Below, one piece after another: positions 1 through 44,630 of a stretch of DNA of 44,630 nucleotides. A model generated the notes under the pieces. That model worked only from the letters and a program-made list of their open reading frames with translations. It was not told where the DNA came from and did not search any database. Made by a program: the position numbers and the translations under genes. Position 1 is the first letter of the stretch. Each line of letters starts with the position of its first letter. This stretch comes from an uncultured Leptolinea sp. (GTDB lineage Bacteria; Chloroflexota; Anaerolineae; Anaerolineales; Anaerolineaceae), in contig CAIKMQ010000035.1 of the NCBI GenBank assembly GCA_903828565.1, positions 1-44,630 on the forward strand. Direction: 5' to 3'.

Positions 1-1
1 T

Positions 2-505
2 ATTGTTTTATTACTCTACTCTATGCGGAGCCTTAATATCCAAATGAGTCAATTAATTGATTCAACGAGAGGTTCGGACGCATTGATTACAGATCCACTT
101 GTAGGGAAGCAGTTTATAGATTTTGAGTTAATCGATTCAAATGGAGTGGCGTTTAGACTAAGTAGTAACTTAAATAATCCAACTCTTCTAGTATTTTCTA
201 ATCATCTTTGCTCTGCATGTCAGAAGATGTACCCTAATCTTCGACATTATATTCTTGGCAATCCCGATGTTGACATCATCATCATTACACCTAATACTCA
301 GGATGAAAATGCAGATTTTTATCGAACCATGTTTGAAAGTATTCCTAATGTCCATGTTCTTCAGGGAACTCAAGAAACCTTCATACTTTATGGAGTATAC
401 GCAACACCAACTTTATTCTCATTAAATGCTGAAGGTCAAATCGTTCACACAGGAAGCATAATTAGTGAAGAGGAAATAGTGGAGCTCATGCAAGGAACAA
501 GGTAA
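2..505 (+). CDS. MauD-like membrane-anchored thiol-disulfide oxidoreductase (5' end outside window)
   Basis: Thioredoxin-fold protein of the TlpA/MauD type, expected to face the outside of the membrane and to make or reduce disulfides. The first ATG is at 23, but the frame is open to base 2 and encodes hydrophobic residues (IVLLLYS) before it. MauD proteins have an N-terminal membrane helix followed by a short linker and then the redoxin domain, so the true start probably lies upstream of the window. Counting from the ATG, the CSAC active site is at residues 63-66 after a beta strand (TLLVFSN), and the cis-proline loop is ATPT near residue 128. The stop is 16 bases before a gene for a Cys-rich secreted peptide, which is the obvious candidate substrate. 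In methylamine dehydrogenase operons MauD, with MauE, serves disulfide formation in a Cys-rich subunit. A MauE/DoxX-like gene upstream would fit but cannot be seen. Confidence 0.75.
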   Translation: MVLLLYSMRSLNIQMSQLIDSTRGSDALITDPLVGKQFIDFELIDSNGVAFRLSSNLNNPTLLVFSNHLCSACQKMYPNLRHYILGNPDVDIIIITPNTQDENADFYRTMFESIPNVHVLQGTQETFILYGVYATPTLFSLNAEGQIVHTGSIISEEEIVELMQGTR

Positions 506-510
506 ATAAA

Positions 511-516
511 GGAGGG
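511..516 (+). promoter_or_regulatory. Strong Shine-Dalgarno site of the Cys-rich peptide gene
   Basis: GGAGGG lies 4 bases before the ATG at 521. It is the best ribosome binding site in the cassette; the ABC ATPase gene downstream has none that is clear. This suggests the peptide is made in larger amounts than its transporter. Confidence 0.7.
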
Positions 517-520
517 TAGT

Positions 521-787
521 ATGTTTCAAAACTTCTCGGTTGGCCAAAAAAAGTATTTGATTATCATAATGTCTATCGTCCTAGTGACTTTCCTATCTAC
601 TGCCTTCGTCACTACGACTGTTCAGGCTGGTTCAACCTGTGGTGGTTGGCATAATACAGGTTCTTGTTGTGAATCATGGTGGCCTGGCGAACAGGACTGG
701 CAGGAAAATCATTGCGCAACATGCACAACGAGCGGATGTGTAACATACACGAATTATCGCTGCAACACTTACAGCCAATGTCCGTAA
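521..787 (+). CDS. Secreted Cys/Trp-rich mini-protein, candidate disulfide-rich peptide
   Basis: An 88-residue precursor. Residues 1-36 form a Sec-type signal: basic start (KK at 10-11), long hydrophobic core, and VQA just before the likely cleavage site. The predicted mature part is 52 residues with 8 Cys (precursor positions 40, 49, 50, 65, 68, 73, 81, 87), 4 Trp (43, 53, 54, 60) and many Gly/Thr/Asn/Tyr. An even Cys number and export suggest four disulfides. I recognise no family. The MauD-like gene just upstream and the three ABC genes just downstream suggest oxidation outside the membrane and a linked export or immunity system, as for a bacteriocin or signalling peptide. A loose comparison is the Cys- and Trp-containing light chain of methylamine dehydrogenase, but this protein is far shorter and no alignment is claimed. 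The ORF is real: strong ribosome site, signal peptide, tight spacing. Confidence 0.7.
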   Translation: MFQNFSVGQKKYLIIIMSIVLVTFLSTAFVTTTVQAGSTCGGWHNTGSCCESWWPGEQDWQENHCATCTTSGCVTYTNYRCNTYSQCP

Positions 788-797
788 TCAATAAAAA

Positions 798-838
798 ACT
801 CATTGGAGAAATGAGTATTTTCACTGTAGAAACTCATT
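798..838 (+). promoter_or_regulatory. Hairpin with alternative pairing between peptide gene and ABC genes (possible attenuator)
   Basis: ACTCATT (798-804), loop GGAGA, AATGAGT (810-816) form a perfect 7-bp stem followed by ATTTT. A second copy of ACTCATT at 832-838 can pair with the same AATGAGT through a 15-base loop. The two stems exclude each other. A weak terminator or mRNA-stabilising stem here could set the ratio of peptide to transporter. The T run is short, so complete termination is unlikely. Confidence 0.4.
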
Positions 839-870
839 AACGATACCCACTATTTTCTCTTCAATAATCT

Positions 871-1740
871 ATGTCCATCAGGGTCGAGCATCTATCCAAA
901 ACCTATTCTCGGGAAGGTTGTTATGCGCTTCAAGACATTAGTTTTAATGTCGGAAGTGGCATCATGGGATTACTTGGCCCGAACGGGGCGGGTAAAACCA
1001 CTCTGATCCATATTCTTGCCTCCCTCATCGGACCAAGTTCTGGGCGAGCTTTTGTTAATGGGTTTGATACTGTAACGAATGCGTCCGCGGTTCGCAAAAG
1101 TATTGGGATTGTTCCGCAAGGTTATTCCTTATACCCAAATATGGCAGTTGTGGATTTCTTGGACTACATGGCAATTCTTAGCCAGTGTCATTACCCCAAG
1201 AACAAGCTTGTGAATGTACTCGGTCAGGTCGGGCTAGACTCACTGGCGAAAAAAAAGATCCATACACTGTCTGGGGGAATGAAGCAGCGACTAGTAATAG
1301 CTCAGGCACTGATTCATGATCCACCTGTCTTACTGATCGATGAACCTACAGCTGGGTTGGATCCAGCTGAAAGGGTTCGCTTCAGGAACCTGTTTTGTGA
1401 AATTGCGTTGAAGAAGACGATTCTCCTATCGACACACATTATTGAGGATATAGTTTCTTTAACAGATCGGGTTATGTTGCTGGATCATGGTCAACTGAAA
1501 TACAACGGACAGGTTTCAGACCTGATTAAACAAGCTGAGGGGAAAATTTGGGGGATGAGAGTTGATCCTCAAGAATGGAACCAGTTCAGAGAAAGATACA
1601 AAGTAATATCTTTTCATCAGGTAGCTTCATACGGGCAAATAGAAGCCAGATTCACCCTCAATGATCACCCGGCACCTTTGGATGCTGTTATTACAGTTCC
1701 TACTTTTGAAGATTCTTACTTGATTTCAATTTCGACCTAA
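871..1740 (+). CDS. ABC transporter ATP-binding protein (CcmA/NatA type)
   Basis: A 289-residue ABC ATPase that would power the two membrane proteins encoded next. In order it shows Walker A (GPNGAGKTT, about residues 37-45), Q-loop (IVPQG), signature (LSGGMKQR), Walker B with catalytic Glu (LLIDEPTAGLDPAE) and the switch histidine (LLSTHIIEDI). The C-terminal 80 residues are an accessory domain typical of ABC-2 exporters for drugs, peptides or immunity. The ATG at 871 follows an in-frame TAA at 865-867, so it is the first possible Met, yet no good Shine-Dalgarno site precedes it; expression may depend on the hairpin region upstream. The A+T-rich codon use matches the rest of the cassette and not the flanking housekeeping genes. 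Confidence 0.93.
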   Translation: MSIRVEHLSKTYSREGCYALQDISFNVGSGIMGLLGPNGAGKTTLIHILASLIGPSSGRAFVNGFDTVTNASAVRKSIGIVPQGYSLYPNMAVVDFLDYMAILSQCHYPKNKLVNVLGQVGLDSLAKKKIHTLSGGMKQRLVIAQALIHDPPVLLIDEPTAGLDPAERVRFRNLFCEIALKKTILLSTHIIEDIVSLTDRVMLLDHGQLKYNGQVSDLIKQAEGKIWGMRVDPQEWNQFRERYKVISFHQVASYGQIEARFTLNDHPAPLDAVITVPTFEDSYLISIST

Positions 1741-1761
1741 CAGAAATCCTTGGGGATCTCG

Positions 1762-3897
1762 ATGAGGATTTTTCTAAAAATCATTTGGTACGAGTGGAAA
1801 ATACAATGTTCTCAACGAAGTAATTGGTTACTATGTTGTTTTTATCTAGCAATATTCTGGTTAAATTTCAGTATTCACGAATTACCCATTCATACAGTTG
1901 TTGATTTTTCCACCAAAACCGCACAAGGGCTGGGTCTTTTCGGTAGTTTGTTCACTGCCGTGATCAGTGTATATCACTTCAGAAGAGAAGTTCAACCCGG
2001 TTTCGCCTATTTTTGGGGGAGATTACTATCATCCACTTACTATCCTTGGGTGAAGTTAACCGCATCTATTCTAGTGCAGTTTACTGCCTTACTGCCTACA
2101 TTGGCTTGTTTCTCTGGATTGTTGTGGCTGACTTTTGGCGCAGAGGCTGCTCCAATTGGATTAAGTATATTTATGTGGCTTATCACACCGACAATTTTCT
2201 TTACTTTGAGCATCAGTTTCTTGATTAGTATCTTGGTACGGAAGAGTATTCATGCTCTGTTCATCTTGATAACAGGATTCATTAGTTATTTCTCGCTTCA
2301 GCTAGATATCAGCCAACCACTGTCATTTGCGCCTTACTCAATCTATACTTCAGCATTGATCGGTTTTGGGCCAGATGCGTCATTTGTTTTCCTCAATCGC
2401 ATCCTGTATTTATGCCTGGGTTTATTAGTTTGCCTGATGGGGTCATTTTTGGCTAATGTACTCCTGCCTGTTTGTTATCGATTTAAATTTTCGCGGCTGA
2501 ATGTTTCTCTGATAATCTTCAGCTTTGCCCTTGCCATAGGCTCCATACTGATGGCTATTCAGTATCAGGAGATAAGTCATCTTGCCAATAGTCTGCCTGA
2601 TCCACTTCGCCATGCGCAACAGAGAGTGGTCTGTCAGGATATCGAAACTTATACCGCAGAAATTACTCTGGATGCGACCGGGCGCATAAGCGCCGGAAAT
2701 GCGATCATCCGGTTTAACAATAAACAAGCTCGCGATTCAATTCCACTCACGTTGAATGCCGGGCTGAAACGGATGGAACCCCAGTATATTGAAAATGGAC
2801 AGTTAATTAGCGATAAGAAATCAGGTTACAGTTCTGCGCAGGAAATGCAGATCCAGTATTCGGGAAGGATGATAATTCCACGGTATTCTTATTCTTACTA
2901 CCACCAAGAGCCATCTATTAAAGCCCTCGGTTTAGAACCCGGTTTTTTCGCGAATGCAAACTTTGCCTTGATATTGGGGAAGGGAACCTGGCACCCAATA
3001 TCAGAGTGTGCCCCGAATTCTATTATGATTACAATTCCGAATTCATTCCCGGTGGTTTATACATCCGCCGATACAATTACCTCGGGTATTGATTCATCAA
3101 TATACACTTGGGAACATCGCGAGGATGGGGTATTGCTAGTCGCGGGAAATTACTCACAATACAAGGAAAACAATGGTTGGATGGTTTTTTTACCAGACCA
3201 ACTCATGTCTACAGATAAAGAAGAAAAGTTAGTTAACTTATATAGTTCTGTTCTTGATGTTGGCTCTAGTTTTCTTTCAATTGCGCCTTTCAACCAAGGG
3301 AAGATCGTAATGGTACCGCTGATTCAGCAAAGCTACTGGCAAACTACAGATCAAAGCATTTTCATTCCCGAAAGGCTGGTGTTTGCTAGTAAACTACTAG
3401 GTACCAGCAATGAAAATTTAATTGAACAATCACTGAATATCACCACATTAGTGGCCCAGGATGTCCTTATCGCCTGGTGGTGCGAAGATCGTAATTGTCC
3501 TGACCTTTATGGGACTTTGATAGCAGGACAAAGTGAATATTCAATCAATCCGGAAAATTATTCATCAGCGCCATTTCTCTTTTATTCAGCGTTGCGTCTT
3601 TCCAGAGAAATGGGTCAGCAAATTGATATGGATGCAGTCTTAAGGTTTTTCTCAGATGCGGCTGGTAATCCACTTCAAATGGTTATGTTGCCTATAATTC
3701 TTCCCGAAGAATCCATTGAGCTGGTTCCCCGTATTGGTAGAATTGGCGAAGATTTATGCTACCATGAGTTCGGTCGATTACTGTCGGAAAGTAGAGAATT
3801 ATCAAGAAAAGATACGATTAGTTTTATCGGGATAAAGCAATTGGCAAATACCATCTCCTCCAACGATTTTCTATGTACTCAGTCGGGAGAGCCATGA
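1762..3897 (+). CDS. ABC-2 permease fused to an M1-aminopeptidase-like domain without zinc ligands
   Basis: A 711-residue membrane protein. The TTG at 1750 is also in frame, but the ATG at 1762 has GGGG (1752-1755) in front and gives a typical start (MRIFLKIIWYEWK). Residues 1-270 hold about seven hydrophobic segments like an ABC-2 permease. From about 280 to the end is an exported soluble region that reads like the N-terminal beta domain and start of the catalytic domain of M1 aminopeptidases (LPLTLNAG-like strand, GTWHPIS, AWWCED). At residues 566-574, where M1 enzymes have HExxHxWWG, it has QDVLIAWWC: both His and the Glu are gone, so no peptidase activity is expected. Permease/M1 fusions are known as a family, usually longer. 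A peptide-binding or immunity role is my inference. The stop overlaps the next gene's ATG by four bases. Confidence 0.75.
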   Translation: MRIFLKIIWYEWKIQCSQRSNWLLCCFYLAIFWLNFSIHELPIHTVVDFSTKTAQGLGLFGSLFTAVISVYHFRREVQPGFAYFWGRLLSSTYYPWVKLTASILVQFTALLPTLACFSGLLWLTFGAEAAPIGLSIFMWLITPTIFFTLSISFLISILVRKSIHALFILITGFISYFSLQLDISQPLSFAPYSIYTSALIGFGPDASFVFLNRILYLCLGLLVCLMGSFLANVLLPVCYRFKFSRLNVSLIIFSFALAIGSILMAIQYQEISHLANSLPDPLRHAQQRVVCQDIETYTAEITLDATGRISAGNAIIRFNNKQARDSIPLTLNAGLKRMEPQYIENGQLISDKKSGYSSAQEMQIQYSGRMIIPRYSYSYYHQEPSIKALGLEPGFFANANFALILGKGTWHPISECAPNSIMITIPNSFPVVYTSADTITSGIDSSIYTWEHREDGVLLVAGNYSQYKENNGWMVFLPDQLMSTDKEEKLVNLYSSVLDVGSSFLSIAPFNQGKIVMVPLIQQSYWQTTDQSIFIPERLVFASKLLGTSNENLIEQSLNITTLVAQDVLIAWWCEDRNCPDLYGTLIAGQSEYSINPENYSSAPFLFYSALRLSREMGQQIDMDAVLRFFSDAAGNPLQMVMLPIILPEESIELVPRIGRIGEDLCYHEFGRLLSESRELSRKDTISFIGIKQLANTISSNDFLCTQSGEP

Positions 3898-4622
3898 TAA
3901 TTCCTCGTGTCCTTGAAAATCCTAGAAAGCTTACTCAATTGGTAGCTCTTGTAAAATATGATTTACAAAGTAGCTTCCCTGGTGTTTTCTGGGTGTTGGT
4001 TGGGTATTTAGCATTAAGTTACTCATTGATCACTGAAGGTTCTCTAGATACTGTTGAACGGCAAACAAGAATTGCTTTCCTAATGGAAGTAGTATCACCT
4101 ATCCTTGCTGGTTTCTTTTCAAATTCAGCGCTGATGGGTGACGTGGTGGCTGGCTCAATTATCTTTTCAGCAACCAGGCAATCAATGACTAAACTTTGGG
4201 TACGACGGTTGATTACAGTAAACGCCGCCATTTTGGTGGAATTGATAGTTTTCCATTTGATTATTAGATTGACATATCCAGGTATCGGTCAATTCTCCGA
4301 AGTGTTTATTTCTACTCCATCCTGTCTATTAGTTTCCTGCCTGATATCCCTTTTTACGCTTCTCTTTATGGACATGAATGCTGGCTACCTCGCTGGGTTA
4401 TTCTTTTGGTCTGCAAATTTTATTGGCTCAAAAGCGATATTGAGTATATTTGGTCCAAAACCCTATATTTTTTTATGGTGGGCTTCCCTTAAGTATCCCC
4501 CGCAGCTTGAGCAATTCTGGGTAAACAAAGCGCTTATGCTAGTTTTTACTAGTTTATTATTCATTCTCTGTATTCTAGTATTAAATGTAAAAGACAAAAC
4601 ATTAAACCTAAGCAAGATGTGA
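3894..4622 (+). CDS. ABC-2 type permease, second subunit
   Basis: A 242-residue integral membrane protein with about six hydrophobic segments and no exported domain, so it is likely the partner permease of the preceding fusion protein. An ATG at 3873 is in frame, but the ATG at 3894 overlaps the upstream TGA in the usual ATGA way and has GGGAG (3885-3889) close before it, so I prefer 3894. Sequence features are generic: long hydrophobic helices with one basic patch (RQSMTKLWVRR) before the third. It is the last gene of the cassette; 14 bases after its stop the convergent rsgA gene ends. The sharp shift from A+T-rich to G+C-rich sequence falls at this border, marking the right end of the acquired segment. 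Confidence 0.75.
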   Translation: MIIPRVLENPRKLTQLVALVKYDLQSSFPGVFWVLVGYLALSYSLITEGSLDTVERQTRIAFLMEVVSPILAGFFSNSALMGDVVAGSIIFSATRQSMTKLWVRRLITVNAAILVELIVFHLIIRLTYPGIGQFSEVFISTPSCLLVSCLISLFTLLFMDMNAGYLAGLFFWSANFIGSKAILSIFGPKPYIFLWWASLKYPPQLEQFWVNKALMLVFTSLLFILCILVLNVKDKTLNLSKM

Positions 4623-4636
4623 GAGCCCAACCCGCA

Positions 4637-5542
4637 TTACTCCCCAAACCTGAGCTTGAGGTAAGACTCATACCTGGCGGGGTGGATGCTGCCATTCTCG
4701 ACCGCCGCGCGCACGGCGCATCCCTTCTCAACACGGTGAGAGCAGTCATTGAACGCGCAATGTTGCACCAGCGGAGACATCTCAGGAAAGTAGCCATCCA
4801 ATTCTTCCGGCTCAGTGTCCCACAGTGCCAGCGCTTTGATGCCGGGAGTATCCACCACGTAACCGCCGCCTTGCAACGGGTACATTTCACGCACCACGGT
4901 GGTATGCCTTCCTTTGCCGGTGGCATCGCTGACTTCACGGGCGGCCAGCCCCAGGCCGGGCTGGACCCGATTCAAAATGGTACTCTTCCCCACGCCGGAA
5001 GGGCCGGTGAAAGCGTTCAACTTCCCTGTGATCTGTGCCTTCAATTCTTCCAATCCGCGGCCATCCAACGCGGAAGTGAATAAAAGCGGATACCCCACCA
5101 TCCGGTAATAGCCGTATAACTTCTCGGCTTCAGTCTCACCGATCAGGTCCAGTTTATTGAACACGATCAATGCGGGTATTTCCTGCTTTTCTGCGATCAC
5201 CAGAAAACGGTCAAGCATGCGCAGGTGTGGGGGTGGGTTGGTACATGCAAATATCAGGATGAACTGATCGACATTGGCCAGCAGGATCTGGCGATAGATG
5301 CCTTTGGGGGTGGGATCCATGCGGGCAAGCATACTGACACGCGGGTGGATCTCTTCCACCATCCCACTGCCATCCATCTGGAGGGAGACATCCACATGGT
5401 CGCCGACCGCAAGGATATCGCTGTCAAAGCGATTGCGTTTGAGACGGCCGCGCAGCTGGCATATAACCCGTCCGCCTGAGGTCTGCACATGGTAGAACCC
5501 GGATTGCGAACGCAGCACAACGCCAGTGGTGGTCGTTTCCAT
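4637..5542 (-). CDS. rsgA: Ribosome small subunit-dependent GTPase A
   Basis: A 301-residue assembly GTPase that acts in late 30S maturation. Order of parts: N-terminal OB-fold (about residues 1-70), then a circularly permuted GTPase with G4 (NKLDL) before G1 (GPSGVGKST) and G3 (DTPG), then a C-terminal zinc site made by Cys-His-Cys residues around CAFNDCSH and KGC. This G4-G1-G3 order is diagnostic for RsgA. Length fits the family. The start ATG at 5542 is preceded by AGGGG on the minus strand, 9 bases after the stop of the penicillin-binding protein gene, so it is the last gene of the maf-PBP-rsgA operon. It converges on the end of the acquired ABC cassette. Confidence 0.96.
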   Translation of the reverse strand: METTTTGVVLRSQSGFYHVQTSGGRVICQLRGRLKRNRFDSDILAVGDHVDVSLQMDGSGMVEEIHPRVSMLARMDPTPKGIYRQILLANVDQFILIFACTNPPPHLRMLDRFLVIAEKQEIPALIVFNKLDLIGETEAEKLYGYYRMVGYPLLFTSALDGRGLEELKAQITGKLNAFTGPSGVGKSTILNRVQPGLGLAAREVSDATGKGRHTTVVREMYPLQGGGYVVDTPGIKALALWDTEPEELDGYFPEMSPLVQHCAFNDCSHRVEKGCAVRAAVENGSIHPARYESYLKLRFGE

Positions 5543-5551
5543 CTGTTGCCC

Positions 5552-7750
5552 CTACGGCGTAGGGGTTACCTGCGCGCCGGCACCTTCGATCGTGGGTGTG
5601 GCTGTGATGTTGTAGGATGATTCCCACGGGTACCGCCGGCTGATCTGGCCATTGAAATACAATTCCACGATGCGGCGGAAGATCGGCGCGGCATAATCGC
5701 TGCCTTCCCCAATATTCTCCACCAGAACGACCACGGCAATATCGGGTTTATCCGGGTTGCGGGCATCGGTATAGCCGGCAAACCAGGCATGGGCTTCTTC
5801 GCCCGGGTTGGTGGCGCTGCCTGTCTTGCCGTAGATGGGTGTATCCATGCCGTAGAAGGTGCGCGAGGCGGTTCCGCGAGAATTGCGCACAACCTCATAC
5901 ATGCCTTCCTGAATGACCTTCAACGTCTCAGCAGAAATGGGCAATTTGGTCTGTTCTTCCGGCGTGAAAGCAAGGGATGTGGTGCCATCCGGAGACGAGA
6001 TCTTTTCAATGATCTGCGGGCGGTAGAGCGTACCACCGTTCCCCAGGGCGGCAACAAAACGGGCTACCTGCAGTGGGCTGACGAGCAGCGCCCCCTGGCC
6101 GATAGCCAGCTGGGTGGCATCACCTTCGGTAGTTGGATCAGGCACGTAGCCAACATCTTCTGCTATCTGACCGATACCGGTCTCGGAACCCAGGCCGAAG
6201 GCGCGCGCCATATCCGGCACAGCGTTTGGCAAGCCGACCTGGTATAAGTGCAGGCCGATGTGCCAGAACCACGGGTTGCAGGAACGCATGATGGCCCCGG
6301 GCAGGTTGAGATTGCCGCTCGGGTCAAACCCCTTGGTATAGGTCCAGTCATACAGGGTGGTACCGGGCAGGTCGGTAAACTCATGTCCGCAGTAGTAAAC
6401 CGTGTCGCGGGTGAATTGTTGGCTTTCCAGCGCGGCAGCAGCTGTGATCAACTTAAAGATGCTCCCCAGCGGGTATTGCCCCTGGGTTGCCCGGTTGATC
6501 AGCGGTTGGCGGGTATCTGCCAGCAGGTTGCCTAGGAACTGGAAGTTGGCATTGTTGGGGTCGAAGAGATTGGGGTCATACCCCGGTGCGGACACGATGG
6601 CCAGCACACGGCCGGTGTCGCGCTCCAATACCACGGCGGCTCCGGTGAAGCCGCCCATGGCCTGTTGAGCTCCCAGCTGCAGGTCTTTGTCAATGGTCAG
6701 CGTAATGGATTGCGCGGCGCCGGGTTCGGCGGATGCCAGCCGGGTGACGATCTGGCCTGCGGGGTCGATCACATACAAATTACCGCCATGCCGGCCGGCC
6801 AGGTAATCCTCCCCCCATTTTTCCAGGCCAGAGACACCTACCTTTTCATCCCCCAGGTAACCGCGGCGTTTATAGGCATCCAGGTCCTCTGCGGGGATGA
6901 GCTGAACATAGCCGATGGTCTGCGGAGCGACCCCACCGTCATAATAGTAGCGGGTATTATAAGGAGTCACATCCACGCCGCTGAAGGTCGCCAGGGTGCT
7001 TGAGACCTGGTTGTACTCTTCGGCAGTCGTTTCACCTACATTGATGTAAAAGTTCTCAAAACCGGTATACAGGGACCGGATCCAGGCAGAAGGGATACCC
7101 GTGAGCCGGTTGAGCAGCTTCAAAAGGGATTCCTCCGCGTCCGGCGAGATATATGCAGGGATGACGCCCAGGGCGACCGCATCGGTTTGCGCGGCGATGG
7201 CTTGACCATTGCGGTCATAGATGTTTCCGCGGGAGGGAACCTTGTAGTCCAACGAGAGACGGTTGCCGCCTTTCAGTTCAGGCAATATCAAGCCGTCTTC
7301 CCACTGCACCAACCAGTAGCCTTTATCCTGATCGAGGCTCATGGTCATTTCACGGTCGAAATCGCCCAGCAGAATGGTATGGTAGGTCACCCGGTATGCC
7401 ACCTGAGAGCTGGTCGGTGTGGTCAGTGAAGACAAAATGGCGTAGTCGATCGTCTGAAGGGACATACTGATGGCGGTCTGATCATATTTGGCGATAAAGT
7501 CTTCCAGCGGGATGGCATCCTTGCTGATCGATGTCAGCAGGCTGTACATTTTCGGGTAGTCTTCAGCCTTCCATGCATCCAAAAAGGTGGTTGCAGCGGA
7601 TTCCGGATCCGGGACGCGTGTGGTGATGATCTGCGGGGTTGGCAGAGAAGACGTAGCAGTTCCCTGGGGCGCTTCGGTGGAAGGAGTTTCAGCACGGGCA
7701 CAGGCAGATAGTAGAAAAGCCAGCACAAGCGCGATTCGCCAAATTTTCAT
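5552..7750 (-). CDS. Penicillin-binding lipoprotein with NTF2-like N-domain and transpeptidase domain
   Basis: A 732-residue class B penicillin-binding protein, a D,D-transpeptidase that crosslinks peptidoglycan outside the membrane. It starts with a lipoprotein signal (lipobox LLSAC, Cys at residue 17). Residues about 45-155 look like the NTF2-like MecA_N domain (TFLDAWKAEDYPKMYSLL). A PBP dimerisation region follows (SRGNIYDRNGQAIA). The transpeptidase domain carries SxxK (SIFK in YPLGSIFKLI), SxN (SCN) and KTG (YGKTGSA), so the active site is complete. The C terminus is Thr/Pro-rich. Its ATG overlaps the maf stop by four bases. This architecture resembles PBP3/PBP2a-type enzymes of Gram-positives; a resistance role cannot be inferred. 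Its presence indicates that this organism makes some peptidoglycan. Confidence 0.93.
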   Translation of the reverse strand: MKIWRIALVLAFLLSACARAETPSTEAPQGTATSSLPTPQIITTRVPDPESAATTFLDAWKAEDYPKMYSLLTSISKDAIPLEDFIAKYDQTAISMSLQTIDYAILSSLTTPTSSQVAYRVTYHTILLGDFDREMTMSLDQDKGYWLVQWEDGLILPELKGGNRLSLDYKVPSRGNIYDRNGQAIAAQTDAVALGVIPAYISPDAEESLLKLLNRLTGIPSAWIRSLYTGFENFYINVGETTAEEYNQVSSTLATFSGVDVTPYNTRYYYDGGVAPQTIGYVQLIPAEDLDAYKRRGYLGDEKVGVSGLEKWGEDYLAGRHGGNLYVIDPAGQIVTRLASAEPGAAQSITLTIDKDLQLGAQQAMGGFTGAAVVLERDTGRVLAIVSAPGYDPNLFDPNNANFQFLGNLLADTRQPLINRATQGQYPLGSIFKLITAAAALESQQFTRDTVYYCGHEFTDLPGTTLYDWTYTKGFDPSGNLNLPGAIMRSCNPWFWHIGLHLYQVGLPNAVPDMARAFGLGSETGIGQIAEDVGYVPDPTTEGDATQLAIGQGALLVSPLQVARFVAALGNGGTLYRPQIIEKISSPDGTTSLAFTPEEQTKLPISAETLKVIQEGMYEVVRNSRGTASRTFYGMDTPIYGKTGSATNPGEEAHAWFAGYTDARNPDKPDIAVVVLVENIGEGSDYAAPIFRRIVELYFNGQISRRYPWESSYNITATPTIEGAGAQVTPTP

Positions 7751-8427
7751 AAGAGAGTCTCCTGATATTCCGGTGTCGCGCTAAGAATGGCGGAATGCAC
7801 CGGGCATTGATAGTGTAATTTTTCCTGGCAGCGGGCGGGCAAACCCGGTTGGGATGTTATTCCGGCACGCTGCAGGCACCTGGCCACATGGCACAAAGGT
7901 AATCCCATCACACTGGCATAGCATCCGCTCAGGTTTTCCACCGGATGGAAGCCGGCATGTTGAATGGCATACGCCCCGGCCTTATCCAGGGGGTCTCCAC
8001 TGGCGATGTAAGTTTCCATCTCCGAGTCGGTATAACCCCGCATCGGGACGGATGTCTCACACAGGTCGGTGATGGTGCGTCCGTCAGGGAATGCCAGGGT
8101 GACGGCTGTCAGCACGCTGTGGTCCCGTCCGCGCAACTGGGTGAGCATCCGGCGTGCATCCGCTGAGTCGGCTGGTTTTCCGAAGATCTCACCTGCCAGC
8201 GCCACGATGGTATCACTGGTCAGCACAAGGGTGCTGGCGTCAGCCAGGGTCTCGCGCAATGCCTGGCGGGCTTTGTCTTGAGACAGGCGTTTCACGCAGG
8301 CAGTCGGGGCTTCGTTCTGCGCGGGGGTTTCATCCACCTCTACTGAAGTAGATTCAAAGGGAAGCCCCAGCAGGGAGAGCAATTCCCGCCGGCGGGGTGA
8401 ATTGGATGCAAGGATCAATCGGAACAT
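7747..8427 (-). CDS. maf: Maf family nucleoside triphosphate pyrophosphatase
   Basis: A 226-residue member of the Maf/HAM1-like fold that hydrolyses non-canonical or excess nucleoside triphosphates (dTTP/UTP type) to monophosphates and pyrophosphate. The N terminus LILASNSPRRRELLSLLG is the family signature; SDTIVALAGEIFGKPAD and GAYAIQ match the other conserved blocks. The usual length is about 190-205 residues; the last 30 or so here (after HVARCLQRAG) look unconserved and may be a lineage extension that runs into the four-base overlap with the PBP gene. It is first in the operon with the PBP and rsgA genes, which fits the old name 'septum formation' only by association. Confidence 0.92.
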   Translation of the reverse strand: MFRLILASNSPRRRELLSLLGLPFESTSVEVDETPAQNEAPTACVKRLSQDKARQALRETLADASTLVLTSDTIVALAGEIFGKPADSADARRMLTQLRGRDHSVLTAVTLAFPDGRTITDLCETSVPMRGYTDSEMETYIASGDPLDKAGAYAIQHAGFHPVENLSGCYASVMGLPLCHVARCLQRAGITSQPGLPARCQEKLHYQCPVHSAILSATPEYQETLL

Positions 8428-8456
8428 GCTGATATAAATTCTAACACAATCAACGC

Positions 8457-8486
8457 TTGTTCATTCCACGTGGCCTGATGTACAAT
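8457..8486 (+). promoter_or_regulatory. Candidate sigma-70-type promoter of xpt
   Basis: TTGTTC (8457-8462) and TACAAT (8481-8486) are separated by 18 bases, placing a start site about 20 bases before the GGAGG (8505-8509) ribosome site of xpt. No purine riboswitch fits in so short a leader, unlike xpt of Bacillus. Confidence 0.45.
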
Positions 8487-8514
8487 TGTCCAAACAACCA
8501 CGCCGGAGGCTGCG

Positions 8515-9087
8515 ATGCAATCATTGAAGGATAAAGTGCTGCAAGAAGGGTATAACCTGGGGTGGGGCATCCTCAAAGTGGATAGCTTTATTAACCATCA
8601 AGTGGACCCGATGCTGATGGATGAGTGCGGGCGTGAATTTGCCCGCCTTTTTGCCGAGCAAAAACCCACGCGCGTCCTCACGGCTGAGATCTCAGGGATC
8701 GCGCCGGCATTGATGGCTGCCCGCCACCTCGGCATCCCTGTGGTCTATGCGCGCAAGACCAAGCCAATCACCATGCCGGGGACGGTCTACCTGACCACCG
8801 CGCCATCCCATACCAAGGGCGTCATGACGGACCTGATCGTTTCCCCCGAATACCTGTGCTGTGGTGAGCGCGTGCTGATCGTGGATGATTTTCTTGCCTC
8901 GGGCAATACCATCCTGGGTCTGGTGCGGCTGGCTGAGGCTGCCGGCGCGGAAGTGGTTGGCGTGGGTGCCTTGATCGAAAAGATCTTCGAAGGCGGCCGC
9001 GAAGCATTGGCTTTCCTGAATGTCCCCATTCATTCCCTGGTCCGCATTGAACGTATGGATGAGCAGGGCATCTTCCTGGCGGACTGA
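8515..9087 (+). CDS. xpt: Xanthine phosphoribosyltransferase
   Basis: A 190-residue purine salvage enzyme joining xanthine (or a related base) and PRPP to give XMP in the cytosol. The N terminus (SLKDKVLQEGYNLGWGILKVDS) with FINHQVDP and the PRPP-binding loop VLIVDDFLASGNT are characteristic of Xpt rather than of other purine transferases. Length is as usual for the family. GGAGG at 8505-8509 supports the ATG at 8515. The stop TGA shares one base with the ATG of the next gene, a deoxyribosyltransferase-like protein, so the two form a small nucleobase salvage operon. Confidence 0.93.
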   Translation: MQSLKDKVLQEGYNLGWGILKVDSFINHQVDPMLMDECGREFARLFAEQKPTRVLTAEISGIAPALMAARHLGIPVVYARKTKPITMPGTVYLTTAPSHTKGVMTDLIVSPEYLCCGERVLIVDDFLASGNTILGLVRLAEAAGAEVVGVGALIEKIFEGGREALAFLNVPIHSLVRIERMDEQGIFLAD

Positions 9088-9533
9088 TGGAGATATACTT
9101 TTCCTGCTCCATTACCGGCGGAAGAAAAGATGAGCCTGCGTATCAGGCAATTGTGGCGGCCCTCCAGGCGGATGGCCATCAGGTACCGACAGCGATCCTG
9201 GCATTCCCGGATGTGATGCACGAAGAGGTGCAGGTTTCAGCAGCAGAGACGTACGCACGGGATATGGGCTGGCTGGCAGCCTGTGATGCCGTGGTCGCAG
9301 AAGTCAGCACGCCGTCGCACGGGGTGGGTTATGAGATTGCCAGCGCGGTAGCCATGGAGAAACCGGTCATCTGCGGCTGCCGGCAGGGAGCACGGGTGAG
9401 TAAAATGATTAGCGGTGACCCGCATATCGTACTGGTGGAGTATACCGAGGTGACGCAGTACCTCTCAGAGATCAGGGATTTTCTGGCGCGGATCGAGCTT
9501 ACAAGCCATCATGGCGGAAACATTCACAGGTAA
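9087..9533 (+). CDS. Nucleoside 2-deoxyribosyltransferase-like protein
   Basis: A 148-residue protein of the N-deoxyribosyltransferase/DNPH1 fold. It opens with a strand and the SITGG loop (IYFSCSITGGR), has MGWLAACDAVVAEVS with an acidic residue after the Cys-Asp, and the SHGVGYEIASAV segment, where the Glu is the usual catalytic nucleophile. Such enzymes transfer or hydrolyse the deoxyribose of nucleosides or nucleotides. It is closest in look to the DNPH1/Rcl 5'-deoxynucleotide hydrolase group, but substrate choice cannot be read from the sequence. Translation is coupled to xpt through a one-base stop/start overlap, consistent with purine salvage. Confidence 0.8.
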   Translation: MEIYFSCSITGGRKDEPAYQAIVAALQADGHQVPTAILAFPDVMHEEVQVSAAETYARDMGWLAACDAVVAEVSTPSHGVGYEIASAVAMEKPVICGCRQGARVSKMISGDPHIVLVEYTEVTQYLSEIRDFLARIELTSHHGGNIHR

Positions 9534-9608
9534 TTCATAAGTTCTTCATCAATCCTTCGTTTCAGGCAATTAGAATTTCTCTATCAGTACTTCAAAAGGA
9601 GAAAATCA

Positions 9609-10151
9609 ATGAACCAGAAACGAACATATAAATGGATAGCAGGTAGCATTTTGGCTGCCACGCTTTTTGGATTGATATTTGCCGCAGCGCCAGTCTCTGC
9701 CCAGGGAAATGAACGCCGGGGAGGCCGTGGCAGCAGCAGAGGTTCCATCCAGGTAACACCGCTTTCCGCGGAAGAGGAAGCAGCGCTACAGGAAGCGATC
9801 TTGGAAGAATACGGCGCGTTGAATACCTACCAGGCGGTGATCGATCAGTTTGGCAACACCATCCCGTTTTCCCGGGTGGTCAACGCTGAACAGCAGCATG
9901 TAAATGTTCTCGTCCGCCTGGCGGAGCGTTATGGTGTGGATGTTCCCGTGAACCCCGGCCTGACCGAACCCCTGGCAATTGATACTGTAGCAGAAGCCTG
10001 CGCCATCGGCGTCTCTGCCGAGATCGCCGACGCGGACCTCTATACAGAGTTAATGAAGGATGTGACTCACCAGGACATTTGGCAAGTCTTTACCAATCTG
10101 CAAAGCGCTTCTTTGAACCAGCACCTGCCCGCTTTCGAGCAGTGTGACTAA
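9609..10151 (+). CDS. Secreted ferritin-like DUF2202 protein
   Basis: A 180-residue exported protein. A signal peptide covers about residues 1-31 (basic start, hydrophobic core, PVSAQG cleavage region), followed by a low-complexity Gly/Arg/Ser stretch and then a four-helix ferritin-like domain of the DUF2202 kind. The candidate metal ligands are Glu and His residues in LEEYGALNTYQ, VVNAEQQHVNVL, EIADADLYTELM and LNQHLPAF. The biochemical role of DUF2202 is not established; metal or oxidative-stress chemistry outside the cell is a guess. AAAAGGAGAAAA before the ATG is a good ribosome site. A strong terminator follows immediately, so the gene is probably a single unit or the end of the xpt transcript. 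Confidence 0.85.
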   Translation: MNQKRTYKWIAGSILAATLFGLIFAAAPVSAQGNERRGGRGSSRGSIQVTPLSAEEEAALQEAILEEYGALNTYQAVIDQFGNTIPFSRVVNAEQQHVNVLVRLAERYGVDVPVNPGLTEPLAIDTVAEACAIGVSAEIADADLYTELMKDVTHQDIWQVFTNLQSASLNQHLPAFEQCD

Positions 10152-10167
10152 CAGAATGACAGGTAAT

Positions 10168-10200
10168 AAGCCCGGAGATTACTCTCCGGGCTTTTTCTTT
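10168..10200 (+). terminator. Rho-independent terminator after the DUF2202 gene
   Basis: AAGCCCGGAGA (10168-10178), loop TTAC, and TCTCCGGGCTT (10183-10193) form an 11-bp perfect stem, with a T-rich tail to 10200. It sits 17 bases after the stop codon. Confidence 0.93.
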
Positions 10201-10347
10201 TCACTCTAATATGAACGGTTCGAACCAGGGATGTGGAGTTAGGGGATATTGTGAAGTGAGCCAGTCTGACCGGGTGCATACATCCGGTCGCACTGCGTGC
10301 GGTATCTGTACCGTATCTCAAAAAAATGGATGGATCCAGTAAAGGGG

Positions 10348-11688
10348 TTAACCGCCCTTATCAGCGCGGATGACAGCCAACATCTGGTCGTTTGTATCCA
10401 GTTTGAAGGCTTCCAGCCCGCGTACAGCAGCCTGATCCTGTTCGTATGCTTCCAGCTTTTGAATATCTGCTGTATCCACCCGGTGGGCCAGCCGCTGCTG
10501 GAGGTTTGTAAGGATTGTGGATGTGGAAGGATGCGCAGCCCCAATGCGGGAAGCCAGGTATTGCCCGATGGCTGCCGTCGCATTGGTGGCATCTTTTCTG
10601 GCCACACCTACAAGTCCAGTGCTGGCCAGACGCGCCCAACCGGCCATAAAGATCCCTTCCACCGCGCGATTCGTTGTCGGGTCATAGGCTTCATAAGAGA
10701 TACCATCTACCGGGTAAGCCGGTTTAGGATGTATGCCGTACTGGTTGCCGTTCAATGGCAAGCCCAGGTGGTCATCCACGCGGTCACCAATAGCCAGGAT
10801 GAGCGTATCCGCGTCCAGCGTGTTCAGCAGGCCGGTGCCAATTGCCCGGGGGCCGCCATCTGCGGGGGCGAGGGTATTCTCTTCAACCACCAGCCCGCAG
10901 AAATTACCGCTGGCATCTGCCAGGCATTCCCGCGGGGAGGACAAGAAACGCATGGAGAAACGGATGGAAGCGCTATGAGGTTCCGCTTTGGCAACGGCAT
11001 CTTTATACAGGGCGAAAGCTGCATCCGGATCCTGCCCCAATGAGCGCATGAGCGGAGTGGCGTGAGAGATCTCCTGCTTCAATTCGTCCATATCCAGGTT
11101 GGCCGCTATACTTTCCAGTTCTTTCTTATCGAACTTCACTTCTGCCGGCCCGCGGCGGACAACGGCCACCACTTCATCCACCCGCTTTTCATCGATCAGC
11201 CAGTGGGCAATATCCATCATAACATTGCCGGCACCTACAACTGCCACCTTACGCCCGACCTTCATCGTCATCCGGCCGAATGGTGGCAACAGGTTGTAAT
11301 GGTAGACGACATCTTTGGCGTGGTATACACCAGGCAGGTTTTCACCTGGAATTCCCAGTGGTTTGGCAGATTGCGCGCCGGTGGTGACCAGTACAGCTGC
11401 GAAACCCAGCGTTCTCAGGTCATCCAGTGTCAGATCCCCATCCTTACCGATGCGGCAGTTTCCATAATAATGTACCAGCGGGTCAGCCAGAATGGAGCGG
11501 AACTGCTTGCGCAGACCTTCCTTCATTTTGTATTTGTTCAGGTAGATGCCATACTCGGCCAGACCCCCCGGTTTGATATCTTTATTGAATAGAACTACCT
11601 CGTGTCCATCTGCGGCCAGTTGCTTGCTGGCATACATGCCAGCCGGACCGGCGCCGATTACCGCCACCATTAAACCGCTACCTGTCAT
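10348..11688 (-). CDS. Ferredoxin-NADP reductase-like FAD/NAD(P)-binding oxidoreductase
   Basis: A 446-residue flavoprotein of the adrenodoxin-reductase/FprA and glutamate-synthase small-subunit superfamily, likely moving electrons between NAD(P)H and a ferredoxin-type partner. The FAD dinucleotide fold is at the N terminus (VAVIGAGPAGMYAS) and the NAD(P) fold near residue 160 (VAVVGAGNVMMDIA). The GIYLNKYKMKEGLRKQF region and the C-terminal FMAGWARLAS.GLVGVARKDA block fit FprA-like enzymes. The start at 11688 has GAGGAGAG on the minus strand just before it, and ATTATA at 11719-11724 (a minus-strand TATAAT) is a plausible -10. No redox partner is encoded beside it. Confidence 0.85.
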   Translation of the reverse strand: MTGSGLMVAVIGAGPAGMYASKQLAADGHEVVLFNKDIKPGGLAEYGIYLNKYKMKEGLRKQFRSILADPLVHYYGNCRIGKDGDLTLDDLRTLGFAAVLVTTGAQSAKPLGIPGENLPGVYHAKDVVYHYNLLPPFGRMTMKVGRKVAVVGAGNVMMDIAHWLIDEKRVDEVVAVVRRGPAEVKFDKKELESIAANLDMDELKQEISHATPLMRSLGQDPDAAFALYKDAVAKAEPHSASIRFSMRFLSSPRECLADASGNFCGLVVEENTLAPADGGPRAIGTGLLNTLDADTLILAIGDRVDDHLGLPLNGNQYGIHPKPAYPVDGISYEAYDPTTNRAVEGIFMAGWARLASTGLVGVARKDATNATAAIGQYLASRIGAAHPSTSTILTNLQQRLAHRVDTADIQKLEAYEQDQAAVRGLEAFKLDTNDQMLAVIRADKGG

Positions 11689-11813
11689 GTATCTCTCCTC
11701 ATACCGTTATAGCGCCATATTATAACTGCTTATTAGATGCCGTTTTAATTATTATGATATATTGAATAGAATAACGATCCATATACCCCTTTTGGGGATT
11801 CATCGAGGAGCCC

Positions 11814-13109
11814 ATGGCATCAGATATTCTCACCTTCCGGTTGGAAAACGGCCTGCAGGTGCAATTAAAAGAGATCCATTCAGCACCGCTGATCAGCAGC
11901 TGGGTGTGGTACCGCGTTGGTTCACGCAATGAGCATCCCGGTATCACCGGTGTTTCTCACTGGGTGGAGCATATGCAGTTCAAGGGGACGCCAATCCACC
12001 CGCAGGGGGAGATGGACCGGGTAGTTTCGCGTGAAGGTGGCACCTGGAACGCTTTTACCTACCTGGATTGGACCACTTTCTTTGAGACCATGCCGGCAGA
12101 TAAGGTGGAGATCGCGCTGAACCTGGAAGCCGACCGCATGGTCAACAGCTTGTACGATCTGCAAGAAGTTGCCTCTGAACGGACCGTGATTATCTCCGAA
12201 AGGGAGGGGAATGAAAATGAACCTCTCTTCCGGTTAAGCGAGGCCATGCAACGGGCAGCATTTACGTCCCATCCCTACCAGCATGAGGTCATTGGTGAAA
12301 TGGCCGATCTGCGCAGTATGCAGCGGGACGACCTGTTCAATTACTACAGGCAGCATTACAACCCTGCCAATGCTGTACTGGCGATTGCCGGCGATTTCGA
12401 GAGCGAAGCCATGCTCCAACTGGCGCGCAATACCTTCGGCCATCTGCCGGCGGGGATGCGGGCGACACCGGTGATCGCTGATGAACCCTTGCCTGCTGCG
12501 GAACAGCGGGTAGATGTATCTGGCCCGGGTGAAACCACCTTCATCCAGGTGGCATACCGGGCACCGCGTGCCAACCACCCCGATTTCTTTCCCTTGTCGG
12601 TGCTGGATAGCCTTCTGACCGGCCCTTCCGGTTTAAATATGTTCGGTGGGGGCGGCATCTCGAATAAGACCAGCCGTTTGTATCAGCGGTTGGTGGAGAA
12701 GCAGTTGGCGGTCGGGGTGCATGGCGGCCTGTCCGCCACCATTGACCCGTACCTGTACGATGCCACGATCACCGCAGCCCCTGGCCGACCAGTGGAAGAA
12801 ATCTTAAAGGCTTTTGATGAAGAGATTGATCACCTGTGTCAGGACGCAGTCACTACCACGGTCATAGAACGGGCTATCAAACAGGCTCGTGCCTTGTTCG
12901 TCTACGGTGCGGAAAATATCACCAACCAGGGATTTTGGTTGGGCTATGCGGAGATGTTTGCCAGTTATGAATGGTTCGAAACCTATCTGCAAAGGCTGGC
13001 AGAAGTGACACCAGCTGATGTGCTGCGTGTCGCGCGGGAATACCTGAGCAGTGAGAAGCGTGTGGTCGGGGTGTATCACCCCACCGGGGAAGGAGCCAGC
13101 CATGAGTAA
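11814..13109 (+). CDS. M16 family zinc metallopeptidase, catalytic subunit
   Basis: A 431-residue pitrilysin-family peptidase. The inverted zinc motif HxxEH is intact (HWVEH, H49, E52, H53), and the distal Glu ligand is in the SERTVIISERE region about 75 residues later. The fold is complete in length for an M16B/M16C half-enzyme. It has no signal peptide, so it is probably cytosolic; such pairs degrade peptides or process precursors. The next gene encodes an M16 homologue without HxxEH, overlapping by 8 bases. That is the familiar layout of a catalytic plus non-catalytic heterodimer, like mitochondrial processing peptidase subunits. Confidence 0.93.
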   Translation: MASDILTFRLENGLQVQLKEIHSAPLISSWVWYRVGSRNEHPGITGVSHWVEHMQFKGTPIHPQGEMDRVVSREGGTWNAFTYLDWTTFFETMPADKVEIALNLEADRMVNSLYDLQEVASERTVIISEREGNENEPLFRLSEAMQRAAFTSHPYQHEVIGEMADLRSMQRDDLFNYYRQHYNPANAVLAIAGDFESEAMLQLARNTFGHLPAGMRATPVIADEPLPAAEQRVDVSGPGETTFIQVAYRAPRANHPDFFPLSVLDSLLTGPSGLNMFGGGGISNKTSRLYQRLVEKQLAVGVHGGLSATIDPYLYDATITAAPGRPVEEILKAFDEEIDHLCQDAVTTTVIERAIKQARALFVYGAENITNQGFWLGYAEMFASYEWFETYLQRLAEVTPADVLRVAREYLSSEKRVVGVYHPTGEGASHE

Positions 13110-14385
13110 CCCATCTCGGCGCAACACTTTGCCCGGCGCGGATGACACCTTGCGGGCTGTCCTGCCCAACGGGATCACCCTGCTGGCACGTGCCAACCAC
13201 AACTCACCATCCGTGGTGTTCCATGGCTATCTCGATACCGGTGCGCTGCGGGATCCGCAGGAAAAGCTGGGACTGGCGGATTTCACCGCAGCCATGCTGA
13301 CTCGCGGCACCCGAACCCGTTCTTTCCATCAGTTCTTCGACCTGCTTGAATCTTCAGGTGCCAGCCTGGGCTTCAGCGGGAACATCCACACAACCGGTTT
13401 CAACGGCCGTGCCCTGACAGAAGATCTACCCATGCTACTCGCGCTGTTGCGGGAAACCTGTGAAACTCCCACCTTCCCTGTTGATTATGTGGAAAAGATG
13501 CGCGCCCAATTGCTCACCGGGCTGGCGCTGCGGTCTCAAGACACATCCGATATGGCTTCACTGACCTTTGACCAGCTGCTTTTCCGTGAACACCCGTATG
13601 CCCGTCCGGAGGATGGCTACCCGGAAACCGTAACCCGCATCTCCCGCGATGATCTGGCAACCTATCACGCGGATCATTATGGCCCGCGGGGTATGGTACT
13701 GGTGATTGTTGGGGATGTGGAACCAACCCGGACTCTGGACCTGGTGGTGGCGGCTCTCGGCGGCTGGCAGAATCCGCACCAATCATTGCCCGCAGCCCTG
13801 CCGGAATTCACCCCGCCGGGAGAAGAAAGCCGACAGCATGCCCTGGTGGAAGGCATGGTGCAGTCAGATATTGTCATGGGCGGCAGCGGGCCGACCCGCA
13901 AATCCGCAGATCACCTTCCGGTCTCTCTGGGGAACAATGTGCTGGGGCAGTTCGGCATGTACGGCCGCATTGGTGAGGTCGTGCGCGAACGCTCCGGGCT
14001 TGCTTATTATGCCTACACCCGATTGAACTCCGGTGTCGGGCCAGGCTCCTGGGAGGTATCCGCAGGCGTCAACCCTGCGAATGTGGAAAAGACCATTCAA
14101 CTGGTGAAACAGGAGATCGCAAAATACCTGAATGAGCCGGTAGACACCGAAGAGTTGAGCGACAGCCAGGCGAATTATATCGGCCGCCTGCCGCTCGCGC
14201 TGGAATCCAACTCGGGGGTCGCTTCTGCGCTGCTCAGCCTGGAACGTTACCAACTGGGGTTGGATTATTACCGCGAGTATGCCGGCCTGATCCGTGCTGT
14301 CACACCGGAAATGATCCTCGAGGCATCCCGGCGGTATCTCGATCCGCAGATGCTGGCAATCGCTTCAGCCGGCCCGGCAGGATAA
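13102..14385 (+). CDS. M16 family peptidase, non-catalytic partner subunit
   Basis: A 427-residue M16 homologue. An open frame extends back to 13051, but the ATG at 13102 has AGGAG at 13091-13095 and begins MSNPSRRNTLPG, so that is the start used. Where the catalytic subunit has HWVEH, this one reads LADFTAAMLTRGTRTR, so the zinc site is absent. The conserved M16 features around YARPEDGYPETV and the C-terminal half are retained. It probably completes the closed chamber of a heterodimer with the upstream enzyme and contributes the Arg/Tyr substrate residues. It is followed within 5 bases by acpS. Confidence 0.9.
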   Translation: MSNPSRRNTLPGADDTLRAVLPNGITLLARANHNSPSVVFHGYLDTGALRDPQEKLGLADFTAAMLTRGTRTRSFHQFFDLLESSGASLGFSGNIHTTGFNGRALTEDLPMLLALLRETCETPTFPVDYVEKMRAQLLTGLALRSQDTSDMASLTFDQLLFREHPYARPEDGYPETVTRISRDDLATYHADHYGPRGMVLVIVGDVEPTRTLDLVVAALGGWQNPHQSLPAALPEFTPPGEESRQHALVEGMVQSDIVMGGSGPTRKSADHLPVSLGNNVLGQFGMYGRIGEVVRERSGLAYYAYTRLNSGVGPGSWEVSAGVNPANVEKTIQLVKQEIAKYLNEPVDTEELSDSQANYIGRLPLALESNSGVASALLSLERYQLGLDYYREYAGLIRAVTPEMILEASRRYLDPQMLAIASAGPAG

Positions 14386-14389
14386 AGTG

Positions 14390-14758
14390 ATGCGCCTGGT
14401 ATCCGGCTTGGACCTGGTGGAAGTTCACCGCCTGGAGGAGTTGGATCGGGCAATCTATGACCGTTTCTACCGCCGGGTTTTGACCCCAAAGGAACAGGAA
14501 GAATGCAGTGGGGTCTTGTTCCTGGCTGGACGTTTTGCCGCCAAAGAAGCCGCCGCAAAAGCCCTTGGCCGCGGGATCGGCGATATCCGCTGGCAGGAGA
14601 TGGAAATACTGCATGACGAGGCAGGTGCGCCGGTCTTGCGTCTTTCGGGGGAAGCTGCCCGCCAGGCTGCGGCGTTGGGCATTCAACAGTGGAGCGTCTC
14701 CATCACACACACCGCCGGGCTGGCCGCGGCACAGGTCATCGGCCTGGGTGAAGCGTGA
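14390..14758 (+). CDS. acpS: Holo-[acyl-carrier-protein] synthase
   Basis: A 122-residue phosphopantetheinyl transferase that attaches the 4'-phosphopantetheine of CoA to acyl carrier protein. It shows the family blocks SGLDLVEVHRL (Mg-binding Asp), FLAGRFAAKEAAAKALG (with the KE pair) and WSVSITHTAGLAAAQV near the end. The length is standard. GTG at 14387 is in frame, but AGGA at 14379-14382 is better placed for the ATG at 14390. The stop overlaps the GTG start of the metallophosphoesterase gene. Confidence 0.94.
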   Translation: MRLVSGLDLVEVHRLEELDRAIYDRFYRRVLTPKEQEECSGVLFLAGRFAAKEAAAKALGRGIGDIRWQEMEILHDEAGAPVLRLSGEAARQAAALGIQQWSVSITHTAGLAAAQVIGLGEA

Positions 14759-15375
14759 AGATCCTTTCGGTCAGTGATGTCGAGCTAGGCCTGATCTACA
14801 GCCCTCAGATCCGCCAGCGTTTTAACGATGTCGACCTGATCCTGGGTTGCGGGGACTTGGCGTACAGTTATCTCGAATACATCATCAGCATGCTGGATGT
14901 ACCTCTCTTCTATGTCCACGGGAATCATGCCAACCAGGTGGAAGACACGGTCGCCGGGCTTAAGCGAACGCCCGAAGGTGGTGTGAATATTCACGGGCGC
15001 TGCGTGGCGTACCGCGGATTGCTGCTGGCGGGGGTGGAGGGTTGCCTGCAGTACAATTATGGCCCTTACCAGTATTCACAGCGCCGCATGTGGGGATGGG
15101 TGTTCTCTCTGATCCCCGGCCTGCTGATGAACCGTGCTCGTTACGGCAGGTACCTGGATATCTTTGTGACCCATGCGCCGCCGGCAGGAATTCATGATAT
15201 GGATGACCTGGCTCACCGCGGCATCCACGCCTTTAATTGGCTGGACCGGGTGTTCAAGCCAAGTTACCATTTCCACGGCCACGTGCATTTGTATCACGGT
15301 TCAAAACGGACCGTGACCCGTTACGGCAGTACCACCGTGGTAAATACGTATGGATACCGGGAGACGGTTTTATAG
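14755..15375 (+). CDS. Metallophosphoesterase family protein
   Basis: A 206-residue calcineurin-like phosphoesterase. Motifs in order: SVSDVELG (an atypical first block, with D-x-E in place of the usual D-x-H), LILGCGDLAY (GD), YVHGNHAN (GNH), THAPPAGIHD (H) and FHGHVHLY (GHxH). The first His ligand seems to be replaced by Glu, which could still bind metal. GTG at 14755 is the start, overlapping the acpS stop by four bases. The substrate is unknown; the neighbours (acpS, DUF4032-like) give no clear pathway. Confidence 0.87.
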   Translation: MKILSVSDVELGLIYSPQIRQRFNDVDLILGCGDLAYSYLEYIISMLDVPLFYVHGNHANQVEDTVAGLKRTPEGGVNIHGRCVAYRGLLLAGVEGCLQYNYGPYQYSQRRMWGWVFSLIPGLLMNRARYGRYLDIFVTHAPPAGIHDMDDLAHRGIHAFNWLDRVFKPSYHFHGHVHLYHGSKRTVTRYGSTTVVNTYGYRETVL

Positions 15376-16408
15376 CCCCGGTAGTAGCAAGAAGGAAGTT
15401 AGGATCATCAACCCAACAGACCTGAACATCCCCGGATTGGATCAGCAGGCGCGCAAGGACTTTGACCGCGCGCATTTCAAAGCGTTCATCAATGCGACTT
15501 TCAGCCGGTTGCGCCGAACAAATAATGATCTGCTGCCTTTCGATGAGATCCGCAGGAACATCCCCTGGCGTGGACAGGCCGACCTCGGGTACGTGGAAGT
15601 TCCGCTGGACCACATCATTGGCTCGGTCGGGCGCTATCAGGATTTTGACCGTGCATTTCTGCCGAAATTAACCCACATACGCTCGCGTTGGGAAAATATC
15701 GATCGGGCCCGCATGAAGGACATCCCCCTGCCAGCCGTGGAATTATATAAGATCGGGGAAGTGTATTTTGTCAAAGATGGCAACCACCGGGTGTCGGTAA
15801 CGCGGGAACGCGGACAGGCGTACATTGATGCCTTTGTCATCGAGATCCACACAGATGTCGCCATCACCCCGGAAACAGACCTGGAGCAGCTCATCCTGGT
15901 ACAAGAATACCAGCGATTTCTGGATACGACCGGCTTGGAACGGGTCAGCGCAAACCGGGAGATCCGCCTGACGCAGGCCGGGCAATATGAGAAGCTACTG
16001 GAGCATATTCAGGTGCACCGCTGGTACCTGGGAGAGCATTACCGCTATGATCTGGGTGCTGAAAAAGCCGCCCGTTCCTGGTACAAGCGGGTGTATCTGC
16101 CGTTGGTAGAGATCATCAGCAATATGAAGATACTGGCGCATTTCCCCGGCCGCAGTGAAGCAGACCTGTACCTGTGGATCATTGAACATCAGTATTACCT
16201 GGCTGAGCAGAGTGACGGCATGGTCACCCTGGAGCAGGCGGCTAAACATTTTGTCAATCGCTTCTCATATAAACCATTGAACAAGATCCGCCGCTGGCTG
16301 GCGCGTTTGCGTCAGGTGCTCTTTCTGGACCAGGAGCGCCTGCCCGAAAGTTGGGAGGATGACGGGGAGGATGTACCAGCGGATGTGGGTAACGAGCATA
16401 ATGGATAA
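15350..16408 (+). CDS. DUF4032-like protein with ParB/Srx-type N-terminal region
   Basis: A 352-residue soluble protein. Residues about 80-160 resemble the ParB/sulfiredoxin-like nuclease fold (VPLDHIIGSVGRYQDFD and YFVKDGNHRVSVTRERG, the latter like the GNHR loop). The following region (YEKLLEHIQVHRWYLGEHY, SWYKRVYLPLVEIISNM, FPGRSEADLYLWIIEHQYYL) matches my memory of DUF4032. The ATG at 15350 overlaps the metallophosphoesterase gene by 26 bases and lacks a clear ribosome site; no better start is seen downstream before the conserved part. Function unknown; the GNHR-type loop suggests nucleotide or phosphate binding. Confidence 0.7.
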   Translation: MDTGRRFYSPGSSKKEVRIINPTDLNIPGLDQQARKDFDRAHFKAFINATFSRLRRTNNDLLPFDEIRRNIPWRGQADLGYVEVPLDHIIGSVGRYQDFDRAFLPKLTHIRSRWENIDRARMKDIPLPAVELYKIGEVYFVKDGNHRVSVTRERGQAYIDAFVIEIHTDVAITPETDLEQLILVQEYQRFLDTTGLERVSANREIRLTQAGQYEKLLEHIQVHRWYLGEHYRYDLGAEKAARSWYKRVYLPLVEIISNMKILAHFPGRSEADLYLWIIEHQYYLAEQSDGMVTLEQAAKHFVNRFSYKPLNKIRRWLARLRQVLFLDQERLPESWEDDGEDVPADVGNEHNG

Positions 16409-16440
16409 AAAGCGCCGCAGAAGAATGCGGCGCTGGCTTT
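16407..16440 (-). terminator. Terminator of the minus-strand HAD gene, shared by convergent genes
   Basis: AGCGCCGCA (16411-16419), loop of six, TGCGGCGCT (16426-16434): a 9-bp perfect stem. On the minus strand the stem is followed by TTTT (16407-16410), a proper tail. On the plus strand the tail is poorer (GGCTTTG), so it works best for the HAD gene. Confidence 0.8.
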
Positions 16441-16450
16441 GTAATAGAGA

Positions 16451-17116
16451 TTACTTGGTGAAGATGTTGTTCACCTGTTCCTGATCGAGCAGAGCCAGAT
16501 TGGCAACGACCAGGCTGGCGGATGCGGCAACCTGCATGGTGAGCTGGTTGGATACACCGATGCAGCGGCAGCCCGCCCGGTTGGCTGCCTGTATACCGTG
16601 CGCGGAATCCTCGATTACCAGTGCATCCGCCGGGAGGACACCCAGTCGCCGGCAAGCTTCCAAAAAGACCCACGGGTCCGGTTTCCCCGGGTGGCCGACA
16701 GAAGAGCAGACTTCGTTAAAGAAGTGAGAAATATGGGTTTCGTGTAAAACAGCCCGAATGTTTTCCATCGGCCCGGAGGAGGCGACTGCCTGGGGAATGC
16801 CTGCGGCCGAAAATCGTGCCAGCCAGTCAGGCACACCCGGCAGCAGGGTCAGGTTACCGCGCAGGCCTTCGCGGTAGACCGCTTCTTTCTCTTCAGAAAC
16901 TTGCTTTACCAGTTCGGGCGGGACATCCCGGCCCAGTATGCTTTCCATAATAGTCTGGCTGCTTAACCCATAGAGCGGGGCAAATTGTACCCGGTCTATG
17001 ACCACACCGTGTTTTGCCAGCGCGTCCACCCAGGTCTGGTAATGGGCTTCATGCGTATCGACCAGCGTGCCATCCATATCCCACAGAACGGCTTTGGGTA
17101 GAAGTGTATTTTGCAT
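16451..17116 (-). CDS. HAD family phosphatase (beta-phosphoglucomutase-like subfamily)
   Basis: A 221-residue haloacid-dehalogenase hydrolase. Motif I is DMDGTLVDT with the nucleophile and acid/base aspartates, the helical cap follows (residues about 18-85), motif II is VASSGPMENI, motif III the Lys in GKPDPWVF, and motif IV VIEDSAHGI. This arrangement is that of the DhaK/phosphoglycolate-phosphatase/beta-PGM group that acts on sugar phosphates. The substrate is not predictable. It stands alone on the minus strand between two plus-strand operons, with its own terminator. Confidence 0.9.
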   Translation of the reverse strand: MQNTLLPKAVLWDMDGTLVDTHEAHYQTWVDALAKHGVVIDRVQFAPLYGLSSQTIMESILGRDVPPELVKQVSEEKEAVYREGLRGNLTLLPGVPDWLARFSAAGIPQAVASSGPMENIRAVLHETHISHFFNEVCSSVGHPGKPDPWVFLEACRRLGVLPADALVIEDSAHGIQAANRAGCRCIGVSNQLTMQVAASASLVVANLALLDQEQVNNIFTK

Positions 17117-17257
17117 GATGGGGATTATACCGCAGGGAATGGATGATACCCTGGCTTCAGCTTCATTATGTGAGCAGAGCCATATTCATAACCACCGGGA
17201 TGGCAGGGGTAGCCGTGGTAAAATTAATGAAGAACTCACAGGTTGATGGAGGAAGTA

Positions 17258-18145
17258 ATGGAGCAGCAAAAAGCGACTTTTGCCGTTAAGGCTGGTTTGG
17301 CACAGATGTTAAAGGGTGGTGTGATCATGGATGTGGTGACACCCGAGCACGCGAAGATAGCCGAAGAGGCTGGTGCCTGCGCCGTCATGGCTTTGGAACG
17401 TGTACCGGCGGACATCCGCGCCTCGGGCGGGGTTGCCCGCATGAGCGACCCGGAACTAATCATCAAGATCAAGGAGTCTGTCACCATTCCCGTTATGGCC
17501 AAATGCCGCATCGGTCATTTTGTCGAAGCGCAGATCTTGCAGGCTCTTGAAGTGGACTATATCGACGAATCCGAAGTGCTGACTCCCGCGGATGAAGCGC
17601 ATCACATCAATAAGCACGACTTTACCGTGCCGTTCGTTTGCGGCTGCCGCAACCTGGGCGAAGCCTTGCGCCGTGTTGGCGAAGGTGCTGCCATGATCCG
17701 CACCAAGGGTGAGGCTGGCACCGGGGATGTGGTTGAAGCGGTCCGCCATGCCCGTTCGGTACTCGGTGAGATCCGTAAGTTGCAGAATATGCCCGAAGAA
17801 GAAGTGATGGCTCTCGCTAAGGAACTTGGCGCGCCGTATGAACTGCTGTTGGAAACGAAAAGACTGGGCCGCTTGCCGGTGGTGAACTTTGCCGCCGGTG
17901 GTATTGCCACACCCGCCGATGCTGCCTTGATGATGCAGCTGGGCGTGGATGGCGTATTCGTTGGTTCAGGTATCTTCAAATCCGGTGACCCGGCGAAACG
18001 TGCCGCGGCCATTGTCAAAGCAACCACGCATTACCAGGATGCCGCTATTCTGGCAGAGGTAAGCCGTAATCTGGGTGAACCAATGGTCGGACGGCAGGTG
18101 TCTTCCATCCCTGACGCGGACCTGATCGCCACGCGAGGCTGGTAA
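17258..18145 (+). CDS. pdxS: Pyridoxal 5'-phosphate synthase, synthase subunit
   Basis: A 295-residue TIM-barrel enzyme that condenses ribose 5-phosphate, glyceraldehyde 3-phosphate and ammonia to PLP in the DXP-independent route. The N terminus [18 protein letters not shown], the block [19 protein letters not shown], the Lys-containing [14 protein letters not shown] and the phosphate site near [16 protein letters not shown] are family hallmarks. A TTG at 17243 is in frame, but GGAGGA at 17248-17253 sets the ATG at 17258 as the start. The stop TAA shares its last A with the ATG of pdxT, so the synthase and its glutaminase are translationally coupled. Confidence 0.97.
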
Positions 18146-18732
18146 TGGCGCGTATCGGCGTGCTGGCGCTGCAGGGTGCGTTCCTTGAACACATCCAGGC
18201 ACTGCGCCGGCTGGGCGCGGAAACCCGCGAAGTCCGCCTGCCGGCTCACCTGGCCGGGTTGGACGGCCTGATCATCCCGGGTGGTGAGTCCACCACCATT
18301 GGCAAACTGGCGGTCGCCTATGACCTGATGGATCCGCTGCGCGATTTCGGGCAGACGCATGCCATCTGGGGAACCTGCGCCGGGGCGATCTTCCTCTCGC
18401 GGGACGCACGCCGCCACCAACCGTTATTGCGATTGATGGATATTACCGTGGAACGCAACGCCTTTGGCAGCCAGGTGAACAGCTTTGAGATCGACCTGGA
18501 TGTGCCTGCCTTGCACATGGTGGACCCCGAAGGAAAGCCGTATCATGCCATTTTTATCCGCGCACCGCTGATCGAAAGCGTGGCGGGAAAAGCAGAAGTA
18601 TTGGCTTCCCTGCCTGACGGGCAGATCGTGGCAGCACGTGAGGGACGCCTGCTGGCCACATCCTTCCACCCTGAATTAACCAGAGATGACCGCTTCCACC
18701 AGTTGTTTATGGAGATGGCAAAATCGGATTAA
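18145..18732 (+). CDS. pdxT: Pyridoxal 5'-phosphate synthase, glutaminase subunit
   Basis: A 195-residue class I glutamine amidotransferase that supplies ammonia to PdxS. It shows IGVLALQGAFLEHI at the start, the GGESTTIGKL loop, the nucleophile Cys in GTCAGAI, and the His-Glu pair in SFHPELT. Length is typical. Together with pdxS it gives a complete ribose 5-phosphate-dependent vitamin B6 pathway in 12 + 8 subunits. A gene for an acetyltransferase-like protein follows, whose frame opens inside the end of pdxT. Confidence 0.97.
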   Translation: MARIGVLALQGAFLEHIQALRRLGAETREVRLPAHLAGLDGLIIPGGESTTIGKLAVAYDLMDPLRDFGQTHAIWGTCAGAIFLSRDARRHQPLLRLMDITVERNAFGSQVNSFEIDLDVPALHMVDPEGKPYHAIFIRAPLIESVAGKAEVLASLPDGQIVAAREGRLLATSFHPELTRDDRFHQLFMEMAKSD

Positions 18733-18782
18733 GATCAGTTGACCTGCTGGACCTTCCCCCGCTGCGGCGGCTGCGCGAGCAG

Positions 18783-19685
18783 GTGCTGCCATTGGACACC
18801 ACACAACAGCTGACGCGCGGCAATCCACTGCGGACACGCGCTTTTCTGGAATATTTGAACCCCTCCGGGGGAATCTATACTGCCGTCTATGAAGAAGCCG
18901 GCACGATCCAGATGGTTGGGCAGATTACCCGCCGTGGCGGCAGCCGATTGGCTCATACCTCTTTCATAGCCCCCGGCCGGGCGATCTTTTCTCCCCTGTT
19001 GCCGGCCATGATGGACCATCTTGCGGAACAGGCAGGCGAGTGGGCCACCCACCACCTGCTGGCAGATGCGGACGAGCACAGCCAGTATTTTGATGCTTTA
19101 CGCCGGGCGGGTTTTGCTGTGTATGCCTGGCAGCGCGTCTGGAAGTACCAACCCGGTGCTGCGGCGGATGCCCTGCCGGGTTTTGCGGAAAAGGATGACC
19201 TGTGGTTGCCAGCCACAGAACTGGATACCCTCCCGGTGCGTTCCCTGGCGCAAGCCCTGGTGCCTGCCCTGGTGCAGCCGATCGAAGGATTGTTCGAGCA
19301 ACGCCCGCACGGCCTGCTGATCCGTCAGCAGGGGCGGGTAGTTGGGTACTCAGAGATCGTCCAGGGCGGCGAAGGCCTGTGGCTGCAACCATTCATCCAT
19401 CCGGAAACAGAGAATGTCCCTGGCCTGTTGATGTCTTTGCTGTGGACGATTGGCCGTAAGTGCAGCACACGGGTTTACATCTGTGTGCGTTCTTACCAGG
19501 CGTGGATCGAATCTGCACTAGAGGAATTACCGGTATTTGCCAGCCCGCGCCAGGCTTTGCTGGTGCGGCACCTGGCGGTGCTGCAAAAAGAGGCCAACCT
19601 GGTCACCCTGCCGGCTTTTGAGGCGCAGCGAATAAAACCGGGCCCGGTTGCCCGCGCCAAGACCCATGAAGAGGGAATGACATGA
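18783..19685 (+). CDS. GNAT-like acetyltransferase family protein, start uncertain
   Basis: About 300 residues if the GTG at 18783 is used. Two GNAT-like halves may be present: SGGIYTAVYEEAGTIQMVGQ early on, and GRVVGYSEIVQGGEGLWLQ later, each resembling the beta-hairpin of N-acetyltransferases. The frame is open upstream to 18690 and reads sensibly (GLRSVDLLDLPPLRRLREQ), with Leu/Arg periodicity like the GTG-downstream part, but contains no ATG, GTG or TTG. An ATC at 18723 has GGAG 8 bases before it, so a rare start or CTG may be in use. The 3' end overlaps the next gene by four bases. Substrate unknown. Confidence 0.6.
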   Translation: MLPLDTTQQLTRGNPLRTRAFLEYLNPSGGIYTAVYEEAGTIQMVGQITRRGGSRLAHTSFIAPGRAIFSPLLPAMMDHLAEQAGEWATHHLLADADEHSQYFDALRRAGFAVYAWQRVWKYQPGAAADALPGFAEKDDLWLPATELDTLPVRSLAQALVPALVQPIEGLFEQRPHGLLIRQQGRVVGYSEIVQGGEGLWLQPFIHPETENVPGLLMSLLWTIGRKCSTRVYICVRSYQAWIESALEELPVFASPRQALLVRHLAVLQKEANLVTLPAFEAQRIKPGPVARAKTHEEGMT

Positions 19686-21355
19686 CACAGAAACATATCA
19701 CTGACAACCTGGATATACTGATGGGGGTCCTGCCACCGGAGATCGCGGATGCCGTCCGCCGGGCGGATCGCAGCGAGCTGTTGATTGAGATCATTTTAGA
19801 TCAGGGGCGGGTGCCGACCGCTCGATTCTATGATCATGAGGTACCCCTGCTGGAGCGCGAAGTCACCGCCCAGGATATTTCTGCGGTGGTGAAGCAGCTG
19901 GGCGATTTTGACGCGGATAACCGCGCCGGATTGGAGCGCACCCTGCACCGCATCTCTGCCATCCGCAACCGGCATAACCATATCGTCGGCCTGACCTGTC
20001 GTGTAGGACGGGCGGTCTACGGCACCATTGATATCATCGAAGACCTGATAGAAAGCGGCAAGAGCCTGCTGTTGCTGGGGAAACCGGGCGTGGGCAAGAC
20101 AACCATGCTGCGTGAAGCCGCACGGATGCTGGCTGAAAATCACCGCGTGGTGATCGTGGATACATCCAATGAGATCGGCGGAGATGGGGATGTCCCCCAC
20201 CCGGCTGTCGGGCGTGCCCGCCGCATGCAGGTGCCAAAACCATCCCTGCAGCATGAGGTGATGATCGAAGCGGTTGAGAATCACAACCCGGAGGTCATTG
20301 TCATAGATGAGATTGGCCGCGAACTGGAAGCCCAGGCTGCGCGCACCATCGCGGAGCGCGGAGTGCAGCTGATCGGCACCGCCCACGGCCGCACGCTGGA
20401 GAACCTGCTCTTGAACCCCACCCTGTCAGACCTGGTCGGCGGGATCGAGTCGGTGACGCTCTCGGATGAAGAAGCACGTCGCCGTGGAACCCAGAAGACC
20501 GTGCTGGAGCGGCGCTCACCGCCTACCTTTGATATTTTGATCGAACTGCTGGACCGCGACCGTGTGGCCATCCATGCAGATGTAGCTGCTGCGGTGGACG
20601 CGCTGGTGCGCGGCTACCCCGGGCCTGTCGAAGTCCGCTATCACCGGGAGGACGGCAGCATTGCGCGCGAGATCCAGACGCCGGAGCCGAGCGCCGCACC
20701 CGCGACCGGCAGCCGGCCGGGCAAACGCGGCACGGCAGACTTTGGTCCGCCAATGGGAGTTCAGGGTACCCGTCGCCAGGATGCGAACCGCATCCGCGGG
20801 CAGGAAACCCCGGGGGCTGGTTGGCCGGTGAACGCTGACACAGCCGGCGAGGAAGAACCAGCCGGCAGCCGGACTTACGATCATCCCAACCAGCCGATCC
20901 GGCTGTATCCGTACGGGGTAGCTCGCAATCGCCTTTCGCAGGCGGCTAAACGACTCGGTGTGCCGGTGATGGTCGTCCGCGATGTGGCCGATGCCCAGGG
21001 GTTGATCACACTGCGGGCGTATTACCGCAACCGTCAGGCAACCATACTGGATGCCGAGGGCCGCGGGATGCCGGTGTACGTCTTACGATCCAATACCGTC
21101 AGCCAGATGGAGCAGTTTCTGGCTGAGATCTTCAACCTGAACGAGAACCCGGATGCCAACCCGGCATCACAGGCTGCGGTGGCACAGGCGCAGAGCGCTG
21201 TGGACCTCATCCGCAAAGGGGAGAGATTCGTAGACCTGCCCCCCGCGGCCGCCACCCTGCGCCGGCTGCAGCATGAGGTCGCCAAGCAGAACCAGCTGAC
21301 CTCGCAATCCTACGGAAAGGAGCCGTACCGCAGGGTACGCATCTTCCGCGAATGA
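19682..21355 (+). CDS. Ycf45/SpoIIIAA-like AAA ATPase with C-terminal R3H domain
   Basis: A 557-residue protein. Residues 1-120 are an N-domain (LMGVLPPEIADAV). The ATPase core has Walker A GKPGVGKTT (about 131-140), DTSNEIGGDGDVPHPAVG, Walker B VIVIDEIGRELEA and GTAHGRTLENLL, like SpoIIIAA and chloroplast Ycf45. A Pro/Gly-rich disordered linker (about 335-395) separates it from a second globular part (IRLYPYGVARNRLSQAAKRL). The last 60 residues are an R3H nucleic-acid-binding domain (RRLQHEVAKQNQLTSQSYG). Proteins of this kind are widespread in cyanobacteria and Chloroflexota. A nucleic-acid-linked motor or regulator is the likely role, but none is proved. It overlaps tmk by four bases. Confidence 0.87.
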   Translation: MTQKHITDNLDILMGVLPPEIADAVRRADRSELLIEIILDQGRVPTARFYDHEVPLLEREVTAQDISAVVKQLGDFDADNRAGLERTLHRISAIRNRHNHIVGLTCRVGRAVYGTIDIIEDLIESGKSLLLLGKPGVGKTTMLREAARMLAENHRVVIVDTSNEIGGDGDVPHPAVGRARRMQVPKPSLQHEVMIEAVENHNPEVIVIDEIGRELEAQAARTIAERGVQLIGTAHGRTLENLLLNPTLSDLVGGIESVTLSDEEARRRGTQKTVLERRSPPTFDILIELLDRDRVAIHADVAAAVDALVRGYPGPVEVRYHREDGSIAREIQTPEPSAAPATGSRPGKRGTADFGPPMGVQGTRRQDANRIRGQETPGAGWPVNADTAGEEEPAGSRTYDHPNQPIRLYPYGVARNRLSQAAKRLGVPVMVVRDVADAQGLITLRAYYRNRQATILDAEGRGMPVYVLRSNTVSQMEQFLAEIFNLNENPDANPASQAAVAQAQSAVDLIRKGERFVDLPPAAATLRRLQHEVAKQNQLTSQSYGKEPYRRVRIFRE

Positions 21356-21981
21356 CAGGTTATTTCATTACTTTTGAAGGGCCGGATGGCTGCGGCAAGA
21401 CCAGCCAGATCCCGCCGCTGGCGGAGTACCTGCGCGGCCGGGGTGTGGATGTGCTCACCACGCGTGAACCCGGCGGTACAGAGATCGGCGACCAGGTGCG
21501 CACCATCATCATGGATCTAAAGAACAAAGGCATGGACCCGCGCACGGAGATACTGCTTTTTCAGGCTTCCCGCGTCCAGATCGTAGAACAGGTCATCCGC
21601 CCGGCATTGCTTGCCGGCAAGGTGGTGCTGTGCGACCGCTACGCGGATTCCACGCTGGCATACCAGGGGTACGGCCACCGCAGTGACCTGAGATTCCTCA
21701 GGCAGCTGCTGCATTTTGCCACCGGCGGATTGCAGCCCGACCTGACCTTACTGCTCGACCTGGACGCGCGCGAAGGGTTGAAACGCCGTCAGGGCGGCAA
21801 TGTGGAATGGAACCGCCTGGATGATTACGACCTCGAATTCCATCAGCGCGTACGGCAGGGATATCACCAGCTGGCAGTTGAAGACCCGTCCCGCTGGCAG
21901 GTTGTAGACGCTTCCGCTTCTCGTGAAGCGCTGCAGCAGGAGCTGAGGGGGATTATAATGGAACGATTATCGCTGGTTTAG
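21352..21981 (+). CDS. tmk: Thymidylate kinase
   Basis: A 209-residue kinase phosphorylating dTMP to dTDP with ATP. P-loop FEGPDGCGKTSQ, the TREPGGTEIGD block that binds dTMP, the DRYADSTLAYQG motif and a lid region (RRQGGNVEWNRLDD) are present. Length is normal. The ATG at 21352 overlaps the stop of the AAA-R3H gene by four bases. Ten bases after its TAG begins the DsbA-cyclophilin lipoprotein gene, with AAGGAAGA as ribosome site. Confidence 0.96.
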   Translation: MTGYFITFEGPDGCGKTSQIPPLAEYLRGRGVDVLTTREPGGTEIGDQVRTIIMDLKNKGMDPRTEILLFQASRVQIVEQVIRPALLAGKVVLCDRYADSTLAYQGYGHRSDLRFLRQLLHFATGGLQPDLTLLLDLDAREGLKRRQGGNVEWNRLDDYDLEFHQRVRQGYHQLAVEDPSRWQVVDASASREALQQELRGIIMERLSLV

Positions 21982-21991
21982 AAAGGAAGAT

Positions 21992-23272
21992 ATGAGACCA
22001 TTGAGTAAAAAAGCCGCCTTCGGCCTCCTGCTGCTCAGCCTTGTGCTGTCCAGCTGCAAGCCGGCTGCAGCGGAAGTTGTACCTACTGTGGCACCCACTG
22101 CGGTGCCGGCTGGAGACAGCGCGGCAACCATCGTTCAGCCTACCCCCGGCCCTGCCACTTGCCAGCTGGCCGCGAACGCGCTGCCGGCTGCATCCAGTGA
22201 AGAACTGGCCGCGCTGGCTGCCATCCCCCCGGTCAATGAGAATGACCTGATACACGGGTCGCCCACCGCGCCCATCACCATCCTCGAATACAGCGACTAT
22301 CAATGACCGTACTGCGCTTCGCTTGCTCCCGTGTTGGAGCAACTCCTCGCTGAGTACCCCGAAGATGTTCGTGTTGTCTTCCGTCATTTCCCGCTTCCCA
22401 GCCATCCCCTTTCCCTGCTGGCCGTTCAGGCTGTAGAAGCCGCCGGTTTACAGGGTAAGTACTGGGAATTATCAGATGCCATCTTTGCCCAGCAGACGGT
22501 CTGGTCTGCTATGGACCCGGCCGCTTTTGAAGCCTGGCTGGTGGAACAAGCATCCGCCCTCTCGCTGGATACCGCGCAATTTTCCACGGATATGAAGAGT
22601 GATGCCCTGGTGCAGAAAGCCCGCGATTATCAGCAGGCTGCCTATACTGCCGGCGTCAGCTATACACCTTTTGTGATGTTCAATGGCCGCTCCTACCAGA
22701 ATGTTGTGGACCTGAGCAACATCAACAACCTGCGTTTCATGGTCGAGCTGGTCAAAGGCAGCCAGGGACAGTTCACCTCCTGCCCGTCGACCGTTTTGGA
22801 AGCGGGTAAGAATTACCGCGTGACGCTGGAAACCGAAGAAGGCAATATCGTCCTCCGGCTGGATGCTGATAAGGTACCGGTTTCTGCCAATGCCTTTGCC
22901 TGGCTGATTCAGCAAGGTTGGTATGATGACACCACCTTCTACTACGTTCAGCGCGGCGCAGGGGTGGATATGGAGTATGCCATCACCGGCGATCGCACCG
23001 AAACTGGTGCCGGTACACCCGGTTTTATCATCACCACCGAAATGGGTGCCGGCCAGAGTTTTGATAAGCCCGGCAAGGTGGGTTTCTTGAACGGCAGCCA
23101 GCTGTTCTTCACCTATACCGCTGTACCTGCCCTGGATGGCCGCTACACCCTGTTGGGTGAAGTGGTGGAAGGCATGGAAATCCTGGAGAACCAACCTGCC
23201 ACCGGTTCTTCCGCTGACAGCAAGCTGGTTCCGGGATTGCGGATCATCCGCGTGACCATTGCGGCTGAATGA
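21992..23272 (+). CDS. Probable selenoprotein: DsbA-like thioredoxin-fold and cyclophilin-type PPIase lipoprotein
   Basis: A single 426-residue gene if the in-frame TGA at 22304-22306 is read as selenocysteine (residue 105). Parts: lipoprotein signal with lipobox LSSC (Cys 22), a Pro/Thr/Val-rich linker, a DsbA-like domain (ILEYSDYQ-U-PYC, then VVFRHFPLPSHPLS and a helical insert, then GVSYTPFVMFNGR with cis-Pro), and from about residue 270 a cyclophilin-like peptidyl-prolyl isomerase domain (LETEEGNIVLRL, YDDTTFYYV, DGRYTLLGEVVEGME). Relatives have C-P-Y-C, so the TGA replaces exactly the attacking Cys. Coding is intact for 322 codons after it, and TGA is an ordinary stop elsewhere here (for example xpt). 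A stem-loop at 22309-22357 fits a bacterial SECIS. The protein would catalyse disulfide and proline folding steps on the outer face. A sequencing error TGC/TGT to TGA or a pseudogene are the alternatives. Confidence 0.82.
22309..22357 (+). promoter_or_regulatory. Candidate bacterial SECIS element
   Basis: Starting two bases after the TGA, GTACT-GCG (22309-22316) pairs with CGC-TG-AGTAC (22348-22357, TG bulged). After an internal loop, TTGCTCC (22323-22329) pairs with GGAGCAA (22336-22342), closing the loop CGTGTT. The apical loop starts 23 bases after the TGA and has G at its second position, with GU as in known SelB-binding loops. These agree with the published bacterial SECIS rules as I remember them. 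Confidence 0.72.
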
Positions 23273-24459
23273 CACCCCCGGGTAAACGAAACAAGATTAA
23301 CAGCATACTCCAGCTCGCAGTCAGCGGGCTGGGGTTGCTTTTTTTACTGGCTGTTGCCGGCCTGCGGGGGATCTTCTCGCTGTTCAATGGCGAATCTTTC
23401 CCCCTGGCCATCTCCGGCATACTCGACTTGCTTCTGCCGGCTGCGCTGCTCGTCCCCGCGATACTCTATAGCCTGCTGCGCCTGACCGGCCGCGAGGCAG
23501 GGACATGCGCCGTGAACCCCCCGGGGTGGAGCGGTCTGCTGCTGCTGGCCTGGCCGCCGCTGATCTTGTGGTGCGCCGCGCTGCTGGAAACAGGCGATCT
23601 TGCCATGCCGCTCTTCAGCCTGGTGCGCTTCACGGCCATGCTTACGCTGGCAGCCTGGGTGTACGGGGTGGCAGGTTTCCGCCTGCCCGCCCTGAACGCC
23701 CGCCGCGGCTGGGGATTGCTGGCAGCCGGCATGCTGGGGGGAACCCTGCTTTCAGGGCTGCTGGAAATGCTGCTGGTGAGCGCGCTGGCGTTGCTTGGCG
23801 TGCTGGCGCTGCTGCTGTCACCTTCGCTGGCGGACAGGTTGCTGGCGATCTTTCAGGCTGCTGCCGGCGCGCCTGACCCGACTGCCGCGCTGCAGGCACT
23901 GCAGCCCCTGTTGGATTCACCGGTATTGATCGGCGCGGCTTTTCTGTTGATCTCTGTTGCCATTCCCCTGATCGAAGAAGCGGTGAAACCCGCCGCGATG
24001 TGGCTTCTATTGCGGAAAGGCCTGACCCCCGCGGAAGGTTTTCTGGGAGGTGTGGTTTGTGGTGCCGGTTTCGGGTTGGTGGAGAACCTGATGAGCACCG
24101 CCCCGCTGCTGGAGGGGGACTGGCTGCCGGTGGCTGTGATGCGCGCCGGTACCACACTGCTGCACATGCTGGCCAGCGGATTGGTGGGCCTGGGCCTGGC
24201 ACGTTGGCGGGCAGGCGGCGGATTTTTACAGGCGGCCGGTGATTACCTGGCTGCCGTCGCCCTGCATGGTACCTGGAACGGCTTCGCCCTGCTGTTGGGG
24301 TTGGAGATGCTGAACGGGGTGGATCTCACGCCCGCGGCATACGGGCTGCTGGGTGGAATGGCGTTGCTTTCCCTGGCCTGCCTGGCTGTTCTGCTGCGGC
24401 TCAACCGGCACTTACGCCGCCAGGCGGCAGCACAGGCACCGCCGCAAAACATGCTATAA
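23269..24459 (+). CDS. PrsW-like glutamic-type intramembrane protease
   Basis: A 396-residue protein with about nine or ten hydrophobic segments. The conserved PrsW blocks are seen: IEEAVKPAAM (EE in a membrane helix), GAGFGLVENL (E), TLLHMLASGLVGLGLA (H) and ALHGTWNG (H). In Bacillus, PrsW cleaves an anti-sigma factor at site 1; here the substrate is unknown. The family belongs to the CPBP/Abi-related glutamic membrane proteases. Start ATG overlaps the stop of the preceding selenoprotein candidate (ATGA), so the two are co-translated. No anti-sigma gene is nearby. Confidence 0.87.
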   Translation: MTPPGKRNKINSILQLAVSGLGLLFLLAVAGLRGIFSLFNGESFPLAISGILDLLLPAALLVPAILYSLLRLTGREAGTCAVNPPGWSGLLLLAWPPLILWCAALLETGDLAMPLFSLVRFTAMLTLAAWVYGVAGFRLPALNARRGWGLLAAGMLGGTLLSGLLEMLLVSALALLGVLALLLSPSLADRLLAIFQAAAGAPDPTAALQALQPLLDSPVLIGAAFLLISVAIPLIEEAVKPAAMWLLLRKGLTPAEGFLGGVVCGAGFGLVENLMSTAPLLEGDWLPVAVMRAGTTLLHMLASGLVGLGLARWRAGGGFLQAAGDYLAAVALHGTWNGFALLLGLEMLNGVDLTPAAYGLLGGMALLSLACLAVLLRLNRHLRRQAAAQAPPQNML

Positions 24460-24460
24460 T
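24452..24460 (+). promoter_or_regulatory. Extended -10 promoter before the dedA-like gene
   Basis: TGCTATAAT overlaps the stop codon of the PrsW gene, about 27 bases before the ATG at 24487. The TGn extension can compensate for a poor -35. It would let the DedA gene be transcribed separately. Confidence 0.5.
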
Positions 24461-24486
24461 CCCGCAAATCACCGTAAAAGGAACCT

Positions 24487-25134
24487 ATGGAACTTATCAC
24501 CTACCTGATCGACCTCGTTTTACACCTGGATGAACACCTGAACACCCTGGTTACCAATTACCAGGCCTGGACCTACCTGATCCTCTTCGCTGTGATCTTC
24601 ATGGAGACCGGGCTGGTGGTGACGCCTTTCCTGCCGGGTGATTCGCTGCTGTTCGCCGCCGGCGCGCTGGCCGCGCTGGAAGGCTCTCCCTTGAATGTCG
24701 GCCTGTTGTGGGCGCTGCTCTTTGTCGCGGCTGTGCTGGGGGATACTGCCAACTACTCCATTGGCAAGTACATTGGGCCGCGGGCTTTCACCGCCAATTC
24801 GAAGCTGCTGAAAAAGGAATATCTTGACCGCACGCACGCCTTCTACCAGAAGCACGGCGGCATCACTATCTTTCTGGCGCGCTTTATCCCCATCATCCGC
24901 ACCTTTGCTCCCTTCGTCGCCGGCATCGGTGAGATGCGCTACGGCTACTTCATCGGTTACAACCTGCTGGGCGCCCTGGTATGGACGCTGCTTTTCACCT
25001 TCGGCGGTTATTTCTTTGGCAACCTGCCCTTTGTGCGCGATCATTTCTCGCTGGTGGTCATCGCCATCATCGTCATTTCCTTCATCCCTGCTGTTAGTGA
25101 GGCCTATAAAGGCTGGCGCGAACGAAAGAAATAA
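24487..25134 (+). CDS. DedA family membrane protein
   Basis: A 215-residue integral membrane protein of the DedA/SNARE-associated family, thought to flip or transport lipids such as undecaprenyl phosphate or phosphatidylethanolamine, or to support proton-coupled transport. It shows the conserved acidic FMETGLVVTPFLPGDSLLF block and the ARFIPIIRTFAPFVAGIGEM block with the two Arg residues typical of DedA. About five hydrophobic helices, two of them re-entrant-like. AAAAGGAACC precedes the ATG. A perfect 13-bp hairpin follows the stop and separates it from the convergent restriction-like gene. Confidence 0.93.
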   Translation: MELITYLIDLVLHLDEHLNTLVTNYQAWTYLILFAVIFMETGLVVTPFLPGDSLLFAAGALAALEGSPLNVGLLWALLFVAAVLGDTANYSIGKYIGPRAFTANSKLLKKEYLDRTHAFYQKHGGITIFLARFIPIIRTFAPFVAGIGEMRYGYFIGYNLLGALVWTLLFTFGGYFFGNLPFVRDHFSLVVIAIIVISFIPAVSEAYKGWRERKK

Positions 25135-25160
25135 TTGCCTGCCTGCTTGGTACACATTAA

Positions 25161-25190
25161 CAGAATGCTCCCCGAAAGGGGAGCATTCTG
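25161..25190. terminator. Hairpin terminator between convergent genes
   Basis: CAGAATGCTCCCC (25161-25173), loop GAAA, GGGGAGCATTCTG (25178-25190). The 13-bp stem is perfect with a stable GNRA loop. T runs are short on both sides (TTG; TTAATG on the minus strand), but its place between the DedA stop and the nuclease stop points to a bidirectional terminator. Confidence 0.75.
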
Positions 25191-25208
25191 TTGCGCGTCT
25201 GACCAGTT

Positions 25209-26372
25209 TTAACTATTGCCTTTGGCACGATTGTGCGTCTGGCAGAGCATCTGGCAATTATCCATACTGGAAGAGCCTCCTTTACTCCAGGAGGCTACAT
25301 GGTCGGCATCCATTTCACTTTGCTTCCAGATTTTTCGCTTGTTGGCATCTGGACCTATGGCACATAGCGGGCAATTCGATTCATTTTTCGCTTTAGCGGA
25401 TGTAGTTTGCGCTTCATAAACAGTTTTCTTTGTCGCATCATCGAAGACACGCACCTCCAGCAACCTGGTATCTGCAGAACCGCCCAGAATATACTCAAAG
25501 ATGCCTTTACGCCTTTTAATATATGGATCGCCATACAGTTTATGTACCTGCGCTGAAACCGCTGCCGGGTTGTACGGGTTTAGGTGATACTGTACATACA
25601 TTCTGCCCCATTCCAACCCACACATTTCCGGCTCCACGTCGTCGAATACCCTTGAAACCCAATCTAACACACTGTTAAAGTATGTTTTTAACTCTGTAAT
25701 TTGATTATCGAAACGATGCAAGCTCATATAATCGCTGATATTACCCTGGCTGACCCAATCCAAAGCGCGCTCAAGATATTGTTGTCTCTTTTCACTGCCC
25801 GCAATATAGGCGCTCCATTTTTGAATATTGGCATTCTGGCTGTTGCTGAACTCCGTTTTTGCCAGGGTTACAAAAGGCCCTGAGTAAATGGCATTCAATA
25901 ATTCCTGGTCGTTGAGTGGCACACCGGCGATATTGATCGTTTTGAACCACTCTTTAATCTCACTTTCGTTACCCTCGCACTCATAAATTAAGAGTTGTGT
26001 TGTCGAGATCAGGCTTTGTTTATCAGAAGCAATTCCACGAAAATACTGCTCCATTCCATTTTCATCTTTTACGGCAAATTTATTGGTGAAGTAACGCCCA
26101 AAACTGGTGATGCGCTGCTGTCCGTCCAGCACTTCCAGGCTGCCATCCGACTTTTTATTGAAGTAGAACAGACCTAACGGGTATCCTTTTAACAGCGAAT
26201 GTATGACAGCCACATCCCTTTTACCATCTGCATAGATGTAATTGCGTTGATACTCGGGTTGGATAGTGAGTTGACCGGATAGACCAAACAACCCCTTGCC
26301 TTCCAGTTCGTTGTAGATGAAACCCTTACAAATGTCTGCGACTGTAATATCTGTTCGTAGCGTCGTTTTCAT
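25209..26372 (-). CDS. DUF262 and HNH endonuclease domain protein, restriction/defence component
   Basis: A 387-residue protein. The N-terminal half is a DUF262 ParB-like domain with PEYQRNYIY and [12 protein letters not shown] (the DGQQR signature). A helical middle follows. The C terminus is an HNH nuclease with paired CPLC and CQTH cysteine/His sets around [20 protein letters not shown]. This is the layout of DUF262-HNH proteins found in defence loci (GmrSD-like branch). Here it lies four bases overlapped downstream of an EcoRI-like adenine methyltransferase, so it is probably the nuclease of a restriction-modification unit. A nucleotide or modified-DNA requirement typical for DUF262 enzymes may apply; the specificity is unknown. 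It is A+T-richer than its neighbours. Confidence 0.85.
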
Positions 26373-27472
26373 GCTTCTGCCCTCCTGACTTTAATGAATA
26401 TACGTTTATACACCCTCTCACCCCTTACAATTGGTTGCGAAAACTTACTCTTTGCATCCCAAAGCCCAACAGAGAAGCCCTTACCTTCACTTTCCGTTGC
26501 CCCAACAATTACAAACTGTTCAGGTGAATACTTATCCAAAAAGCTGATGGGCACGCCCATCACGCCGGGATAATCAGACGGGATGGCATCGGTGTATGGG
26601 ACTTCGATCGCGTCGTAGTTATCATATTTTACATAACCCACCCCAGTGATCTCTTTATGCTTACTGTATTTCAGGTTCTCTTCCATCGTCATTAATGGCA
26701 GGGGTTTGTGACGCCTGCCGTGATCCAAATTGGTAAACCAACATACTCCTGGCACGCGGTTGACTTTACTCCCGTTAGCAAATCGCTCAAATTTATACGA
26801 TTCCGCATAAACAAAACCCTCGGGGACAAGGAAGTACATACCTGTGTTAAAGTTGGTCGAACCTAACCACACCTTATTCCCTTTAATTAATGGGAAGACA
26901 TCTTTGTATGTAATGGCATTCATGTTGCCGATTATCAAAAATTTTTTATTTCCTTGCACAATCCAGTTTAGAAACTCGCGAAACAAGGAGAATGGCGGGT
27001 TGGTAATGATGATATCTGCCTGATCGCGCAACTCTTTTATCTCCTTGCTTCGAAAATCCCCATCGCCATCCAGGTAATGCCATTCCAGGTCATCCACATT
27101 CACTTTCTGGTCCCCCGTCTTATCGTGAGTTAACGTAAAGATCTTACCATTCTTTGTGGTTTTCCCTGCGTCATATTGCGGGGCGGCAGTTTCAAACAGG
27201 GTGGGTAGGTATGCGTTTTTATAGGTTTTACTGTCAACGGCATAACTGGTGCTGATCAATTTCTTCAACCCGAGCCCCCCGAAATTCTGTGCAAAATATC
27301 TGGTAAAGTTGCTCCACTCCGGGTCGTCACAGGGTAACAGCACAGTTTTTCCCCTGAACACATCGGGATTGTATTCAAGATAAGCTGACATTTCCTTCTC
27401 AATATCGGGATATTGTGTGTAAAACTCGTCGTTCTTGGCGTTTTTTGCCTGCGAGAGAGTATTGTTGGCCAT
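26369..27472 (-). CDS. Adenine-specific DNA methyltransferase, EcoRI family
   Basis: A 367-residue N6-adenine methyltransferase. The start [19 protein letters not shown], then [26 protein letters not shown], match the special N-terminal motif I of the M.EcoRI type. The catalytic motif IV is NPPF (in [16 protein letters not shown]). The rest ([30 protein letters not shown]) also fits the family. It would protect host DNA from the nuclease encoded four bases overlapping downstream. Recognition need not be GAATTC; that sequence is present several times in the window. The gene is A+T-richer than the flanking genes, as for mobile R-M systems, but I see no integrase or repeat ends. Confidence 0.9.
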
Positions 27473-27500
27473 GGAGAATCCAATCTTGTGCTGATATTTA

Positions 27501-27523
27501 AATAATTGTAGCGGAGAATTATT
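27501..27523. promoter_or_regulatory. Inverted repeat in the promoter region of the methyltransferase
   Basis: AATAATT (27501-27507), 9-base spacer, AATTATT (27517-27523). It lies 30-50 bases before the methyltransferase ATG and overlaps a minus-strand TACAAT (27505-27510). It could be an operator for autoregulation, though no controller protein gene is present. The rest of 27473-27734 holds no gene that I recognise. Confidence 0.3.
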
Positions 27524-27734
27524 ATTTAAGATTGACGGTAATTCCAGTTTCTATTTCTGCTGAATCAGAAAAGCCACCTCCCTGCTGAAATATCACCACA
27601 CCCATTATACCTTGTCGGTTGCCTGTACATGCTTCAGTTCTTCAGTCGGCGATAGAAGTTCCACAGCATTTGTAATGTAGTAGGGGTGGTGGTAAACTAC
27701 TTGTGCTATTCTTACATACCCAAGGGACTTTTCT

Positions 27735-28838
27735 ATGGCCACTATTTTTCCATTTACCGCCCTGGTCGGGCAAGACCGCATGCGCCGGGCGCTCATTCTC
27801 AACGCGGTCAACCCGCGCATTGGCGGTGTGCTCATCCGCGGCGAGCGCGGCACAGCCAAATCCACCGCGGCACGCGCGCTGGCAGCCCTGCTGCCGGGTG
27901 TGGAGGTGGTTAGCGGCTGCCGCTTCGGCTGCGACCCCAACATCCCGCTCTCGTGGTGCACCGAGTGTAAAGAACGCGCGGCCGGCGGCGCCAAACTGCC
28001 GGTGGAAATAAAGGCCACGCCTTTCATCAACCTGCCGGTCTCAGCCACCGAAGACCGCGTGGTGGGCACGCTGGATATCGAGAAGGCCATCCAACAGGGT
28101 GTGCGCCATTTTGAACCCGGTGTGCTGGCAGCCGCCAACCGCGGCATGCTCTACATCGACGAGGTCAACCTGCTGGATGATCACGTGGTGGATGTTTTGC
28201 TGGATTCCGCCGCCATGGGCATGAACATCGTGGAGCGCGAAGGCATTTCCTTCTCGCACCCCGCGCGCTTCATCCTGGTGGGCACCATGAACCCCGAAGA
28301 AGGCGACCTGCGCCCGCAGCTGCTGGACCGCTTCGCCCTGTCCGTGGAGATCCGCGGCATCCGCGATGCGCGCGACCGTGTGAAGATCATGGAACGCAAC
28401 CTGGCGTATGAACTCGACCCCGATACCTTCCGCGCTTCTTTCAAAGAGCAGGAAGATGAACTTTCGCAGCGGATCGTGGCAGCCCGCAGCCTGTTGGACA
28501 GCGTGGCGTACACCAACCGCGACCTGCTTTCGATCGCCGCGTTGACCACCTCGCTGAATGTGGATGGGCACCGCTCCGACCTGGTGATCCTCAAAGCCGC
28601 GCGCGCCCAGGCAGCCTTTGAAGGCCGCCGTGCGATCAACCCGCGCGATATCGCCTTGGCAGCCGAACTGGCACTGCCGCACCGCATCAAACGCGGCCCC
28701 TTCCAGCAAACCGAGGTTACCGTGGAAGACCTGCAGGAGCGCATCAGCCAGTTGGAAGGCGAAGTGGAAGAAAGCCACCCGCAGCAGGCCGAAATGGACA
28801 GCTCGAGTGATGGAGAGGCTGAAAAAAAAAGCCCATAG
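27735..28838 (+). CDS. Magnesium/cobalt chelatase-type AAA+ ATPase subunit (ChlI/BchI-like)
   Basis: A 367-residue zero-frame product. FPFTALVGQDRMRRALI and the P-loop RGERGTAKSTAARAL open the AAA+ core, followed by a Cys-rich insert (GCRFGCDP, SWCTECK) typical of ChlI, Walker B GMLYIDEVNLLDDHVVD, and MNPEEGDLRPQLLDRFAL with the arginine finger region. A charged tail ends EAEKKSP at TAG 28836. The family drives metal insertion into tetrapyrroles together with a VWA subunit and a large ligase subunit. No cobalamin or chlorophyll gene is near, so the metal is undetermined. A run of nine A just before the stop can shift ribosomes into the VWA frame, giving a fused ChlI-ChlD-like protein of about 683 residues. 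Confidence 0.9.
   Translation: MATIFPFTALVGQDRMRRALILNAVNPRIGGVLIRGERGTAKSTAARALAALLPGVEVVSGCRFGCDPNIPLSWCTECKERAAGGAKLPVEIKATPFINLPVSATEDRVVGTLDIEKAIQQGVRHFEPGVLAAANRGMLYIDEVNLLDDHVVDVLLDSAAMGMNIVEREGISFSHPARFILVGTMNPEEGDLRPQLLDRFALSVEIRGIRDARDRVKIMERNLAYELDPDTFRASFKEQEDELSQRIVAARSLLDSVAYTNRDLLSIAALTTSLNVDGHRSDLVILKAARAQAAFEGRRAINPRDIALAAELALPHRIKRGPFQQTEVTVEDLQERISQLEGEVEESHPQQAEMDSSSDGEAEKKSP
28812..28831 (+). promoter_or_regulatory. Programmed -1 ribosomal frameshift site
   Basis: The zero frame reads GAA AAA AAA AGC over nine A (28822-28830) followed by G, a classical slippery run. GGAGAGG (28812-28818), an internal Shine-Dalgarno-like sequence, lies just before it, as in dnaX. A -1 shift enters the VWA frame, which opens after a TGA at 28820-28822 and has no ATG start. 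Without the shift, translation ends at TAG 28836. Confidence 0.72.
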
Positions 28839-29785
28839 AGGAAGAACAGGGGGAAGAGACACAGCAGTCGGGTGATCCGCGCCCGGTACAGAGCGTCTTC
28901 GATGAACGCAATGCCCGCTGGTGGGAAGGCGGGCAGCAGGTGAAGACCGGCGAAACTTTCCAACCGCGCCGGCTGGATACCCCCTTGGATAAAATGATGC
29001 GCCAGCACGGCGGCCGGCGCTCCCGCACGCATACCGACCGTAAACGCGGCCGTTATATTCAGGCACGCCCGTCCGATAATGCCACAGACCTCGCTTTCGA
29101 TGCCACCCTGCGAGCGGCTGCTCCGCACCAGAAGCGCCGGGTGGAACAGCGCAAACAGGTGGCCTTTGCCGTACAGCCGATGGATTATCACCGCAAGGTG
29201 CGCGTACGCCGCGCTGCCAACCTGGTCCTCTTTTTGGTGGATGCGTCTTGGTCCATGGCGGTAGCCGAGCGCATGTCCGCCACCAAAGGGGCCATTCTAT
29301 CCCTGTTGACCGATGCGTACCAGCGGCGCGACCGGGTGGGGCTGATTGTGTTCAACAAAGACCGCGCCACCCTGGTACTGCCCCCTACAAATTCAGTTTA
29401 CCTGGCGCAACGGGCCCTGGCGGATATCCCGGTGGGCGGCAAAACTCCCCTGCCGGCCGGCTTGAAGATGGCCTATGAGGTGCTCAAGCGGGAAAGCATT
29501 CTCCACCCCGACGTGCAACCGCTGCTGATCATCCTGACGGACGGTGCCGGTAATGTCGCAATTGGTGATTTGCCGCCCCAGGAGGAAGGTTACCGCTTTG
29601 CGGAACAGATCGCCTATGATAACTTGCGCAGTGTGGTCATCAACATGGAGCATGCCGCTTTTGATCAGGGGCTGGCTCAGACCCTGGCGGATCACCTGAA
29701 AGCGCCCTGTTATTCACTGACGGAACTCAAAGCGGAGAACCTGTACGATGCCGTCAAGAAGGAAATGAATGCCAGTATCAAATAG
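28823..29785 (+). CDS. VWA-domain chelatase subunit (ChlD-like part), expressed by -1 frameshift
   Basis: The frame is open from the A run to 29785. It reads a Glu/Gln/Pro-rich linker (KKKPIEEEQGEETQQ), then FDERNARWWEGG, a basic stretch (RHGG-like RSRTHTDRKRGR), and a von Willebrand A domain with a complete MIDAS start DASWS in LVLFLVDASWSMA, the conserved Thr in GGKTPLPAGL and ILTDG. This linker, basic strip and VWA order is the C-terminal half of ChlD/BchD. The first usable start codon is GTG 28940, but the conserved-looking sequence begins earlier, so independent initiation would lose about 39 residues. I therefore take it as the second half of a frameshifted single gene. Independent initiation at 28940 remains possible. 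Confidence 0.82.
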   Translation, partial: KKKPIEEEQGEETQQSGDPRPVQSVFDERNARWWEGGQQVKTGETFQPRRLDTPLDKMMRQHGGRRSRTHTDRKRGRYIQARPSDNATDLAFDATLRAAAPHQKRRVEQRKQVAFAVQPMDYHRKVRVRRAANLVLFLVDASWSMAVAERMSATKGAILSLLTDAYQRRDRVGLIVFNKDRATLVLPPTNSVYLAQRALADIPVGGKTPLPAGLKMAYEVLKRESILHPDVQPLLIILTDGAGNVAIGDLPPQEEGYRFAEQIAYDNLRSVVINMEHAAFDQGLAQTLADHLKAPCYSLTELKAENLYDAVKKEMNASIK

Positions 29786-29796
29786 CCCCGGCGATT

Positions 29797-29805
29797 TGAT
29801 ATAAT
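29797..29805 (+). promoter_or_regulatory. Extended -10 promoter of the SHOCT-like gene
   Basis: TGATATAAT lies 17 bases before the ATG at 29823, with CGGAGTGA (29811-29818) as ribosome site. The transcript leader would be very short. Confidence 0.45.
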
Positions 29806-29822
29806 GCAAACGGAGTGACCGT

Positions 29823-30206
29823 ATGGCAACGAGCGTGGAACGCCTGAAGATCTTAAAACTGGTGCAGGAAGGCAAGCTGACAGCCGAAGAAGGAATTGAG
29901 CTGTTGGACCTGCTTGGCGCGAAAACACCTGCAGGCAAAGCCAACCCGGCTGAACCTCAACCCGCCGTTGCCCAGTGGTTCCGCGTGGTGGTGACGGATA
30001 CCACTACCGGGAAGATCCGCGTGAATGTCCGGTTGCCGATCAGCCTGGTAAATGCAGGCATGAAGATGGGTGCGCGCTTCTCCCCGCAGGTGGAGGGCCT
30101 GGATCGCGAAACCCTCTCCGCTTTCATCAATAATGGCATCACCGGTAAAGTTGTAGACGTGCGCGATGAGCAGGATGGCGAGCACGTGGAAGTTTTCATC
30201 GAATGA
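29823..30206 (+). CDS. SHOCT-like/YvlB-N-terminal-like small protein
   Basis: A 127-residue soluble protein. Residues 1-35 form two short helices (ERLKILKLVQEGKLTAEEGIE) seen at the N terminus of YvlB/DUF4097-type proteins, and related to SHOCT. The remainder has beta-rich content (FRVVVTDTTTGKIRVNVRLP). Two such elements plus the following membrane protein suggest a small envelope-stress or oligomerising pair, but no function is established. The next gene starts 27 bases downstream on the same strand. Confidence 0.6.
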   Translation: MATSVERLKILKLVQEGKLTAEEGIELLDLLGAKTPAGKANPAEPQPAVAQWFRVVVTDTTTGKIRVNVRLPISLVNAGMKMGARFSPQVEGLDRETLSAFINNGITGKVVDVRDEQDGEHVEVFIE

Positions 30207-30233
30207 TCTCCCGAAAAAAGGAAAACCGACCCA

Positions 30234-30599
30234 ATGGATACCTATCTTCTGATCAAGATTGTCATCTTTGCTGTCATCGTGGCGCTCATTTATTTCTTCA
30301 TGCGCCGTAGGAAATGGGCGCGCAGCCGCACCGCTGACGTACTGCAGACGCGCATTGCCGATCTGACAGCCGGCGGTATGGCTGAAATAGATGCGGAAAA
30401 ACTGGCCATCAACGAACTGCGAGGCAGTATGTTGGCACGCCAGAAGAAGGTATCCATCTACATGGGCGCGGTCTGGATCATATTCGGCTTGGTATTCTAC
30501 GCGCAGAGCAAAACGTTGGATGTGACCACGATTGCGCTGGTCACCCTGGGAGCCATCCAGGTGATTACCGGCCTGCTGATCAAGCCACAAAAGAAATGA
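30234..30599 (+). CDS. Small membrane protein of unknown function
   Basis: A 121-residue protein with one N-terminal membrane helix (LIKIVIFAVIVALIYFFM) followed by basic residues, a soluble helical stretch (about 25-75), and two C-terminal hydrophobic helices (GAVWIIFGLVFY and TIALVTLGAIQVITGLLI). I recognise no family. It follows the SHOCT-like gene and probably shares its transcript. Its TGA lies in the left arm of a perfect palindrome whose right arm contains the stop of the convergent NifU-like gene. Confidence 0.65.
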   Translation: MDTYLLIKIVIFAVIVALIYFFMRRRKWARSRTADVLQTRIADLTAGGMAEIDAEKLAINELRGSMLARQKKVSIYMGAVWIIFGLVFYAQSKTLDVTTIALVTLGAIQVITGLLIKPQKK

Positions 30600-30614
30600 C
30601 CCCCGCGGGGGTCA
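30597..30614. repeat. Perfect palindrome covering two convergent stop codons
   Basis: TGACCCCC-GC-GGGGGTCA. The TGA at 30597-30599 ends the plus-strand gene and the TCA at 30612-30614 is the minus-strand stop. It could act as a compact bidirectional terminator stem, although no T run follows. Confidence 0.6.
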
Positions 30615-30863
30615 CTCTACTGCTTCGACGCTCTCGATATCCGGGAAGAATTGCCGGATGGTGCCTTCCACCCAACCGTGGAGGGTATTAGGCGATAGCG
30701 GGCAGCCCAGGCAGGCACCCCCCAAGCGTACCCGCACTTTCTTTCCATCAAACGATACCAGTTCCACGGCGCCGCCGTGGTAGATTTCTATATATGCGTT
30801 CAGTTGAGAGATCAACGCCTGCATGCGGATGTTCTCAGGGAAATCGGGCATGGTCAGGTTCAT
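30612..30863 (-). CDS. NifU C-terminal domain protein, Fe-S cluster scaffold
   Basis: An 83-residue protein of the Nfu/NifU C-terminal type that holds a labile [4Fe-4S] cluster through CxxC (GGACLGCPLS). It has the usual surroundings (GGAVELVSFDGKKVRVRLGGAC). A longer frame reaches 31004, but that part overlaps the cNMP-domain gene and is without similarity; the ATG at 30863 has GGAGGAAGG directly before it and overlaps the upstream stop as ATGA. It is thus translationally coupled to the cyclic-nucleotide-domain gene, an unusual pairing. Confidence 0.9.
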   Translation of the reverse strand: MNLTMPDFPENIRMQALISQLNAYIEIYHGGAVELVSFDGKKVRVRLGGACLGCPLSPNTLHGWVEGTIRQFFPDIESVEAVE

Positions 30864-31345
30864 CCTTCCTCCCGGTGGGCTTTCCCACCCAGGTTGTGAG
30901 CCAACATTTGCATGATCTTTTCGTTGGTGTTTGAAAGCCGTTCCGCGATGACCGCGGCCAGGCGCTCCAGCACGATGATGCCGGTGTCGGGGAATGTCTC
31001 GCACATCCGCTGCAGTTCACGGCCGCGGAAACGCAGCGTCTCGCACGGTTGGCTGCAGATGGCGGCAGAGGTATAGATGGCTCGCCCTAACACAGAAGAC
31101 CAGCCGCACACCCCGCCTTCTTCCACGCGTGTCACCATAATATCTTCGCCATCGTACGGCTTGAAGCGGATGCTGACCTCGCCGCTGAGGACGATGTAAA
31201 GGAATTCTGCATACTGGTCCTGCTCGAAGAGCTTTTCCCCCAGCGCAAAAGTGCACGGCACCGCCAGGCGGGCCAGCGAATCCAGCTGGTCGTCCGTCAG
31301 TCCGTGGAACAATTCTGTTTGAATGAGCCGTTCTTTAATGATCAC
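30860..31345 (-). CDS. Cyclic-nucleotide-binding (Crp/Fnr-type sensor) domain protein without HTH
   Basis: A 161-residue protein made of one cNMP-binding beta barrel (LFHGLTDDQLDSLARLA, FLYIVLSGEVSIRF, VEEGGVCGWSSVL) and a helix that would normally lead into a helix-turn-helix. The protein ends after MQMLAHNLGGKAHREEG, so there is no DNA-binding domain. The phosphate-binding cassette is altered, so true cAMP binding is doubtful. It is coupled to a NifU-like Fe-S scaffold by a four-base overlap; a redox or Fe-S-linked function is my guess. Confidence 0.85.
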   Translation of the reverse strand: MIIKERLIQTELFHGLTDDQLDSLARLAVPCTFALGEKLFEQDQYAEFLYIVLSGEVSIRFKPYDGEDIMVTRVEEGGVCGWSSVLGRAIYTSAAICSQPCETLRFRGRELQRMCETFPDTGIIVLERLAAVIAERLSNTNEKIMQMLAHNLGGKAHREEG

Positions 31346-31480
31346 ATCCTAACTATATCCCAATTTATCCAGCAGGACTAGTGGCACATGTACCGTCTCT
31401 TCAGTAGTTTGTCCTGCCTGGCTGCCACTTTTTTGGTTTATCGGCATCCAATGTATAGCAAATTATATGGAGGTATTTTG

Positions 31481-31876
31481 ATGGAACTTGTGATCGATTT
31501 TCCCGGCGGGGCGAAGGTAGATGCCCATTTCAGTGGTTTTACGGTCAAGACCGACCAGCCGGCGTATGCCGGTGGAGAAGGTTCTGCGCCGGCACCCTTC
31601 GGTGTCTTTCTGGCATCCATCGGCACCTGCGCGGGGATCTATGTCCTCGGCTTTTGCCGGCAGCGCGGGCTTCCCACCGACGGCATCCGCATCATTCAGC
31701 GGGTTGGCTCCAACCCCACCACCGGCATGGTGGATCAGATCGCGCTGGAGATCGAAGTACCCGCAAGTTTTCCCGCCAAGTACCACGATGCGCTGGTGCG
31801 TTCCGCGGATCAGTGCGCTGTCAAGAAGCACCTGGAGAATCCGCCGAAGTTCAATGTCTATACGGTGGTGAAATAG
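31481..31876 (+). CDS. OsmC family protein
   Basis: A 131-residue OsmC/Ohr-fold protein, a dimeric thiol peroxidase-like family acting on organic hydroperoxides, or of unknown substrate. The two reactive Cys positions are in FLASIGTCAGIYVLGF and RSADQCAVKKHLENPP. An open frame starts at 31388, but GGAGG at 31469-31473 in front of the ATG at 31481 and the family N terminus (MELVIDFPGG) define the start. The ending HLENPPKF is typical of the YhfA-like branch. A strong terminator follows. Confidence 0.9.
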   Translation: MELVIDFPGGAKVDAHFSGFTVKTDQPAYAGGEGSAPAPFGVFLASIGTCAGIYVLGFCRQRGLPTDGIRIIQRVGSNPTTGMVDQIALEIEVPASFPAKYHDALVRSADQCAVKKHLENPPKFNVYTVVK

Positions 31877-31885
31877 ATACAGTAT

Positions 31886-31916
31886 CAAGAGCCTGGCAAC
31901 AGGCTCTTGTTTTTTT
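31886..31916 (+). terminator. Rho-independent terminator after the osmC-like gene
   Basis: CAAGAGCCTG (31886-31895), GCAA loop, CAGGCTCTTG (31900-31909) and seven T (31910-31916). Confidence 0.95.
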
Positions 31917-31953
31917 GTACCCACAGCAGAAACCGGGTGTTATCTCTATACAG

Positions 31954-31982
31954 GTGACGCCCCGGGTGAAAACCTATATAAT
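31954..31982 (+). promoter_or_regulatory. Promoter of the small helical protein gene
   Basis: GTGACG (31954-31959), 17-base spacer, TATAAT (31977-31982), followed by AGGAGGT (31994-32000) and the ATG at 32005. The predicted leader is about 15 bases. Confidence 0.6.
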
Positions 31983-32004
31983 GAATGGGTAACAGGAGGT
32001 AACT

Positions 32005-32319
32005 ATGAAAACACCGGTACAGTACGAACATGACCTGACTGCCCTGCGTGAAATGCTGCAGGCATCCGCCCCGGCAGAGCAGAAAAAAGCAGTGGTTGAG
32101 CAGGCAACCCGCCTGGAAGGCCAGCTGGCATTGGATATCCGCTCTTTGCAGGCACAATTTCGTTCGCGGGCAGTTTCGCGCATCGCTTCGGCAGCCAAAA
32201 AGGCGGGAAAAGACATAGCCTCGGCTGACCGCAAGCTGGCTGAGGAAGAAAGCGCGCGGCTGGAGCCTTACCGCAAACTGATCGAATCCGTCCGCGCATT
32301 ATTGAAGGAAGCAGCCTGA
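32005..32319 (+). CDS. Small helical protein of unknown function
   Basis: A 104-residue, highly charged, Ala/Glu/Lys/Arg-rich protein predicted to be almost wholly helical, likely a coiled coil (ALREMLQASAPAEQKKAVVEQ and ARLEPYRKLIESVRALLKEA). It contains no Cys or Trp. A clear promoter, a perfect AGGAGGT ribosome site, and isolation between a terminator and the next gene show that it is a true gene. I recognise no family. Confidence 0.7.
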   Translation: MKTPVQYEHDLTALREMLQASAPAEQKKAVVEQATRLEGQLALDIRSLQAQFRSRAVSRIASAAKKAGKDIASADRKLAEEESARLEPYRKLIESVRALLKEAA

Positions 32320-32343
32320 TCAGGCAGCAGGGGATCTGGCGTT

Positions 32344-33030
32344 ATGCGTATCTATTTCATCCGGCATGCGCAGTCACTGAATAACGCGCTGCAGCAGCAG
32401 ACCAACTCGCGCTTTGGCCGGCTGGCTGACCCGGATCTGACGACCATTGGCAAACAGCAGGCGGCAGTTCTGGCGGCCTTATTCTACGACCGTCAAGATT
32501 CTTTGCCGGTGGATGTGTTGTACTGCAGCCTGATGCAGCGCGCCATTCAGACGGCCCTGCCCGTAGCCGCCAGCCTGGGGCTGGCACCGCACGGCCTGTA
32601 CGATTCGCACGAATCCGGCGGCCTGTACCTGGACGATTCAGCCACACGCGAGCCGGTCGGCCAACCCGGCACGACGCCGGATGAACTGCGGTGTCGTTAC
32701 CCGACGCTGGTTCTGCCTGACGACCTGAATACCGACGGGTGGTGGAACCGCCCCTATGAAACGATTGCAGAGCGCATAGAGCGGGCTCACCGCCTGGTAA
32801 CCTTCCTGCGTGAGACCCACGGCAGCCGCAATCAATCACTGGCGCTGATCAGCCACCAGGGATTCTTCAATCATTTCTTTTTTGCGCTACTGGGTATCGA
32901 GCGGCCGGCGGGATTCTGGTTCACCCTGAACAATATCAGCCTGACCTGCCTGGATGTGACCGGCGATCGTGTGAACGCCGTCTTTATCAACCGGATGGAT
33001 CACGTCCGCCCGGAACTGTGGACCTGGTAA
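32344..33030 (+). CDS. Histidine phosphatase (phosphoglycerate mutase-like) family protein
   Basis: A 228-residue enzyme of the histidine phosphatase superfamily. The phospho-acceptor His is in YFIRHAQSLNN (RHxx motif with Gln in place of the more frequent Gly/Ala-Glu), the second Arg in YCSLMQRAIQTALPVA, and the second catalytic His in LALISHQGFFNHFF. A small insert around residues 80-110 may cover the site. It may dephosphorylate a sugar phosphate or phosphoester; the specific substrate is not clear. It converges on surE with only six bases between stops. Confidence 0.9.
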   Translation: MRIYFIRHAQSLNNALQQQTNSRFGRLADPDLTTIGKQQAAVLAALFYDRQDSLPVDVLYCSLMQRAIQTALPVAASLGLAPHGLYDSHESGGLYLDDSATREPVGQPGTTPDELRCRYPTLVLPDDLNTDGWWNRPYETIAERIERAHRLVTFLRETHGSRNQSLALISHQGFFNHFFFALLGIERPAGFWFTLNNISLTCLDVTGDRVNAVFINRMDHVRPELWTW

Positions 33031-33036
33031 ACCCGC

Positions 33037-33807
33037 CTACAACCCCCAATTATTCAATTCTTCAATTCGGCTGTGCGCGGTCAGATCCAGCTGCAGCGGG
33101 GTGATGGATACATATCCTTCTTTGATCGCGCCATAATCCGTACCATCTTCCACGACACCTGTCGGGGTTTCCCCGCCGATCCAGTAATACGGGCGGCCGC
33201 GCGGATCTTCCCGGCGCAGCAATTCATCACGGTAGATGCGTAATCCCTGGCGGGTGATGTGGGTGCCGCGTATTTCGCCATCATCTCCATACGGCACATT
33301 CACGTTCAATACGATATCGGTTGGTAATCCGCGCTGGAAAAGCTGCGCGACTACGCCCGCAGCGACCCTGGCTGCCGGCCCGTACTCCACCGCCCCTTGC
33401 AGGTCTTCAGGCCGGTCTAAAGAAACAGCCACACCATTCACCCCGGCAATGGCTGCTTCGAGCGCAGCGGTGACCGTCCCAGAATAGGTGACATCATGCC
33501 CGATATTGGCGTTCGGATTGATACCAGAAACGACCACATCGATCTTTTCGCGGATGAAGCCGAGCAATGCCAACGCCACGCAATCGGATGGCGCGCCGTC
33601 ACTGCACCAGGCAGGGCTGCCGTCCGCCAGGATGGTTTGCCTGACACGCAGCGGGCGTTCCAGTGTTTTTACATGCCCTGAAGCGGACCAGTTTTTATCC
33701 GGAGCCAGCACAGTGACCTTTCCCAGAGGGCGCAGGGCAGCGGCCAGTGACATCAGGCCGGGTGCTGTCACGCCATCATCGTTCGTTACCAGGATATGCT
33801 TTTCCAT
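33037..33807 (-). CDS. surE: 5'-nucleotidase SurE
   Basis: A 256-residue metal-dependent nucleoside monophosphatase with broad range (5'/3' nucleotides, short polyphosphate). The N terminus ILVTNDDGVTAPGL carries the metal-binding Asp pair; VVSGINPNANIGHDVTYSGTV with the Asn and Ser ligands completes the site. It is 15 bases downstream of the secA stop and likely its operon partner. Confidence 0.96.
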   Translation of the reverse strand: MEKHILVTNDDGVTAPGLMSLAAALRPLGKVTVLAPDKNWSASGHVKTLERPLRVRQTILADGSPAWCSDGAPSDCVALALLGFIREKIDVVVSGINPNANIGHDVTYSGTVTAALEAAIAGVNGVAVSLDRPEDLQGAVEYGPAARVAAGVVAQLFQRGLPTDIVLNVNVPYGDDGEIRGTHITRQGLRIYRDELLRREDPRGRPYYWIGGETPTGVVEDGTDYGAIKEGYVSITPLQLDLTAHSRIEELNNWGL

Positions 33808-33822
33808 GCAGGCTCCGTTGGG

Positions 33823-36800
33823 TTAATGGCGGTGGCGTTTACGCTTGGCTGCTTCGGTGGATTCGGTGTTGGCTTCCGCGTCCACTGCTCCGGCAGCTTC
33901 CGTACTGGCGGTCTGGGCCGGCCGCGGGCGATAATTGAATGCGCGCCCGATCACACCCGAGCGGATGTCGCGCAGGAGGGTGCTGAACAATTCGGAAGCC
34001 CGGGCTTTATACTGCACGAGCGGGTCGCGCTGGGCATAGGCTTCCAGCCCGATGGAAACACGCAGCCCTTCCACGCGGGTCAGGTATTCCACCCATAGTT
34101 CAGAGATAACCGACAGCAGCAGGTGCCTGTGGAGTTCATTCATCACCTGAGTGCCGAGGGCTTCCACGGCAGTCGGCCTTACTTCTTGCGGCCATTCAGC
34201 CTGAGGTTGGCGCAGTAGTTCAGTGGTGCGTTCTTCTCCCAGTTGTTCACTGAGCAGCGCGGCAAAACGTCCACCGGGGATGACACCCAGCTGGCCCAGG
34301 CGCGTCAGTTCACTCTCGCCCCACATATCGCGCATCGCGGCGCGGGCCCCAGCCAGGTGTTCCAGCACGTCCGCTATTAAGCCTTCGGGGCGCTCATCTG
34401 CCAGCAGCCGGGCTGCCAGGTAGATATAGCGCAGGCGGGTGGTGGGCTGCCAGGCCTGTTTGTGTGTCTTTTTATCAAAGATCAGGCGGGTACTGCTGGC
34501 CATGACTTCGAACATGGCGATCGCCAGGCTCTCATCCGCCTGCGGATGCCCCATGCGATCCAGAGCGGATTGCAGATCGCGCCCTACTTGCCCTTCTTTA
34601 CCGAACAGGCGCGAGCGGGTCTTTTCTAGATGGTCTTGTACCTGGCTGAGCAGTGTGTCAGCCACATCCTGCCAGGCTTTACCCTGCAGGTCGGCTGCCT
34701 TGATCGGCAGGTTATCTTCCAGGCGGCGTTCAAAAGCCATCAGCAGGCGATTGACGGTCAGCCCGGTGAGCAGATCCACCACCTGTTCCTGCAGGGGTGC
34801 TTGAAGGCCGCGCGGGTCGTTGGTCAGCAGGCGTACCTGTTCACTGGAAAGGCGCAGCGGCAGCCCGACGCTTTGGGCCAGTCCCTCCACCAGTTCCACC
34901 GGCCGGCGGGTATCGGTCTCATCCCGCTCTTCCAGGCCTTCCAGATAGTTTTGCAGGGTCTCCAGCCGTTCTTCCACCTGGGTTTCAAGAGCGGATTGCT
35001 GGGTCGTGACCAGATCGGCTGCGCTTTGTTCCAGGCGGGTGCGTTCCGCGTCGAAAGACTGCTCGGCGAGTTGCAGCAGAGATTGTATGAACCCATTCTC
35101 ACCTGAATCCAGCTGGATTTTATCAAGCAGCATACGCTGGGTATAGGTCGGGTAGTATGTCCCTACAGCGCGGATGGCCGGCTGGACACCATCCAGGTAG
35201 GCCAGCAGCCGCCAGGGGCCTTCTTCATCGGCTATGGCTTCAGGGATGCGTCGCGAAAGTTCATCGCGGAAGATCTCTTCAACATCCTCCGCCAGATCTG
35301 CCTTGGTAAAGACACGGTTGCGCTGCCCGTAGATGCGTTCACGCTGGCTGTTGAGGACATCATCGTATTCCAGCAGGTGCTTGCGGATATCAAAATTGGC
35401 GCCTTCCACACGTGTTTGAGATTGTTCGACCAACCGGCCTACCAAACCGCTCTCGATCGGCAGGGATTCATCCAGGCGCAGGCGGCTCATCATATCTTCC
35501 ACCTGGCCTCCACCAAAGAGGCGCATCAATTCATCCTGCAGGGAGAGATAGAAGCGGGAGGACCCGGGGTCTCCCTGCCGGGCGGCACGGCCGCGCAGCT
35601 GGTTGTCGATGCGGCGGGCTTCATGCCGCTCAGACCCGATGACGTGCAAACCACCCAGGGCCCGCACGCGCTCCATATTATCCAGGTATTCCAGGACGGT
35701 TTTGACGCCCTGTTCATAGATCCCATAATCATCAGCTGACAACTCGCGCAGAGCAGAGCGGCGGGCTTCCATGGTCATATCATAGGCAGCAGGTACCCCG
35801 GCATGGGTCAACGCGCGGTTGGCATCTCGCAGGGCTTCATCGGGCAGTTCGCCCCCCAGTCGGATGTCCACACCGCGGCCGGCCATGTTGGTGGCGATGG
35901 TCACTGCGCCAAAAGCGCCTGCCTGGGCAATGATCAGTGACTCTTCATCGTGTTTCTTGGCATTCAACACCTGGTGCGGGATGCCGGCTTGCAGCACGGC
36001 TGTCAGGCGCGGGCTGTCGGCAGGAGATAATTCCAACAATTTGAGCAATTTTGGCAGATTCTCCGGGTCTTCTGGGTTATAAGACAGATTCAACTGCCGG
36101 GCCAATTGCCGCATTTCAGCAATATTCAGTTCATCCACCGGCTTGTTCAAGAAGAGCAATTCCTGAACTTCGCGTTCATCGTCCAGGCGGTTGGCGCGCG
36201 ACATCCAGATATACCGCAGCAGCAGCGACATCAACAGCCGGCGGATCGGTTCGGCGTGCAGCCGCAGGCTCAGACGCTCGGAATGCTCCACGGAGGTAGT
36301 GCCGACCAGCTGCGGCCGGCCGGTGACATAGAAACGGACCACCTCGAGCGTAATGGCGCGCAGTTTTGCTTCTTCGGTGCGGTAGACCACATCCGGGTAG
36401 TCTTTACGGCGCCAGAATACCGGTGTTTTGCTTTCATCCCCGCGCCGGGCGTAATAAGAGAAGGTGTAGCCCTTCTCATCTTTGGTCTTGATCTCGACCA
36501 GCGGGCTGTCATCCCGGCTGGCATTGTATTCCAGGTTCATGGGGATGGGCAGCACATCCAGCTTGTAGATCTTGTGGAACTCTTCCGCTTCGGTCAGCGC
36601 GGTACCGGTCATGCCCGATAATTTGGCATACATGCGGAAGTAGTTCTGCAGGGTAATGGTGGCGTAGGTGACATTCTCGGCTTCCACCTTAACGCCTTCT
36701 TTCGCTTCCACTGCCTGGTGCAACCCATCCGACCAGCGGCGTCCGGGCATCATCCGGCCGGTGAACTCGTCCACAATGACCACCTTGCCCCCCTGCACCA

Positions 36801-37818
36801 GATAGTCCTTGTTCTTTTTATATAGCAGCTGCGCTCGCAGAGATTGTTCCAGGTAACCCAGCAGTGATTCCTGTTCGGGGGTGCTGTCCTCCGGGCGCTC
36901 CGGGTCACCCAGGGGCATACCCAGCAGCATTTCCACATGCAGCAACCCGGCTTCTGTCAGGCTGACCGCGTGGTCTTTTTCATTGATCTCGTAATCTTCG
37001 GGGATGAGCTGGCGTACAACGGTAGCCATCTTTTGATAATGCTCAGCCGATTCAGCCGCAGGGCCGGAGATAATGAGCGGAGTTCGTGCTTCATCAATGA
37101 GGATGTTATCCACCTCATCGACAATGGCATAGTGATGCCCGCGCTGCACCCGATCTTCCAGGCGCATGGCGGTGTTATCCCGCAAATAATCAAAGCCAAA
37201 TTCACTGTTCGTACCATAGGTGATATCTGCCAGGTATGCCTGCCCGCGCGGTTCCAGACGCATCTGGTTCTGGTCTTCGTGGGGAGATGTGCGTTCAAGG
37301 TCCACGATGTACGCCATGCGGCCGTTCTCTGTGCGGGTCGCCATTTGCAGCACACCGACGGTCATTCCCAGCGCCTGATAGACAGGAGCCATCCAGCGGG
37401 CATCGCGCCGTGCGAGGTAATCATTGACGGTTACCAGGTGCGCGCCTTTTCCTTCGAGCGCGTTCAGGTACAGGGGAAGTGTGGCCACCAGGGTTTTGCC
37501 CTCACCGGTGCGCATTTCCGCGATCTGTCCGGTATGCAGGGTGATACCGCCGATCAACTGGACATCATAATGACGCAGGCCGATGGTCCGCTTCGAGGCT
37601 TCACGTACTGCCGCGAAAGCTTCAGGCAGCAGGTCATCCAGCGTCTCGCCGTCTGCCAGCCTTTGCCGAAATTCGCGGGTCTTCTCTTTTAGTCCCTCAT
37701 CGCTCAGCTGCGTGAACGTTGGTTCCAGATCGTTGATCTGCCTGGCGACCAGTATCATTTGTTCGATCGCTTTACGGTTGGGGTCACCGCCGATCACGCG
37801 GATAATATTCTGTAACAT
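33823..37818 (-). CDS. secA: Preprotein translocase ATPase SecA, unusually long
   Basis: A 1331-residue SecA; common lengths are about 800-950. It keeps the first nucleotide fold (MRTGEGKTLVATLP; VDEVDNILIDEARTPLIISGP), the preprotein crosslinking domain, and the second fold (IATNMAGRGVDI; GSERHEARRIDNQLRGRAARQGDPGSSRFYLSLQDEL). Two additions are seen. About 90 residues are inserted between GTTSVEHSERLS and GIPHQVLNAKKH, inside the second nucleotide fold (RANRLDDEREVQELLFLNKP...). The C-terminal region after the second fold is about 550 residues, some 250 longer than in E. coli, with coiled-coil stretches (DAERTRLEQSAADL). The usual C-terminal Cys/His zinc site for SecB is absent; the protein ends AAKRKRHRH. 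It is probably the sole SecA, followed by surE. Confidence 0.95.
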   Translation of the reverse strand: MLQNIIRVIGGDPNRKAIEQMILVARQINDLEPTFTQLSDEGLKEKTREFRQRLADGETLDDLLPEAFAAVREASKRTIGLRHYDVQLIGGITLHTGQIAEMRTGEGKTLVATLPLYLNALEGKGAHLVTVNDYLARRDARWMAPVYQALGMTVGVLQMATRTENGRMAYIVDLERTSPHEDQNQMRLEPRGQAYLADITYGTNSEFGFDYLRDNTAMRLEDRVQRGHHYAIVDEVDNILIDEARTPLIISGPAAESAEHYQKMATVVRQLIPEDYEINEKDHAVSLTEAGLLHVEMLLGMPLGDPERPEDSTPEQESLLGYLEQSLRAQLLYKKNKDYLVQGGKVVIVDEFTGRMMPGRRWSDGLHQAVEAKEGVKVEAENVTYATITLQNYFRMYAKLSGMTGTALTEAEEFHKIYKLDVLPIPMNLEYNASRDDSPLVEIKTKDEKGYTFSYYARRGDESKTPVFWRRKDYPDVVYRTEEAKLRAITLEVVRFYVTGRPQLVGTTSVEHSERLSLRLHAEPIRRLLMSLLLRYIWMSRANRLDDEREVQELLFLNKPVDELNIAEMRQLARQLNLSYNPEDPENLPKLLKLLELSPADSPRLTAVLQAGIPHQVLNAKKHDEESLIIAQAGAFGAVTIATNMAGRGVDIRLGGELPDEALRDANRALTHAGVPAAYDMTMEARRSALRELSADDYGIYEQGVKTVLEYLDNMERVRALGGLHVIGSERHEARRIDNQLRGRAARQGDPGSSRFYLSLQDELMRLFGGGQVEDMMSRLRLDESLPIESGLVGRLVEQSQTRVEGANFDIRKHLLEYDDVLNSQRERIYGQRNRVFTKADLAEDVEEIFRDELSRRIPEAIADEEGPWRLLAYLDGVQPAIRAVGTYYPTYTQRMLLDKIQLDSGENGFIQSLLQLAEQSFDAERTRLEQSAADLVTTQQSALETQVEERLETLQNYLEGLEERDETDTRRPVELVEGLAQSVGLPLRLSSEQVRLLTNDPRGLQAPLQEQVVDLLTGLTVNRLLMAFERRLEDNLPIKAADLQGKAWQDVADTLLSQVQDHLEKTRSRLFGKEGQVGRDLQSALDRMGHPQADESLAIAMFEVMASSTRLIFDKKTHKQAWQPTTRLRYIYLAARLLADERPEGLIADVLEHLAGARAAMRDMWGESELTRLGQLGVIPGGRFAALLSEQLGEERTTELLRQPQAEWPQEVRPTAVEALGTQVMNELHRHLLLSVISELWVEYLTRVEGLRVSIGLEAYAQRDPLVQYKARASELFSTLLRDIRSGVIGRAFNYRPRPAQTASTEAAGAVDAEANTESTEAAKRKRHRH

Positions 37819-37849
37819 AGGAAGCCCTTCTTTTTCTTGGTCTGTTTGG

Positions 37850-37858
37850 ATTATAGCA
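37850..37858 (-). promoter_or_regulatory. Extended -10 promoter of secA
   Basis: On the minus strand TGCTATAAT lies about 32 bases before the secA ATG. No good -35 is seen, as usual for the TGn type. Confidence 0.5.
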
Positions 37859-37957
37859 TAGCGCCTTTATCTGAATTTGGGTATCCAGGTTATATGTGCG
37901 GCTCATGGATGAGCAGAAGGTTAGAATAGGGCTGAACCGAGCGCGCTGGCGTTTGCC

Positions 37958-37986
37958 TTGTCATTCCCCCGTAACAGGGCTATAAT
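37958..37986 (+). promoter_or_regulatory. Sigma-70-type promoter of the fmdB-like gene
   Basis: TTGTCA (37958-37963), exactly 17 bases, TATAAT (37981-37986). It lies 41 bases before the ATG at 38028 and faces away from the secA promoter. This is the clearest promoter in the window. Confidence 0.75.
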
Positions 37987-38027
37987 TCTTTGTCTAATCT
38001 AATCCGACCCGTAAGAAGTTAGAAACT

Positions 38028-38345
38028 ATGCCTGTTTATACCTACCGATGTGAGAGCTGCGGTGTGCAGTTCGACGAAGCCCAAAAGTTCACCGATGATC
38101 CGCTTGAAAAATGTCCAGAGTGCGGCAAGAAAACGCTGCGCAAGGTCTTCCAACCGGTGGGTATTGTGTTTAAAGGTTCCGGTTTCTATGCCACAGACCA
38201 CAAGTCATCTTCCGGCCTTTCAAAAGCCGGGACGACCAAAGCGGATAAAGAAGGCGGAGAGAAATCCTCTGGCAGCGAGCCGAAGGCTGACACCTCCTCT
38301 TCGGGCAGCAGCCCAGAGAAGAAAGAGGCTAAGCCCGCAGCCTGA
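38028..38345 (+). CDS. FmdB family zinc-ribbon protein
   Basis: A 105-residue protein. Residues 1-55 are the FmdB-type zinc ribbon: YTYRCESCGVQFDEAQ, then CPECGKKTLRKVF (two CxxC pairs), followed by GIVFKGSGFYATDH. The rest is a low-complexity, charged, Ser/Gly/Lys/Glu-rich tail that is probably disordered. The family is named for a regulator of formamidase/amidase; its general role in bacteria is not established. It has its own promoter and a strong terminator. Confidence 0.92.
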   Translation: MPVYTYRCESCGVQFDEAQKFTDDPLEKCPECGKKTLRKVFQPVGIVFKGSGFYATDHKSSSGLSKAGTTKADKEGGEKSSGSEPKADTSSSGSSPEKKEAKPAA

Positions 38346-38364
38346 AGCGGCACAAGAGTTCCCC

Positions 38365-38389
38365 AAGCGCCTCACAAGGCGCTTTTTTT
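38365..38389 (+). terminator. Rho-independent terminator after the fmdB-like gene
   Basis: AAGCGCCT (38365-38372), CACA loop, AGGCGCTT (38377-38384), and a run of T to 38389. It sits just 20 bases ahead of the YitT-like gene, which must have its own start or read-through. Confidence 0.93.
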
Positions 38390-38408
38390 CTCTGAAAGGA
38401 CCTGAAAG

Positions 38409-39305
38409 ATGTCCCCCTCCCGGATAGCACCTGATACTTTACGAAAACCCGCACATCTCACCTGGCAGAGCCTGCGTGATTATGTATTCATCCTGGCTGG
38501 TGCCAGCATCCAGGCATTGGCCATGCGCCTTTTCTTGATACCCGGCTTGCTGGTCAGCGGAGGGGTGAGCGGTGTTGCCCAATTGATCCAGCACTACACT
38601 GGCTGGCCAATCGGTCTGATGGTGCTGGTCGGAAACCTGCCGCTCTTTTTGCTCGGCTGGCGTTACCTCGGCGGGCGGCGTTTTATCACGCGGACCATCT
38701 TTGCCATTGTGACATTCTCACTGCTCACAGATGCGTTTGCCTGGTTCATCCCGCCGGCAGGGATGACACAGGACCTGGTGCTCAATTCGTTGTTTGGCGG
38801 TGTCATGCTGGGGGCCGGGCTTGGCCTGGTATACCGCGGACAGGGCACCAGCGGCGGCAGCGACATCATCGGGCGCATACTCAATCACCGCTTTTCCATT
38901 CCCATCAGCCAATCTTACCTGTTGACGGATACGATCGTGGTGCTGGCAGCCGGCCTGGTATTCGACTGGGAGCATGCGCTCTACGGGCTGGTGATGATCT
39001 ACGTCTCTGGCCTTGCTGCTGAAGTTGCCGCCGAAGGCACCGATGTCTTCCGTACGGCTATGATCGTCACAGCCAAACCGCAGGAAGTCGCTGAGCAGAT
39101 ACTTTCCGAGATGGAACGCGGCGTAACCTTCCTGACAGGGAGGGGAGCCTATACCGGGGAGGAGCGACAGGTTCTGTACTGCGTGGTCACCCGATCCGAG
39201 GTCAGCCAGTTGAAAGCGCTGGTGAAAGAACAGGACGCGGGGGCGTTCATGGTGATCGGACAGGCACACGAGGCGCTGGGCGAGGGTTTCAGGCCGTTAA
39301 AGTAA
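38409..39305 (+). CDS. YitT family membrane protein (DUF161 plus DUF2179)
   Basis: A 298-residue protein with about five or six membrane helices (ILAGASIQALAMRLFLIP; GVSGVAQLIQHYTGWPIG; GGVMLGAGLGLVYRGQGTSGGSDIIGRI) followed by a soluble DUF2179 domain (TAKPQEVAEQILSEMERGVTFLTGRGAYTGEERQ). This is the standard YitT architecture; molecular function unknown, suspected transporter. GAAAGGACC before the ATG at 38409 serves as ribosome site. Its 3' end overlaps the convergent yhhN-like gene by nine bases. Confidence 0.93.
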   Translation: MSPSRIAPDTLRKPAHLTWQSLRDYVFILAGASIQALAMRLFLIPGLLVSGGVSGVAQLIQHYTGWPIGLMVLVGNLPLFLLGWRYLGGRRFITRTIFAIVTFSLLTDAFAWFIPPAGMTQDLVLNSLFGGVMLGAGLGLVYRGQGTSGGSDIIGRILNHRFSIPISQSYLLTDTIVVLAAGLVFDWEHALYGLVMIYVSGLAAEVAAEGTDVFRTAMIVTAKPQEVAEQILSEMERGVTFLTGRGAYTGEERQVLYCVVTRSEVSQLKALVKEQDAGAFMVIGQAHEALGEGFRPLK

Positions 39306-39980
39306 TTCTGCCGGGGCGTAATGCAGGATCGCACCGGCGATCAACAGTAGTTGGCCGCTGTGATAGGTGATGCGCACGATCAACCGCCCGTGCGGGACGG
39401 GGGTTGTGAAGCGGTCATACGCCAGTAGAGCATCTGAGAGATAGAAGAGGAAACCACCCAAAACGGCAAGCAGCCAGGCACTGGGCGCCCAGCCGGGCTT
39501 GAAAGCTGTGCCGAGGGCGGAGAGGAACATCCCTGTGACCACTGCGGTGTACACCCCGACAGACAGGCGCAACCTGGGTGAAGCTAAGCGCAAGCTGCCG
39601 CTGCGGAGCATCCGGCGGGCGAAAAAAGATGCCGCGGTGATGACAAGGATCGCAGCCAGCCAGTACACCGGGGAATCGGGCAGGCCGTCCGCGGAAAAGC
39701 CGGCGATGTAACCGGCGTGTGCAAGCAGGAAAGAAGCCAACCCAGCGAGAAAGAAGCGCGCAGAGAGCATCAGCCAGATATCCCCCAACAGAGAAAAAAC
39801 AACCCCGATCGTGAATGCCGTCAACGGCCACGACCAACCTCCCACCCTCGTGAGCCAGACAAGCAGCAGCAGGACGACCAGGGGTTTGGTGACATATTTC
39901 GCTTTACGGCTGCCAAGTGCCACAGCCAGCCAATCCAAGACCGCTGCCGCGGCCACACTGAGTGCCGCAGAGGTGGACAC
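39297..39980 (-). CDS. YhhN family (lysoplasmalogenase-like) membrane protein
   Basis: A 227-residue protein with about seven or eight hydrophobic helices and the family residues in KYVTKPLVVLLLL, VVFSLLGDIWLML (with the GD pair) and FYLSDALLAYDRF (SD). The related animal TMEM86 proteins hydrolyse lysoplasmalogen; a bacterial role is not proved. GTG at 39980 shares its last base with the era stop (TAG), so it belongs to the ogt-era-yhhN operon. Confidence 0.88.
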   Translation of the reverse strand: MSTSAALSVAAAAVLDWLAVALGSRKAKYVTKPLVVLLLLVWLTRVGGWSWPLTAFTIGVVFSLLGDIWLMLSARFFLAGLASFLLAHAGYIAGFSADGLPDSPVYWLAAILVITAASFFARRMLRSGSLRLASPRLRLSVGVYTAVVTGMFLSALGTAFKPGWAPSAWLLAVLGGFLFYLSDALLAYDRFTTPVPHGRLIVRITYHSGQLLLIAGAILHYAPAELL

Positions 39981-40897
39981 TAATCTTCTCCGTTCCGCTG
40001 GTAGCCGAACTGGCGCAGCGCGCTGGGGTCATTGCGCCAGTTTTTCATCACTTTAACCCGTAATTCCAGGTAGACCTTGCGGCCGGTGAGCGTTTCTATC
40101 TCGTGGCGGGCTTTCTCGCCGATCTTTTTGATCACAGATGCGCCGGCACCAATGACGATCGGTTTCTGCGACTCGCGTTCTACAAAAAGGGTGGCAAAGA
40201 TCTCTGCTTTGGTATCTCCGATGTCATGATATTCGTCCACGCGGATGCCGACGGAATGCGGCAGCTCATCTTTCAACTCCATCATGGCAGCTTCGCGGAT
40301 GAAATCCGCGGCGATCTCTTTTTCGTACAGGTCGGTGATCTGCTCCGGGTCATACAGCGGCAGGCCGGGCGGCAGCCTGCCGGCAATGTCGGTCATCAGC
40401 GAAGAAACCCCCTGTCCGGTTTGGGCGGAAATAATGTAGACAGCCTGGCAAGGCAGCAAGGAGCTGTATTCGCGTTTTCGCTCATCCAGTCGGCCGGGAG
40501 TTGAGAGATCGGCTTTGTTCAACGCCAGTACTACCGGTGCCTGGCTGCCAGCTGCAGCGGTGAACTGTGCCACCAGCCGGTCTTCCTCATGCGGTGATTG
40601 GCTGGCATCCACGATCCACAGAATGACATCTGCATCCTGCAGTGCGTCTCGCGCGGACTGGTTCATGAATTCACCCAGCTTGTGTACCGGCTGGTGAATA
40701 CCGGGCGTATCCACAAAAATCGCCTGGTATGCTTCTTCGGTTAGAATGCCCAGCTGATTGCGGCGTGTCGTTTGTGGCCGTGGAGAAACCGAGGCCACTT
40801 TCTGGCGCAGTGCTTTGTTGAGCAAGGTAGATTTACCGACATTGGGACGGCCGATGATGGCCACATATCCACTGTGAAAATCAGGAGAAATTTCCAT
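39980..40897 (-). CDS. era: Ribosome assembly GTPase Era
   Basis: A 305-residue GTPase needed for 16S rRNA maturation. G1 GRPNVGKST, switch region PRPQTTRRNQLGIL, G3 DTPGIH, G4 NKAD, and a C-terminal KH domain (VIKKIGEKARHEIETLTGRKVYLELRVKV). A longer frame goes to 41029, but the extra part is a shadow of ogt; the ATG at 40897 with AGGAGAAATTT before it fits the family N terminus. It overlaps the ogt end by 17 bases. Confidence 0.96.
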   Translation of the reverse strand: MEISPDFHSGYVAIIGRPNVGKSTLLNKALRQKVASVSPRPQTTRRNQLGILTEEAYQAIFVDTPGIHQPVHKLGEFMNQSARDALQDADVILWIVDASQSPHEEDRLVAQFTAAAGSQAPVVLALNKADLSTPGRLDERKREYSSLLPCQAVYIISAQTGQGVSSLMTDIAGRLPPGLPLYDPEQITDLYEKEIAADFIREAAMMELKDELPHSVGIRVDEYHDIGDTKAEIFATLFVERESQKPIVIGAGASVIKKIGEKARHEIETLTGRKVYLELRVKVMKNWRNDPSALRQFGYQRNGED

Positions 40898-41438
40898 TTT
40901 TATCTTTCTCCAGGCGCGGCGGATTGCCGGGCCTAAGCGAGTGGCCTTCGAGTGCCAGCAGCCAGGCTTTGGTAGCAAGGCCGCCGGGTGCGGAAAAGCC
41001 GTGTAAGCTGCCGTTCGCGCCGAGCACACGGTGGCAGGGGATGATCAGCGGCATGGGGTTGCTGCCCAGCGCTGCGCCAACTGCGCGGGCTGCCCCGGGC
41101 GCGGCGAGTTGACCGGCCAGCTGCCCGTAACTGAGAACCCCGCCAAAGGGGATATGCCAGGCAGCTTGCAGGACCCGTAAGCGGAAACCGGAAAATGCCT
41201 GCCAGTCTGGCGGCAATGAAAACTGCACCGGTGTACCTGCCAAGTAGGCCAACAATTCTTCAGCGACCTTTGCCAGCCGGTCACTGGTCGAGACGATCCG
41301 CCCGGCAGGCAGATCGCCTGAGCGAAATGCAGGCAGGCTGAATACCAGTCGGCTGATACCGCGCTGGTTGGCTTCCAGCCGGATATCGCCCAGGATTGGG
41401 TGCTGCAGTAGTGCGGTGTACGGGTTCTCAGTGGTCAT
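40881..41438 (-). CDS. ogt: Methylated-DNA-[protein]-cysteine S-methyltransferase
   Basis: A 185-residue suicide DNA repair protein that takes the methyl from O6-methylguanine. The acceptor Cys is in PLIIPCHRVLGANGSLHGFS, the DNA-binding helix region is YGQLAGQLAAPGAARAVGAALGSNP, both diagnostic. It is first gene in the operon with era and yhhN. N-terminal domain is as in Ogt and not an Ada fusion. Confidence 0.95.
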   Translation of the reverse strand: MTTENPYTALLQHPILGDIRLEANQRGISRLVFSLPAFRSGDLPAGRIVSTSDRLAKVAEELLAYLAGTPVQFSLPPDWQAFSGFRLRVLQAAWHIPFGGVLSYGQLAGQLAAPGAARAVGAALGSNPMPLIIPCHRVLGANGSLHGFSAPGGLATKAWLLALEGHSLRPGNPPRLEKDKNGNFS

Positions 41439-41758
41439 CAGATTGTCGGATTATTGTAGGGTTTCCGTTGGGTATGGATTTGATATATTGATTATTATAT
41501 AGTCAAAGAGCAACTTCTCTTCTTCTCCTCCTTATAAAGAGAGCCGGGGTCGGCGTCCCCGGCTCTCAACATTTAATCAGATAATTTGCGCAATTTGTCA
41601 TTTTCTTGCGAAGAGGTCTTTATATTCTTGTATTTCCTTTCAATAAAAGGTATATTAAGGATGCTCTGCTGGTCGGTTGCCCCCCTCAACCGGCTCGCAG
41701 GGCACTTTTTATGCAATTGTGTTAAACTAAATGTGAACAAGTACCCCGGAGGTGAAAG
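41439..41758 (+). promoter_or_regulatory. Structured leader upstream of the phosphoribosyltransferase gene, possible attenuator
   Basis: The longest gene-free stretch. After an A+T-rich promoter-like zone (about 41475-41505) there is a perfect 11-bp hairpin GAGAGCCGGGG/CCCCGGCTCTC (41539-41549/41557-41567). Further down an 18-pair stem with one mismatch (41662-41679 with 41687-41704) is followed by TTTTT (41706-41710), i.e. a terminator 48 bases before the ATG. GAGCCGG at 41541-41547 can also pair with CCGGCTC at 41690-41696 in the terminator stem, and AGAGCA at 41507-41512 with TGCTCT at 41662-41667. This allows attenuation of the downstream gene, or the stretch may be a short ncRNA. No known riboswitch was recognised. 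Confidence 0.45.
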
Positions 41759-42310
41759 ATGGCAGATAGAACAACATTCGCAGTGGAAGTCGCAGGAACC
41801 AAACGAGAACTACCCCTATTTGAGATTAAGCCGGGGTTGAAGATCGCCATTCTGAACATCCTGGGTGATACAGAGCTGGTGCAGAATTGCGCCCGCGCGC
41901 TGGCGGAAAAATTGAAGGGCATTTCCTATGATGTTCTGCTGACCGCAGAGACCAAGAGCATTCCGCTGGCTTACGCCCTCTCCCTGGAGACGGGCAAGCC
42001 GTATGTCATCCTGCGCAAATCGTACAAACCGTATATGGGCAAAGCCCTGCAGGCGGAAACCCTTTCCATCACCACCGGCCAACCGCAGACGCTCTTTCTG
42101 GATGAGAAAGACCTGGAATTGATGAGTGGCAAGAATGTGGTAATCGTGGATGATGTCATCAGCACCGGTTCGACCCTGCAGGGAATGCGCCTGCTGATTC
42201 AGAAAGCCGGAGCGCAGATCGTAGCCGAGGCCGCCATCTTCACCGAGGGTGAACGGGCCAAATGGCGCGAGATCATCTCGCTGGGGCACTTGCCGGTGTT
42301 TACGGAATAA
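41759..42310 (+). CDS. Phosphoribosyltransferase family protein (adenine PRT-like)
   Basis: A 183-residue type I phosphoribosyltransferase. The PRPP loop is VVIVDDVISTGSTLQGM. The region YDVLLTAETKSIPLAYALSLETGKPYVILRKSYKPYMG is like the apt/PurR-type purine transferases. It is close to adenine PRT but a Xpt or PurR-like sensor role cannot be excluded. GGAGGTGA precedes the ATG at 41759. Its leader holds a terminator-like stem. It converges on galK with an 11-base overlap at the 3' end. Confidence 0.85.
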   Translation: MADRTTFAVEVAGTKRELPLFEIKPGLKIAILNILGDTELVQNCARALAEKLKGISYDVLLTAETKSIPLAYALSLETGKPYVILRKSYKPYMGKALQAETLSITTGQPQTLFLDEKDLELMSGKNVVIVDDVISTGSTLQGMRLLIQKAGAQIVAEAAIFTEGERAKWREIISLGHLPVFTE

Positions 42311-43454
42311 TGGATGTCACCCGCACGCCCTGACTGGCGTGGCAGGGAAAGATCGCAGCTTCTTTACCGGTTGCCGCCAGGTAACCGGTTTTTACTTGCC
42401 TGATGAAAGCCTCAACTTCGGCTTCACGGACCAGGTTCACCGTGCACCCTCCGAAACCGGCTCCTGTCAGGCGCGCGCCAAGGGACCCGGGAGCCTGCGT
42501 TGCCAGTTCCATCAGGGTATCCAGCGCCGGGGTGGATACTTTGTACAGGTCGCGCAAACTGCGGTGGCATTCCAGCATTAGTTGCCCGAAGCCGACAGCG
42601 TTCTTTGCTTCCAGTAAACCGACAGCCTGCCGCACGCGGTCGCATTCATAGACCACATGCTTGGCATAGTCGCCAATTGGGGCTGGCAGTTCAGTAATCA
42701 GGCTATCTATCTGGGCAGGCGATACATCGCTCAAGGTGCGAATCCCCGGCAATTGACAGGAAAGGATGGCCAGCGCCTGTTCGCAGCCGGCGCGCCTTTC
42801 GTTGTACCCGGAATGATTGAGCGAGCGCCGCTCACCGGAATCTGCGATAACGATGGCAGTGTCAGGCGGCAATGGAACGGTGCGAAATTGAAGTGTGCCG
42901 GTATCCAGCAGCAGGGCATAACCTTCCTGCCCGTTCGCTATCGAGAACTGGTCCATAATGCCGCAATTCACACCGACGTACTGGTTCTCAGCCTGCTGGC
43001 AAAGGACGGCCAGGCGTGTGCGATCGAACGGATCCCCGGCCAGGTAATTCCAGGCGGCGGCAAATGACAGCTCCACCGCGGCGGAAGAACTGAGGCCGGA
43101 GCCCATCGGGATGTCGGAAGTGAAGCTGCAATCCAACCCGGTGAGGTGCAGGTCCGCCAGCGTAAGTGCCTGGGCTACCCCGGCCGGATAGAGCGCCCAG
43201 CCTGGCAGCGGTGTGCCATCCAGACAGAGGCGATCTTCCAGTGTGTCCAGTGAAAAGAAAGCCTCCTGTTCCATATCCCGCGCGTGGATGTGCATCAGCC
43301 GGTCCGTGCGGGGTGAGAAGAGCAGGTCTACATGCCGATCGATCGCCGCCGGCAGCACCTGGCCGCCGTTGTAATCTACATGTTCACCCAGCAGGTTCAC
43401 CCGACCGGGTGCGTGCGCAAGGTATTGGTAGGTAGGAGTTTCAGCAAGTGCCAT
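42300..43454 (-). CDS. galK: Galactokinase
   Basis: A 384-residue GHMP kinase phosphorylating galactose at C1 (Leloir pathway). It has the galactokinase signature HAPGRVNLLGEHVDYNGGQVLP, the ATP-binding GSGLSSSAAVELS, and the third GHMP motif near ARLTGAGFGGCTVNLV. The catalytic Asp is in NCGIMDQFSIANG. No other gal gene is nearby. Its start overlaps the end of the GIY-YIG gene by 14 bases. Confidence 0.96.
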   Translation of the reverse strand: MALAETPTYQYLAHAPGRVNLLGEHVDYNGGQVLPAAIDRHVDLLFSPRTDRLMHIHARDMEQEAFFSLDTLEDRLCLDGTPLPGWALYPAGVAQALTLADLHLTGLDCSFTSDIPMGSGLSSSAAVELSFAAAWNYLAGDPFDRTRLAVLCQQAENQYVGVNCGIMDQFSIANGQEGYALLLDTGTLQFRTVPLPPDTAIVIADSGERRSLNHSGYNERRAGCEQALAILSCQLPGIRTLSDVSPAQIDSLITELPAPIGDYAKHVVYECDRVRQAVGLLEAKNAVGFGQLMLECHRSLRDLYKVSTPALDTLMELATQAPGSLGARLTGAGFGGCTVNLVREAEVEAFIRQVKTGYLAATGKEAAIFPCHASQGVRVTSIIP

Positions 43455-43737
43455 GGTCTTTACCCCGGTATTCGTCAGCCATTTCGATCTTTTTTTGCCT
43501 GGGAAGTTTTTTAATAGCCTGTTCGCGTTTCATGGCTGTGCTGCGGTCTGCCACCTGTTCTACGTATACCAGGGATACCGGCCCATGCATGCGGGTGTAG
43601 CGCGCGCCTGTCCCCTGGTTATGCTGTTTAGCACGGCGAACTGGATCTGTAGTCCAGCCGGTGTAATAACTGCCATCCGCGCACTGAACCATATAGCAGT
43701 AGAACGCCGGAGTACTTCCCCCGGATGGGTCTGGCAT
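43441..43737 (-). CDS. GIY-YIG domain protein (UPF0213/YhbQ type)
   Basis: A 98-residue single-domain GIY-YIG nuclease-like protein: YMVQCADGSYYTGWT provides the (G/S)YYTG motif, followed by VRRAKQHNQGTGARYTRMHGP with the conserved Arg, and KREQAIKKLPRQKK with the Glu metal ligand and Lys-rich end. Typical of YhbQ-like proteins with no established function in vivo. It lies between an M50 protease gene (adjacent stop/start) and galK in one transcript. Confidence 0.9.
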   Translation of the reverse strand: MPDPSGGSTPAFYCYMVQCADGSYYTGWTTDPVRRAKQHNQGTGARYTRMHGPVSLVYVEQVADRSTAMKREQAIKKLPRQKKIEMADEYRGKDHGTC

Positions 43738-44382
43738 TTATGAACCCGTCAGAACCTGAAAGATAGTTCTCAGGGGAAAGTCCATGATCCAACCGATCGG
43801 GTCCAGGGATGTAAAACGGCCAAGCATGATCAATCCCAGCAGGATGATTGAGCCGTAAGGGCGCAGGTTTTCAAGCGGACGGGCCAGGTTCGGCGGCAGG
43901 GCGCCTGTCAGCACCTTCTCACCATCCAGCGGGTAGATCGGCAGGAGGTTGAAGAGCATCAGCGCTAGGTTGATGATAATGAAATAGGCCAGGAATTCCG
44001 GCAGGTTGGGCAGCCAGGAGACGGTGTTTGCGTAATATTTGATCAGCCCCAGGCGGAACGGGATGGCAGCCAGGATAGCCAGCAGCAGGTTAGACAGCGG
44101 ACCGGCCAGCGCCACCAGCAGCGGGGCATAACGGCCGCGGCGTTCCAAAGCGTACATATTGACCGGCACGGGTTTTGCCCAGCCGAAGCCGGCGACCACC
44201 AGCATGAACGCGCCAATCGGGTCCAGGTGGGCGAGGGGGTTCAATGTCAGCCGGCCAGAGCGCCGCGCGGTGTCATCCCCCAGGGCGGTGGCAGCCAGCG
44301 CATGCGCCAGCTCATGCACCGGCAGGGCGATGAGCAGGATCAATAGGCGGGAAAGGATCTGTGAGAGGGGCAAATTGAACAT
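43738..44382 (-). CDS. M50 family site-2-type metalloprotease
   Basis: A 214-residue intramembrane zinc protease homologue with about five or six membrane helices. HELAHALA gives the HExxH site, followed by [13 protein letters not shown] and [10 protein letters not shown], and the third ligand in [13 protein letters not shown] (DG motif). No PDZ domain, so it is of the short type found in many Chloroflexota and Firmicutes. Role and substrate unknown. Minus-strand TGTTATAAT at 44398-44406 leaves only a very short leader. Confidence 0.92.
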
Positions 44383-44397
44383 GATAGGATGAAAAAG

Positions 44398-44421
44398 ATT
44401 ATAACATGCGGATGGTATAAT
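44398..44421. promoter_or_regulatory. Divergent promoters of the M50 protease and DUF951 genes
   Basis: ATTATAACA (44398-44406) is the extended -10 TGTTATAAT on the minus strand. TATAAT at 44416-44421 is the plus-strand -10. Their predicted start sites fall about 8 bases before the M50 ATG and at or next to the GTG of the DUF951 gene, so both messages may be leaderless or nearly so. Confidence 0.45.
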
Positions 44422-44427
44422 GATTTT

Positions 44428-44630
44428 GTGTTGCAGGATCTAAAGCTGGATGACATGGTGCAAATGCGCAAAGCGCACCCTTGCGGCAGTGTGCTGTGGA
44501 AGGTGGTGCGGCTGGGTGCGGATATTGGCCTGGTGTGCCAGACCTGCGGCCGTAAGGTGCTTTTACCCAGGCGTGACCTGGCAAAACGAATGAAAAAGTT
44601 AATCCCCGGTGAGGCAAATGCAGCAACCCA
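44428..44630 (+). CDS. DUF951 family protein (3' end outside window)
   Basis: 67 codons are visible without a stop. The sequence [38 protein letters not shown] and LAKRMKK fits DUF951, a short Cys-containing domain (HPCG plus CxxCG) often encoded near mechanosensitive channel or ychF genes. GTG at 44428 or TTG at 44431 is the likely start; no ribosome site is seen, and the -10 element is 7 bases upstream. Family proteins are about 60-70 residues, so the end must be very near. Confidence 0.85.

Follow-up and report, generated by a model that had tools for sequence, protein, structure and literature searches.

The gene at positions 21992..23272 (+ strand) of the window, i.e. the whole analyzed stretch of 44,630 nucleotides from an uncultured Leptolinea sp., raises the question whether an in-frame TGA at the reactive site of a DsbA-like protein marks a broken gene or a codon for selenocysteine (Sec). 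The TGA (22304..22306, + strand) is codon 105 and shares its frame with the ATG at 21992 and the terminal TGA at 23270-23272; the 427 codons of the gene, Sec codon and final TGA included, comprise 104 sense codons ahead of the internal TGA and 321 behind it, followed by the stop (read-through translation, Pfam and 125 aligned readings). The original prediction had a TGA replacing the leading Cys of a CPYC motif of DsbA type, with an intact frame of 322 codons thereafter: the read-through product would indeed carry Sec at position 1 of UPYC and the frame is intact, but the figure counts the stop. A probable ribosome-binding site, AGAAAGGAAG (21980..21989, + strand), stands directly ahead of the ATG, to judge from the sequence. 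The residues around the TGA read ILEYSDYQ-U-PYCASLAPVLEQLL, and the Pfam matches to Thioredoxin_4 (residues 82-242, 79.1 bits, above cut-off) and DSBA (PF01323; residues 96-246, 56.5 bits versus a cut-off of 25.6) both run uninterrupted across it, which bears out the DsbA-like context that had been proposed for both sides of the TGA. The pieces of 104 and 313 residues are the result of mechanical ORF calling on this gene. The genome assembly to which the window belongs, as contig 35, comprises 2.22 Mb in 48 contigs (completeness 99.25%, contamination 2.44%).

For comparison, 151 related genomes (own genome included) were searched, with a protein match at E <= 1e-40 in 115 of them; tblastn on the fetched stretches gave 133 pieces, and the 125 that started at or before query residue 80 and ended at or after residue 180 were kept. 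These 125 readings represent 114 genomes, the locus fetched from genome G018 (L162) having given no kept piece. Their residue at the reactive site is Cys in 88 and TGA-encoded in 19; the remaining 18 carry Ser (5), Ala (5), Thr (2), Asp (2) or, once each, Arg, Lys, Gly and Asn. Close relatives, whose alignment the original prediction had proposed as a check, thus show TGA or Cys at the exact site, with the same TGA in 18 other genomes. The matched parts of all readings contain 19 in-frame stops; since every one of them is TGA and all fall in one alignment column, chance is excluded. As an ordinary stop, TGA closes 44 of the 125 homologues, among them the own gene and altogether seven of the 19 Sec genes, and it also ends 2 of the 15 further window genes with Pfam support that were checked, so that the genetic code is standard, as had been stated. 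Behind the TGA, the gene differs from the same-genus copy (L006) at 142 of 644 first and second codon positions versus 164 of 322 third positions, which indicates that coding constraint persists after the TGA. On this comparative evidence the DsbA-cyclophilin gene with its internal TGA is almost certainly a whole gene.

Some of the 18 copies with neither Cys nor TGA (e.g. L067, L072, L083, L103, L112, L143) also lack the second Cys of the motif, and some sit in tandem with a Cys copy; copies with Ser, Ala, Thr, Asp etc. at the reactive site are possibly non-redox paralogues. Sec and Cys copies stand in tandem in genomes G033 and G055.

The strongest evidence added beyond the original prediction is a covarying hairpin behind the TGA (22323..22342, + strand), with a stem of seven base pairs (22323-22329 with 22336-22342) and a six-base loop (CGTGTT, 22330-22335) that contains a G; it begins 16 bases past the TGA. 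A G in the small apical loop is given as a feature of bacterial SECIS elements in the available text of PMC1088965. When the 57 bases from the TGA onwards were folded as RNA, most Sec genes gave this hairpin, and unguided RNAalifold predicted the identical seven pairs. With the paired columns fixed (20-26 against 33-39 in alignment A1), all seven pairs were formed in 17 of the 19 Sec genes and six in the other two, versus seven pairs in one, six in five and fewer in 82 of the 88 Cys genes; with sliding allowed, 30 of the 88 Cys genes attained six pairs somewhere, and seven were still reached by one only. Two-sided compensatory changes preserve pairing at four of the seven pairs, with 98.5% of cells paired in place versus 24-55% when the hairpin is slid by 1-3 columns, and the covariation score (0.310; shuffled mean 0.112) was equalled in none of 500 shuffles.

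Codon choice in the loop region follows the same division: CCCGTG is present in 19 of 19 Sec genes versus 2 of 106 non-Sec genes. Among genes with the same residue, the Pro codon is CCC in 19/19 Sec versus 12/43 Cys genes (p 6.6e-8) and the Val codon GTG in 19/19 versus 11/27 (p 1.7e-5); the Sec homologues are related to one another, and these per-gene tests of codon choice and hairpin are accordingly not independent. Folding energy relative to synonymous shuffles differed modestly over 45 nt (mean z −0.96 in Sec genes, −0.10 in Cys genes), and the difference was smaller at 54 and 60 nt. A covariance model (R1) ranked this gene best in its own genome, at 43.1 bits with the next place at 21.3; R1 was built from the 19 hairpins including that of the window, so that the 43.1 bits are given by construction and only the gap is informative. 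The Rfam scan of the window gave no match at gathering score. Judged by place, loop and covariation, the hairpin behind the TGA at 22304-22306 is identified as a bacterial SECIS element.

The four weaker R1 places in the own genome (21.3, 16, 15.8 and 12.4 bits) were checked for open frames; nearby TGAs lie between open stretches, the longest of which extend 115-122 codons past the TGA (L171, L173), and no further selenoprotein gene is claimed from them.

The Sec machinery, which the original prediction had named as the thing to look for, is encoded in the own genome with all parts above curated cut-offs: tRNA-Sec (70.8 bits; ARAGORN agrees, anticodon tca), selB (331.3 bits), selA (515.5 bits, on the contig shared with tRNA-Sec) and selD (354.4 bits; L165, contig C9:15133-16065). 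The selD gene contains one in-frame TGA, in SNCAGUASKLN, which we take to be the known Sec site of SelD, and is probably the second selenoprotein gene of this genome. Formate dehydrogenase was considered as a further Sec client and rejected: the Fdh-alpha gene of the own genome (770.6 bits, over cut-off) has no in-frame TGA in its matched part.

Across the 151 genomes, selB exceeded the cut-off in 114, tRNA-Sec in 115 and selA in 119; G109 has two tRNA-Sec and two selB genes over cut-off. The co-occurrence of machinery and Sec form was tallied for selA, selB and tRNA-Sec in the 114 genomes with an assessed copy, many of them incomplete assemblies. Two or more of these parts were found in 19/19 Sec genomes versus 75/95 non-Sec genomes (Fisher p 0.018) and at least one in 19/19 versus 79/95 (p 0.043); requiring all three left no enrichment (13/19 versus 67/95, p 0.68). 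In this tally, six of the 19 Sec genomes lacked one part; laxer filters recovered the tRNA-Sec of G097 (53 bits) and found none in G103. In the 16 assessed genomes that have none of the three parts, every copy is non-TGA. By itself, this co-occurrence test is weak.

Several other explanations of the TGA have to be weighed against this background. That the gene decayed into a pseudogene through a nonsense mutation in its active-site Cys codon might be supposed from the single base that separates TGC/TGT from TGA, and from the replacement of Cys by other residues in 18 of 125 homologues; yet an identical TGA recurs in 19 genomes, the matched parts of the 19 Sec genes are free of any other in-frame stop, the part behind the TGA is under coding constraint in comparison with the same-genus copy and the TGA is accompanied by a conserved, covarying hairpin, all of which makes such a decay exceedingly unlikely. 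A single-base sequencing or assembly error, for which the division of the assembly into 48 contigs might be quoted, is extremely improbable in view of the same TGA and hairpin in the same-genus genome and 17 others. A lineage-specific reassignment of TGA as a sense codon found no support, and the termination of this gene, of 2 of 15 other window genes and of 44 of 125 homologues by TGA leaves it a vanishingly small probability.

Ordinary or regulated read-through would rely on a near-cognate tRNA for Trp or Cys, or would retain the TGA as a switch for producing a lipoprotein of 104 residues. The first 104 codons alone could indeed specify an exported lipoprotein, and SelB binding is not provable from folding alone. 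However, the TGA falls on the catalytic Cys, the covarying hairpin with G in its loop lies at SECIS distance, the genome encodes a complete Sec pathway together with a SelD that has its own in-frame TGA, and the short form would be devoid of most of the thioredoxin-fold domain; read-through of this kind is therefore very unlikely. The sequence features of a bacterial selenoprotein, i.e. a UGA at a Cys redox site, a SECIS element and selA, selB, selD and tRNA-Sec, are all present. Site conservation, the covarying SECIS and the Sec machinery thus support the selenoprotein originally proposed, and the reading as a whole, hairpin-directed Sec105 in an exported DsbA-cyclophilin lipoprotein, appears correct with very high probability.

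A lipoprotein signal and a C-terminal cyclophilin domain were, like the hairpin, not part of the original prediction. The predicted signal peptide (21992..22057, + strand) ends at Cys22 in LVLSSC, which we read as a lipobox; Cys22 is conserved in 118 of 125 homologues and in 19/19 Sec forms, and in the AlphaFold model a helix (6-20) precedes it. The DsbA-like/Thioredoxin_4 domain (residues 82-246; 22235..22729, + strand; Pfam, AlphaFold, Foldseek) contains Sec105, Cys108 and Pro226. The second motif Cys is conserved in 116 of 125 homologues and in all 19 Sec forms, and Pro226 is invariant (125/125); PF01323 domain, UPYC and conserved Pro226 are features shared by members of the DsbA-like UxxC selenoproteins. 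Cys57 and Cys264, present in 115 and 117 of the 125 homologues, perhaps form a structural disulfide. The cyclophilin-type domain (residues 277-421; 22820..23254, + strand) matches Pro_isomerase (PF00160) at 65.9 bits versus a gathering score of 21.7, and was present in 52 of 52 members scanned. The AlphaFold2 model, calculated from an alignment whose 52 rows comprise all 19 Sec genes together with 33 of the 88 Cys genes, has a mean pLDDT of 89.2 and a pTM of 0.78, with low confidence in the stretch 27-45; its Foldseek matches are cyclophilins as well as alpha-DsbA1, BdbD and DsbA. Taken together, the product is a probable exported lipoprotein in which a DsbA-like domain is fused to a cyclophilin domain.

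The position of the usual catalytic Arg of cyclophilins, which we take to be that of Arg55 of human CypA, is occupied by Tyr318 in the window protein and by Phe in the same-genus copy L006, so that the catalytic Arg by which an active cyclophilin PPIase is recognized is absent here; Arg is found at the equivalent position in 102 of 125 homologues and in 15 of 19 Sec forms. Cyclophilin catalysis is doubtful in the window protein because the Arg is replaced in both genomes of the genus, and the domain is more likely to act as a binding module than as an enzyme.

According to the proposed mechanism, SelB and Sec-tRNA-Sec would bind the hairpin just 3' of the UGA, and selenocysteine would be inserted at position 105 with no termination. 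The product would then be exported and lipid-anchored through Cys22, and would act as a thiol/selenol-disulfide oxidoreductase of DsbA-like type, in which Sec105 reacts, Cys108 resolves and Pro226 forms the cis-proline beside the site; the fused cyclophilin domain may hold or isomerise the same client proteins as the DsbA-like domain. Oxidases of DsbA type oxidise their substrates and are regenerated by DsbB or VKOR. The own genome encodes a VKOR homologue (91.1 bits), and a VKOR-driven oxidative path is therefore possible, with a membrane VKOR as plausible reoxidant. The conserved Sec/Cys site, the covarying SECIS, the Sec machinery and the architecture of two domains are shown by the sequence; that Sec is actually inserted, that the protein is exported, and its redox direction, partner and substrates are inferred.

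The selenoprotein gene lies between a thymidylate kinase gene (21352..21981, + strand) and a gene for a PrsW-type membrane protease (23269..24459, + strand), both recognized by Pfam; the ATG of the latter overlaps the selenoprotein stop (ATGA). Similar genes occupy the same places in the same-genus genome L006 (translations compared by eye). Elsewhere in the window, a SecA of 1331 residues (33823-37818, − strand) has approximately 190 residues between its DEAD and P-loop domain matches, a spacing that is presumably longer than usual. A gene for a GmrSD_N/HNH nuclease (25209-27472, − strand) adjoins an EcoRI-type adenine methylase gene (Pfam), and the two are probably a restriction-modification pair.

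The distribution of the Sec form was traced on a maximum-likelihood tree of the 125 readings, calculated by a quick method, unrooted and with the site and SECIS columns excluded. Sec and Cys forms alternate on this single tree: the Sec label requires at least 12 changes, six of which are forced by well-supported branches (32 of the 122 inner branches are weak). The hairpin place and loop that the 19 Sec genes have in common suggest that the Sec form descends from one ancestor and was lost repeatedly; transfer or recombination would also fit the Sec/Cys pattern. A Cys gene of genome G108 (L079) retains the complete hairpin and loop, and L181, from an Anaerolineales bacterium, is identical to it over 45 bases and likely comes from the same genome; these copies probably record a recent change from Sec to Cys. 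In five genomes, the tRNA-Sec gene shares a contig with the DsbA-cyclophilin gene and lies approximately 0.2-1.1 kb from the matched part of the latter (tables compared by eye), beside a Sec gene in G120 and G132, a Cys gene in G094 and G113 and a Ser gene in G107. Loss of Sec is favored because L079 retains the hairpin and because tRNA-Sec adjoins Cys and Ser genes. Tentatively, and with slightly less than even confidence, the Sec form may be regarded as ancestral in its order (probably Anaerolineales) and as lost many times to Cys, Ser, Ala and others, with a fossil SECIS element (in the Cys copy L079/L181) and Cys or Ser genes next to tRNA-Sec left behind; together with SelD, it may be one of a small number of clients for which genomes of this kind retain the Sec machinery.

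In a second collection, the named relatives that match most of the protein belong to the Chloroflexota and are mostly Anaerolineae MAGs. Among the 80 named loci listed, TGA stands at the site in at least six (L179, L182, L195, L200, L201, L207), a count to which only matches spanning the site contribute and in which TGA forms are under-sampled, one of the three search patterns having demanded Cys at the site; L200 is likely the G025 copy that is already among the 19 Sec genes. The standard hairpin is complete (7/7 pairs) in L179, L182 and L200. At the standard place it is absent in L195, L201 and L207 (1, 5 and 4 of 7 pairs, respectively); these three fold other predicted hairpins near the TGA that differ in place and loop. 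Phage records gave part matches only (2 records).

DsbA-type selenoproteins as such are not new but have been in print since 2005 (PMC1088965). A survey of 2006 gave three selenoproteins for the Chloroflexota in its available text (PMC1794560), and the main text of a 2026 review has no occurrence of "cyclophilin", "Chloroflex" or "Anaerolin" (PMC13188914). In the open-access literature, outside which most subscription papers and preprints fall, no DsbA-cyclophilin selenoprotein was described in titles or the beginnings of abstracts, and no account was found there of repeated Sec/Cys exchange in a cyclophilin fusion or of a hairpin-retaining Cys copy. The present family extends Sec to an exported folding protein of two domains that is widespread in one order of Chloroflexota. 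It constitutes a natural experiment: because Sec and Cys alternate, tandem pairs exist (G033, G055) and one Cys copy keeps its hairpin, close homologues can be used to test what Sec costs and what it gains in oxidative folding.

Among solved structures, the model comes closest on the DsbA side to alpha-DsbA1 (Wolbachia), BdbD (Bacillus subtilis) and DsbA (Corynebacterium diphtheriae), with Foldseek E values of approximately 1e-9 to 1e-8; their chains of 185-250 residues are devoid of a cyclophilin domain and presumably carry Cys instead of Sec. With the cyclophilin-type PPIases (PF00160) the window protein shares its C-terminal domain, which is here fused to a DsbA-like domain and has the Arg replaced by Tyr318. 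The best NCBIfam match (residues 12-235) is NF041057, the Rcas_1661 family thioredoxin-like (seleno)lipoprotein, which is likewise a lipoprotein with UxxC and to which the available text of the 2026 review links a UxxC "DsbG-like protein" (PMC13188914). The score of 86.0 bits, however, lies below the curated cut-off of 190, as do those of four fusion proteins and two single-domain proteins of the own genome (74.8-128.7 bits), and the model, with 247 positions, has no cyclophilin part. A close described relative is the DsbA-like UxxC selenoprotein, a family that Zhang et al. 2005 reported from the Sargasso Sea (PMC1088965) and that the 2026 review tabulates as "DsbA-like protein form 1" (PMC13188914). 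Both have the PF01323 domain, Sec as the first residue of UxxC and a SECIS element after the UGA (PMC1088965); in the available text of the two sources the known family is defined by COG2761/PF01323 with no mention of a cyclophilin domain (PMC1088965, PMC13188914), whereas the window protein has a lipobox ahead of its DsbA-like domain and a cyclophilin domain behind it.
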